NCBI GenBank assembly: GCA_016098155.1
Contig: JAAAJB010000032.1
Span: 46,314 to 110,313, forward strand
Source: Actinomortierella ambigua
Lineage: Eukaryota; Mortierellomycota; Mortierellomycetes; Mortierellales; Mortierellaceae
Direction: 5' to 3'
Length of the DNA stretch: 64,000 bases
The position numbers and the translations under genes were made by a program. This document shows, piece by piece, positions 1 to 64,000 of the stretch. Position 1 is the first letter of the stretch. Each line of letters starts with the position of its first letter. Below the pieces are notes generated by a model that saw only the letters and a list, made by a program, of their open reading frames with translations, searched no databases and was not told where the DNA came from.

Positions 1-247
1 CCAACCTAACACAGTCACAAATTCGATTTTGGGATGCACAAGGAATGGTTCATTATTTCGTTTATTCGTAAAATTTCATATACATGCCATAAAAAGTGTT
101 TGTTGTTGTTATTGTTGTTGTCGTCGCGGTCGTCGTCTTCCTCCTACGACTTCCTCAAGCCCTTGAAAAAAAGAAAAAAGAAAGAAGCCGCTCTTGATGA
201 TATCTTATTGATTTTTTTTCCACTCTTTCTTTCTTTCTTTCCGTCCT

Positions 248-2643
248 CTAAGCGTTCTTAGACTTCTTCTTTCCAGCAGCAGCAGCCGATCTTCTACCAC
301 GGCCCCTTGTGACGGGCGAGGTCTCGGCAACAGGCTTCTGGCCGTCTACCCTATAACCCTCAGTCTCGCCATCGTCACTCTCGCCTTCGGCACCATCCAG
401 TTCGTCCGTATCAGCCGCAGAGACGGCATCAGGCAAGTCGTCATCATTCCAGTTGCTCTTAAAGTCAGAATCGCGGAGGTGTGTCACGGGTGGTGGTGGT
501 GGTGATGGTGATGATGATGAGGGTGCACCAGCTTCGTGGCGGTGGTGCATAGGGCGTTCATCGTCATCCGACTCGCGTGCTGCCCGGCGCTCATGTGACT
601 CTCGGATCGACTGTCGTACGTCCTGGTCAATCTCCTCCAACGTCCGCGATCCACGGCGAGGCTGACGAGCCTGACGAGGATGACCACCAAAGCCACCCGG
701 TGCTGGCGACACATCACGCGACGGAGGCAAGGGTTGGCCTTGGGCCTGGAGCAGCGTCTGCTCGGGCGTCTGCAATGACGCACCCAACTTGGCCATGCGC
801 GTGCGTTTCCGAGACGGATTGAAAAAGTTGCAATTCGGGCAGTAGTACTGCACATCGTCAATCTCGTTTGGCAGCGCCAGTCCGTTGTGCGTGAAACACT
901 GCCCACAGATCAACGCGTACTTTGTATCAGGACCCTCATCACCGACAATCACATCCACAATCTTGTCATACCAGTGCTTCTGTGGTGGCATAGGCGCATA
1001 GGGCATCCGAGGAGGTCCACCACCCTGTTGGGGCGCCATCAGTTGAGGGGGCTGCATGTGTCCTGGCTGGCCGTTGTGCATGGGCTGACCGGGTCCTGGC
1101 TGACCTGGGCGAGCCTGCATCCCTGTCGACATACCCATAGGGGGCTGCTGCTGCTTTTGTTGTGGCCCGCTGGGCGCGCCCATCCGATTGCCAGGCATGC
1201 CTGGTTGGCCGCCACGGTGACGAAGTCCCGGATCCATCATGCCGCCAGAGTGACCTGGCTGACCATTCAAATGGCCAGCCTTTCCATCAGGTCCACGAAG
1301 TGATGATGACGATGACGACCTAACAGTGGGCTACATTTTTTTTGAAGAGAAAGGAAGGTGGGGTGAGCGAGTGGCACAGTTGTTATACAAAAACACGCGT
1401 TGGCTGAGCAGAGAAAGCGGTCTCGCAGACCTGAGGACCTTCGGATCCAACTTACGTCGTATCGCTCAAGCAGAGTCTTTGTGGTGTAATAGGCTGTCTT
1501 CTTCTTGAGTTCCTCGACCTTCATCCGTTGGCTATCCCTCAGAAGGTTGAGTTGGTTTTCTATTTTGACAAAAAAAAGCATAAAGTGGTGTTAGTCTTCT
1601 CGGTTTGCCACGTTGCAGATAGTATTGACATGTGCGCCAATGAGATAAAATAAAGTAAAATAAATGGAAGGGAAGTGCAACAAGGGCACGTTACCTTCGT
1701 TTGTCTTCTTGCGTTTATACCACACTGTGATGACATGACGTCCAAGATAGATCCTGTCAACAAGAACAGAAAGGGAAAAAAAAAACCACATGTTAGGATA
1801 TGTCAGAGTACCAGAAAAGAGTTCTACCAGGTGTATGAAAAACAACAACTTACACTACTGGACCGAGAACAAGGGGTGCAGCAAACAGGCCCCATTCTGA
1901 AAGTTCGTGATACTGGTCGTGCAGGTACAGGAAGAAGACGCCGAGGTATGCAAACCAGGCTAAGACTGAATAAACAAGCCAGAAGCCGAGAACGCGTTTC
2001 TCGCGTAGTCGGATGGCTGCTAAGCGCAACTCAGCCTTGCGGATGTTGGTGTCCAAGTCGGACAGGATCTTTTCATAATCAGATTCGTCTTTCTAATAAT
2101 ACATGAATCCATAACGGAAGACAGGAAGAGAGTGAAAGTGAGTGAGTGAGAAAGAAAGAGAGGGTTACAGGTATTGATGAGTTGGTGAGCACATCATATG
2201 AAGCTTTTGGATATGTTTTTAAGAGTCTGAGAGCGTGCGCGTGGGTGCCCAATGCGAGGCTCTTCAGCAACTAGTGATCGGGTGATAGTCCAAACGCGAG
2301 AGGAAAGGGTGTTGACCAAGCTTGTCCTCTCTCAGTGGCACAGCACTCTGCTTCGTAGTCCAAGAAGAAGAAAAAAAAAAAAGACCATGGGAGGACATGT
2401 GATTCCTGCGATGATGCACCGCATGGAGAGCTCCGCCCTGCTGGGAATGTCGTGGGTTGTGCTCCACTCGTGTATTTCCACGTGAGCGTTTGGCCCTTTT
2501 TTATTTCCTCCTGGAACCAGAGGCGGCAGGTTGGCGACACAAAGGTCAAGAGAACCGAGAGCACCGGTGATTTGGTATGAGAGTGAGCGAGAAAAGAAAA
2601 GAGGTCCACATACCTGACGAAAGCGAGAAAATATAGAACCCAT
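248..2643 (-). CDS. LNP1: Lunapark family ER three-way-junction protein
   Basis: Five exons: 2614-2643, 1854-2092, 1695-1753, 1456-1559 and 248-1330. They join in frame to 504 residues. Exon 1 encodes only ten residues, MGSIFSRFRQ, which fit an N-myristoylation signal (Gly2, Ser6). Residues 15-43 are a charged helix, followed by two hydrophobic spans at about 44-67 and 77-98 and a second coiled-coil stretch ending near residue 144. The lunapark zinc ribbon is at about 280-320, with Cys286, Cys289, Cys308 and Cys311 in the pattern CGQC...CPNC. Pro/Gly/Gln-rich and Ser/acidic disordered segments flank it. Members of this family sit in the ER membrane with both ends cytosolic and stabilise three-way tubule junctions. 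The family call is firm. The small first exon and the acceptor at 1331 are inferred from frame and splice consensus. Confidence 0.93.
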
Positions 2644-4105
2644 GGGTGGGAGAAAGGGCAAAGTGAAGTAGTAAAACAAAAAAGAAAGTCGTTTCGGCCG
2701 CCTTGGTGAGAGAGAGAGGGGGCTGCAGGGAGGCAGCGAGAAAGGAAGGGGGGGAGGCGTGTCCCAGGAAGGGATGGAGGGAAAGTGAGAGAAAGAAAAG
2801 GAATGTGTGCTCTGCTGAGCACAAACAGGTCGTGAATGAGGATGGGAGGAGGGATGGGAAGGAAGGAAGGAAGGAAGGAAGGAAAGGAGATTGAAGAAAA
2901 AAAAGGAAAGAGAAAGCAAAAGGAATCGATGAAGAAAGAGCTTTTGCTCTCATGCTCCGCTCCAAGAGAAAAAAAAATAGAATCTTGGAGAACGCACCCT
3001 CTTTCCTTACTTCTTCTTCATCCAGTAATCCTTTTTCGAATCGACGTCAATGGGACTACATGAACTACTACTACATCCACATGCCCCTGCCGAAATGCCC
3101 CCAGTGTAGCATGGCTACTGGAAGCTTCTTTACCACGACGCAACAGCAGTTTTGGCTATTGGATGCGTGTAACAGTGTGGCTCCACGTCGGAGACGCTCC
3201 TTCTCAGCTTTTTCACTCCCTTCAGTGTACGTGTGCCAGTCGTGTAGCCGGCAACGCGTAAAGCTGTTTCTTTTGGCTACATCGCGCAAGGACTGTTGGT
3301 AGGAGCACTTGGGCCCCCGCCCTTTCTCCAATCATGGATAACACGCGCACGCGCACGCGCACGGCTATTCAACACATAAGAACAACCTGGATCGGCATGA
3401 GCCAATTTTCCTCGGGAATATCCACCTTAATGAAGTCATCGTTGACTGTGCGAGTGTGACGTTACGCTTCGTCTGTTGTAGCGCAGTGATTACGGAACAA
3501 AAGTCTGTACTCACGCAATACTTTGCAAGAAAGTTGGATCCTAGTCAATGCAGCTGCCGTTGACCAGAACCTCCTATATTAGATATCCTCACCGATTCAA
3601 CAGAGCCCCATTTACTCGAGGCTTGCAGCGGAGAGCACCCAGATGCAGCAAAACTTTAGATTTAAAGTCTTTCTCGGGATCAAGTTGCTGGAACACGTTT
3701 TCTTTTGTCTCTTAGGCGCTAGCGATCATCGCGTGGGGTTTGGCTTGTTCGTCTTTTGCTATTGTGGAGAGAGAGAGAGAGATCTCATCCAGAGCAAGAA
3801 ATCGCCGCATTGGGTCAGTGGACTGGATGGTTTGCAAACGGCTTGGAGAAAGCTACGATTTTCATGGTAAAGCCCGTTTGTGTCGATCACGTAAAAAAAA
3901 AATGCTATGCGCTGGCTGTGTGCATCTATCCGACAAGGCCAAAGTGTTTGCTATAACAGCAGCGTACTTAGCCTTGTTGGAGTAAGAACAGCCAGGTGTA
4001 AGCCAAATGCAATAAACAGTCACGACTCTTCGAAGAAGTCTCCTTCGCCAGCACATCGCCCCTTTCTTGTCGGATTCTCCAGACAATGGACCACGACTTC
4101 ATTCA
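2644..4105. other. Intergenic region between lunapark and the borealin-like gene
   Basis: The two genes diverge from this 1.46 kb stretch. It holds purine-rich DNA on the + strand with a (GGAA)n run near 2860-2884 and a GCGCAC-type repeat at about 3341-3363. Short open frames are present, one with two CxxC pairs near 3090-3240, but none has a recognisable product or supporting splice structure. No gene is called. Confidence 0.6.
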
Positions 4106-4995
4106 ATGTCGAGACTACATCGTTCCGAAAGCAGTTCTTCAGTGAGTTCGGCGAGGCGTACTCTTTCTTCGGTAGAAGGCAATACCTCCAGCATGAAGAA
4201 CCCCTTTCAGGCTTCTCCCCCACCACCACCACTTGCTGCTGCTGCTGGTGCAGCCAGCGGGTCCGTGTCTACCACCGTCCCCACCAAAAACACAGTGTCG
4301 GCCAACCTGACCTTGTTCCGGCAAAACGCCGAGCCCTTAGACCTCCAAGATGTGGCGGAGGACGAGCGGGTAAAGGCGTCAAGATCAGGAGGACATGAAA
4401 AGAGACGCCACAGCAACAACAGCGACGACAGTAATGATCATCAACCACCAAAGGAAAATCCATGCAAGTATCTCACCAAGGAGCAGCGCGAAGCCGTTAT
4501 TGAGAACCTTGAAATCGAGAGTATGTCTCTTCCTCTTCCTTTTCCTCCCAAGTGTATCCCAATTGAAGTCAGGCACTTTCAACAACCAACGAACAACGCT
4601 TTTTTCTTTTTTTTTTCTCGCGCGTCCGAGATGCTCGCGCACAGTCTTAATACGTGTTTTCTTCTTTATTTTTCTGTTAAAAAAAAGTGGCCGACAGACT
4701 CATGCGACTCCGGAAACAAGTAGACGTCTTGAAGCAGAACCTAGTCTTCCGTGGCGAGATTGAGATTGACCGCATCCCAAGCTCCGTGCGACCGCTGACC
4801 ATGGAAGAGTTTTGGCTAAAGTTCAACGGCGATGCCAATGCCTATCGTCAGCGTCAGGCACAGCTCAAGGCCGACGTCCAGAACAGCGTGTTGCAGCTCA
4901 TGGGTGTCCATGTCGATAGGGCTTCTTCTTCCACCTTGAGCTCAACTTCCAGCTTGAATGCTATCAGTAGGAAGAGACAGCGCCTGGAGCTGTGA
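4106..4995 (+). CDS. NBL1: Borealin/Nbl1-like chromosomal passenger complex subunit
   Basis: Two exons, 4106-4520 and 4688-4995, join in phase 1 to 240 residues. The first ATG is at 4106; the frame is open 39 bases further upstream, but only with a TTG codon. The first half is Ser/Pro-rich and disordered. Residues of about 120-185 form a charged helix with the borealin N-terminal pattern: an acidic NLEIE block, then DRLMRLRKQVDVLKQNL, then a short Arg-Ile-Pro-Ser-x-Val-Arg turn followed by the TMEEF motif. In yeast and animals this helix bundles with INCENP and survivin to place Aurora B at centromeres and the spindle midzone. The rest of the protein has no recognised domain. The assignment rests on the helix alone, so a borealin-like protein is the safe wording. 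Confidence 0.78.
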
Positions 4996-5206
4996 GAGCC
5001 TCTGTGGTTTTTTCCTGTATTTTTTTTATTACTTTGCATCAATCATTTTGCAGTTGTACTTTTATGACCCAAATAGCCCCCCCTCCACATTCATTTATAT
5101 AATTCCAATACATGTACTTTAGCGCTTCCAATTTTCCAGTATGCTTTTGCTTTTATTGCGAAATGATGGTCGGATGGTTGTGAGTGGATAGAAGCGGAAG
5201 GGTGCT

Positions 5207-8200
5207 TTATGGCAAATAGATCTTGGAAAAGCCTTGGACATCACTCCTGCAACAGGGACATTGTTTGAAGCGCTAGAAAGAGAAAAGTAGATGGCAATCA
5301 TAAGTTGATCAGTTCAATCTATTGTGGATAAGAAACCACCACATATTGCAAACAACTATAAAAAAAATGTGTGCCCCCCCCCCCATGCAACTTACTCGAA
5401 TAGCCAACAACTCTCTGCAATCATTACAGAGCGCTAGACAGCGACAGGGACGCAACAGGATGTTGCGAGGCTCTGCTTGACAAACGACACAGAGCAGTCG
5501 CGAGTAAAACGAGCTGTCCTCTGGATTGGCGGGTAAATCGGCCATTGGCGGCGGTGACGTTGACGAGGAACCCTGTGCGGACATAATTTCAGCCGGAGAG
5601 GAGGTGGAGGCGGAGGTGGAGGGCATGACGGATGCATCGGCAGGTCCTGCTGTCAGCGAAGTAGTTGTCTTGCGATACTTTTGCAAGATGGACAAAAGCT
5701 CCGCATTCTGCTGATCTGCTATCGGCTGCTGCAACGAGGTCCCGCTTGAGTGCCTGTGTTGTGCTATCCTTGACCGCCTGCTCCGAATGCTGGTGACGCC
5801 CTGAGACCCTCTGCCGGACTGTGCTGCTGCTGCTGCGACCCCTTCCTCAACATCGTCGCTGGTCGCATCGGAGTCCCACCTTGTATCGTCCACGGCACGG
5901 CGATGTTGAGACCGCGTCAGGGGCGTGTCGCGCCCTTGACCAGACAAAAAGATGCTCAAGAACGAAGAGTCCAAAAGAAAATCTTGCAGCGATCCCAGAG
6001 CGGATCTCTGTACTGCTATTGTACCATTTTCCTCTTCCTCGTCTTCTTCATCCTCGTTATGGTACATGTCATCATCATCCTGCTGTTCAGGAAACACTTG
6101 TTGATCAGTCAGATAACTTTGCATCTCTTGCGATCCCGACTCGACATCACTGTCCCCCTCGTCCTCCTGCTGTTCTGGCGGTGGAGCGAACTCGCCATCG
6201 CTAAAGTCTTCATCGTCTCCATCCGAGAAGGTGTCTTCCAGAAACCTCGAATAGATATTCTCCTCATCCTCCTCCTGCTGCGGCCATCTTCGCCGCATCC
6301 GCAAGCCCCCTGCAAGAGACAATTCGCCCTGCTGCCTGCCATCGTCATCATCATCATCATCATCCTGTTGCGCTTCGGGCGAAGCCGGTCGACCGGCCTG
6401 CTCCATAGCCGCCTCGATCGTCATTCTGAGCTGCAAGTACTCCTGGACAGACATGGTGGTCGCAATGGGCCGGACCACGATTCGCCGCCGCTGCCGCTGG
6501 AATCGCGCCGGTATCACTTTGTTGTAGATGGCAGAGTAAGCGTCGTCTAAAAGTTGAAGGGTCGATTGTGTAAACGCGCGCATATTGTTGAGACGGGTTT
6601 GTCGCCTCGAGATGTGTTGCCGATGGCCCGGCTGCTCGACGATATCGGCCACTTCGTTGGAAAAGCCCTCCAATGGCACGGACGGCATCGACGGGTGCTG
6701 GAAAGTGGCGGTCCATAGACGCTGACCGAGCCCTATTGTGGGTAGCGGCAGTGTTGTCGCTGTTGAAGATGATGGCGAAGATGATGACGTTCCTGTTGCT
6801 CCCCCAGCGTTGGATGACATGGTGGCGATCCGGACGCGTCTCTTATCTAGTATAGTACCAAACGGAATCACAACAGCATCGACCTCGTTCCAGAAACTGA
6901 CACCACGGGTCGCCTCTAGACAAGCCCTGCCGAGCTTAAATACAGCAATGCCGTACTCATCTTCGCCTGTCGGAAGTGCTCGCTGCTCAAATATGCGTCG
7001 CCGAACGTTGCCTCCTGTCACGAGATATGTCAACCCATGGACACAGAGTGAGATGAGGATCGTGAGGATCACCATAGCCTCCGGCATGCACGTCAACAGT
7101 TGCAAGGATGGATAGGTGTTTGGTCGGCGATAGATGGAACGAGCAAAGTGCGCCATGTCCAACATGCCCCAGAATGACGTGATCGCCAGACGGTAGTGTC
7201 GCCCTCGTGGGAAAAGACCAGCCACCTGCAGCGACAACAGTTGGCAGACCTGGATGAAGGCCACCAGCAAGATGTTCTTGCCATGAGGTGTAAAGTGAAA
7301 CATCACCGACATCTCGAGCATATTGAAGTTTTGCTCGCCTGTCCCTGCGTTCTGGATGTTGGCAAGAAAAGTGTCGGTGATGTAGGAGGTACCCATGGCC
7401 GATAAGCACAAAAACAATACGGACGGAATCGACATCTTCGTCTGAAACGCCTCGGGCCAGTTAAACGGCAGAAATGGATTGTCGGCCACCAACAGTGCTC
7501 CCGTGACCAGCATCGCTTTGATGAGAAGATAAAATGCCGGGATCTTGAGCGCAAAACGAAGAGATAATTTGAGGGGATGTGGATTCCTCGGCGCTACAAT
7601 GGCATTGACCCTATTCAAGCAAAGGCTCTGGATATTCAGCGTCCCCCGAACAATGTTACAAATCCAACCGTTTGTGGTCGAAAAAAAAAAAAAAAAAAAA
7701 AAAACAAGGTAGCCACATGTTAGCTACATTCCCGGGCTAAAATGTTTCCGTAGTGCTCTCATTGTCAAGGGAATGGCTGCGCTCTTCAAAGCAATCGATC
7801 GTATGACAAAACGTAAAAGAAAACGACGACTCCACTTTAGGAAAAAAGTCAATAGCACTCACCACGAAGAACATGAGTAATGCATAGCTGCTCGTAATGT
7901 AGTTGAGAAGCGAGGGCTGCGTGAACATGATCCGAGATCCTTGGCCAACAACATTGGGCGCCGATAAGGGCGGAGTGGCTGCACCAGCCGATTCTGCTGC
8001 GCTGGACAACCCGCCGGCAGGAGGAACTACCGACGACGCTGCAGAATTGTCAAACAGCACAAAGGGCGTTCCCAAGAGGACGGTCTCTATCTGACGATGG
8101 ACTTCTGCAATCCTTGGGCCATAGAGTCGGAACGACTCGGCCACTACCTGAAAAGGGCGGCGGACAAAGGCCCTCAGAGGTAGCAACGCCCTGGAATATG

Positions 8201-8225
8201 ATTCCAGGGTTTCGACGATGGGCAT
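5207..8225 (-). CDS. Asi1/Asi3-like multi-spanning membrane RING E3 ubiquitin ligase
   Basis: Three exons: 7863-8225, 5396-7627 and 5207-5272, giving 886 residues from the ATG at 8225. About five hydrophobic spans lie in the first 350 residues. A long acidic, Gln/Ser-rich linker follows. The C-terminal RING is split by an intron: CVVC, CRCLALC and CNDC fall in exon 2 and the last pair, CPCCRSD, falls in the 22-codon exon 3. This five-span plus C-terminal RING layout is that of yeast Asi1 and Asi3, which act at the inner nuclear membrane in protein degradation and amino-acid sensing control. The frame upstream of 8225 stays open but has no ATG, so the start is provisional. The 24-base A run at 7681-7704 lies inside intron 1 and reads as T on the gene strand. 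Confidence 0.8.
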
Positions 8226-9385
8226 ATGGACTCGTTGAAGCACCTTTACGAGAAGGTATGAAGATGACAGAGGGAGAGGGTGTGTGGGAGAGAGGAGGAG
8301 GATAAGGAGAGATGGCAAGGGGAGAACGCGGCGTGAACGTGGCTGCCTGCTGCTGTGAGTAATAGAGACGGAGAACAAGGCGACGACGACTTTCTCCACA
8401 CAAAAAAAAAGAGGCTGCTCTTCAAAAGCAACGGCGGGGACGGTTTGTTGGGGAGGAGGGACAAGGGCTCATTGGGTCAATGAGCCATGCACCTGGTTGT
8501 GGTTGCAGGTAGGCGGCAGGTGAATGAATGCGGAATGGAGAGATGCCCGACAACGGAAAGGGATGGAATGGCTGTGGTGGCTGTCGGTGTAGGTGTAGGT
8601 GGGTGGGTGGGAAGAAATGCAAAGAAGCGAGGAATGAGAGTGAGGTGTGATGTGTGGTGGCTCCTCTTTCCCTGCCAGCAGCGTCGAATTGGACAGCACA
8701 CAAGCGACTGGTAAGGTCGGGCGCAGCGTAGTGAGACACTGGTAAGGCTTTACATGCCAAGTACCATCCTCATGCTCCTCCACATACTCTCTCTATCTAT
8801 CTGTCTGTCTATCTATCTGGCTTCTCTACCCTCCTCCCTGGCGCTGAGGCACCCAGGAGTACTGCATGTACTGCTACATACATTCCAGTTTGTTAAAGAC
8901 GACGGGTACTGCTCAGACACCCTCAGTCAACCCTTGCGTCTTGGTACATACAAAACACTGCCTGTGTTCAGCCCCCCCCCCACAGGCTCAAAGCGTCAGC
9001 TGAGAAAAAGGACAGCACCTTTCATCTGGTGAGGTACCGTGCAGCTTGCAGATCGCTGAATAATGTTTTGCCGTGGGCCCTCGAACCTGTAAATCTGCCC
9101 AAAGCACACAAAGAGTTACTACTACAGGATGGATATCCCCCTTCGTTGACCTCCCACCCCACCCCCTATCTACCACATCCTCTGATAAATTGAATTCATA
9201 AACATGATATTGTCGTTCCTCAGGAGCAGTAAGCAGCTCTCCTCTGCAGGGACAAGCTTTGTCGAGGAAGTAGTCTAGATGGCTCGACAGCCACACCATC
9301 CCTAGCCGAAACTGAGATGTGAGGCCTTTCGTTGTCACTCGAGTGATGACTAGACTATACTCGAACAAACACTGGAAAATTGAGA
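8226..9385. other. Gene-poor region upstream of the Asi-like gene
   Basis: This stretch holds the presumed promoter and leader of the Asi-like gene (- strand) and otherwise no recognisable gene. A frame on the - strand at 8988-9440 overlaps its left part and has no recognised domain; it could include further 3' exons of the tentative gene at 9386-10204, but no consistent splice path was found. A short TCTA/TCTG repeat lies near 8790-8815. Confidence 0.5.
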
Positions 9386-10204
9386 TCAGGAAAACGACCC
9401 TCTTGCTCCCTGTACATTCAGATCTACCATGCTGATACATTTATCTCGACGAAGCGGTGGCTCTGCTTGTGAAATCATCGCCTTGGCTGTGGAAAATCTT
9501 CCACCCTCAAAGAAAGTTCCAAGAGCAGCTGTTAGTTCTCTGCGACATCCGTGCGTGTCATAATTTGGCACTAGAGCATCTTGCTAAAGAGTCAGACTGT
9601 CGTCGGGATCCTAGCTTCCCCTTCGACATGCTATTTTGGTGGGGGCTTCCTCCCTGGATACTGTAGCATACGATCATCGGCTTGTACGTAGCCACGAATC
9701 ATGACGATAGTCCCCTCCCTATCTTCGACGAATTTAGCAGCACCATTTCGACTGGTGCATGTATACAGCACAACGCCATGACGAGAATATTCCCCACAGT
9801 TATGGGCGAACGTTTCTCCACCATCAAACCTATTGGCAATGGTACCTTCTGCCAGCAATAATGAGCTTCGGCAGGCATTAAGACACAGCATGTTTCCGAC
9901 AGCCTAAGAAAGTACACTGCTGTGGATTACTCAACCGAGCTTACCGTATGTGGAGTGAGTAGCGTGCCCGGTGCTCTGCGGTTTTCTGATCGACATATGG
10001 CGCATATCATTGGGTCATCTATTTCCGCGTGCCAAACAGTTTTGGATGCATTTCAAAGTTCATCGGACCTTACAGGGCAACAGGGGACGGTCTCATTAAT
10101 AGAGTTGCGACCAAGAAGGAACAGACTAGAAAGCTGCAAGTCCTAAGCACTAGCTTTCCGTAGAACAAAGCCGCTTGCGCGTAAACATGATGCCAATCTT
10201 TCAT
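9386..10204 (-). CDS. Tentative small secreted six-cysteine protein
   Basis: Four exons can be joined in frame on splice consensus: 10074-10204, 9945-9975, 9688-9903 and 9386-9583, giving 191 residues. Residues of about 20-42 are strongly hydrophobic (SFLVCSFLVATLLM), like a signal peptide or anchor, though preceded by an unusually long N-terminal part. After it come six cysteines, in contexts LCLNAC, NCGEY, YTCTS, HGCRR and DKCIS, a count suited to three disulfides. The longest exon has coherent coding character around an EGTIANRF block and a CGEYSRHGV block. I do not recognise the family. The first exon start and the last exon are the weakest parts. It may instead be a decaying gene. Confidence 0.35.
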
Positions 10205-11197
10205 AATATTATTCAGCTTTGACTTCTTCCTCGTTCGCTTGGAGCAATGATCAATACAATAAAAGCTTGTTCGTTGTTGGACATATCTTTTAATTACAGT
10301 AACCAAACAGATTGGTCTCAATCGCCATGATGTGCCTGAGAGTTTTCTCCCTCCGCACGCAGCTCCGAAAAAGTCTGGGACTTCCATTTTCACAATCGAA
10401 AACAAGTTCGCGCTAGTGAAGATTTTCTCTCTGTGCACGCTAATTGACCTAGTGGAGTGTTGTCGAGAGCCTACCTACCGCATCTCCAATCGTTGACCTG
10501 AATACTTTATCCGTCCTTCCACGGCCATCTCTCTTTGTTGGTTCCCACCGTACTTCAAGAACGACCTGCCTACCTGCCTGCCTACTCCACGCATCGAGCG
10601 CGCTCTTTGCAGAAAAAAAACACCTTCTAGCAACCCCATGTTGGCACCGGATACAAGCTTGGATCGAATAACGATGTTTTCGACACGCAGTGCACAATAA
10701 TACCAGGGATTCAGGGGACTGTTTCTTTAATTCATTAGACTCCTTGGTCTCTCGGAAAATTACCCTTGGATAAGGTGTAAGCTCAAATTCGGGACAATAA
10801 TTTGCAATGAGTGACCCATAGAAACCCCTGTGAAATTCAGGTTCTGCCGGGGCTGGAACGCTGGCTTGCTCGTCTCGCGTTCCTGAGTTAGCATAAACTG
10901 CACCCAGAAGCCTTTAAAAGAACTACTATCACCAGCGACTTGACTTTTTGTTTTCCTTTTTTTTTTTTGTCTCTTTGCTCGTCAAACTTCGTTCTTCATA
11001 CCCTTTGTCTACCCTTGTCTACCCTTGTCCTCACCCTCGCCCCGCGTCACCCGTTCTCCTCCCTCCGCCTTCCACTCCTCCCCCCTTTCCCTGTCTCTTC
11101 TCCTCTCCTTCCTGTCGCCACTTCAGCCGTCTCTTACGATCAACACCTCTACCAACGCTGTTCCCTCACTTGATTCTACATCACTTTTGTTTTCACC
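10205..11197. other. Intergenic region and promoter of the first LPMO-like gene
   Basis: No gene is called here. A frame on the - strand at 10205-10438 extends upstream from the tentative secreted protein. A TTTAAAAG TATA-like box lies at 10913-10920, about 280 bases before the ATG at 11198. The leader from about 10940 to 11190 is strongly C/T-rich, as is common for highly expressed fungal genes. Confidence 0.5.
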
Positions 11198-12635
11198 ATG
11201 AAGTTTGCAGCCGCCCTCCTCTGTCTCGTTGCTTTGATTTCCACGGTTAGCGCCCATGCGGCTCTGCTGTATCCTACCCCTCGTGGTGGCTATGGTACCA
11301 AGCAGTTCAACGGCCGTGTTCACGTACGTTTTTTTATCGAGTTCTACAGCTGTTGTACTTGGACGCAAACAATCGAGATTTGGTCATTCAGTACCTTCCG
11401 CTCATATCCTGGACTGAATATCTTGACATGAAGTTGATACAACAACTTTACAAGAGAAAGAGAAGAAGAAGAAGAAGAACACGATCATCCCGTTACCTCT
11501 TTACGACGTTTGTTGCGTATCTGACAATCTTCCTCGCTTCCTTCTTCCTTCCCCCGCCTCTCCCCTACACCTTCTCCTACCAACGGCTCTTCTTCCTGCC
11601 TGGTTTGTAGACCTGGATTGGCTACAAGGACAGCACCTGGTCGCAAAAGTTTACTTGCGGTGGGTACGCGCTCGGCCCCGAGACCAAAATGAAGGCCGGC
11701 CAGGTCATCTGGGTCCGTTTCTATGCCTCGTCCATGAAGTCTGCTGACATCAAGACACAGCCCAAGAGGCCATCGTCGCCTAGCAAGCAGTTCAAGCAAT
11801 CCCGCCATGGTGGCGGCACGGTAAGTTTGAGGTCGTATTTGTATGTTCGAGTGGCGTGTAGCAGCATTGGGGGAAAACTGAGTCCCATGCCCGGCTATGG
11901 AGAAGGACAGTGGGAGAGGGATAGAGAAAGAGTGAACGCGCGTGTTGTTTGTGCGTGTGGAAAGTTCATGATGTGAGCAATTCCCAAAACAAGGGCTTGC
12001 GGAGATTACAGCTCTCCTCTCCATCCGATGACAGTCCATGAACTCCCCCCCCCCTCGTTGCAGAGTACAACGACGCGTAGTGGAGAGAGAGTAAACGAGC
12101 TAATGATTCGAATATTCTATAGTGCGAGTTCTCGCTGTCCTATGATGGAGGCAAGACCTTCCGCCTCATTGGCCGCTACACCAAATCCTGCCCCGACTGT
12201 AAGTCCCCTCTGTCCCCTCTTTTTTTCGCGTGTCGTGATTCGCTCATGGTGCCTATTATTATTGGATGGTCTTGTCTTTCATGTCCTCCTAACCTGCTAC
12301 CCGTTCCCCTCCGCTCCACATTCACCTTTCTCTCCCCAGCCTATTACAAGTGGCCTGTTCGTATCCCCAAGAATGTCCCCTCGTGCACCAAGCGTGGCCA
12401 GTGCTTGTTTGTTTGGTCGTGGACTGCCAACATCCTGCCCCAGTACTACATGAACTGCGCAGACATCCATTTGACTGGTGTCAAGGGCGGCAAGCTGCCT
12501 CCCAAGCGCATTCAGATTGTCGACATCAAGGGTTACAAGATGGGCGTCACTGCTCCTGGTGATGGCATCAAGCACACCTCTGGTTCTGGTCCCTCCGACA
12601 GACAGATCAACGACAACATGAACTGGCGCTATTAG
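11198..12635 (+). CDS. Secreted histidine-brace protein, LPMO-like
   Basis: Four exons: 11198-11323, 11611-11820, 12123-12198 and 12340-12635, giving 235 residues. A clear signal peptide of 19 residues ends in Val-Ser-Ala, leaving His20 as the mature N-terminus (HAALLYPTPRGGYG). A second histidine, His108, lies in RHGGGTCEFSLSYDGG, which resembles the second brace histidine and following strand of AA11-type lytic polysaccharide monooxygenases. Near the C-terminus, YYMNCADI matches the conserved Tyr-x-Asn-Cys-Ala strand of these enzymes. LPMOs use copper held by the N-terminal amine and two histidines to cleave chitin or cellulose oxidatively outside the cell. The substrate cannot be read from sequence, and a non-enzymatic copper-binding relative is possible. 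No extra carbohydrate-binding module follows. Confidence 0.75.
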
Positions 12636-13892
12636 AGCAGCCTTGTTCTATTCTGTACCATTCAAATTTAAATCCCTCATCCATTTTACGCGCTGATCTG
12701 AGAGGTGGCCAACGTCCGCTCTCAACCAGCTCTATAAGGTACTCCCCCTCTTTCTCTCGCTCCTCCTCTTCCTCCTCCTCCCCACCTCTCCTTTTGTACA
12801 GTACATACTTTTTTTTTATTTGTCCCGTTCTACGTTACCCTGACTGTTAGGAGTCTCCCAGCTTTCGAGATTAGTCTAGTATCTCTTCTTTTTTTTCGCT
12901 TGGACCACATGATTACGATACTCGCTGGCGAGTATGTGCTCGTGAACGAACTGGTACCCGACTTTGCCTCTCCCTTTCCTTCTTCTGTTTGAAAGAGGGG
13001 TGGGTGAGCGAGGCAAACAGGCAGCATATACCACACTCAGTGGACTCGCGTAGTTTGTCCAAGTTCCCACAAATAAATAACAACGCGTATACTCCAAAGG
13101 AGGGGAGGGCTCCGAAGAAAAAAAAACCTGATATTGCATCCGAAAGTTAAAGGCGTTCAAGCGATAAAATGAAGGAGCCATGAGAGAGCCTCGGACACAT
13201 TCAGCACTGCGCACTGAGTGTGTCCAGGTTTGTGGCTTTGTTAGAGGTTTTTGTGTCAGAAAATGCAACGATAGTACCCAATCAAAGGTACCCTAACCGC
13301 CTTTTCGCCTGCGCAACAGGCTGAAGAACGTACAGTGCGTACAACACGAGGTACAGCGCGTACAACATGAGGCGATTGATCCACAACCAGCTTATCACCA
13401 GCGAGAGAAGAGGGAAGGAAAAGAAAAGGAGGTGGGGGGGGGGCGGGAGAGAGGGAGAGCGAGAAAGAGAGAGAGAGAAGGAGAGATGCGAGATTTTGTG
13501 TGTGAGAGAGGAGGGATGGCGGGATAGAGAATGTGGTGGGAAGGGAGGCAGGAGAGAGAGACATTCAATCCACGTAAACACAATGCATGCTGCTGGTTAC
13601 TTCGTTGACCTTTAGACAAACAGAGGAGAGGACCGAATGACTCGCGCAAAGGCCTCCTCTCCCAACAGGGGTCGGATGAAATCGATTTTCCATACGTACT
13701 TGTTGTTCCTCCTCCAATGGGCCTTTCGCTCGCTTCGCGCCCCCTCCCTCCCTCCAATCCCACCACTTTCGTGACGCGCATAAAAGACTCTTCGGACATC
13801 CTGTCCGAACACTTTTTTCTTTCTCTCTTTCTTCTCACACTCTTCGTTCTTCCCTATCTCAACCACATCCTTCCATCCATCCACCCACAACA
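12636..13892. other. Intergenic region between LPMO-like gene and catalase
   Basis: This stretch holds the LPMO-like 3' end and the catalase promoter. Two near-identical 21-base units lie in tandem at about 13330-13373. A G/A-rich tract follows at 13385-13560. Frames on the - strand are low-complexity Ser/Pro/Leu reads of the tract and are not called. Confidence 0.5.
13714..13786 (+). promoter_or_regulatory. Catalase core promoter elements
   Basis: Two CCAAT boxes (13714-13718 and 13754-13758) are followed by a TGACG half-site at 13772-13776, the core of the site bound by ATF/CREB bZIP factors, and a CATAAAAG TATA-like box at 13779-13786. The ATG is about 107 bases further on, and the stretch between is C/T-rich. 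Motif positions are seen; function is inferred. Confidence 0.4.
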
Positions 13893-16097
13893 ATGTCCCA
13901 CGCAGGCCCCACGATCCTTGCAACCCCCAACAGCCGTGTCTTGACCACTAGCAATGGTATGAACTTTCTACTATGTTGCGCAGCCCGACTGCAAGGCACT
14001 CTGCAGCCCTAACATGTCCCCTACACACACACACATACGCACTGCGCAGTGGCTCTAAACGTCCGTTTGCCTTACCTTCTGTCCCCCCCCCCCACATTCC
14101 ACAACACCCACGCTTCGCGTCTCACTAGGTAACCCCGTCGATGACAACCAAAACTCGTTGACGGCCGGCGAGTTTGGCCCCGTTCTCATGCAAGACTTTC
14201 ACCTTATCGACAAGCTTGCCCACTTTGACCGTGAGCGCATTCCTGAGCGCGTTGTCCATGCCAAGGGAGCTGGTGCTCACGGCTACTTTGGTAGGTGCTT
14301 TCTTTGCCTCTTCTTGCTCCTCTTTTGTGTTTACCAACTGCAATTTGTCGCGGTAGATTTTCTGACACGCTTTTTTCTCTTTTTTTTTGTCTGACATCCC
14401 ATTCATGCTTAAAATTTGAACAGAGGTCACGGCCGATGTGACACACCTGACATGCGCCCACTTCTTGCAAGAGGTTGGACGCAAGACACCAATCTTCAGT
14501 CGTTTCTCCACCGTCGGTGGCGAGAAGGGCTCGAGCGACTCGGCCCGCGACCCTCGAGGTTTTGCCGTCAAGTTTTACACTGAAGAGGGCAACTGGGACA
14601 TGGTTGGTAACAACACCCCAATCTTCTTCATCCGCGACCCTCTCAAGTTCCCCGACTTTATCCACACCCAGAAGCGGTAAGTGTTTCTTTTTTTTCCCAC
14701 ACCATCATCATGAGGTCTGATGGTGTGATATCATTTGGAACAACAGTCGCTAAAACGCAAACGTCAACATTTTTATTAGCGACCCTCGTACGAACCTTAA
14801 AGACAAGGATATGTTCTGGTAAGGTTATCTTGACCCTACATTTTTTTCCCAAGAGGAATAACGTCCGTGTGTCTTGGGTGGCTCCCTAATAATCCCAACC
14901 TTAAGATGCGATGGGCTGGATCTAAACTTTTACTGATAAAAATTTTTTTGTGGGTGATACCTGTTTGTGTATATAAAAATGTTTCTCAGGGACTTCTTAT
15001 CGCTGTCGCCCGAGACTTTGCATCAGGTGACGATCCTGTTCTCGAACCGTGGCACGCCCCACGGCTTCCGCCACATGCACGGCTTCTCGTCGCACTCGCT
15101 CAAGCTCGTCAACAAGGACGGTGTGGCCCACTATGTCAAGTGGCACTTCAAGACCGACCAAGGCATCAAGAACTGGTCCGATGCCGAGGCCAAGAAGCTC
15201 GATACCGCCAACCCTGATTCGTCCACCGAGGATCTCTTCCACGCCATCGAGTCTGGCAACTTCCCCTCGTGGACCGTCTACCTTCAGATCATGACCGAGG
15301 AGGAGGCTGCCAACTACCGTTGGAACATCTTTGGTAAGGTGGAAGCGACTTGCGCAGCACATCATCACGAACCGTTTTTGTTTTGAATTGGTACATACAT
15401 ATCACACATACATACTCATTCCATGGCTAACACACAACGCTTAAAAAAAAAAATAGACGTCACCAAGGTCTGGCCTCACAGCGACTACCCGCTTCACAAG
15501 ATCGGCAAGATGGTCCTGAACAGGAACCCAGAGAACTACTTTGCCGAGGTCGAGCAGGCGGCCTTCTCGCCCTCGCACCTCGTGCCCGGCATCGACGTCT
15601 CCAACGACAAGATGCTTCAGGGCCGTCTCTTCTCGTACCCAGACACTCACCGCCACCGTCTGGGAGGCAACTATCTCCATCTGCCCATCAACCAGCCCTA
15701 CCGTGCCAAGGTCGCAAACATGCAACGTGATGGACCACAGAACTACTCGGGCAACTTTGGTCGTCTGCCCAACTACGAGCCCCAGTCGCGTGATCCCGAG
15801 GGCCCTCACCAACAGCTGCAGGACATCCGAGCCAAAACATCGCCGTTTACGGTCTCTGGTCAAACGGGTCGGTACCCATTCCGAGTCACGGACGATGACT
15901 TTTTGCAGCCCGGCAACCTGTATCGCCTGATGAAGGGCAAGGAGCAGGATGATTTGGTGAGCAACATCGTCCATCATCTGGGCTATGTCAAGAACCCAGA
16001 TATCGTCAAGCGCCAGATCGGCCTCTTCTCGCGCGCCGACCCCGAGTGGGGCGCCCGTGTTGCGGATGGCATTGCCAAGCTCAAGTCTGGCCAGTAA
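13893..16097 (+). CDS. Catalase (monofunctional heme catalase)
   Basis: Six exons: 13893-13956, 14129-14290, 14424-14676, 14779-14817, 14990-15333 and 15457-16097, giving 500 residues, the usual length of small-subunit clade 3 catalases. It converts two H2O2 to water and O2. The distal-side residues are His65 in RVVHAKGAG and Asn138 in VGNNTPIFF, and the proximal heme ligand is Tyr348 in [14 protein letters not shown]. Their spacing equals that of human His75, Asn148 and Tyr358. The N-terminus shows no signal peptide. The protein ends Lys-Ser-Gly-Gln, so there is no C-terminal SKL-type peroxisomal signal. It may be cytosolic or use an internal signal. Exon 4 is only 39 bases. The assignment is secure. 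Confidence 0.97.
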
Positions 16098-16313
16098 ACC
16101 AAACCAAAACAAGGGAGAAAAAAAAAGTTGTACATAGGTCACATGAAGTTTTTTTCTTTTTTTTTTACACAATGAAAGTTTCTGTTTTTAAAAGCCACCG
16201 GTATGCATAAGAATGAGATTGTGGAATGGGATTGCGGCATAGCTTTTGGATTTGAATTGATTCGAAGCGGGGAACTTGCTGAAGCCACCTCATAAATTAA
16301 AAATGGCGTATTA

Positions 16314-17824
16314 TTAGTAGCGATAATGGTCTGGTTTAAAAGGGCCTTCGGGTTCAATATTAAGATATGTGCACTGGGCGCGGCTTAGCTTGGTGAGCTT
16401 GACACCAATCTTTTGCAAGTGGGATGCAGCCACCTCCTCGTCCAGCACCTTGGGCAACCTGTGAACACCAACAGGATATGTCTCGGGTTTACTCCAGAGA
16501 GCAACTTGGGCCAGGACTTGGCACGAGAACGAATTGGACATGACAAACGACGGATGGCCCGTAGCGCAGCCCAAGTTCACAACATGACCCTCTGCCAAAA
16601 GAATGATGTGGTTCCTTGATGCCACTTGGAAACGGTCGACTTGGGGCTTGATGTTGACGCAATTGACGGCGTTCTTCTTCAACCACACGACATCAATCTC
16701 GACATCCGAGTGGCCAATGTTGCAGACAATGGCGTCATCCTTCATGACCGACATGTGCTTGCCACAGATAACGTCGCGGCCACCCGTAGCGGTGACAAAG
16801 ATATCGCCCTCCAGGGCGGCCTCCTCCATCGTCGTCACTTCGTATCCGTCCATGGCAGCCTGGAGCGCGCAGATAGGGTCGGCTTCAGTGACAATGACAC
16901 GCGCACCCATGCTCTTGAGAGCGGCAGCCGAGCCTTTTCCAACGTCGCCAAAGCCAGCCACGACAGCCACTTTTCCAGCAATCATAACATCCGTTGCGCG
17001 TTTGATGCCGTCGCTCAGGGACTCGCGACATCCGTAGATATTGTCAAACTTAGTTTTGGTCACCGAGTCGTTCACACTGATGGCGGGGATCATAAGCTTG
17101 TTTTGTTTGAGTAGCTTGTACAAGCGAACAACGCCCGAGGTGGTTTCCTCCGAGATGCCTCTGATGCCTGGAAGGAGATGCGGATACCTTTCGTGCACCA
17201 GTGCAACAAGGTCACCGCCGTCATCCAGAATCATGTTTGGGCCTTGGCCGCCTCTGAAAGCAAAAAGCTGCGTCTCAAGACACCACACGAATTCCTCGTC
17301 GGTTTCGCCTTTCCACGCAAAGACCTTAAGTTGGAAATAATTATAATTAGTTCGTTCCTTATAGAATTTTCTCAAAAGAAGAAAGAGGCGCGACGTGATT
17401 TTTTTTTTTTACCGAAATACCAGAAGCGGCAATTGCAGCAGCAGCATGGTCTTGGGTCGCGAAGATGTTGCTGGAAGACCAGGTGACTTCAGCGCCGAGA
17501 GCCGTGAGGGTCTCGATCAGCACGGCTGTCTGGATGGTCATACTGAGCGACCCAGCGATTCGAGCGCCTTTGAGTGCTTGTTGGTGGCCATACTTGCGAC
17601 GGAGAGCCATCAGACCTGGCATCTCGTTCTCAGCGAGTGCGATCTCCTTGCGGCCAAGGGCGGCAAGGCTTATGTCGGCTATATATTTTATGGGATTTTA
17701 TAGGTGTGAATAAAACATGACACAGGTCATTTCCAAGCAACCTTTATTTTTTTTTCAACTCTCAAGTGGTAGAGCGGCAATGTTGTACTGACAACTCACC
17801 AATTTTGTAGGGCTCAATTTGCAT
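16314..17824 (-). CDS. SAH1: S-adenosylhomocysteine hydrolase (adenosylhomocysteinase)
   Basis: Three exons: 17800-17824, 17413-17678 and 16314-17324, giving 433 residues, the normal family size. The enzyme splits S-adenosylhomocysteine into adenosine and homocysteine and so relieves product inhibition of cellular methyltransferases. The first 25-base exon encodes MQIEPYKI, which leads into [20 protein letters not shown], the family's N-terminal signature. The NAD-binding glycine loop is [18 protein letters not shown], and the substrate region [12 protein letters not shown] is present. The C-terminus ends PFKPDHYRY, matching the conserved Lys-x-x-x-Tyr-Arg-Tyr end that closes the neighbouring NAD site in the tetramer. 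It is convergent with catalase (216 bases between stops) and divergent from the cupin gene. Confidence 0.97.
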
Positions 17825-18268
17825 GACAGATGGAGTGGTTAGAAGATTTTTGAAGAAAGAGGGAAAAAGTTGAACATCCTTAAAGGCCCAAGAATCGGGC
17901 TTTGTTGCTTACCAGGTATCAAGTCCTATTAAATGGTGGACGGATCCAGAACACATCAGAGGCTGCAGGGTGGAAAGTGCAGATGCGCCCGCCTTGTTCT
18001 TTCCAGCACCCCTTGATTTTTTTTTCAGTATCCCATGATCTTCCCAGCATCTGTGACAGGATCATTGCTGAACCACCCCACCTCGTCTTTTCTCACCTTT
18101 TCCTTTGTCTGTCTGTCTGTCTGTCTTTGTCTGTCCATTCTTTCAGCGATTGATGTTTATTGCCTCTTTTCAAGTGCCGACACATTCTTCTTTTACGATA
18201 TCCAGATCCTTGGAAAAAAATTGTCGCGAAGGTCAGATCTCACAATTTGTTTGTTCGTCGGCAGAATA

Positions 18269-18512
18269 CTTTACTGGAAGGATCAAGGGGGGGGGGACAA
18301 AAGGTGAGAGAAGCCAACGCTCACTGGATGGGACCAATAGAGGGCCGTGTTCGATGGATCATAAGTGGGAGCACAACATGCAGGATAGGGAAGGGGCCAT
18401 GGCTCCTTGTAACTTTCCTTTGCTCAACATGATGGTAAATTCGGATGGCTTCTCGAATTGACGTGGATAATGAGGAGCAACTTCGCACAGCACAGGGAAG
18501 AAAAGTGGACTC
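18269..18512 (+). repeat. Diverged direct repeat, copy 1
   Basis: Shares an ordered series of blocks with 18583-18840: TTTACTGG...AGGAT, AGTGAGAGAAG-like, GGGACCAATAG, AAGTGGG..CACAA.ATG, GGCTCCTTGTAA-like, GGTAAAT and GAA.AAAAGTGGA. Many substitutions and small indels separate the copies, so the duplication is old. Confidence 0.7.
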
Positions 18513-18582
18513 CATGTTGCCTCGCTTTAGAGTACCAACTCTTTTCTTTTTGTATAGACGGTAGTTAGGGCTCACAGGATCA

Positions 18583-18840
18583 CTTTACTGGGGAGGATAA
18601 GGGAGGGTCAAAAAGTGAGAGAAGTCAATGCGCACGACATGGACGGGACCAATAGGAAGCATTGAGGGTCGTGCCGACGGCTCAAAAGTGGGGCCACAAT
18701 ATGTACGACAACGAGTGCTTGCATTTATATATCCTTCTCAAGAGTGGATCGTATGAAGGGGGTCATAGCTCCTTGTCGTAATTTTCTCTGCCAAGTGGTA
18801 AATGGGGACAAAGAGCAGCACAGTTAAGAAAAAGTGGATG
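18583..18840 (+). repeat. Diverged direct repeat, copy 2
   Basis: Second copy of the element at 18269-18512, about 315 bases downstream. Block order is kept, including the ACCAAT motif and the AAGTGGGGCCACAATATG block, with a small insertion of A/T-rich sequence near 18715-18735. It ends about 165 bases before the cupin ATG. Confidence 0.7.
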
Positions 18841-19005
18841 AGGGGAAAGGGCGTGGTCACGACACCATGCGAATAATACAAGCCATACGTGCCTTTTTTT
18901 TCGGAACCTTTTCCTCTTCTTGCTTCATTCGTACCGATGATTTACTTTCACTCTCAAAGCATCCTTCCGTATGCGCTACTCTTTTTCGCAACAACCTCCC
19001 TTACA

Positions 19006-19527
19006 ATGGCCGCCGTTACCCCTGCCAACGAGTCCATAGCTCGCCTCGATCACGCTCTTTTCAAAAACAGCCTCAAAAACACCTCGTCCAGCAAAACTCC
19101 TCCTCGACTCGCCACTGCCCTGAATCTGACTCAGCACCCCGAGGGGGGTTGGTACCGCGAGACATGGAGAACGACCGGGCAATTCCACCCTGAAGGGTAC
19201 CCAGGGAACCGAACAGCCGCCACAGCCATCTACTTTGTCCTGGGACGTGACGAGATGTCGCAGTGGCACAGGGTCCGTTCGGACGAGTTGTGGCTATGGC
19301 AGAGCGGCAGTCCTCTCGAGTTGACCCTTGGAGGCCGTGGGGAGCGCCCAAGCGCCACGACCTCCACCATTCGTCTTGGCCCATCCATCAAAAATGGCGA
19401 GCATCCACAGGGTCTTGTTCCCGGCGGAGTGTGGCAAACGGCCAAACCCGTCCGGGGCGAAGTCCTTGTCAGCTGCATTGTGGCGCCTGGCTTTGACAAC
19501 CAAGACTTTACATTGTTAGACCATTAG
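19006..19527 (+). CDS. Cupin_5 / DUF985 family protein (YML079w-like)
   Basis: A single exon of 173 residues from the ATG at 19006 (context ACAATGGCC). The frame stays open to an upstream ATG at 18937, which would add a hydrophobic 23-residue leader that could act as a signal peptide. The family signatures appear in order: HPEGGWYRETWR, then AIYFVLGRDEMSQWHRV with the cupin metal-ligand-like histidine, DELWLWQSG, VPGGVWQTAKP, and the closing VSCIVAPGFDNQDFTLL. The family folds as a small beta-barrel. Yeast YML079w is its structural reference, and its biochemical role is unsettled, so no reaction is assigned. It starts divergently from SAH hydrolase across a region with duplicated sequence. 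Confidence 0.9.
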   Translation: MAAVTPANESIARLDHALFKNSLKNTSSSKTPPRLATALNLTQHPEGGWYRETWRTTGQFHPEGYPGNRTAATAIYFVLGRDEMSQWHRVRSDELWLWQSGSPLELTLGGRGERPSATTSTIRLGPSIKNGEHPQGLVPGGVWQTAKPVRGEVLVSCIVAPGFDNQDFTLLDH

Positions 19528-21188
19528 TCATAGGTTATAGCTGCCCAGCTCTGCCGTCATTTTTAATATAGCATTTGTCAGATGTTGTGAACAACGAGTT
19601 TTAAGATTAGTACATCTGCGCATGGTTCGAAAACCACGCCGAGACTAGCCCAGGTCCGGATTGAACTAGACAATGTTCCTGCAAACACCGTCTGACACAT
19701 CGTGTACGAAAAAAGGAATGAGGCAGTAGGCGCATGGACGGCTGAATGTCGTGACGGATTCGATAGCTTTACCGTGGGCTGTGCTGTTTTGCTTACGAAT
19801 TGGGACTATCCTGAGGGTTCAACACGGCCCGCATAGCGCCACTTTCGGGCCGTTGAGGAGGGCCGAGGTCTAGTGTACAAGGGCACGACATGCGAATGTT
19901 GGGCAACCTGCGAGATGAGGTCAATCTTTGATGTGTTTTCAAGTGGTGCTTGCGTGCGCAGCCCTTTTGTTTTTTGTCGCTGCAGATTCGGGTCTGAATG
20001 GCCACAAATGCCTTTTTGAGCCAGTGGAAGGGCAGTCTGTCGACTTGACTCGCGGTGGCGAGCGGTGGCGAGCTTCTCCCCGGACTGTTGGCCATCGATG
20101 TACAGCACCAACTGCGAATTATCGCTAACCTGGCTTATCCTCTTTTCGAGAGGCCGTGTAGGCCTTGTCGGGAGTGTCAAGAGCGTCATAGGCTCGTCAG
20201 AAGGTGCTGTAGAATACTGGAGAGACGTCAATATGAGCTCTGCCCTGGAGAGCGACGGAGTTACGTGAAGGATGCAGAGGTGGTGATTGATTGCCTTTGT
20301 CGCGCAACAGCTACAATAGACCAGGGATGCCTATGGCGTGTATCGCGGGGTGGAGATGAGGGCGGCAAAGAAGTACGAAGAGTGTCTTGGGCTGAAAAAT
20401 TGTATCATGGGGAGACGATGAAAAAGTTTGATAGATAGGTTGTGCAGTTGTAGGGGGACCATCTCGCCATCAGTCCAAGGAAGCTCCTTTCGTCTCTCTC
20501 GTCTTATTTTGAAGGTGAGTACACCTCCCTCTCTCTCCCCCAAAATCACATCCACACCACACCTCATCATCCCACATCCTATCCTACCTGCCGACGGCAA
20601 CAGCCAGGTCGATTAGACAGGGTAGTACATTCCCAGCGCGATTTGATCACCTGCTCGCGCGTCCATCGTCGGCAGCAGTAGCATTTAAACATCGTTCTTC
20701 CGTCTGTTATAGTGAGGATCCACTTGGATCAGATTGACCAAGAGCCCCCCCCCCCAACGATACCAAGCATGCCAAGGACGCTGAGAAGGCGCACCACCAA
20801 CCTAAACATAGTGGAGTCGTTGTCGCGGTGGTTGTGTTTTGTGCTCTCTAATGCTCTTTTCGACAATCTCAAACGCTATAGTTCCACGTGTCCGAGATGG
20901 GCCGCATGATCTTTGGCCAAGTATAGAGCGACCGGTGGTTTTGAAGGGAAAGAGCCACGATCTGGTCTGCCGTTTATTGCACACTGGGTTAGTTTCATGC
21001 AGGAAAATTCCCAACGCCATATCAGGAGGCCCCCCCCCTCATTCTCATACAAGAGCGAAACGGGGCAAGTGGCTTGGTACATTTTGGATCGAGCTAACTA
21101 CGGTTTAAACAGCTCGATAGTGTTTCTTAACATACATTGCCGCCGTTCCAACCAATACTGCGCCCTTCTTCTAATTGTGTACTCTCCA
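19528..21188. other. Gene-poor region with frame-broken coding-like stretches
   Basis: No intact gene is seen. On the + strand, coding-like stretches alternate between frames: a signal-like hydrophobic run near 19930-19990, a stretch at about 20150-20265 (GAVEYWRDVNMSSALESDGV), its apparent continuation in another frame at 20262-20325 (KDAEVVIDCLCRATATIDQG), and a further piece at about 20640-21010 crossing stops and shifts. The - strand frame at 19806-20231 overlaps these and is an alternative reading. A short tandem copy of GGTGGCGAGC lies at about 20053-20072. Confidence 0.35.
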
Positions 21189-21657
21189 TCTCCAGTCTAC
21201 CCTTGCAGAGAGGATGGACAGGATAAAGAAGGCCACTCACCAAGAAAACGTTCCTCTTCCTACGTTTTGGAGCGCCCCTCCATTCGAGTTCAATGGTGAT
21301 GATGGTTCTACGGTCCGAGTCGCGTGATCAAAGTTTGGCGGAGAAAGACGCGTAGGCGCACGTGGAGTGCAGCTTTTTGTGAGCAGCGCCATCGACGTTG
21401 CAGTTGTCAATCGTATTCGACGGGTTTTGATGCGCTACAAAGAAGGTGTTATCGAAGAAAAGTTGGCCTGTCGCGCCTATCGGTTTTCGAACAACACTGT
21501 AATACTGACACAGGAAAATATCGAGAACACCCTTGATACCTGGCTTTCTCGACGAGGTATGACGAGCAGGCGACCTATCTCATGCAGTTGTTGAAAGGTG
21601 TACTCGGAAAAAAAAAGGAGCAAAAACGGCAAGATCAAGCGGTCAAGCGAGGTCATG
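21189..21657 (+). pseudogene. Broken unidentified coding sequence
   Basis: One + strand frame reads from about 21189 through MDRIKKATHQENVPLPTFW. It is interrupted by a single TGA at 21325-21327, then continues in the same frame through GARGVQLFVSSAIDVAVV and KEGVIEEKLACRAYRFSNN to about 21555. There a shift of frame is needed to keep the coding-like sequence RYDEQATYLMQLLKGVLGKK, which ends at a stop near 21657. An intron from 21294 (GTGATG) to the AG at 21353 could remove the TGA, but not the later frame change. I do not recognise the product. It reads as a decayed gene, or a gene with a splice pattern I could not find. Confidence 0.35.
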
Positions 21658-21679
21658 GACAAGGGCGACCGCGATGAAG

Positions 21680-23097
21680 ACGATGGCGAGGCGACCGAGG
21701 AGAGTGAGGTGGAGGAGGATGTTGTTGTGGGAGAAGATATCCAGTATATGGATGATGTACCCGCTCTTGGGCGCCATAGGAGTCCCGACAATGACTCGTG
21801 GCTGCATAGCTGCAATGCCCCTCTTCACTATAGCAGAGGACGAAAGATGTTTAATTGTTACTGCTGCTGATGATGGACGTGCGAGCGGGTGCTTCTCTAT
21901 CTATTTGACATGGTTGCTTGGGCATGACAAAGGCGAGTGAGGGGGGGGTGATTGGGGGATAACCCACCTTCCAAATAAGGCTAGGGGACGAAAAGAGCTT
22001 GGCGAGATATCCCTCCCAGCCCCTAATGGGATTTGGAGGAAGTGGCTGGGTTTCAGAAATGGAGTCAAAAATTGGTGGCGCTGATAGGGGCAGGGAGGCA
22101 GGGGAAGGAGGGTGTTGTGAGCAGAAGGGTGCTCGCTGGGAGCATACCTTGTTGAACTCTGTTTTTTTCCTTGGGTATGGTATGTGTGTGTTGTGTTTTG
22201 TACACAAAGAAAACAACATGGCAACTCCTTTCGCCCCTATCCCCAGGTTGCAATTGAGGGAGAGGGGGGGGGAGGGAGGAGAGGCTGGCAGAGAGGGAGA
22301 GATTATGGGCGATATAATTGCTGTATGGCCCTGAACACGAAGTCGTGTTCGATACTCCTCCTTCCCCTCCCCTCTCGTTGTCCTCTCCCCCTCCTTCTTC
22401 ACTTCATCAGCCCTTTCACACACACACAGACACACATACTCTCACAGTCTCACTCACTCACTTCTCCCTCTTCCTCCCCTTTCTTCTTTTGCATAGACAA
22501 AAAGGTCACAGCGGGCGTTGTATTTTTAGCAGGAGAGAACAGGACGTTTTTTACTTTCGAAAAAGGTTTGCGTTTGAAAGAAAAGGGTAATAGATTACAG
22601 GTGCAATGGAAGTAGAGGCGAGGAAGACGGAGAGAAAGAAAGAAGAAAAGAATGAGAGTGAACGGCAAAAAAGAAAAGGACGAACAAAGAGAACAAACAG
22701 ACTTGAAAAAAAAAGAGAAACGCTTCAACAAGTTGAGGCTTCCTCCCCTCCATAGGGCAAGGAAGTGATACCAAAAGAAAACATAATGGGGTGTGTGCGC
22801 GGTATGATTGTGGGATGTTGCTGGAAAAAAAAGAGGTGCCGCATGTGGGGTGTGTTGTTGATTGCATTGGGGAGGGAGAGGAAGGGATGGGAGGGAAAAA
22901 AAAGGGACGAGAGAGGGGAGGTCTTCCTCCTCTTTCCTCCTCTGCCTCCTCCCTCTTTTTTTTTTCGACAATGACACCCAGCAAGCTCCCCCCACCCCCC
23001 CCTTTCCTTGCTTCCCTAGCCTGGGGTTGGGGTGTGTGTGGATTGTTGCATGGGGAGGGGTGGCCTTGATCCCTTCTGACGACACTCGACGGCCCAT
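21680..23097. other. Intergenic region downstream of the low-complexity protein gene
   Basis: A CA-type repeat near 22420-22440 and long G/A- and C/T-rich tracts fill this stretch. Frames up to 215 codons exist on the - strand (22450-23097), but they are Pro/Ser/Phe/Leu reads of homopurine DNA with no domain. No gene is called. Confidence 0.5.
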
Positions 23098-23560
23098 CTA
23101 GGAAACCACAATGACCTCCATCCGTGTCCGGCCTCGTCCGCCACCCAGGCCTCGCACGGTCAAGAAGCGGCTCTTGCTCTTAGCCAGCAGTTCCGAGGGG
23201 ATGGCGTTGAGGGGTGCAGACGCGTCAGCCATGAGCGGGCCAACTACCCCCTCCAGCAGAGGGTCATCCTTGCAGCCGCTGGTGAGATAGTCCCGCTCAG
23301 GAGACTGGCACAACGTGGGCGAGCTCGGGGATGATGCTGGGGAGGCCGATGCTGATGACGCAGCCGAGGACAGTGCAGGTGTGGATGGCATGGACGACGA
23401 CGTAGGTGATGCAGCAGCTGATAATGGCTGCGATGCTGATGGCAAAGATGACGACGACGACGACGGCGACGACAGCGCGCTGTTCTTGGAGTAGGGATGA
23501 AACAGGCTCGTCAATGCCCGTTGCTGGGTGCGGCTCTTCAGGCCATCAGAGGAAAGGGAG

Positions 23561-23592
<32 letters not shown>

Positions 23593-24516
23593 AGAGGAAG
23601 AGGAGGGAGATGTGGCGGTCGTGGTGGTGGGGGTGGTGGAGGAGGGGGTCGAACCTGTCGTCCAGGACCTGCAAGGGGGTCGGCGGGCATGGAGCACCAG
23701 CAGGTTACGGGACAGATCCATGACATTGTTCTCGCGGTAGGACCACAGATTGTTTGACCATTCACCCCCTGCCACCCTGGTTAGGCTACTGCTGTTGCTG
23801 CCGGATGACCCAGGTCCGACTTGCTCCCATTCAGCAACAGTCATGACTTTGGCTGAGGCCGAAAAGCTTGTTGACAGTGCTGATGAAGAAGTGTTGGAGG
23901 AGGAGAGGGAGGAGGACGTGGTTGGCACAATATTGTTGCTGTTGTTGTTGTCGTAGCTGCTGTGGCCACTTGCCGTTATGGTGGTTGCAAGAGTTGTTGG
24001 TGCTGGCAGGGTATGGTTAGCAGAATGTGGCTGCTGCTGCTGCTGCTGCTGCCTTCTCAGGTTGGCTGTGCCTGAGGGGCTGGCTCCTGTTACTCCTCCT
24101 CTTGTTGTTCCTGCTGCTGCTGCTGCTGGTGCTCGCAGGGCTCCTCCAGACAGGGCTGACCGCTGCTCTTGTGCTGCTGCTGGTGGTCGTGTGCTGAACG
24201 TAGGCTCCAGAAGATCTTGGTCGGCGTCGACATCGTCGTCGTCACGGAGCTGCTGATCGTAGCTGCGAATGTCGACGGCCATGGTCATTTCGGAATCAGG
24301 CTGGATTCGAAAGCTGAAGACGATACCCTTGGATGTGTCGTTGTGCGAGGGGGAGCGGACCGGTGTGCCCTTGCGACGGCGCACAGAGACGACAGGGTCC
24401 TGCAATTGGGGTGAGGGTGAGGAAGCCGTCGAAGGCGACACCGAGCTGGGCTTGCTGTTGGTCCTGTAGCTGTTGGCCGACCGCTGCTTCTTGGTAGTGA
24501 CCTTTTTCTTTGCCAT
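23098..24516 (-). CDS. Low-complexity Ser/Gln-rich protein of unknown function
   Basis: A single exon of 472 residues from the ATG at 24516, which opens with a basic MAKKKVTTKKQRSANSYR segment resembling a nuclear localisation signal. The frame is open further upstream but has no strong start. Non-repetitive islands stand out from Ser, Ala and Gln runs: GIVFSFRIQPDSEMTMAVDI near residue 70, MTVAEWEQVGPG, EWSNNLWSYRENNVMDLSRN near the middle, and a C-terminal block SRFLTVRGLGGGRGRTRMEV. The islands suggest conserved short motifs in a disordered scaffold. No family is recognised. The length and the retained frame through GC-rich sequence support a real gene. Confidence 0.6.
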
Positions 24517-26748
24517 AAGGGAGGGAGCTAGGAGGGGATGAGGTGGGGAGAGAGGGGAGATAGAGAAAGAAAGAGAGAAGGAGAGAAGGAGAGAGAAGGC
24601 GGCGGCGGATGCTGGTGCTGTTTGAAGTATGCTGCTGGTGCTGGTGCTGGTACTGTTTGTTGTTTGCTGGACGAACAGGTGCGGAAGCTGGGTGACGACA
24701 AAGGAGGACGAGGCGGAGGAACAAGCTTGGTTCTCAGAATCACTGCAGTGTGCAGGAGGAGCAGAAGGAAGAGGAGAGGAGGAGGAGGAGGAGGCGGAGG
24801 AGGAGGAGGAGGGGAAGGATGGCAAAGGGGGTAGGACAAAAGACCAAGAGACGACAAGACAGGTGTCAAGAGGGCAGGGGGGGAATGGGAGGAAGAAACA
24901 ATCGGGACAGAGAGCAATGAAAGAAAAGAAAAGTTGGAGGAAGGGAAAGAGGGTCAAGAAGAGGAGTGAGAGTGGGAGGGGGAGGGGACAGCCGTATTTT
25001 CGGTCTTTTCATGTCTCGTTCTGTCCAAAGAATTCTTTCTCACCGACCGACTGACTGAGGAAGTGGAGAGAGGAAGGGGAGGGGGGAGGACTGACGGAGT
25101 GATGAACTGACTGACTGACTGACTGATTGACTGATTTTTTTTGGATGTCTTTTCCTTCCTTCCCTTTCTTTTCTTTCCCCCCCTCCCCTGCCCTTTCCTT
25201 CCCTTTCTTCCCTTTGTTCCCTTCTCTCTCTTTCCTCTCTTCATCCTCTCCATAATCGCCCTCGTCTTTCTCCCCCTCCCTCCGTTGTCCCATCGCACCC
25301 ACCTACCTCACCCACCATACACCCCATTCTCGCTCTTTCTCATTGTTGCCCTCTGCTCTTTTGATACTGCTGACTCGGTGCCATCCCTCCTCCCCCTCCC
25401 CCACTCTCTGTCTCTGTCTCTTTCTCTGTCTCTTTCCACCCATCCCTCCCTCCTTCTCCCTCGCTCCCTTTCTCCCCTCCACCCCCTGCTGGTTCGTTGT
25501 TGCAGCCCACTTGGAGAAACATATAAACATATGGGAGGTGTGTGCGGGTGAAAAAAGGTCTTACAGGCAAGGTTGTCACCCCGCTGGCCCATCCATCCAC
25601 TTTAGACTTGAAAGGGTACTACAGTGGTACAAGCGTCTGCGTTTGTCCTCACCCTTCTCTCTCTCCCCCCCTATTTGCTAACCCCCCCCCCTCCTTGCTC
25701 CTGTCTTCTGCACACAAACCTCCCACGTTCCTTGACTACATTGTCAGTGTTGGCGGTGGCTATCAATTTTATCAAGGCAACCTCCCCCTCCTCCTCCTCT
25801 TCTTCCTCTTCTCCCTCTGCAGCTTCGTGTCCTACTTCCTCGCTCATGGTCTCTCCACGTTTTCAAATGATGAGCTCAAGCAAATGCAAGAAAAAAAAAA
25901 CATGAACAATAATGCTCACCAAACAATAGAGAGAATGAGAGAGGAGGTCTGGCAAAACATGTACCCTTGCAAGAGTAAAATGATGAGACTCGAAATTTGG
26001 TGGCGCCCGGTAAGGAGGCATGGTAGAGTCTGATTGGAGGAGGAGAGACTCCCATAACAGCAGGAATGAAATAATCCGCTGCCGCATCGCGCTCCGACAC
26101 CTGTGTATGATGTGGTTATATGAATACAGGTCCCGCACGTTGATTGTCTCGTCTTTGTTTTCAAAAAAAGAAAGGAAAAAGGAAAAGAGGGGTTCTTTTA
26201 ACAGATTGCTCGTGTCAGGCGACGTAGAATACCTCATAGCTCATGCGGTAGCCAACTGGCTGGCTGATACCAGACACATAGTGGACAATTGATAAAGGGA
26301 GGATCTTGGGCTCTAGCTCTGTGATAGCAGATGAATAAAGAAGATGTGGCTGATGCATGTTTGTGTGTCTGGTGTGGACAAAAATAAAAAGAAAAGAGGT
26401 TGTCTGCCCTGTTGCTGCAGCCACCCACCAACCACCAAAAAGAGTCATTGAACAAAATTGAGTTTCGCTTTCACGGGATTGAGGCAAGGCCCCGTGGATA
26501 TCTAGTCCCTTTAAAGTCAACAATTCATGGGTCACTTTTTACTCTCTCTTTTTTTTCACTCTCATTCACTCTCATTCACCTTTATTCATTCTGCTTCATT
26601 GCTGGCTGTTACTCCACCCTCTGGTCTCTCCTCTCTTCTTCCCAACACCCTACACATCCAGACATTCCCCTCTCTGTTTCTGTCTCTACGAGTTTGCACA
26701 GCCTCCCCCCCTCCTCTCACCTCCTCGCATATTGCATCCATACCTATC
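24517..26748. other. Divergent intergenic region, low-complexity gene and PDK gene
   Basis: A 2.2 kb region dominated by G/A-rich (24540-25000) and C/T-rich (25140-25480) tracts, with a (GACT)n microsatellite at about 25105-25133. Short frames near 25620-26030 are proline/serine/leucine-rich and have no domain. An A/T-rich patch lies at 26160-26400. A C/T-rich leader precedes the PDK ATG at 26749. Confidence 0.55.
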
Positions 26749-29434
26749 ATGAACAGGACACAGGCTGCACTACATGCCCTTCCAAGCGACTTGATCAACA
26801 AACTATGCCGATCAAAAGTGACGCGGCTTTCGGTATGTATTTCTCCTTTACCATCAGCATCGTTCCTTCAGCAAGAGAACAGACATATATGCATTCGACA
26901 CTGACCTCTTGATTTCGCTCAACATCTGCAGCTCAAACATATGTACACCCTGGGCAGGTAAGACGACTCGCCCAAGTACGAGGGCTGCCTGATGAGATGG
27001 AGAGGTGGGGTCGGGAAAGGAGAGAGAGAAGGGGTGTGACAACAACAGCTTCTGAGGCAAGGGTCGACCAACCAGCCTCCTTCCACACTCACCCCTTCTT
27101 TTTTTTCACATTTCTCCCTCTCCGGACTGTCCATTGGTTTGGCATCGTGAAGGAAGGTTGAAAGTTCAAAGAGTGTCAGCATGGTTCCAGATCGAGTAGC
27201 GACCATGACTATAACATCATTGTGCACTAGTGCCAAAAGGCTATAAGACCGAGTCATTTTTCTTCTCACTCGTTGAGATTGGATGGCGTTGGGCGTATGA
27301 ATCTTGAGATTTGTTGAAGGAGGAGACCGGGTCTATGCGAGACACTCGGCACTTCCCTCCCCCCCCAGCCCCTTGTTCCATGGAGAAATGACTAACATGA
27401 GTGTTTGGCGTCTCTTACAAAATCTTTACAAAATTAAAAAAGACATGTCCTTGAGTCAAAGAGTCAGGGCGCACTGGCAATTCCGGCAGTGTTTCTCCAT
27501 TCGGAGCTCCCTGTTCGTCTGTCGCACGCCCTCTCGATGCTAAAATCCAACCAGCTGCCTTTCGATCTCTCCGAGATGCCCAACTTCCAGCATATTGCCC
27601 GTTCGTATCTTGAGGACATAAGGTAACAAATTACCACTGGTGTCTCTTTTTCTTTTTGGAGGTGCGTGGGTATGAGTGTGGGGTAGAATCTGTCCTCCCA
27701 TTCTCTTTTCCACTTTCCGTCTCCCTCGTGCACGCGCGTGCGTTTTGTCGTCGTTGTTTTGCATACACAGACATAAATACTGTGTTTCTCTGTCACAAAC
27801 AACCCCGACGGGCCGAGGTACATTGGTGTTTTGACTTTTTTTTTTTCCCCTTCCCGTCCGCCTGCTGTGAACGATGGTCAGGCCATTTACTCATCTCGTT
27901 GGCGAGTGGAGGAAAAGAAAAGCAAGTCTGAAACTTGCACATGGGAATGCCGAAACAGCAATACAGGGTGTAAAACTGACTCCATTGCGCTGCTTTTGTT
28001 GATTTTCTCTTTTTGACTCGTTTACTTATGTCAAATAGTATGATCACACAAATGCAGAAACCTTCGACACCACAACTGGAAGAGGAGTTCACGGCACTAC
28101 TGAGGAATCTGGAACAGGGTCACAAGATCAAAGTACTGGCCATCAGTCGAGGTTTTCGGGAACTCGTCGACAGGATTCGGGAACAATGTGGCGATCCAAC
28201 TATTCCATTCGGCACAACAGATAATAATGTTTTTTACTCCAACGGAAAGGAATGGGTCATCAATCCACTTGCAGACAAGGCCATCCAGACCTTTTTTAAT
28301 CGTTTTTATACTATGAACCTGGGCACAAGGCTGTTAATTGGTACGACTTTGGGAAGCTTATGGGATACAAAACATGTATTGTCTGCAAAAAAAAAAAACG
28401 CGCATTACTCACTGCCGAATCCTCGTTTTTCTTGAATAGGCGAACATTTGGCACTCCATGACCGAGGTTTGAATCTTGTTCAGCGCGTGCATCCTTTGAC
28501 CATCTCCCAACGAGCCATCCGCGATGCTCAAAAAGTTTGTGCGGCGCACTATGGCGAGGCGGCTCCATCCGTACTTGTCCACACACCCAATCCCGATATC
28601 CAAACAACCTATGTCGAGGAGTTTTTGCACCGCAACATTTTCGAGTTGCTGAAGAACGCCATGCGCGCCACCTGCGAAGAGCATCTTTACAAGGGCTCAC
28701 CCATCTCCATTTCCACGTCACCATCGTCAACCAAGGCAGGGACAAAGAATTTGCCACCAATTAAGCTGGTCTTGGTCGACGGCGGCGAGGATGTCACCAT
28801 CAAGATTTCGGACGAAGGCGGCGGAATGGCCTTGAGTGAGATTGACAAGATCTGGAGCTACGTGCACTCAGGGAACCCATCCAACCTTCGCAAGTCCAGC
28901 TCAAACTTTGTCTCCCGGACAAGAACGACGACCACGCCGTACCAGCCCAGCGCACCCAACACATCTACGCTTTCCACATCCAGCATTGTGAAGCAGCATG
29001 AAGTCCCTTTGTCTTCTTCAATACCCACTTCTCAGCCAGCGGACTCGATGGCGGTCATGGGCGGACTGGCGAGCGAGGCGAAGGACTATCTGGAGCTGCC
29101 GCTGAATGGCTCGGGACATGGTCTACCTCTTGCCCGACTGATTGCACGCTATTTTGGCGGAGACTTGTCGCTCATTTCTATGGAAGGATATGGAACGGAC
29201 TCGTACCTTTCGCTGTATCGTAATGATGACCATCTGGAAAACTTTCCCGAGGTCGACGAGGAAATGGCTACTGAGGTCGAGGTGTTTGTAAACGAGCTGC
29301 TGGACGAACCAGAGCCACCTAGCCAAGAAGAGGCATCCTCCTCGTCTTTGGGACCTTGCTCGTCACGAAACCCACCTACAGTTAGCATCCCATCGTTGGC
29401 TTCAGCGTCGTCGGCCATCCGTATTACTGTGTAG
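26749..29434 (+). CDS. Mitochondrial pyruvate dehydrogenase kinase family protein
   Basis: Five exons: 26749-26832, 26932-26957, 27443-27622, 28039-28340 and 28440-29434, giving 528 residues. It has an N-terminal four-helix BCDHK-type domain (VFLHSELPVRLSHAL, then FFNRFYTMNLGTRLLIGEH) and a C-terminal GHKL ATPase domain. ATP-site boxes are the N-box ELLKNAMRAT (Glu266, Asn270), SDEGGGM (Asp322) and GSGHGLPLARL, followed by LEGYGTD-like MEGYGTDSYL. Members phosphorylate serines on the E1 subunit of pyruvate or branched-chain dehydrogenase complexes and switch them off. Compared with human PDKs it has a Thr/Ser-rich insert of about 80 residues between the G1 and G2 boxes and a roughly 70-residue disordered tail. 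The N-terminus lacks an obvious mitochondrial presequence. Pyruvate versus branched-chain specificity cannot be settled by eye. Confidence 0.92.
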
Positions 29435-29689
29435 ACCCTGTATTGTATAAAAACATTTTTTCATCCAATGTTGTAAGGCGATAGAGAGGTGGTTATCTAC
29501 TCAGTTCACCTCAAGTCGACATGGTTGGACTATGTGGTGGTTTCGACTCACAAGCAGGTCACTCGTGCCCTGTTCTTGGAAGGAATAATTCAAGGTTTTC
29601 GCAACAATAGAACACAAAAAACTTTGGCTACGAGAAAGAGGGGCAAAGTGTTGTCTCTTTCTTCCTCCCCTCCTTTCCTTCATTTTCTC

Positions 29690-32600
29690 ATGACAGCATC
29701 ACACCACTGGACCAACAAACCGGCCACCATTGCCTCGACGGCATTGGCTCTCTACGTCGGCTACAAGCTGTGGACACACCTGTATCAATATCGCAGGCAG
29801 CAACTTGAGCCAAGCCCAACCAGCACTTTCGTGACCAACCATTCGCGGTTTGTCTCGGTGAATGGCAAGCGCCTCCGAATTTGCCATTCACCCCATGAGC
29901 TGGGTTCAAGAGTTCCTCTTCTCGTCTTTATCCATGGCGTGGGTGGTCAGGTGAGTGACGAATGAGAGAAAAGAGGGAAGACAGGCCAAGAAAGAAAGAA
30001 AAGAAAGAAGGAGGATAGACACAAAGATTCTACCTCTTCTCTCTCTTTCTCTTTCTCTCCTTGAAGAGAGCTTTAAAAGAGCTTCTTCAGTAGCTACTTG
30101 AGCACAATTACTTGAGGGTGGCACCAACGACCAATTGGAAGAGAAAACTTATCACAAAAGTCAACGGGATGCACTCTTCCCTTTTTTCCGAACTGTTCGC
30201 ATAGCTGGAGCAATTCGAAAAGCAAATCGAGTACTTTGGATTGAGTACGCATATTCTTGCCGTCGATCTTTGCGGATATGGTGGCAGCGATGTGCCTGAA
30301 AGGTATTGGGCAATTGACTTGATTTGATGGGGAGGGGGGGAACAAATGTTACCAAGCTCCATTCGCTCGCTGTGTGTGTTTCCTCACCCGTGATATCGTG
30401 TGTAATGTTACCACACAGCAACAGCAACAGCAACAGCAATAACAACCACAACAAAAAAGAGTTATCATTAACACACAAAGTATGTCAACAAACACAACAA
30501 AATAATAGCTACGACTACTACACTACCGACGCTTACGTGAACGACATTGTGGAGCTACTGCAACGTTACAAGAGCGAGGAGACAATCTTGATCTGTCACT
30601 CGTATGGATGCGCCATCGGCACTATGGTCGCACAGAGGCTACCAGAGTCCGTCAAGGCACTGGTACACATCTGCCCCAAGGCCGAGGTGACCCAACATGA
30701 CAAGGATAATCGCAACAAACTTCTCAAGACCCCCGACTGGGTCGTGAACATGGCGCGTATGATCGACCGCATGGGCGGCCCACACTCAGCATCAGTCAAT
30801 CGACTTGTTCACAAGAGTGCCAGCGAGGACTTGCGGCGGAAGCAATTGCGATGGAACAAGGAGTCCAGGACATCTGTGCTCAAGCGCCTTACAGCTGGTC
30901 TCCGCTACCCTACTCCTGCCGACTTTCAACGGATCCAATGCCCCCTACTGCTCTTGGCGGGAGAAGATGTAAATACAGAAGGACAGGATGGGTGATTTGT
31001 GACTCTATGATGGATGTGATATTGGCAAGTGCAACTCATCTGGAACCGGCAAACACTTTCTTTTTTCTCTCACTTTCAAACATTGTTGGGGAACCCAAAA
31101 TCAGGACCGCATATGCCCTGCGAAAAACGTCGAAAGGATCTATGAGTGGTGTCGTGCCACCAACCCAGAAGTTAGCACACCTTTCGTTATACCCTTGGCA
31201 GGACATCAGGCAATGTTGGAGCGCTGGGAGCACGTCACGCCCATCATCAGTACATTTCTCATTAAGGACTGTGGCCTGAGCACTATGGACCCAGCTTGGC
31301 AAATCACTCGCAAATCTCAAAAGGAAGAAAAGTGGAGCCTCAAGAATACTGAAAAGGTATTATGAACAACAGCGTGGATCAACATTCTCCCATGTCTCTG
31401 TATTTCCTCCTCTCTCCTTTCCGTTTTTGCGTGTCTTGACACCTCATGGTTTTATCAGTTTTCATCTCACCTCATCAACCTCATGACATATGTTTGATCC
31501 TGTAACTGAAAATCTTTTTTTTTTTTTACCTGAATTTCAATAGTGGATCAACACGCCTATCATTTCCGCGCCTGTAGGCCTAGGGCCGGGCAAATTTCGG
31601 GCAATGAAGGTGCTTCGTCAGACAGATATTGACCACTCACCTTCTGCCTTTTTGGCAAAGCATCCCGAGGTATAATCCCCCCCACTAGTACTTTACTGCT
31701 ACCGCACACGAGATGCGGGAAAGAAAAGAAAGAGGAGAAACATGGTGTGTACTTGGAAATGCAAGGAATACATGGAAGCACTATTGGCTGACCCCTCTAT
31801 TACTATCTTATGCAACGGGGAATACCTCCCTCGACTCTGCAGGTTGGATTTATTGTCGACATCTCGCTGGACCAACCACCCTACAGGACAACTGACTTTG
31901 AGGCAACATCGATCACGTACACAAAGTTGGCAACAGTGAGTAAGATTCCTCCCTCGCGTGAGGACGTGGATCGATTTATAAGACACTGCAAAGCCTGTTG
32001 GGAGAGTCGACCCAATGTGGATATTGCAGTTCACTGCCACTACGGGTATGTCAAAGATCTGCTGTTGCTGTTGTTGTTGTTTGCGGATGTGGAGAATGAA
32101 AAGAAGGATATAGAAGACACTCCTCCTTTTTTATGTATTTTATTTTATTGATCCCAAACCAGCTATGTGAGATGTACGATGACGCGCAGTGCTCTTACAG
32201 TACCCACCCCTTCTGTCCTCGCGCCCTGTACCACAGTGTCACAATACCACAGCTAGAGCATGAGAACACTGAGACAGAGCATCGGGGGGTGGGAAGCTTG
32301 AGCGATTTTTCCTTCTCAACGGAAGGTTATTTTGGGATCACCTGCTGGCTTCTGGTGGCTAACTATGTCTTGCTCCCTCTTTTATTCGATAATGCATCCG
32401 CTCTCCCCTTCTTTTTGTGTTTTTTTCCTTTCCTTCTACCGGCTGCCCTCTTCTCCAACTATCCCGGGTATGCATGTGCGTGGAAAGATTCAATCGAACT
32501 GGTTTCATGGTCTGCTCTTACTTGATTGAGGTTCAAAAGTACACAGTATCGGAAGCACTGCAGCATTTTGAGCAAGCTCGCCCTCCTCGTGGCATCCGGT

Positions 32601-32932
32601 AAGCAATTACACAGGCTAGATAGGTAGAGAGATGAAATGGCCGAAGAGAAAGCAAGGTGACAAAGAGGGCGGATCTTGTAGAGGTCAAAGGGAGATGAAA
32701 AGAAAAAAAAAAGTTTGGTACTCGTACATTTCATCTGGATATGGCGCTAAAACAGCCCCTCTGATGATGGCGTGTGGGTAATATGTGCGGTATGAATGCG
32801 TGTGCGTGTGCGTGTGTGTGCCATTATCTCATATCACTCGTTCTCTATTGCTGTAGGCACGATCACTTCAAGGGAGAACTCTACCTCCGCTACGAGCCTC
32901 CCATCCAGCTCCGGCCATCCACCGATGTCTGA
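29690..32932 (+). CDS. Alpha/beta-hydrolase fused to dual-specificity phosphatase
   Basis: Eight exons: 29690-29950, 30205-30302, 30509-30968, 31105-31356, 31544-31669, 31843-32045, 32488-32598 and 32857-32932. They join in frame to 528 residues. Residues of about 60-330 form an alpha/beta-hydrolase. It has an HGVGG oxyanion motif, a nucleophile elbow CHSYG (Ser151), the acid Asp273 or Asp274 at an exon junction in GEDDRICP, and His307 in LAGHQAM. A near-N-terminal hydrophobic stretch could anchor it in a membrane. Residues of about 385-520 form a cysteine phosphatase with the P-loop HCHYGFNRTG (Cys464, Arg470), close to that of mRNA-capping triphosphatases, and a general-acid region near VSKIPPSREDV. 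Neither substrate is evident. The intron at 32046-32487 splits the P-loop between Tyr466 and Phe468. The gene lies 255 bases after the PDK gene on the same strand. Confidence 0.9.
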
Positions 32933-33552
32933 GCGAGTTGAACGGAGAGCAATGAGGAGGAGGGGGGGGAGCAGTAGTGATTGTTCTGTTCCCTTCAAGT
33001 GTATCCTACACTCACCTCTCCTACGTACCTATTCATAATAATTACAGATAATCCCCGCCTTAATAATGCACTGTGTGGCTCTAGCTCTAGCTATGGCTCT
33101 CCTGGCTGTGGCTCTGACTCTGGCTTGGTGGTGGTGGTGGTGATAGTGGTGGAACTGCTTTCTGGGTAAGTTGGGAGGAGCCCGCGCCATCCCAGCAGCT
33201 GTATATTAATGGTATACTCAAGTATGTACAGTACGTCAGTTCTATTTTAGGTGGGGGGGCAGAGAGGTGGAGTGATTCTCAGGAACCAATTTTTGAGACC
33301 TCTTTCTCTCTCACTCTTGATCGTCATGCTGAAACAGGGAGGGGTCGCCGACAAAAAAGCTATTTGGTCCGGCCCTATCGCAGCGTGTTGAGGTTGTGCC
33401 ATTATTATTGTTGTTGTTGATGTTGATGTTGTTGATGATGATGTTGTTGTTGATGTTGTTGGTGCTGTTGTTGTTGTAGGTTGTTGGTTGCTGGCTGCTG
33501 GCACCTGGCAGTAATTGTAGAGTAGTCTACTCTTAACTGTCTCTCTGTCTGC

Positions 33553-33585
<33 letters not shown>

Positions 33586-34092
33586 CTGCTGTCTTGCTGG
33601 TTGCAGCGAATTGGCTGGCTGACTTTTTAAGTAAGAAACAAACTAACTAAGCTTTTAGTCGCAGTAAGTGTGTACACCGCACCTTTGTTTTTCTTTTTGT
33701 TGTTGTGCAGATTGTCGCTAGCGCTCATCCATCCTTTCTCTCCCTCTCTCCCTCTCGGTCTCTCTCTTTCTCCCTCTCTCTCTCTGTCACTCACACTCAA
33801 TCTCTCCCTCCTGTTGCATTCACTCCTCTTGCATTCATTCTCTTGCATTCATTCTCTTACATTCATTCATCGAGTTCAGGGCATCCCTCGCATTCGACAT
33901 TCATCCCTCCCGACTCGAACTCCCACCATCCTCTTCTTATTCTCACCAGCCCCTACCCACTCACACACACACACACCCCCCCTTCATCCTCTCCCCCCTC
34001 TCCCCCCTCTCCATTCACACCCTGTCAACACACTGCCCTCCTCACTCTTGTCCCCTCTTGGCTACCCTCCAAAGTGCCGCCCACCGTTAGAT
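32933..34092. other. Intergenic region upstream of the hybrid histidine kinase
   Basis: This stretch carries three simple repeats: a TGG-type run near 33127-33140, a TTG/ATG-type run at about 33402-33478, and a (TGTC)n run at about 33559-33585. A strongly C/T-rich leader runs from about 33730 to 34060. No gene is called. Confidence 0.6.
33559..33585 (+). repeat. (TGTC)n microsatellite
   Basis: About seven tandem TGTC units, preceded and followed by imperfect copies. The same repeat unit recurs near 18106-18135. Confidence 0.85.
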
Positions 34093-37000
34093 ATGAGGGG
34101 CAACAGCTCTGCACCTGCACGGCTGCCCCACCACATGCTGCTGCTACTGCTGCTACTGCCTGCATCCGCTGCGCTCAATAATCATGGCTATCATCGACCT
34201 CGGCATCTTTCCCCCTTGCTCTACATGCTCTCACTCTGCATCCTTCTCACCTCCTTCTCCTCGACTGTCCTCGGACAGGCACCTAATCCCCCTCCCTCCG
34301 ACTCTATCAATCCCAACCCTACAATGACCAGCATTGTCATGCCCACATCAACGAGTATCGCCCCTGTAAATCCCAACAACCGTCTCCCCGGCGCCTCGAT
34401 CATCTCTGGCGCCTTTGCCCCTGTTTGCAGCTTCAAAGCGGATAGGGCCACCATCAGGGTGGTTTCTCCATGTATGTGTGAGGATCTTTTTCCAAAAGAA
34501 AAAAGAGAAAAAAGAGAAAAAGAAAAAAAAGAGCGAGAGGAAAACAGAGAGCCTCTCAATTTATAAGCATGTCGCTCGCCTTTGTTACCGACATGAGGGT
34601 TCTCCAGCCATTTCGAGCAGGAACATTCCTCGGGGCACAGAAATATCAATGATCGACATACGCCACTAACCACTCGTGTTTTTTTCCCCTTTTTATACCC
34701 CCTGCACCCCGTGACCCACAATCCCCATGTCACCCCCCCTCTCTCCTTCTCTACCCCCTCTCCCTCAACAGTCCTTGGAGGACCCGACCGCTCCCCTCAC
34801 TCGAGGGCCTTGGCGGACCTTCGGCCTATCCTTCCGTCCGTCGTGGAAGTGAACGACGAATTGAGTGGTGAATATAACATCCAGAAGATGGCTGGGACTA
34901 TTGATAACCTAATCAACTCTGGCGACGTTCAAGGCATCATAATGTCGATCCCAAGCTATCCAGAATTGCAGGATCACATCAAAAGCGCCAAGAATAAAGG
35001 CATTGCCGTTGTGGCGGCCTACACAGGCTTAAGTGCCGCCAGAGACGCGGGCATCGTGGCCGTCATGTCCGACGAGCACGAAGCTGGCCGGCTCATTGGT
35101 AAACGGTTTCTCAAGGATGGTAAGTGAGATCTACAGATCACTCGCTTGTTGACAATTTCTCGAATTGAGGGGCGGGAGGTTGACTGATGTCCACGTTGAC
35201 TTTTTTTTTTTTGTATTTTGTAGACGTTCGGGACTTTGTGTGCATCAATGGGAATGGACTCCCACCCAGCTTGCTTGACCGATGCAGAGGCGTCCTTGAC
35301 GCATACTTAAAAGCGGGCGTCTCCGTATCGTCGAATATAACAGACCACATCATCTCCTTGGAGAAACGTACTGCAAACTCAACCAACGTCGCCTCGGTGA
35401 CCGAGCGAGTGTTGCAGCGTCGAGATGTGAGCGGCATTGTCTACATGACACACTCTGTCTTTGCAGAGTTGGGTGACGCTCTTCCGACCACACTCAATAA
35501 CACGCGTTATCGCTTCGCCGCCTATGACTACAGTCGCCCAATGTTGAGTGCACTCAACAATGGCAAACTACACTATGCCATCTCAGGCCTACCCTATGTT
35601 CAAAGTGTTCTCGCGATTCTATTGCTCTACGTGCAGGTAATGCAAACAAAAGACAGGCAGACCAACTGGAAAAAACGTGTCATGTGGGCTCATCTATCCC
35701 ACCGGACTCATCTAGGCATGAAACTTAATCTTTAACCTTGTATCTAATAATTACCTTCCTCCCCTCCCTCGTCTATGGACCCAAAAAAAAACACACAGCT
35801 GAACGTTGGTGAGAAGCTCCATCCAGGAGGAGGCATCCTCACTGGCCCTCGACTTGTGACTCGTCAGAATGCACGCAGCATGCTCGCCCAAGAAGAGTGG
35901 ACCATCCCTAGCTTTGGAGAATTCGTGGACCAGAGAACATTTAGCATGATCACTGCAGCGTAAGCAGACATTTACACACACACGCACACACACATACACC
36001 TAACAAAGATTACCCCGAGACTACCTCATTGAAAACTCGACGTTAACTCAAAGATTCCTCCAAAATCTTTCCATCCATCTAGGTCCTCCCAAAATTCACG
36101 GTGGGGCGGCATCTCCATTGGAGCGAGGGACGCGGCCAACATGCTCAGCTTTAACATGACCGAGTATCGCTACGATACACCCATTCGACCTGCGACAGTA
36201 CAAGCGACTATCGCCGAGGCCCTCAACAACTCTAAAACGCTTGGACTGATTGTCAACAACGATCGCGCGGAGTACGTCGAATATGCCGTCAACCTGACGC
36301 GATCCATGGTGTCGGAAAGGACAGCGCGGGCGAACAGGACACAGTACGAGGCATGCGAGGATATCCGGGATCAGTTTCAGACGCCGGACGCCTGTAATCT
36401 GTTGCCGCCATGGAATTTCACGCTGAACCAGGTGCTCCCGTTGCCGGTGGTCGGAATCAGCCCGACGAGGGGCCACGCGACGGCGAACAATCTCCAGTGG
36501 ATCGGCGAAGACTCGTACGCATCCGGCCGGGATTATGCGGACTCTTTTTTCACTAATTCACGGTTTAGGCCGATTTGTGTGGTGGAAGAAGACCAGCCGG
36601 AGCCGCAGTTAGAGTTGTGTCGTGGCATGTATGACCGGATGAAGGAATTGTCGCGCGTCGGGATGCCACCGTGGGAGACGTTTTTGATGACACTGATCCT
36701 AAACGACTTTACGGGGACGTTGCGCAAGGTGGAGGAACTGGATAAGCAGTACCCGTTTGACGCGATGCATATTGCGTCCGATGCGCTGTTTGTCAACTTT
36801 GACTACCAGTTGACGAAGGGCGCCATCCGGGACAACTTTACGGTATCGGTCACTGGACGGTCTGGTGTGACGATGGATGCGTTTCAGTCAGGGAGGGTGC
36901 AAAGGTTGTGGTCGCAGCAGTCATACCTGACAGGGTTCATGTCTGTCATTCAGCTGGCGTTTGCGACGGTGATGCAGGACGTGACGTGGGATGTGATGTG

Positions 37001-40000
37001 GACGGGCCCGGCATCGATTAATTACGCCTGTCCCAAGGGCCATTTTTTCATCCAGAACGTCGATGCGTTGTACTGCCAAGTCAACAGCACGGGCACACGG
37101 TTAGATTTCCACACAGGCAACCGGTACTGCCAGCCGTGCGAGACTGGATTTTACAGCGATGATACCAACAGTGAAAAATGCACAAAATGTCCCGAGGGCA
37201 CGTTCACAAACACCACAGGCGCCACCTCGTGTATGAGCTGCGACGAACATGGCCCGGACAATGGCAGCTGTGCCGACTACTTTATCAACAAGTCCAAGAG
37301 CAACAGCACCAAGCTCGCCATCTTCATCCCAACTGGATTGGCCATCTTGATCGCGCTCGTCTCCATGGGCATCGTCTATTACGTTCGCTCCCGCCAACGA
37401 CATCGCCGCCTGCATGATGACTCTTGGCAGCTGGACTACAAGCGCATCATGGGTGAATACCACGACAACGAGACTGATATGGACTCGGGTCATGGTACTG
37501 CCGGTGGCGGAGATGGCGCAGATGGCGGAATGGGTGGTGCAGGTGGTGGAGACGAAGGAGGGTATGACAAGAAGGGCGGATACGACAGCGGCGACCGGCC
37601 AAAGCAACAACTTCAAACGACTCGGTCCATCGCCTATGACAATGGCAGCCACCGTCTTGGCTACTCTTTTGCTTCCAGCATCCTCAACAGCTGCAGTAAC
37701 AGCAACAGCAGCAACAACAACAATACTAATAGCGGCAACAACAATGGCAAGAGCTCCAAGAATGGCCGACCGATTGGCATGTTCAACCGCAGCCACTCGA
37801 CTTTTGTGGGTGGCACCTCGGGGATCAAGCCGATGGATGAATCTGGAAAGGCGATCGGAGTGTATCGCAACTTGCCGGTGATGGTACGGCGTATCGGTGG
37901 CAACAAGGTCGAGCTGACGCCACGACTACGACTGGAGATCATGGACGTGTTGGAGTTGCGTCACCCAAAGCTGATCGAGCTGATCGGCGTCTGTCTCCAG
38001 CCACCAGATGTATGCATTGTCTCCGAATATTGCTCCAAGGGCACGCTGACGGAGGTGCTGGCGAACCCGGATCTCAACTTCAATTGGCTCTTCAAGCTAT
38101 CGTTCATGTCGGACATTTCGCGCGCGTTGGAGTTTTTGCACATGTCCAAGATCCAGTACCACGGCAGCCTCACATCGTCCCAGTGCTTGATCACCAGTCG
38201 ATGGGAGATCAAGGTCGGCGGCTATGGCATGCAGCATCTGCGGGAAACCCAACGGCCAGAGTTTTTGCGCCAGGCGACCTTGTCCTCCAACCTGTCACCT
38301 CGGAATTACGGGAACGGCGGTACAGGTACAGGCAACCGGGGCTCAATGCGTATCAGCAGCGACAGCCACAATGGCCTGCAGCAGCAGTTGAGCTTGTTCG
38401 AGGAGGAATACGAGATGGAGGACACGCCGTCGGAGGTGTGGCGAACGAACTGGGAGATTCTGGAAGGACGGTGGGTAGCACCGGAAAACCTGGTGCATTC
38501 GGGGCCCGTGTTTAGGAAGCAATCGAGCCGAGCAGGCGATGTGTACTCAGCAGGCATTGTCTTTAACGAGATCATGACACGGAAGGAGCCATACTGGCGG
38601 CAGGTCAAGGTGCTCGAACAAGACGAGCTTGGACCGGGGATATTGATGGACATGATCAAGTTCCAGCATCTGCGACCAGACTTTTTGCTCGATGATGCGT
38701 CGGACGAGAGCATTGGTGCGGTCAATGCGCTGATTCGTAGCTGTCTGCAACCGGACCCGAACCTGCGACCGACGTTCCCCGTGATCTTGCAGCGGCTGCG
38801 GATGATCAGTCCGGACGGTGACATGATTGGCGGCATGGCCAACTTGCTGGAGCGGTATGCGAACGACATGGAGGATCTGGTGCGGACGCGGACGATCCAC
38901 TTGCAGGCGCGGACGGCGGAGCTGGAGGAGGAGCGGTTGCGGACGGTGGCGTTGCTTCAGGATCTAGAGTTGGCGAAGAACCACGCCGAGGCCGCTGCGA
39001 TGGCAAAGAGCAACTTCTTGGCCAACATGTCGCACGAGATCCGAACACCAATGAACGCCGTCATTGGCATGTCGCGGATCCTGCTCGAGTCGGATCTGTC
39101 CCCGGACCTGATGGACTGTGCCGAGACGATCGAGTCGAGTGGCAACCAGCTGATGGCGGTCATTGATGATATCTTGGACTTTAGCAAGATTGAGTCTGGC
39201 AAGCTCAAGCTGGCCATGGATAAGCTGGACCTACCGTGGATGCTCGAGTCGGTCTGTAACCTGGTCTCGGTCCAGGCCGGCATCAAGGGCCTTGGTCTGA
39301 CGTTTGTGGTCGACCCAGAGACACCGATCCAGGTGTTGGGAGATTTGGTCCGCATCCGTCAGGTATTGCTCAACTTGCTCAGCAATGCCATCAAGTTTAC
39401 GGACAAGGGTAATATTGTCGTCCGACTAGAGCCGCAGCCTCGCGCCTTCTTGACGCCCTCGCAGCGGGAGAAGCAGTACATTGACCAGTACGGAGCCCCC
39501 GAACACATGGGTGGTGAAGGTGCTAGCGAAAACATGCAGCTGATGCGATATGGTGAACATGACGAGGGCGTGAATGGCTATCGTGGCCGAAGCAACTCTC
39601 GTCACTCGGCGGGTCAAGATCACAACAACACGGCCTCTTCGCCTACGACGATGACGTCTGTGACAAAGTCATCGTGGACGGCGAAGCATCAACGCAATGG
39701 CAGCACACCGACAACCAAGTCTGGGCCAGGCGAGGATGAGCAAGAGGTGTCGTTGCTCTGGTCGGTGGCGGATACAGGCGTAGGTATCCCTGCGGCCAAG
39801 ATGGATCGCCTGTTCAAGACGTTCTCGCAGGCTGATGACTCGGTCACGCGCAACTTTGGCGGTACCGGTCTTGGCCTTGCCATCTCCAAGCGACTTGTTG
39901 AACTCATGGATGGTGATATGGTACGTGGTCAAAAGCTTCCTTTCTCCAATTTTTTTTCATTCCTCTCTTACCATCGAGCTTTTGCAATATGTACTAACTC

Positions 40001-43000
40001 TCTCATATTTTATTATTTTTTTTCTCAGTGGGCAGACAGTGAGGAAGGCATCGGATCGACGTTCTACTTTACGACAAAGCTGATCTCACCCAAGGCCAGC
40101 CCGACGGTGACGGAAAAGTTCCAGCTGGCATTCTTCCAAGACAAGACGCTCATGATCCTGGACGATCGCCGAGTGACGCGTACGTCGTGGACGTACTTGT
40201 CTTCGACGTGGGGATTCCAACGGGTGATTGTCATGAACGTCCACAAGGGTCTGGATTTCCTGATCCAGAACCCGACGACCGTCGATGTGATTGTGATCGA
40301 TATTGACAAGGCCAATGCCAAGGTCAACCCGGGTCTCTCGCTCCTGGACCAGATCCGGGCCATCCCACGAACCATTGAGGGCTCGGACGAACCCGCCAAA
40401 CCCCCCATTCCCTGTGTGTTGATCTCGTACCATCGTCGTCAACAACAGCAGAACTCCATCTCGGCCGCCACTAGCTTTGACCATGGTCATACCCACCTTG
40501 GCTCACCGGCCACTCCTCCCCCTGTGCCTCCCCCTGCTCGCAAGCGCAGTCCAAGCCCGGCCAACTCGACCGTCTCGACGTCGACTGCAACGCCATCCAA
40601 GGTAGCAACAGCATCAGCAGCAGCTGTTGCTACCCAGCCTCAGCAGAACGCAGCCGCGAGCAGCAGCCACGAGAGCATCTCGGAGAGCTTCCAGAGCCAG
40701 CTGTCGATGGCACCGTCCAACACAACGACGCTGGTGGCGACGAACGAGAGCTCAGCATCGAGCAACCGTACCAGCACGAGCAGCAACGGCAGTATTGGTG
40801 GTGGAGCCGGTAGTGCGCTCGGTCTGGGAGTTGGTCCACGAGCACTGTCGTCGTTCAAGCGTCAAGACTCGATGGCGAGCCAGTCGGACCATCACGACCC
40901 TCCTCATCCTTTGGATAGTGTAGGCAACGGCGGTGATGCTGGTAGAGCGACAGGCACCGGTGCTGCCGGCACTGGAAGAAGCAGTGGCGGAGGCAGAGGC
41001 GGGTATGTTGACGACGAGTCGTCGGCGGTGGCCAAGGATCACAAGGGCTACAACACGCCAAACACGATGAACAGCAACTTGTTGACGGCCAAGCCGTGGG
41101 GCATGCTGAGCGGCCGCTCGGCCAGCTACTCGAGCCTGTACACGGCTGCCAAGTGCTCGTCGCCGACCCGACCGGATCATCCTCCTAACGGAAGCACCGG
41201 CCCTGCTGGTGAGAGTGGTAGTGGTGGTAGTAGCGCAAGTGGCAACGGTGGCGTTGGTGGCGACAGTGGAAGTGGCAGCGCCATCACGAATGCCAACGCC
41301 AACGTCAGCGCCAACAGCGGCAGCAACAGTACCACCACCATCACCAACAACAACAAGAACGGCAACGGCAACGCTACGAACGTGGTGGATGCCAACTCGG
41401 ACAATGTATCGCTGGGCCATCTGACACGACCCGTGAAACCGTCAAAGCTGTTGCCGATGTTGCACGGGCTGATGTCGGGCAACTGGCCACCCTCGACAAG
41501 TGTGGCGCCGGACACGGCGTCGCGCGATGATGATCGTCGGAAGCAGTTGGCCAAGATCAGCTGTCTGCTGGTCGATGATAACCCGGTCAATCAGAAGGTG
41601 ATCTCGCGCATGCTGTTGCGGATGGGCATCACGGCCGATGTGGCCAGCAACGGTCGCGAGGCTGTTGAGATGTGTCAGGCTCGCGCAGAGCGTGCGGCCG
41701 AACATGCAGCCCAAATGCGCAAGAAGGATGGTGGTGGTGGTGATCGTCGTTCGACCGTGTCAGCGGAGACGTCCAAGGATCAACAACCATCATCATCTTC
41801 ATCTTCATCATCATCATCGTCGACAACAACGATGGCCGAGTCGCAGGACGAAGAGGCCGCCAAGCAGAACCGTCAGTACGACCTGATCTTTATGGACATT
41901 TGGATGCCCATCTTGTCGGGTCTGGACGCGACGATGGAGCTGCGGTCGACGGTGCCCGGAGTGATGGTTCAGGAGCCGTTCATTGTGGCGATGACGGCCT
42001 GTGTGATGCCAGGTGATCGCGAAAAATGTCTCGAATCAGGTATGAACGAGTACATCAGTAAGCCCGTCCGTCGCGAAGAGCTGTGGTCGATCCTGGAAAG
42101 GTGGCTCGATGACCGGGCGCGAGCCGAGGAGATCCGCAAGGTCCAGGAGGAGAAGAAGCGGCTGATGCGCAAGAAGCGCGAGATGCTGCAGCGTCAGGGC
42201 ATCCTCACCCATCATGGCCCCAATTCGGCCATGATGAGCCCGTCCGCGGCCGCGGCCTTCCGGGCCCGCGCTGCCAGTGCCCACGGTCCAGCTTTGGTCA
42301 ACCCGTTCGAGGCGGCGGAGTTTGGAGATTCCGCTGCGGGGTTGGACGAGGAAGGGCGTCGCCGCCACCAGGAGGAGTATGATGATGACGACGATGACGA
42401 TGATGATGACGATGGTCCCTTGGATCATGGATCGATCCATAGCAGTGTTGGCCGGTGCAGTGAAAACTCGGACGTGGAGGCCGGGATGGAGAACGATGAC
42501 AATGACGACGGTAGCAACAACAGCAGCAGCCAGCGTCTGCGAGCAGCGCGGCGGTGTCGCAGCAAGCGACGCGAGCAGGCCAAGGCGACGGAGATGCAGC
42601 AGGCACTCCTCGAATATAGCGAGGTAGGGGGCGTCGGCGTGGGCGGCGGTGGTGGCGGCAGCCTGACGCAGGTGCGGTTGGCGGAGGAGTGTCGAGCGGC
42701 GCGGGATCGACAGCGCGAGAAGCGAAGACAGCGACGGTCGATGGAGAAGCTTAAGGGCAAGGACAAGCATCACGACCGACGACAGAAGCGGTTGGAGAAG
42801 GTGAATGCTGACCGGGATCCACTTCAGCTCGCTTCGTTGCCCGCGCCGAGCCCGGCTTGGTCGTCGCTGCTTCCCCCACACGAGCAGGAGCAGCGGCGGC
42901 AGCAGTCCAAGCAGCAGCAGAAATACCATCGCGGTAGCTTGACGCCACTGGACCTGGACCCGTCGCGTGGTTTGCCATTGGTGGATGAGCGGATGCTGCG

Positions 43001-43364
43001 GGCTTCGGAAGATGAGGAAGATTCGGAGGATGATGATGATGACTCGGACGATAGCGAGCTGGAGGACTCGGAAGAAGAGTCGGATGGCGCAGCCACGTCG
43101 TCGATCCGGACGGTGAGCAGCACTGGCCGACCGATCCTGGACCGGTTCTCATCCCGGGCGACGGTAGAGTCGGCCGCGACCACGACGACGACAGGCTCGT
43201 TCCATACGGCACGCTCCGTGCACTCGCCCTCGCCGACGCCGTTGCCACTGCGGCCACCATCGCGTCTCTCAGGGTCGTCCGCTGGAGGTGGGCGCAAGTC
43301 TGCGTACAGCAGCTCAATGTTTACCGACCCGGCCACCCTCAACACCATCCGTGCTGTGATTTAA
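34093..43364 (+). CDS. Receptor-type hybrid histidine kinase with kinase-homology domain
   Basis: Six exons: 34093-34471, 34772-35119, 35224-35636, 35799-35959, 36083-39920 and 40029-43364, giving 2824 residues. Order: hydrophobic N-terminal signal region (two stretches before residue 60); two periplasmic-binding-protein-like lobes pairs (about 90-430 and 434-745); a Cys-rich segment (about 750-835); one membrane span (about 843-866); a protein-kinase-like domain (about 1027-1337) lacking catalytic residues; a helix beginning [13 protein letters not shown] (about 1353-1395); HisKA with His1418 in [16 protein letters not shown]; HATPase with [17 protein letters not shown] and [10 protein letters not shown]; a degenerate receiver-like region (about 1745-1835); and a receiver with Asp2229, Asp2230 and phospho-acceptor Asp2336 in FMDIWMP. 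A disordered charged tail of about 400 residues ends it. It should sense an extracellular ligand and feed a phosphorelay. No Hpt or cyclase domain is present. Confidence 0.93.
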
Positions 43365-43892
43365 GAAAAAAAATTACGCGCAAAAAAAATAGAGCAAGAA
43401 AGGACAAGACGACCAAGAGGAAGAAGACAGAGGGGAGGGGGTGTGGGGACTTTTTTTACATCACCCCCCCCCTCCCTCCCCTCTCTCATTCAAAACAACA
43501 ACAAACCATTGTACTTTTACCTCCCCCTCTCCCTTCCGCTTTTCCCGCAAAAAAAAACAACAACACAGACTCATGTAGATTATTCCTTTCTCCCCCCCAA
43601 TGTACTTTACTATTTTTCTAATGCGGGCGCAGTGTCTCTAGATAATACTGTATGACTCCAAATGGAGGTTTCAGAGGTTTTGCAGATACATGTGTGTAAG
43701 CAGAAATGCCTGATTATTTCATACATATTCTCTTTTTTCCTCCGAGAGTTTGAAGAATGAGGAGGAGGGGGGAGTAGGTATTTTATTGCATGCGATACAA
43801 AAAAAAAACAAAATGAAGTACAAAGAAAAAAAATGGAGGGAAAAAAAAAGTGATACAAACAAATTACAAAACATTGAAACAAGGTATGATCT
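43365..43892. other. Convergent 3' intergenic region
   Basis: Lies between the stop codons of the histidine kinase (+) and the Ser-rich protein (-). It is rich in A and C homopolymers, with several A8-A9 runs near 43365-43390 and 43800-43850 that could serve as polyadenylation context on either strand. No gene is seen. Confidence 0.6.
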
Positions 43893-46010
43893 TTAACAGA
43901 TGCGAAAGAAGGAACAAAACTTGCATTCGCCTCGCTGGCGCGTCTTTTTGCCTCGAGCTTTGGCCGAGGCAGCAGCATTGGCCGAGATGGTCATGGAAGA
44001 AGAGGAGTTCATTGGCGTAGGCGTCATTGCGTCCATACCCGACATGGGAAACGAAGAAGAAGAAGAAGAAGAAGAGGGCGTCAACGTAGAGGAGGAGGAA
44101 GTAGAAGAAGTCGTGGAGGTCATCATGATCATGGCGTCGTGTTTGTTCGTAAAGTCGTTAAAGTCGTTCGAGTAGGAATGGGCGTGCGAGGGAGCAGACA
44201 AGCGGTGTTGGCGAGGCGAGTGGTGGTGGTGGTGGTCGTGATGGAGATGGCGGTCATCCGGGTACGAGGCCGAGGAAATGAATGAGCCGCCACCCATCAG
44301 AGGATCTTCGGCGCTGGTCCACCGACTCATCGTCGACACCGGCGACAGGGCTACGGGCGAGGACAGGATCATGGGGGAGGAGAAGAAGGACGGCGATGAG
44401 GAGGTAGGGATCGGGATGGGCGTTGGAGAAGTCGGGGAAAGGTAGGCGGCACCGGCACCAACTCCAGCTCCAGCTCCAGCTCCAACTCCAGCTCCAACTC
44501 CAGCTCCAGCAGCAGTGGAGGACAACGAAGAGGTCATTGGGCAATAGGTCGTCGTCGTCGTCATGTTAGAAGAGGTCATAATCGCAGGCATGGTCGAAGA
44601 GTCTGTGGTGGCTGTAGCCATGCTCATGGTCATTGAGAGCGGCGGAAGAAGCATCGGAGGGGCGCGCGTCGCCCGTGCCGTCGATCCCCCCTTCTTTGGG
44701 CGCGGTGTTGACGCGCGTGACGAGGGAGGCGACGTCGAGAAGGACGAGGACGAGGACGATGTGAGGGAGAGCGAGGAGAAGAAGGAGGCGGCCGAGACTG
44801 CGGACGGGGTTTTCTTGTGCCGGCCTGACCGTTGCTGTTGTTGTTGCTGTTGCTGTTGCTGTTGCTGCGCGGCAGTGGGTACCACCACAGGACTGTGGTT
44901 GGCGGTGAACGAATATGGAGACAGGGTTGTAGGGCTGAGTGAACCATTACCATAACCACCATGTGTGTGGGCAGTGTTATTGTTGTTATTGTTGTTGTTG
45001 CTGCTGCTGCAGTTTTGGCTATTGCTACTGCTATTGCCAAGCACAAAGGCCTTGATGGAGTGCAAGGAAAGAGCTTGTGATCTTGTAGAAGTGGCAGATG
45101 ACTTGCGGCATAGCGGTTGCTGCTGCTGCTGCTGTTGGAGGGCTGGGGACAGGCTGAGGAGCGACATGGACGCAGATGTCAAGGAGGACGTGCGCGCAGT
45201 AATCAAGGGGGATGTGTTTGCTGCGTGGCCAAAGGTAGAGAGGGTGGGCGATGTTGGGCGGGAGGTTGCTGGAGACGTCAACACCCTTGGAGAGGTAGGT
45301 GACCAAGGTGAGGATGATGGTGACGATGAGGACGAGACCAAGGAGGATGGACGGCCATGACTAGCGCCTGTCAGGTCTGCAAACAGGCTGTTGGATGTCT
45401 CGTCCTCTTCTTCCTGGCGCTCCTCCAGAGCGGAGATGGAGCTGGTCCAGATCGCTGGCGTGTGGACCAGCGGTCGCGTGGGCAGCTCTAATGGCTGCTC
45501 TTGCAGTAACACCTCTACGGAGTAAAGACCTCCTTCATCTTCGTCTTCTTCTTCTTCTACTTCTTCTTCTTCTTCTTGGTGCCCTTCCCCTTTATTTTGT
45601 CCATGTTGTAGATGAGATGGTTCTCGCTGGACTGTGTCTTGGGGCTGTGGATAAAAGTCTGATCGCCTTCGAAGGGACGCATAGGTCGCAGAGGTTGGTG
45701 TGGTTGGAGCCTGGTAGTTTGAAGGACCAAAGGTGGCTGTTTGTAAAGGGTACTCATCCACTGGCGCATGGGAGGAGGCGATAGAGAGCCGGCGTCGGCG
45801 AGGTGGAGAACGAGGGGACAATGGGGAAGGTGGGTTGGTTGATTGGAGTGGGGAGGCAGGAGGAGTGAAGGATGAATGCGTGGACGAGGTGGGTGAACAG
45901 ATTGGACCTCCAAACGTGGATGAGATTCGTCGTAGTTTGAACACCGCGGGTGCATGCTTCTTCTTTGCACGCGGGCGAGGCGGTGGCGACGACGAGAGTG
46001 TGGTGTCCAT
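43893..46010 (-). CDS. Large Ser/Thr/Pro-rich low-complexity protein
   Basis: A single exon of 705 residues from the ATG at 46010. The frame extends 37 codons further upstream to an alternative start with hydrophobic Phe/Leu/Pro content, but the codons there read a C/T-rich leader. The N-terminus is basic (PRPRAKKKHAPAVFKLRRIS). A run of Glu/Asp lies near residue 155, a stretch SVEVLLQEQPLELPTRPL follows, and Gln, Asn, Ser and Gly/Ala runs continue to a His-rich patch near residue 600. The final residues are basic and then Cys-rich: CKFCSFFRIC, the C-terminal end. I recognise no domain. Composition suggests a disordered regulatory protein. The C-terminal cysteines could be lipidated, but they do not fit a CaaX box. 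Confidence 0.6.
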   Translation of the reverse strand: MDTTLSSSPPPRPRAKKKHAPAVFKLRRISSTFGGPICSPTSSTHSSFTPPASPLQSTNPPSPLSPRSPPRRRRLSIASSHAPVDEYPLQTATFGPSNYQAPTTPTSATYASLRRRSDFYPQPQDTVQREPSHLQHGQNKGEGHQEEEEEVEEEEDEDEGGLYSVEVLLQEQPLELPTRPLVHTPAIWTSSISALEERQEEEDETSNSLFADLTGASHGRPSSLVSSSSSPSSSPWSPTSPRVLTSPATSRPTSPTLSTFGHAANTSPLITARTSSLTSASMSLLSLSPALQQQQQQQPLCRKSSATSTRSQALSLHSIKAFVLGNSSSNSQNCSSSNNNNNNNNTAHTHGGYGNGSLSPTTLSPYSFTANHSPVVVPTAAQQQQQQQQQQQQRSGRHKKTPSAVSAASFFSSLSLTSSSSSSFSTSPPSSRASTPRPKKGGSTARATRAPPMLLPPLSMTMSMATATTDSSTMPAIMTSSNMTTTTTYCPMTSSLSSTAAGAGVGAGVGAGAGAGVGAGAAYLSPTSPTPIPIPTSSSPSFFSSPMILSSPVALSPVSTMSRWTSAEDPLMGGGSFISSASYPDDRHLHHDHHHHHSPRQHRLSAPSHAHSYSNDFNDFTNKHDAMIMMTSTTSSTSSSSTLTPSSSSSSSSFPMSGMDAMTPTPMNSSSSMTISANAAASAKARGKKTRQRGECKFCSFFRIC

Positions 46011-47967
46011 GTGGAGAGAGGAAGGGGGAGAGGGAAGGAGGGGAAGAGACCAAGAGAAAGGTCGAAAGGGAAGGGGGGGGGAGAGAAGGAAAATATACTC
46101 AAGAACAAAGTAAAAAGACAAGGTTCATTCGGGGGGAGAGGAGGGGGATGGTTTTCATTCTCTGGTATATAAACAAGAAGGGACGTTCGTTATATAATCA
46201 TAGTGGGCCCTGGTCCCCTTTTTGGATGAAAGAGAAAGCCAATTCGACTCTCGATCACCCGCCCGCCCTGGTTGCTATTTTTTGTGTGGACTCTGCATTG
46301 GTTAGAGAGGAGGGGGAGAAATGAACTTTTTTGGGAGGGAAGGGAGAGCAGACCAGAAGGGGGACAATGGCAAAGAAGGGAGGAGGAAGAGAGGAGAGGA
46401 GGGGGAGGAGCAAGAGCACCGTTTCGTACTCTGCATGGTGTCATTTTGGGAGGGCTTGGGCTTGGCTAGGGGAGAGGGAGTGGGGGGGGGGTGCTCTGTT
46501 TTTTTTCTGATGTAGGACGCGCTCTCAACTGGAGTGCACTGTTGTTGTTGTTGTTGTTGGACAGGGGAAGAGGTCCGTCGTCACAACAAGAAAAGACCGT
46601 TGCAACATAGCAAGGTAACACGAATTACTCTCGCGGAAGATAAACAAGACCTTTCATTATTTTGTTTGCGCGAGATGGTCATAATAATAGACTGTTTGTT
46701 GTTGTGGACAATCCTCACCCTCTCTCTCTTCCTCTCTCGATCCCACTCACCCGCTTACTCTTTCTCTCTCTACATCTCTCTTCCTTTCTCGCTGACAGAG
46801 ACGCAATGGCAGGGGCAGTGCTTCCCAAGAGATCATTAGAGTTTTAGAGTTTCCTTCCTTCGTTTTTTCTTGGACCAGGCGCGCCCTTTCGTGCCCTAGA
46901 TGCCCTACCCTACCTTACCCCCCCCCATTCCTCCGAGGAGCAATGTTACTCAAGTGGCGTTGGCGTAAGCGAGGCCACTGTTTGTTTTTTGTAGTGGGTG
47001 TATATTGGACCCTTCCCGCGGGACGAGAGGCGAGTGTTGGAGATGAGCGAGGTGATATTCAAAAGAGCTTCCTGGGAAATGGCCCATTCTTTCTCCTCTA
47101 CCACCACCACCGCCGCCGATATCAACACCAATAGACTACCAACAACAACAACAACACCCCCCCCCCTTTCCCCCTACAGTACCACCACCACCACCACCAC
47201 CACCACCGATCACTTTTTTTTAGTATCCGTGCACAATTTGCGGTGCAATTATATCATGGAATTACTCGGTATTAGCCCTCTGCTAATAATGGCTCTATAC
47301 TCATCGCGTGTTTGCTTGTCGTGTTGGTAACCGAGGACGCACATACATACACGGATGGTAGTGGTATTAGTGGTGGTCGTCGTCCTCCTCCTCGTCCTCC
47401 TCCTTGCTAGACTAGGACTGCAAAGACATGAAAACGCAGACTACGCACTCTATCGCTATTCCTGGAGGGAGGCTTGTGCTGTTCCTGGAACCATGACCTG
47501 GCCAGACCAGGCCAGGCCTCTGATTGGACTCTCCCCCCGAGCGGAGGGTCACAATAAAGTGTGTGAGAGTGTCAGTCTGGGGCACGCCTTGTTGGCCCTG
47601 AATAATAAACCTGTACGTCCGTCATCTCAGCGAGACCGAGAGGGGAAAACGTGGTTTCGAACCACACATTGCAGGCAGACAGACATACAGAATATGTATA
47701 ATTGTGTACTCCTCCTGTCTGTTCTTCTCTTCTTTCATTGACTCCTTCCTTCCTTCCGTCCTTCCCTCCTTCATCTCTCTGTCGCAACCTGCAACGCATC
47801 TGCGCTCAAACGGATGTGCTGCTGCTGCTTCTGCCAGATCATCTCTTCGGGGTCCTGTTTTGTCCTGCTCACATAGACCACCCTCGGATAAACAACATCA
47901 ACCAGCCTCCCCTCCCCTTGCGTGCCTTCTCCTTTTCCTCCTCCTCCTCTTCTCGACTCGCCCCAAA
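46011..47967. other. Divergent intergenic region
   Basis: About 1.96 kb between the Ser-rich gene (-) and the membrane-protein gene (+). It contains purine-rich tracts (46020-46110, 46300-46420), a TTG run near 46540-46560, a CCA run near 47175-47208, and a perfect inverted repeat CCTGGCC/GGCCAGG with a six-base loop near 47500-47519. A TTCGAA-type T-arm-like stem near 47648-47664 lacks a matching A box. No gene is called. Confidence 0.5.
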
Positions 47968-49976
47968 ATGGACAGTGAAGCTGTCATCATTGGCTTGGGG
48001 ACGTTCTTTGGTCTGGGCTCTCTTCTAGCCATCGTAGGGGGCATCCTACTTCGCAAACATCGTCAAGATGTCAGACGACTGCGAGATCTACATCGCGAGG
48101 CCGAGGCCAGAGCCGCATATGTAACTGGTAAGGCCAAAAAAAAAAAGCCATCTCTCTCTCTCCCCCCCCCTCTCTCTCTCTCTTGAGAGGCAGATGGTCT
48201 TCTTCATTGGGGTTGGTTGCCTGCAAGCCCAAGCCAAGCCGAGGCAAACAAACCAACACTGTGGGCTCATCGTGCAGCAGCAAAAACTAAAATGAATGGT
48301 TGTTTTTCTCTTTCTATTCCGGCCCTACCAACAAACGCACTGTTGTGCTGCTTGCCTGTGCGGGACATGCAGCACATAACCTCCCTCCAATGTACAATGA
48401 TCATGTGCATGACCCTGTCTGCATCTATGAGCATGAGCTGCAACCTGAAATGGCTGCTGCACAGGTGCAGCCGCCCATCCTGGTCCATTCCATGAGCGAC
48501 GAGCAGATTATGATTCCACTCGAGGAAGATCCGACTGTTGCACCACCCCCTGTCTCTATTGGACAGGACCCTGAGACCACGGCGATGATGACAACAAGAT
48601 CAACTGGGGAAGCTTTCTTGTCTCGAACCCCTTCTTCTGCCCCGTTGTCCTTGACACAAAGCGAGGTTTCTCTCGTACCAACCACATCGCTCAACCCAAC
48701 AGCCGCTCAAGAGATCTCGATCGCACCCCTCTCCTCGCACTCGCACTCGCACTCGCACTCTTACTCCTCATCCTCCTACTCCTACTCCTCCACTCCTGCT
48801 GCTACGCCCTTACACGGTCCCTATGCCTCGAGTCCCGCCACTCTGTCGACTCCATCGATTCTATCGCTGCCCTTGTCGACCGTCAGCTCTTCATACACGC
48901 AGCACGATCTCGATCTCGAACTCGGCAATCTCCCTCCTCCCCCTTCCTATGATACCCCCAACCGAGTCGTTGAAGTGTCGCCGTTGCCCATGCCGGCCTC
49001 GGCCCATATACCCATGACGGATTACTTTGACCCCCATGCGATGGCCTCCTCCTCATCATTATCCTCTGCCTCATCTTCCATGTCCTCCTGGACCGGCGGA
49101 GACCAGCTGCCGCCTTCACCCCACTATTCGCTTCATCCAACTCAGTACCATCGTACTCGCGCGCGCGCGCACTCGGACTTGGCCAACTACTATCCAGCTG
49201 ATCCAAACGCCCTTTGGACGACACCTCCTCGGCCACTATCGCCCGCTATCCAACGCGCCGAGTCCACTCCAATCTCCCATGGACGCCGCCTTCGTTTGTC
49301 CCTATCTATCTCGGGCGGTTTCTCGAGACGATCGGGACACGCTTCTCCACCTCCAGCGTCATGGACTGCGTCTTCGACGACTATCTCGACCTTGCCTGCA
49401 CCTGCTGTAGCCGAGATTCGCAGTGGTCGCTATGGTAGTGGACGGCCGCGGTCTTCGACGGTCAGTGGCGAGACTCCCTTTTCCCCTTCGTCCTCTTCCC
49501 CTTCGTCGAGGCTGTGGGTTCAACAATTTCGACGTGCATTTGCACAGCGGTCATCCAATGCCCAGACAACGTCGTCGTCGTCGCTTACCTCCTCACTGGA
49601 GACCACGACGGTCTCAAACAACACACCCAGCCTTGCCGAGGCTGCTGCTGCCGCCGTCTCTGCTACGATAGGAGAGACGCCAAGCCAGACTCGACCGTCC
49701 GAAGACGTGACCATCATCACTATTGACCAACCACAGGTGTCCAATGTCGACAATGCATCAGTGGCACTCGACCCACAGCCTCCAGATCTACAGTCGACAC
49801 CACAGTCGCCTCCACAGCCACAAGGAGAAGAGCTCTGCGCCGTCGAGTCTGCGGCAAGAAGGACTTCAGTCATGAGCACCTCAGGCTCCATCATCTCAGC
49901 ATCGCCACCGCTTCCAATGGACTCGAGTCTGGTCTCAAGTTTTGCAGTGCCCACACTTGCGCTTTCCGCAGCCTAA
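47968..49976 (+). CDS. Single-pass membrane protein with PPxY motif
   Basis: Two exons, 47968-48127 and 48373-49976, join in phase 1 to 587 residues. The ATG at 47968 begins a short lumenal or extracellular tip (MDSEAV), followed at once by a membrane span at about residues 6-28 and a basic stop-transfer segment RKHRQDVRRLRDLHREAEAR. The rest is a Ser/Thr/Pro-rich tail with a (Ser-His) repeat near residue 170 and LPPPPSYDTPNR near residue 245, a PPxY site of the kind bound by WW domains of Rsp5/Nedd4 ubiquitin ligases. LPPMYND just after the span is a second, looser candidate. Such layouts are typical of membrane adaptors that recruit Rsp5, but that role is inference. An AATAAA lies 16 bases after the stop. 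Confidence 0.72.
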
Positions 49977-50267
49977 GTCGCGATAGAAAGGAATAAAATT
50001 GTTTTGCCATAGAAGAAGAACAAGGGGAAGAAAGGAAAACACCCGATTCGGCTAATTCATCGAGTGTGTGTGTGTGTGTACATGTGTACGAGTGATGTCC
50101 ACATGCCCAGCCCAAAGTGACCAAAAGTGGAAGAATTGAAGGTCTATGTGTACGACGTGATTACGAGGCATCATTTCCCCCATCTCCCATCCAGCTGGAC
50201 CAATGGATAATAGGGTGCTTCCACGAGAGACTTCCTCCCTAGGTACCCGAAAAAAAACTACTGAAAG

Positions 50268-50302
50268 GCTCTGGCACCACGCTCCTGGTGTGGCGCCAGA
50301 GC
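50268..50302. repeat. 13-base inverted repeat with 9-base loop
   Basis: Arms 50268-50280 (GCTCTGGCACCAC) and 50290-50302 (GTGGCGCCAGAGC) pair over 13 positions with a single mismatch. It sits alone in intergenic DNA about 590 bases upstream of the next ATG. Confidence 0.75.
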
Positions 50303-50725
50303 GCTAGGAAAGGGGGGAGGGAAGCCTCTCGCGCCTTGGTAACTTTCAGCCTTCTATTCCAGTAGAGGCTCGGCCCATCCACCCCTCGCCCCCCTCGCAG
50401 TCCACTGCGGTCCTCCCACCCAAGACAACCTAAAATGGGCCAAAAGAGAGAGGTGCTCTCAAAAGAAATTGAACCTTGCCCAATATTGAGCTCGTTTTGG
50501 ACAAAACTTGGGCATTCGCCACGGAGAGGTGCTGTTGCTGACTGACCTCTAGAGTAGAGTAAGGGGGTGAAAGAAACAATACAGCTCGGAGCAAATCCTT
50601 CTCATTCATCCTTCTCATTCATTCATTCATTCTCTCATTTCACTACATCACCGTTCTTCTTCCCTCTCCCTTTACGTGTGCGACTTCACCCCTTCCTGCG
50701 TGCTTGTACCCGCGTCAACAAGTCC

Positions 50726-50735
50726 TATATATTTT
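50726..50735 (+). promoter_or_regulatory. TATA box of the second histidine-brace gene
   Basis: TATATATTTT lies 156 bases before the ATG at 50891 and is followed by a C/T-rich leader. The position suits a core promoter; activity is inferred. Confidence 0.5.
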
Positions 50736-50890
50736 GAACCATTGCCCTGTCCCTGATTCTACTCGGTCCTCTTCCTCCCTTCCTCCTTCTCCCTTCCTCC
50801 TTCTCCTTCTCCTTCTCTTCTACCACCCCTCACCCGTGTACCTCTCCTCACCGTAACACAGCGGCGTCTTGCCTTCCCTGCATACCAATC

Positions 50891-52127
50891 ATGCTCCTTC
50901 GCTCAGCTGTTGTTGCTTCGGCAGCTCTAGCCTTCCTGGCTGCCATGTCCCCGCCTGTGGAGGCTCACTCCTGGGCCGACTGTGTTGACTGGCGCTTCAA
51001 TACGCCTGGAAAACAAGGTGCGAGTCATTACTGTTTGTCAACCAGCCTCCCCGTCCCTCTCCCTGTGAAGCCACTGTGTTCTTTTCAAATTGCAGCGACT
51101 CGGAAAAACACAAAAGTGGAGGAGGGCGCACGAACACGCTAACCAGCCTTGTCATTATTGTCGCTATTTGTGCTATTCTGGAACACCTTGTCTACGCTCA
51201 TTGACCCTCGGTGTACCTTTTTTTACTTGCCCTCCTCTCCCCCCTTGCTCACGATCACCTACTGCTTTCCAACGATCCCACCACGTCCTCCCCTCCCCCC
51301 CCCTTGCCCCACCCGTTTCCTATAACCACTTCTCAACGGTTATTCGTCTCTACACGCCCTTGGGACAATATCTTGCATGATTGTTTTTTGCTGATATGCT
51401 ACGAATCTGCGCGGTTTTCCTTCTTCTTCTTCTTCTCTTTCCTCTTTTCTTTTAAAAAGACTGGAGCGAGCAAGGCGGCAAATGTTTCGGCTACGCACGC
51501 AAGTTCCCGATCGCGAACGGGGTCAAGTTTGGCGATCTCGACAGCGCCGATCCCGCACGCCACTACCAACAAAACCCAAAAGACTTTACTCCTTGCTCGG
51601 ACGGCATCCACGGTAACGAAAAAGCGTCAGACGAGACGCGTCAAGACCCGATCAGCAACGCCTACGGCGGCAAATACGGCAACATGGCGACCGTCCAGGC
51701 CGGCGCCTCGATCTGTGTCCGCTGGCCGGCCAAGAACCATGCCGTCAAGGATGAAATCGACCGCGGGGTCTTCATCAACATGCCCCCAACCCCGCTACCA
51801 CGAGACCCCACCAACCAGGATGATTTCATGAAGATGAACATTGCAAAGTTGCCCTACAAGAATTGCAGCTTCCTGTCCGATACCGATCATACCCCTTGTG
51901 GTGGCTGCTTCACCGTGCCTGCTAACCGTACTGCGGGTACCTATGTCGTCCAGTGGCGTTGGATGCTGAACGACAACGAGTGGTATACCTCCTGCTGGGA
52001 CTTGGCCGTCACCGCCGCCACCAACAATAACGGCACCAACAACGGTTCCACGGGTAACAATACCGCCATCGGAAATGATCCTGTGGGGAAATCGACTTCG
52101 CTCTTTGCTCAGCTGTCCGAGGAATAG
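50891..52127 (+). CDS. Secreted histidine-brace protein, second LPMO-like type
   Basis: Two exons, 50891-51017 and 51460-52127, give 264 residues. A 25-residue signal peptide ends Val-Glu-Ala, leaving His26 as the mature N-terminus (HSWADCVDWRF). A second candidate copper ligand is His136 in ICVRWPAKNHAV. Eight or more cysteines are spread through the domain, including GGKCFGYARKFP, TPCSDG, NCSFL and TPCGGCFTVP, and the strand TYVVQWRWMLNDNEWYTSCW closes the fold, as in LPMO-type beta-sandwiches. The Asn/Gly/Thr-rich C-terminus could carry glycans. It is clearly unlike the protein at 11198-12635 in sequence. Its chemistry is inferred from the N-terminal histidine after signal cleavage. A copper-binding but non-catalytic role is possible. 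Intron 1 is 442 bases, long for this locus. Confidence 0.72.
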
Positions 52128-52843
52128 TATTATATAAAGGGAGGGTATAAAGGGGGCCTTACCTTTCATCACCAAAAAAAAGCAACAACTAGAAGCCCGA
52201 AAGACTCCATCATTTTTACATTTTATATGAAAGCCTCACTTGGGAGGTTGTACCGCACTGCGTCGTGTGTTCTGCTGTTGTCGTAAAAAATAAAGTACAC
52301 ATATTATGGGTTTAGGAAACGCAGGTACAATAGTACAGTACGTACGTACAATACCTTGTTTTTGTTGCGCCCCTCAGTCCCACTGGAAGGCTCATGAAAG
52401 CCAAAAGCCTCCTCCTCCCCACCCCCCCTGGATATAAAGTCAGAATATCTCCCAGTCTCCATAGATGATTTTAAAGAAAAAAAGTCTTTCTTCTTAAACT
52501 AAAAAATCAGAGGGAGGATATGAGCTACAAATCAACAAAAAAGAAAGGAGAGTCTATGCGGTAAGGTAGGGGGAGGGTTCTATCTCGAATAGAAGGAACA
52601 TGCAAAAACAATTAACAACAGACAAAAAGATAGAGCAACAGATAAACTAAAAATGACATGAAGGAACAGGGTTTGGGAGGAAACTTGTAGGTAAGAATGA
52701 CATAAAAAAGAGAAGGAAGAAAACAAGAACAACAGGGCGATCAACCCGATAGCCAACCAAGAAAACAAATAAATAAATAAAAAACGGATCACCTTGTGCG
52801 TGCGTTTTTTTTTCTTCCTTCTTTTTTTGGGGAAAAAAAATAC
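52128..52843. other. Convergent 3' intergenic region
   Basis: Lies between the stops of the histidine-brace gene (+) and the HAD-like gene (-). It contains an AATAAA near 52287-52293 (+), an A/T-rich stretch at 52600-52790 and a GTAC-type repeat near 52333-52352. No gene is seen. Confidence 0.6.
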
Positions 52844-54848
52844 TCAGGAAAGCGAAACCTCTTCCATGTCCATGGTTGGGCCACTGGAGGTGGGAGGCGA
52901 TTTGATCGTCAAACCTTCGACGGCCATGGTATCGGGTGTCAACGTCGAAGACGACGACTCTGATGAAGCTGCCGAGGCCCTGTCGTCATCATCATCGGAG
53001 GGAGAGCCGGGTATCGTGGTGGTGGTGGTGGCGGCATTGTCATGGACATCGGTAGTAGCGACCTTTGCTGCACCAGCAACAGCACCATGGAGGGGCGACG
53101 ATGACGACTGGGCAGCATAGAGTGTCGTTTGCGATATTGTGCCGTCTTCAATGGCCATCTCGAGATCGACATCCATGTCTCCATCCACACCGACTGCCGC
53201 CGACATTTGAGCATCACCATCGTGGTCCGAGGAGTCGGATTCACTACCGTCCTGTTCCATGGAACCCTCCAAGAATGGTTGTTGTTGTTGCTGGTATTGG
53301 TGGTGGTGATGAAGGTAATGTGCTGCTGCCCGGGGATCGATGTCGGCATCCTCCTCTTCTGCGTCGGCATGAATATTGACATCGCCCTCATCATACCCCC
53401 GATCCACATGGGTACCGTCTCCGTCTTCGTCGCTGTCCATGTCAATGCCATGTCCACCCAACTCGAGATCCTCATCGCTGTCATAGCCGACAATGGCCAT
53501 CTTGCGACGCTGCAGTGTCCGCCGATCGGCCTCCTCTGTATCAACGTCCTCCTGTTCCCGTTTGGATGGTCCCTCATCAAGGTCCTCGTCCATCTCCTCC
53601 TCCTCTTCGTCCTCTTCGTCTTCCTCGTCCTCGTCCTCGTCCTCTTCATCCTCGTCTTCGTCATCCTCCTCCTCCTCATCATCATCCTCTGATTCTGTCA
53701 ATGGATCGCCTAGACAAAACACCTGGCTCGAGAGCGGCGACCTCGGTCGTGGGAACCAAGCCTGGATATCCTTCCAGCTCTTGACACGGGTGATCTTCTC
53801 GGGCAGTTGTTCGCCTGGGGCCAATTTGTTCCACAGGTACTCGCCATGGAGGTCAAACAACAGGACGGCAATCCCCTCCTGGGCGACTTCGATGGCGTTC
53901 TCGAGCGAGTCGTCGATCAAGAGCTCGGCGCCGACATCACGACAGATGGCCGACTTGGGCTTGGAGATGAAGGTCAGACGTTCTTGCTCTGTCAGATAGT
54001 GGTTGGCAAAGTAGATCGACTCAAAGATGCCCGGATAGTGTCGATCGACAAACTTCTTCGTCAGCTCGGCGACAAACTGCTGGCGTGCGGTGACAATCAC
54101 AAGGCTGAATCTCCGGGCCTTGAGAAGCTGTGTATTTTTTTTTTTTGATATTTTTTTTGTTGTGTAATGTTGTTGTTGTTGTTGTGTTGTTGTTGTTTGT
54201 GATTGTGATGATGTCGGTGATCGCAAAGCCAAAAAAGAGAAGCGAGACAGGGCAAGAAACCAGAGGATTAGAGTCTATCGCTCCCGGCCTGCCCACATGG
54301 CACCCATTCGTTTCTCCCCTTCCTCCCCTTCCTCCCCCCTCCCCACCTTCCCTTCCCGTTCTCTCCTGGTCCCTCTTTCAGGTACCAATCTGCAGGGCTA
54401 ACCGGCATGAAAAAAAAGAGCCATATAATACGGGAGCCTTTTTTTTCGTACCTGCACTAAGGTTGAAGTTGCGTGCTCCCTTCACTCCCATTTCTTACAT
54501 ATCCCCCTTTTCCCCCCTTTTCCCTGCGTAGCATTGTAGTGAGAGAGAAAGTGTGTGTGTGGTATTTTCTTTTTTTTCAGTTCATACCTTGAGTGTCTCG
54601 AGACTGCCCTCGACAGGCTCCACCTTGAGGAAGTATGGGGAATCAAAGAAGGCTCGCCATTTGTGGATGGATTCCTCACGAGTACCACCCCAAATCTTGG
54701 AGTAGTCGTAGGAAATGAAGTCGTCCATGGTCAGATTAGTGCCGTAGGTGTCATTGTGGAAATCGGCAATGGCGAGCGATGTCCGTGCCAGGACCTCGTC
54801 CAGGTCGACGGCAATCACCCTCCGGGGGCCATTGTAATGACGAGGCAT
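52844..54848 (-). CDS. HAD-superfamily 5' nucleotidase-like protein with acidic tail
   Basis: Two exons, 54588-54848 and 52844-54127, give 514 residues. The N-terminal 190 residues form a HAD fold: motif I VIAVDLDEVLARTS with Asp15 and Asp17, motif II in FSLVIVTAR, and a late acidic motif LLIDDSLENAIEVA. This layout resembles the 5'(3')-deoxyribonucleotidase group (NT5C type), which removes phosphate from nucleoside monophosphates. A long disordered tail follows, with an Asp/Glu run of about 45 residues (near 205-250), a His/Gln patch and a Ser-rich end. Tail and catalytic domain share one exon, so the fusion is not an assembly of separate genes. Substrate and partner are unknown. The tail could be a histone- or basic-protein-binding surface. 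Confidence 0.82.
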
Positions 54849-56534
54849 TGGAGGTTTGGGATCCGATCAGCTGAAGGAGAGAAGAATAGACAGGTGTAGG
54901 CAGGGGAAGAAGGGGGGGTGGGGAAGGTGAAGGGAAAGGAAGGGGGCGAGGGAAGGGGAGGGAAAACGAAGAGGAAGGAGGGAGGGAGGGGGGAGAGGCT
55001 TTCGTTCTTGCTCCAATGCAAGTCGAAAGGTTTTTTTGGGTTCCTGGCAACAAGGCCTCTGCTGCTGGGAAGGGGGGGAAGCTCTGGGAAATACAGAGAG
55101 AGGACTGTTTTGGTTTTCTCTCTTCCCAGAAGGCCGATACAGCGATTGGACCGGTGGGACATTGGGCAGTCTTGCCACTCAAAGCCCTTTTTTTTTTCTT
55201 TTTCATTCTCCCCCCTGTTCCCCCCCTTCTTCGTATCCAAGGAAGTGGGTGAATGGAATTTTCGCACTCAGGCGAATGAATCAATGGCCACGCGAGCTGA
55301 CCGTTGTACGTACCAGTCAGCAGGGGGGTGGTGAGAGGAAAGAAGAAGCACAGGAGAGACAGAATAATCTCTCCCCCCCCCCCCTTCACACTCTCCTCAA
55401 GGAGACCATCAAGAATGACTTCCTGACCTCCTGCCGGGCCATGTGGATGAAGGAACAGTCGCCCAGTCAACACTCTTTCTGGATTCGCATCAAGCTATCC
55501 GCAAACATTCCACGATGTTGTGATGGAGTGATGGGATCACAGCGCAGCTCAGAAAAAACGTGTGCTCATGTGCATTGCCGCTTGTTCTCTGCGTTTTTGT
55601 TTGCCCCCCGCCCCCTCTCCCTTTCTCCACATGCACACACTCTATACTGACAAAACTCAAAAAATGATGGAGTGATGGTCGAGACAATTTTTTTTTCAAG
55701 TGCAAAAGAATACCCGACATCCTCCATGTCTTTCAAAGTAGTAGTACAGTACATTGGTCTCGTGGGTGCAATGTGAGCAGGCCAAGAGAGTGGTCAGACT
55801 CTAATCCTACTGGTTTCTTCCCCTGTCTCGCTCGCTCTTTGCGATCACCAAACTGACGTCGCCTCGCAATAAGATTACAGGGGTACCAACTGTGCGCTGG
55901 ATTAACTGGTACCATCGCTCCTCTCATTATTGGGTCCTTCCCTTTCCTCCGCTCTTGATCAAAGCGCCGACATACAAGCCATCTCCCAGCAAACACACCA
56001 AGGAGCATCTCCGCTTTATCTAGCCCCGAATCAACTACAATGTCAACAAACATGGTTTATATACATATTTTCGGTTCTGTTTTTTTTAAACTCATTTTCA
56101 AAGTGTCTTCATCTTTCGTTCTTTTTTTCTTTCAATGGTTCTGCTTAGCTCAATGGGGGGTGGGGGGGTGAATGGGGATGAGAAAGTTAACTTCTGCAAC
56201 AATACAATACAAATGCAAGAGGTAAGAGAATGATGCAATAGAATGAAAAGCAAATAGCGGGTAAGGAACGAAAGAGAAAGAAAGTACTATGCGTAGAAGA
56301 AAGAAAAAAAAATACAACGAAACGAGAGATAGGAGGCGAGGAATGATAAATGGAGTAGGTCCTTGTTTTTCTGCTTAGAAAAAACCCCTCCCAAACCACC
56401 TTCATCTTTTTTTTTGTCTTCTAGTCTCATCATTGGGAGTAAGGACAAGACTCTGTTTTTGCAGAGGTTTCTTTTCCTCTCTCTCTCCCAATGCTCGCTC
56501 AAACTGCTTAAAAGCAGGAGAAAGAAAAACAAGC
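54849..56534. other. Intergenic region between bZIP and HAD-like genes
   Basis: About 1.7 kb upstream of the HAD-like gene and downstream of the bZIP gene, both on the - strand. G/A- and C/T-rich tracts dominate 54900-55000 and 55360-55400. A CRE-like TGACGTCG lies near 55853. An A/T-rich zone at 56060-56460 probably includes the bZIP 3' end. No gene is called. Confidence 0.5.
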
Positions 56535-58647
56535 CTAGTACCGGACACCAGCTTGCATAGGCATGGCTCCACGGCTGGCCGGTGGTAGTGATGATGGTGC
56601 CGACGTGTTTGACGGTGGCATCCGTGCCATGTTATGCTGCTGAGCCATCGGTGACGAACCCGTCATCTGCGAGGATGACGAGGGAGGCGGAGGCGGCAAT
56701 GGACCTCGTCCGTGGCCCATCACTGATCCCTGTGCCACTCCAGAGACTGCGCCCGCTGCGCTCATAGCCATTGGCTTGGCTCCATTAGGCCCTGTAAGAG
56801 AGGCTCCTGGGGGAAGAGGTGGTGGTGGTCCGTGCGGAGACTGCTGTTGCTGAGACGCCTGAGGACCCATTGGGTGATGCGGTCGACCAGGCTGAGGCAT
56901 ACCGCCGCACTGTGGGTTGTACCCTGAAGGGTTGCTGATCGTATCGACATAAACGCCATTCGCCTGTGCCACCGGACAATCCTTGTGGGCCAACAGCAAT
57001 GCCTTCAGATGGATGATCTCGTCTCGAAGAGCCGCTGTTTGGCTCTGGAGATGCTCATTGTCTGTCGTGAGGTACTCCACCTTGGCCTGCAAGTTGGACA
57101 GCCACTGCTTCTTTCTCTGGCGACATTTCAATGCAGCTATATTTTTAGATAAAAGATCACAGATATTAAGGTCAGCTCTCAACGCACATTTTTTTTCAAT
57201 GACATTTCAGGCTCATCATAAACCACACACATACACACACGAGCAACCACAAAAAAAAAAAAAAAAACGCTTGTGAAACATTTTTCTCGTACCTTGGCGG
57301 TTTCGCTCCAAAAAGTTGCGACGCTTCTCCTCCTCATCCATCGGGGGTTTTTCGTCCTTCTTCTTGCCACTCTTTGATGCACCACTTGCCGAATTACCGT
57401 TTTTGTTGCCATTGTGATTGGAGCTGTGATGGGATGTCGTATCGCTGTTATGTGTGGAGGACCGCTTTGACCGATCCGAGTCGTCGCTATGCTCTTCCGA
57501 ATCCATGCGACTCCGCCGAATGCCACGTGGGCTATCGTCATTCATATGATGTGTTGGCATGTGCGAGGCTCCATGTGGCATCGAGTGCGGGTGGTGTACA
57601 TTTCCTCCCATCACCGACGGGCCTACGTTACCGTTGCTTTCGTGCTCCCGCTTGATCCACATTTCACGATGTGTTGCCTGTGCCTGGCTCAAAAGATGAA
57701 GATTGCCATACGCCTCGGCCGATTGTGCACCTTGTTGTGGGGGCGCCTGACTGGGCATGTATCTCTGATTCATCGTTGGCTGGTTAGATGGTGGGAAGGG
57801 CTGGGAGCGAGGATCGCCATGACCCGGCTGAGGAGGGAGAGGGTGGGCTTGTGGTGGAGGCGGATTGTACATGTTGGGTGCAAATGGCTCTGCTGTTGGG
57901 CCTGCAGTACTGCCTATGGCAGCTGGAGGGGGTGGGAGTGTGTGAGAGCCAGGCACCTCCAGGAACGGCGGGACAGCGTTGTCGGCAAGTGGCGGTGGTG
58001 CAGTTGAAAAAATATTGGAGATGGAAGCTGTCGTGGTGGGGAATGAGCCAACGGGAATAGGGTTCTGGGGTTTCTCAAAAACAATGGGGTTTTGTGGTCC
58101 TTCGAGCATCGACGGTGACAATGGCCCCATACGCAGTGACTGAGGGTCCCACTCAAATTCTGTACCAGATGGAAGGCGACCGGAAATGGCCTCAATAGGT
58201 GGCAGTACTGGTTTGGGTGTCTCTGGCTTGAGCGATGACGGTGATGATGAGTTCTTGTCACCTGTCATTCCTGAGAAACTTTGTTCGAAAGGGTTGGGTT
58301 CCATGTCCAGTTTTGAGCTCGCCTGCAGATACCGGACAGGACTTCCGCCGTTGACGGGTGCCGCAAGTGGTTTCTCCCGCTTCTCGTCCTCTGCCGCCGT
58401 AGCAATGATGAAGGGTACTGCATTCGACGACGGTGGCATATCTATGTGATCAGTTAAAATGACATCATTCATCAATTAGCACAGGACTTTGAAGAGACAG
58501 ACAGCGCATTGAAGAGTCTTTTCACCACACCACAGACATACCACCAGATTGGGGAGCGACGTTATTTGCTGATTGCACAACGGAGATGGGCCCCTTGAGA
58601 TCGCCTCCGGGGACAAGGTTTGTAGGCAAGGTGCCAACGGTTGTCAT
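56535..58647 (-). CDS. Atf1/CREB-type bZIP transcription factor
   Basis: Three exons: 58542-58647, 57293-58441 and 56535-57136, giving 618 residues. The bZIP domain, about residues 405-475, straddles the last intron: NRQ and AALKCRQRKK form the DNA-contact motif NxxAAxxCR, then heptad leucines run through VEYLTTDNEHLQSQTAALRD. An N-terminal segment KLDMEPNPFEQSFSG near residues 90-105 matches the Aft1 HRA-type motif of fungal Atf1 proteins. Pro/Gln/Ser-rich activation-like regions fill the rest. Relatives are targets of the Hog1/Sty1 stress kinase pathway and bind TGACGTCA-type sites. A TGACG half-site lies in the catalase promoter of this window. The start ATG lies 36 codons before the intron and has a plausible context. 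Confidence 0.92.
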
Positions 58648-59553
58648 GACTCTAGCCCAAGATGTGTCGATGGCAATGGATATAGTGGGAGGAAGGATTG
58701 GGGCGAGTGTAGTTGAGAGGGTGCGTAACTGTGTTGCTGAAAGGGACTACTGCTATTTCGTGAGGAAAACGAACAAAATTGATGGTCAGTTGGTTGGTCG
58801 TATTGTAAAGAGTGAATGGGTAAGAGTGTATGGATAGTCTGACTTCATGGAGACGCCGTTGCAACGAGGGCGGGTATAAAAGACAGAACCAAGGTTCAGA
58901 ATGAAAAAATGAAGTTTGTGTGTGACAAAAGGGAGAGTGGGAAATGGTGGCGAGAGAGCGACAAAAGGGGGGGAGGGAGGGAGAAGAGTAAACCAAGAAA
59001 GCGGGTCGTATGGAGGGTTACTCTGTGTTCTCTGAGGGAGGGGCAAGCAGATGAGCGCACTCAAAAGGGCAACGATGTGTGTAGAGACGAGAGGAGGAAG
59101 AGACAGAGAGAAGGGAGAGAGGACGAAGGGGGGGAGAAGGAGGGGAAGGAAGATTGAGATGGCGATAGACGGGGGGGAGTTGGGGGAGGGGGTTTGCTGT
59201 TGTTGTTGTAGGGTGGGGGGGGGACAAGCGAATGATACGAGAGGCTGGATGAATGATATGAAATGCGTGGTGTGGGGGGTGGTCAGGTCAGAAAAGTGGT
59301 GAAAAGAGACAAGCCCAAACAGCTTTCTTTTTCCTTTGACCTTGCAAAGAGAGAAAGAAGAAAAAAAAACTAACTAGCCTAGATGGAAAAGAAAAAGACA
59401 GTACGACGACAAGCGTTGGAACCAATAAGAGAAAGTAACCTTCGTTTGCGCGCTTGCTCGCTGTCCCGTTTTACATAAGGACGCAGCGCAAGACGGCAAG
59501 CAAGGCGAGGACTGAGCGTCCCCCTCCGGGTGGCAGCAGCAGAAGTGGCAGCA

Positions 59554-59584
<31 letters not shown>

Positions 59585-61318
59585 CAGCAGCAGCAGCAGC
59601 AGCAACATATCATGGCCACTGCTGCGACGTTAGATGGTGTGAGTATGCCCGGGAAAAGGGAGATGGGGGAGGGAGGGCAAGAGACAAGCGTCAAATCGGG
59701 GATCCGATACCCTTTCACCTCCGCGAGTCCTTTTGGTCGGAAGCGTTGAGTTTTTTCAACGGGAAGAAAGGAGCTGTAGGAGAGAAGGAATATGAAGGAA
59801 GGGAACGAAGGAGGAGGAGGAGAAGGGAGGGGGGGGGGAGAAGAACAAGAGACAAGGAGGATAGCCAGAATTACCCTTACAAGAGGCGAATAGGTGACAC
59901 CAGGCTGTTTGTAAGAAGAGGAATATATATACACAGAGCAGCTATGATGCGGATGGCAAGGCGCAGGTTTCAATCAAGAGACTGTCGATGGAGGAGAGAG
60001 GTGGGCGAGGGAGAGACAGAGAATGAGAAAAACAGTACAATGCAAGCGCAGTACTACGAGTGATGGAAGGATGAATAATGGTGGGATTGAATTGAATGAA
60101 GAAAAAGAAAGAGAGAGAGAAATTGAGGAGAAAAAGATGACGAAAGAAGTGCTCTCGCTGTTTCCTCCCGCCCTTCTCCTCCCCTCTCCCTCTCCCTCCC
60201 CCCCTCTCCCTTCCTCTCTCTGTCTCTTTCACACACTTTCTCTCTGATGATTGCCCTACTGTGTGTGTGTGTATATGCAAACCATGCGTGCCCTCCTCTC
60301 CCTCCCTCTCTCCCTCCCCTCCGACCCATGGGTAGGTAGCGAGGTGCGACTTTTGTAGACAAGGACCCAGTGGTGGCCAGGTACACTCCCACAAAACCAT
60401 GCCCAGTATTTTTTTCTTTTTGAAAAGGTTTCAAGTCCTCATGACCGGCTGAGCCAGAGAGGATGTTCACACCCCCCCCCCTTCCTCTCTCTCATGACGC
60501 CCTTGCTATCTCGCCGGCACCCTCCATTCTGTCTACTTCGTTCTCGCTCTGTGTGGTAAAAAAGTGTACAAACAACGCTCGGCATGGACGCTAGGGAAAT
60601 ACAAAGAAGGAAAGAACAAAGGGCCATCTGCCAATCGTGCAGTCAGTACCTGAAAAGTGAGAAGCAATAAGGAAAGGGAGGTTTTAAAGCTGATGAATGG
60701 AGAACTGGATTAAGGATGCCCTCTGTGTCGATGAAAGGATGTATAATGAAGAAGAAAATAAAAAGCGTTGAAAAAAAAAAGGTTTTATTACGTCATTTTG
60801 ACACTTTTCAATCAGAAGCCAGGGGCCGTTCGCTTGAGCCATTAGGGATTGTGAGATCGTACAGCAAATCTGGCAAGGCCTTCTGTTATTAATGTTAGTG
60901 CGTAGGGGTCCAAAGTTAGCTCGATATGTACAGAAGGTCATTCCTCAGCTAAAGAGGATTGGAGGCATGGCCGAGGGAGATAGTGAGAGACTGAGAGAGG
61001 AGAGAGAGTGAGAGAGCGGAGAAATTTTGACGGTTTGGACATCAATGATCTTTGCAGGGACCACCCACCTCGGTGATGACATCAAATATGCATTTTCTGG
61101 GAAGATTTGTATGACGCCCATTGCTCAGTCAACTTGTCGCTTTCTCACGCGGGAACGAAGGACCATCCCTCCCTCAAGACCCGAAGTGCGTGAAGATCTC
61201 AGCCGTGACAAAACAACGTATCTTCTCAATCCCCACCTTGCAAAGGGATTGACCTTACTGAAAACCAGTCACAAACGCGCCCATAAACAGACTTTTCTTC
61301 TTTTTTGGCTTTGCCATC
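58648..61318. other. Long divergent intergenic region
   Basis: A 2.7 kb region between the bZIP gene (-) and the BMT6-like gene (+). It is rich in G/A tracts (58910-59230, 59760-59850) and holds a CAG/CAA repeat at about 59533-59606, a GT run near 60259-60275 and C/T tracts near 60160-60245. Frames near 59374-60063 on both strands are driven by these repeats. No gene is called. The length suits a stress regulator with a long leader, but that is conjecture. Confidence 0.5.
59533..59606. repeat. CAG/CAA trinucleotide repeat
   Basis: An almost unbroken array of CAG and CAA triplets in intergenic DNA. It would read poly-Gln or poly-Ala on the + strand, or Cys/Leu runs on the - strand, but no gene encloses it. 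Confidence 0.85.
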
Positions 61319-62849
61319 ATGTCCGTCAACAACAACAACAACAACAACGCAGAAAGTGCGCCAGTGAGCGCCAAAACCAAGAAGAGGGCTTTGAGTGACA
61401 AGCCTGCCAAGCTTCTCCCTGAGAGAAATGTGCGGACAGTCTTTGGCTCGAATCCCGATCAGTTTCTTCTCAACGCTGTGAAGGAGGCCTGCTATGGTGC
61501 ATTCTCACTGCCGACTTTTGACCAAGCCCTTCAAAGGATAAAGTCTCATTTCTACGACAGGGACTATGACGCCGTCTTTCAGAATCCCGAGCACTTGCCT
61601 GTCTACTCGGCTAGGTATGCGCCGAGCCGTGCGCTCTGCTACTACCACATGTTCCTGGAGCACCCGACGCTTCTCAAGCCTCTAGAGGGAGGGCCTTCAA
61701 CCATTCTTTGCATCGGAGCGGGTGCAGGCAGCGAGCTCATGGGCATCGCTGCAGCGATGGTCCATGTTGCCCCCTTGACAGTGACGACGAGCAGCACCTC
61801 CTCGACAGCCAAAACCAAGAAATCGGCATGCACAGGCAAACAAGAGGAGGTGAGCCACAGTAAAGGAGCACACAGCTCGTCCGCTCATGCATCAGAGACC
61901 ACGGAGGCGATCACGGATACGTTCAAACAAACTGAATCAGGAAATACAGGAGGCATGACAGCAGTGGATCTTGCGACCGATCCTGCACCTCCCCCTCCTC
62001 CTCCTGCTGCTGCTCCATCTCGCTCTGCTGCTGAAGACATGGAAAGTACCGCGGATTCGTCTACATCTGCTCCTATCACCTCTGTGCCAGTGTCCGGCGA
62101 CGATACCGCCAGTAACCAAGGCAGGAGTAAGGTCAATGTCAACAAAAGTACAGATATCGACAGTTCGCTTGCAGCGTCCGTGGAGCAGCAGCTCGATCTC
62201 ACAATCCCCTGTGATACCGCCATTGCTGTAGCGCCAGAAAAGAAGTCAAAGGTCAAGAAGCCAAAGAAGCACCAGGTGAAGCTGGTCATTCAAGACTATG
62301 TCGACTGGTCTGGCATCCTTGAACCAATGCAGAAGGTGGTGCGAGATCGCATGAACTTGCCCAAGGACCGACTCAAGGTCGAGACCGAGGTCAACAACAT
62401 TCTGGACTTGGACCCCAGTGTTCTTGCTCGCGTGGCCGAGGCCGATCTGGTCACGTTCCTCTTTGTCCTCAACGAGCTCTTCCAAGACAAGAAGCGCACC
62501 ATGTTGCTTGTTGCTAAAGTCGTTGCTGCGATGCGTCCAGGAGCTCAGTTGCTGGTATGAAGTCAATCTCTCTTTTTTCATGTGATACTGAGATAAAGCA
62601 AAATGTGGGTGTTGTGCTTTAACTGACATTTTTTTTTGACATTTCTAGGTTGCCGACAGCGCAGGATCCTTCTCCAACCTCAAAGTGGGCGAGCGAACTT
62701 ACATGGTCTACATGTTACTGGATCACCTCAAGGATCTCGAGATTGTTTACAAAGATGATGCTACCTGGTATCGTTGTCCACCCAATGCAACGTATCCTCT
62801 CAAGTTGGAAAATATGAGGCATTTCGTCCGCATTTACAAAAAGATATAA
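61319..62849 (+). CDS. BMT6: BMT6-type 25S rRNA uridine-N3 methyltransferase
   Basis: Two exons, 61319-62554 and 62649-62849, give 478 residues. The family (Methyltransf_34) methylates uridine N3 in large-subunit rRNA using S-adenosylmethionine; yeast BMT6 acts at position 2843. Signatures are the N-terminal FDQALQRIKSHFYDRDYDAVF block, APSRALCYYHMF, the SAM-binding loop ILCIGAGAGSELMG near residue 125-145, and the later QDYVDWSGILEP and ADLVTFLFVLNELFQDKK. Between the SAM loop and the core continuation, about residues 155-317, sits a Ser/Ala/Pro-rich disordered insert ending in a lysine-rich KKSKVKKPKKHQ. The second exon restores the VADSAGSFSNL strand and the C-terminal end. It would act in the nucleolus. 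An AATAAA begins four bases after the stop. Confidence 0.88.
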
Positions 62850-64000
62850 CCAAATAAACCACATATTCCAATCAAGAGGACGAATTACGGCGGCAAGAAC
62901 AGCGTGTTTCTCTTTCACTCCCACTGTGTCACACATGGGTGATGCAGTATGACATGACAAACAATTGATATGCTCTTCCAACTCGCTCATAGCAACAAAG
63001 CATGTGCGATAGCCTTAAAAGGGAACGAGATAATAGGTCCATGCCGTCTGACACAATGAAGGGGGAGAAGAAAGCATCCACCTCAGTACGTTCTCCCATT
63101 CCAAGCGAAATATGCTTGAAGGGTGAACATTTACAAATTCAAGGCTGCAAGTAAATTTGAAGATTCATTGGTATAATGGACAGCTTCCTAACATGTCAAC
63201 GGAGACAGGCACTTATGTAGATCTGTGAAATCACTCTTCATCGTAGTCGTTCTCTTCTACTTTGCTGTCGCGTTTGTCTTCTCACTCGAATAATCCAAAT
63301 AAAGAGCCACGGTAGAATAGCGTTGGACTAATACGGAGATACCAAAAAGTGTAAGAATATCATTCATGCTGCAACAGGCATTACTACCAAATTCAAAGAG
63401 ATCGAAAGAGGTGCCAAAAAAAATCCAGGCAGCCGAAAACACTCCTCGCTGCCACTACTGGAGATTGAGGCTGAACGAACAGAGTAATCTGCGCATTCGT
63501 TGTGGCCGTTTCAAGTGCTTAAAGTTGTGTGACCAAGAGATCCTGCCCTGCAATTTTGTTGAATTCCACGCAGTGTGTTTCCCTTTAAAGACACAGCCTA
63601 GTGCCCCGAAGGTGGGGACACAATGACGTAGAATCCTTGCTGAAAGTACGTGGTGCACCGGGCACCAGCGCGCACATCATGGAAGCTTTACCAAGGGCTC
63701 TCTGGCACGCGGTTCTGAGGCGTCCGTTGGTGTTGTTAGCCACCCTTTCTTTCAGTACCTCTGTCGAAATATTGAGATCCATAAAAATCGATTGATTGCA
63801 ATAGTTGACTTTGAAAGTCGACTACGAACTACGAAAAGATCTTGCCGTGCTCACCATCTAAACAGAAGAAGAAGAAAGAAAAGACAAAAATCAATGGGTA
63901 GTCATGCTGGTCCAAAAGAGTGGCTCTGAGCTGATACCCCCTGTTCTATTACTCGAGGCCCCCTCGGGGAGTCCGACCCCGAGACAGCCGGCAAGAAGGC
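62850..64000. other. Terminal region without a recognised gene
   Basis: Contains the BMT6-like polyadenylation signal at 62853-62858 and short frames with no recognised product (for example 63366-63626, +). A TGGTATAATGG motif near 63170 resembles a tRNA A box but has no T-arm. The last 50 bases hold an inverted repeat, CTCGGGG at 63963-63969 and CCCCGAG at 63977-63983, separated by seven bases. Confidence 0.5.

Follow-up and report, generated by a model that had tools for sequence, protein, structure and literature searches.

Fungal hybrid histidine kinase receptor with a dead kinase-homology domain and a signaling helix, very probably homologous to the relay of the animal receptor guanylyl cyclases

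The early-diverging fungi very probably possess a single-pass hybrid histidine kinase receptor in which a dead kinase-homology domain and a signaling helix are homologous to the relay of the animal receptor guanylyl cyclases (RGCs). The gene described here is from Actinomortierella ambigua (Mortierellomycota), and is found at 34093..43364 on the forward strand of the window, that is, the whole stretch of 64,000 nucleotides that was analyzed; all the features located below are on this strand. The protein has a tandem ectodomain of the sugar-type binding-protein kind, followed by a Cys-rich stretch and a single membrane span. A dead kinase-like domain comes next, and then the signaling helix, HisKA, HATPase, and two receivers. 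This architecture, and the kinship of the kinase-homology domain with that of the RGCs, are close to certain.

The gene was modeled with six exons (34093-34471, 34772-35119, 35224-35636, 35799-35959, 36083-39920, and 40029-43364), which encode 2,824 amino acids, based on the open spliced frame, the consensus splice sites, and the relatives. All five introns have a GT donor and an AG acceptor, and the frame contains no stops. The database model P0001 (DFQ27_004577) represents the same gene, being identical over the region searched, with a start at 34324 rather than 34093, and part of exon 3 skipped. In the main open frame, Pfam recovers PK_Tyr_Ser-Thr (8e-22), HisKA (3.8e-20), HATPase_c (1.6e-19), Response_reg (3.8e-21), and Ephrin_rec_like (1.5e-7). 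The original prediction had listed a binding-protein-like ectodomain, a span, a dead kinase-like domain, a helix, HisKA, HATPase, and a receiver, all of which were found, and the YHGSL motif and the 17-residue helix sequence that it quoted are both present as given. The kinase-like domain, the helix, and HisKA are carried by a single uninterrupted exon (36083-39920) and one continuous helix is predicted here, so the description of the helix as leading directly into HisKA also holds. In the precomputed Pfam lists for the first homologue search, a kinase domain and HisKA occur together in 57 of the 62 fungal-type proteins, and the other five (P0013, P0035, P0048, P0060, and P0062) look truncated. 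Given the common exon and these fused relatives, the locus is almost certainly one gene, as predicted, and not an artefact. Two separate genes are very unlikely on the same grounds, and a chance or assembly chimera is ruled out by the 57 relatives.

The survey of fungi suggested by the original prediction recovered this architecture in the Mortierellomycota, where the relatives form two paralogous clades, in one protein of the Mucorales (Thamnidium elegans P0146), and in two proteins of the Neocallimastigomycota type (Piromyces finnis P0145, and P0144). The family includes 103 cluster representatives, some of them fragments, and this spread is a lower bound, given that the homologue search gathers only proteins that share 5-residue words within a length range. 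The genome has a second paralog of the gene, on a different contig. Between the Piromyces protein P0145 and guanylate cyclase 32E from a wasp, Diachasma alloeum, the match scores 204 bits, and some of the fungal genes bear cyclase or RGC names in the databases, such as "RGC/RGC protein kinase" (P0018), "Receptor-type guanylate cyclase gcy-13" (P0121), and "Guanylate cyclase" (P0146). These names are explained by the RGC-type relay, and two of them mislead about the output.

The kinase-homology domain (37836..38813) is assigned to the RGC kind by database searches, a tree, motifs, and the kinase fold of its AF2 model. When this domain alone was compared with the PDB, the best matches were GC-A (2.8e-33, 118.9 bits) and GC-C (3.8e-23, 85.5 bits), followed by CTR1 (52.7 bits) and ABL1 (50.5 bits), with a best E-value of 3.6e-13 outside the RGCs. 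The best block shared with GC-A covers 130 residues without a gap, 42 of them identical. When the whole relative P0018 was searched, the 17 PDB sequences at E<=1e-20 were histidine kinases, GC-A, and GC-C only, and 43 of the 45 non-fungal-type matches of the first homologue search contain PF00211, that is, they are cyclases. In a tree of the kinase domain only, with the helix excluded, the fungal (20) and RGC (18) rows are separated from the TK/TKL rows (14) with support of 100/99.9, following the removal of six long-branch rows (P0063, P0086, P0104, P0105a, P0105b, and P0153); support was weaker (90/60) in an earlier tree that kept them. An RGC-kinase profile scored above the TKL profile in all 20 fungal rows. 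A ranking by structure only (VIA-align) did not return GC-A among its best 50 matches, which were RIPK2, RAF, and BTK kinases. In rounded scores, the best PDB kinase other than the RGCs reaches 53 bits, in comparison with 119 for GC-A and 86 for GC-C.

This likeness could, in principle, be convergent, if an ordinary TKL or Ser/Thr kinase, of the kind found in the group X histidine kinases, had decayed to a pseudokinase. The TKL kinase L012 of the same genome, which has HG and DYG in the place of HRD and DFG, indicates that decay in this direction can occur twice. However, the likeness spans the 130 ungapped residues, well beyond the decayed motifs, and the Piromyces-type rows, which keep the Lys and DFG, have the highest scores of all the fungal rows with an RGC profile that was built on 39 of 49 candidate RGCs (the other 10 being without the helix pattern). 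The AU tests, on a set of fungal, RGC, and TK/TKL rows, also reject the placement of the fungal rows with TKL (p = 0.014), TKL plus BRAF (0.029), or TK (0.034), the groups having been chosen once a first tree was available. Convergence is thus extremely unlikely, and the kinase-like domain is of the RGC kind, as the original prediction had proposed.

The description of this domain as catalytically dead is borne out by its motifs. At the three catalytic positions, the protein has VMVR, HGS, and GYG, so that the Lys of VAIK, the Asp of HRD, and the Asp of DFG are all lost. In clade A, the VAIK Lys is replaced by Arg in all 59 rows, and the DFG Asp by G or S in all 34 rows with a readable motif, the motif not being found in the other 25 of the 59. 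An active protein kinase, which would give the receptor two kinase outputs, might be supposed from the HGD motif, kept by many of the clade A relatives (30 of 36 rows with a recognizable motif, out of 59), but the uniform loss of the Lys, the G or S in the place of the DFG Asp, and the additional loss of the HRD Asp in the window protein make this highly unlikely. The second Mortierellomycota clade retains the Lys in six of seven aligned rows, with GYG in all seven, and both of the Piromyces-type rows (n = 2) retain the Lys and DFG. Given this retention in the Piromyces type, the domain may have begun as a pseudokinase that could bind ATP, like those of GC-A, GC-B, GC-C, and GC-E as described in the available text of one study (PMC9672810), with nucleotide binding probably being lost in the Mortierellomycota. 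As the VAIK Lys and DFG Asp are gone in the clade of the window protein, its pseudokinase probably works without Mg-ATP, in contrast with the animal domains, which are regulated by ATP. The activation-segment region of the domain includes a low-confidence, probably disordered insert (38280..38423; model residues 150-197, pLDDT <50).

The signaling helix (38823..38966) is of the RGC type, with one extra heptad, although the place of the seven additional residues is ambiguous. The accessible portion of a survey of the S-helices describes these helices as common in histidine kinases (PMC1592074), so the RGC likeness quoted in the original prediction called for a test of helix class. The same portion reports a helix following a kinase domain only in the animal RGCs (PMC1592074). 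A profile of 17 RGC helices, picked by eye for diversity from 41 pieces, scored 35.8 bits on the window helix, in comparison with a best score of 18.1 bits for shuffles that preserved residue class, with the hydrophobic positions kept (1,965 scored out of n = 2,000). On four other kinase stretches of the same genome, three were scored by this profile, all below zero, and when one RGC helix was searched against the whole 33.8-Mb genome, the sole match was the window gene (E 0.025). When set against a profile of bacterial S-helices, the RGC-helix profile gave the better score for every one of 97 fungal helices (28-48 vs. 5-19 bits), these being drawn from 101 rows, with four that lacked a phosphoacceptor box left out. 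Of 78 bacterial stretches taken from 80 loci, 12 went into the bacterial profile; the RGC-helix profile scored 68 of the 78, with a best value of 25.1 bits, and exceeded the bacterial profile in 12 of the 78. The shuffles, the genome search, and the profile preference all bear out a likeness to the RGC helix that goes beyond coiled-coil composition.

The alternative is that the helix arrived with the histidine kinase, in the style of Sln1p or of the bacterial kinases, and that only the kinase-homology half of the relay is shared with the RGCs. The frequency of S-helices in histidine kinases would be consistent with this, as would a number of bacterial kinases (L024, L025, L028, and others) that align over nearly the whole of the helix-HisKA stretch at 44-48%. 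On the other hand, the RGC profile is preferred by every one of the fungal helices, in a comparison with a profile of 12 bacterial sequences, and no gap is needed to align the Piromyces-type helices with that of the RGCs, at approximately 48 bits. An origin of the helix within the histidine kinase is, accordingly, improbable. The 61-residue helix alone found no match in the PDB at E<=1.

The length of the helix varies mostly by whole heptads. The Mortierella and Thamnidium helices have exactly seven more residues than the RGC helix, and those of P0041 and P0035 have two further heptads. Both motifs occur in 97 members, of which 93 have a spacing of 59 between the helix Tyr and the phosphoacceptor His. 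The spacing is greater by two heptads, at 73, in three (P0041, P0144, and P0145), and is 76 in one, from Thamnidium, where an intron may have been retained. The structure prediction proposed as a check gave, in the AF2 model, a kinase fold and a single continuous helix of 89 residues (331-419), which begins where the kinase-homology domain ends and continues through the first HisKA helix.

The input side of the receptor differs from that of the RGCs. The N-terminal hydrophobic region or signal peptide (approximately 34093..34275, from hydropathy and sequence) is followed by a first periplasmic-binding-protein-like domain, which is spliced and has approximate limits (34393..35858); this domain was recognized through a precomputed Peripla_BP_4 (PF13407) match in P0001, and through the relatives P0018 (6e-13) and P0059 (2.5e-17). 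A second periplasmic-binding-protein-like domain (35946..37046) is of the sugar-binding type, and was settled by its fold, with XylFII at rank 10-11 of the structural matches and no natriuretic-peptide receptor among the best 50. The Cys-rich, membrane-proximal stretch (37104..37286; Ephrin_rec_like, 1.5e-7) matches a mastigoneme-like protein (4e-12) and EphA2 (4e-4). The single transmembrane span (37311..37379; Kyte-Doolittle 2.46 over 19 amino acids) is, by hydropathy only, the sole strong hydrophobic stretch beyond the N-terminal region, and a weaker one (model residues 361-379) is located inside the first binding-protein domain.

The original prediction supposed that the input and the relay were the same module as in the animal receptors, with an ANF-type ectodomain. 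The Pfam ectodomain match in P0018, P0059, and P0146 is Peripla_BP_4, with no ANF_receptor (PF01094) in any of the three at E<=0.1, and Pfam gives no ectodomain match for P0144. The comparison of fungal ectodomain profiles (from 9, then 22 rows) with 14 RGC ectodomains returned probabilities of 0.1-0.2%, and is a weak test. The first and second modules of the fungal ectodomain reach only 2% between themselves (E 0.024), and the profile test is therefore blind to remote binding-protein kinship. The broad binding-protein fold is common to the fungal and RGC ectodomains. The relay part of the claim thus stands, with a kinase-like domain and a helix of the RGC type, and the input part does not, since Pfam does not assign the ectodomain to the ANF-receptor family: the relay is shared, and the input probably is not.

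The output is that of a phosphorelay. The HisKA dimerization and phosphoacceptor domain (39003..39200; Pfam 3.8e-20) has its His codon at 39033-39035, and the HATPase_c domain (39300..40080; Pfam 1.6e-19), which has approximate outer limits and a long insert, includes the N (39372-39401), G1 (39771-39791), and G2 (39858-39887) boxes and is crossed by the intron at 39921-40028. A first receiver-like domain (40140..40439; MILDDRR...IVIDID), read by eye, is probably degenerate. The second receiver (41553..42122; Pfam Response_reg 3.8e-21) is canonical, with a loop insert, its Asp codon at 41895-41897, and the DD, Asp, and Lys motifs all present. HisKA with its phosphoacceptor His, the N, G1, and G2 boxes, and the second receiver are all intact. 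Neither the main frame nor the 62 fungal-type proteins have a PF00211 cyclase domain in their Pfam lists, so the protein should make no cGMP. The one PF00211 match found in the genome is preceded by a PP2C-like frame, an arrangement also present in the fungal adenylyl cyclase Cyr1, and this class III cyclase looks like an adenylyl cyclase. The genome also has two Hpt (PF01627) matches over the cut-off, and one of these may be the partner of the kinase.

The anatomy, the kinship, the intact motifs, and the mostly heptad-preserving helix lengths are results of the computation. From the two Hpt matches, the single adenylyl-type cyclase, and the intact HisKA, HATPase, and second receiver, we infer a dimeric, sugar-type receptor that switches histidine autophosphorylation. 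A ligand, which is probably a sugar or a different kind of small polar molecule, would bind the tandem ectodomain and rearrange the dimer, and the pseudokinase would then hold or release a rigid coiled coil. The continuous helix would rotate or slide through the signaling helix into the HisKA bundle, switching autophosphorylation, and the phosphate would pass from the His to the Asp of the second receiver, from there to an Hpt protein, and finally to the response regulators. This mechanism is reasonably probable as a whole; its ligand, dimer, direction of switching, and downstream pathway are inferred steps.

Two histories may account for the shared relay, whatever its mechanism. The tree unites the fungal rows in a clade with support of 100/98, and the RGC rows in a second one (87/45). 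The kinase-homology domain and helix may represent an ancient opisthokont relay that predates the RGCs, with its output being a histidine-kinase phosphorelay in the fungi and a cyclase in the animals, as the "shared ancient module" of the original prediction would have it; this history is possible, but tentative. If it is correct, the natriuretic-peptide and GC-C relay of the animals would be a re-wired sensor of the two-component style, and the coiled coil would be interchangeable between both outputs, provided that whole heptads were kept. The rival history is the transfer of an animal RGC kinase-homology domain and helix into an early fungus, with fusion to a resident histidine kinase. It draws on the AU tests, which do not reject the placement of the fungal rows inside several RGC subgroups (p = 0.068 for 32E-like, 0.26 for P0069/P0071, 0.19 for nematode/76C, and 0.50 for P0064), and on the named RGC sources in the homologue searches, all of which are animals, with no named protist RGC. 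The position of the RGCs on one side of a branch, and the presence of the fungal domain in three phyla with long internal branches, both speak against it, neither decisively, and a transfer is considered rather unlikely.

This family alters the view of the RGC relay, which occurs outside the animals and in a protein that lacks a cyclase. It represents a natural module swap for studying signal transfer through a pseudokinase and a coiled coil, and evolution has already supplied helices with 0, +1, and +3 heptads. Rhodopsin-linked fungal cyclases have been found since 2006. The available text of a phylogeny from that year dates the origin of the animal RGCs to a time after the animals and protists had separated, and notes that guanylyl cyclases had not then been reported from the fungi (PMC1435932). 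The accessible part of Herivaux et al. lists the histidine kinases of Mortierella elongata and mentions unprecedented transmembrane types, and its table may include this gene, without the RGC relationship (PMC5285503). The available sections of a review of the eukaryotic histidine kinases mention neither Mortierella nor guanylate cyclase (PMC6944256). In a search of open-access papers, no published description of a histidine kinase with an RGC relay was found.

A number of known systems resemble parts of this receptor. In the bacterial XylFII-LytS system, a binding-protein fold of the sugar type also drives a histidine kinase; the two are separate proteins, and there is no pseudokinase. The Sln1p-type receptor histidine kinases are likewise transmembrane receptors with an S-helix before the histidine kinase, but the window protein has no Pfam HAMP match (E<=1 in the main frame), and has a pseudokinase between the membrane and the S-helix. 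The fungal hybrid histidine kinases, which comprise 16 groups in addition to the early-diverging types of one survey (PMC5285503), share the HisKA, HATPase, and C-terminal receiver, with an Hpt protein expected downstream. The window protein differs from them in its input through an RGC-type pseudokinase, with no PAS, GAF, HAMP, CHASE, or ethylene-binding domain among its Pfam matches. The animal RGCs (GC-A/NPR1, GC-C, Gyc32E, and Gyc76C) differ in having an ANF_receptor ectodomain according to Pfam, where the fungal one is of the Peripla_BP_4 or sugar type, and a cyclase in the place of HisKA-HATPase-receiver; the fungal helix is also one heptad longer, and the clade of the window protein lacks the Lys and Asp of the ATP site. 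Both share a binding-protein-like ectodomain, a single span, an HG-type kinase-homology domain, and, directly after it, the YANxxExLVxxRT signaling helix.

The genome of Actinomortierella ambigua harbors a second RGC-type histidine kinase paralog (loci L010/L011), located on a contig (C245) other than that of the window, and its kinase-homology domain shares 45–48% identity with that of the window histidine kinase. In the activation-segment region of the latter domain, the predicted structure includes a low-confidence insert (window 38280–38423, + strand), which, by eye, varies in length across the relatives and is rich in Ser/Thr, features that make it a possible site of phosphoregulation. 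The signalling helix also varies, being enlarged by two further heptads (LQARTAD-type repeats) in the relatives P0041 and P0035, and these expansions represent a whole-heptad insertion series made in nature.

Upstream of the histidine kinase, a HATPase_c match (window 28436–29431, + strand; E 5.5e-8) lies in a frame in which the motifs FLHRNIFELLKNAMRAT and GHGLPLARLIARYFGG were read by eye, and which, on these motifs, presumably resembles a mitochondrial pyruvate dehydrogenase-type kinase more than a two-component kinase. The opposite strand (window 57219–58475, −) encodes Aft1_HRA and Aft1_OSA domains (E 2.7e-6 and 7.2e-6), a pair characteristic of Atf1-like stress bZIP factors; they lie some 14 kb away from the histidine kinase, a nearness that is possibly coincidental.

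The EukProt relative P0105, in which a 7tm_3-type receptor is fused with a pair of TKL-like kinase domains, HRD being absent from the second, is not a member of the RGC-type histidine kinase family. In L012, a TKL-type kinase of the same A. ambigua genome (contig C509), HGHLRSTN replaces HRD and DYG replaces DFG; L012 is an independent pseudokinase-like kinase whose motifs mimic those of the animal receptor guanylyl cyclases, but the kinase tree places it with TKL.
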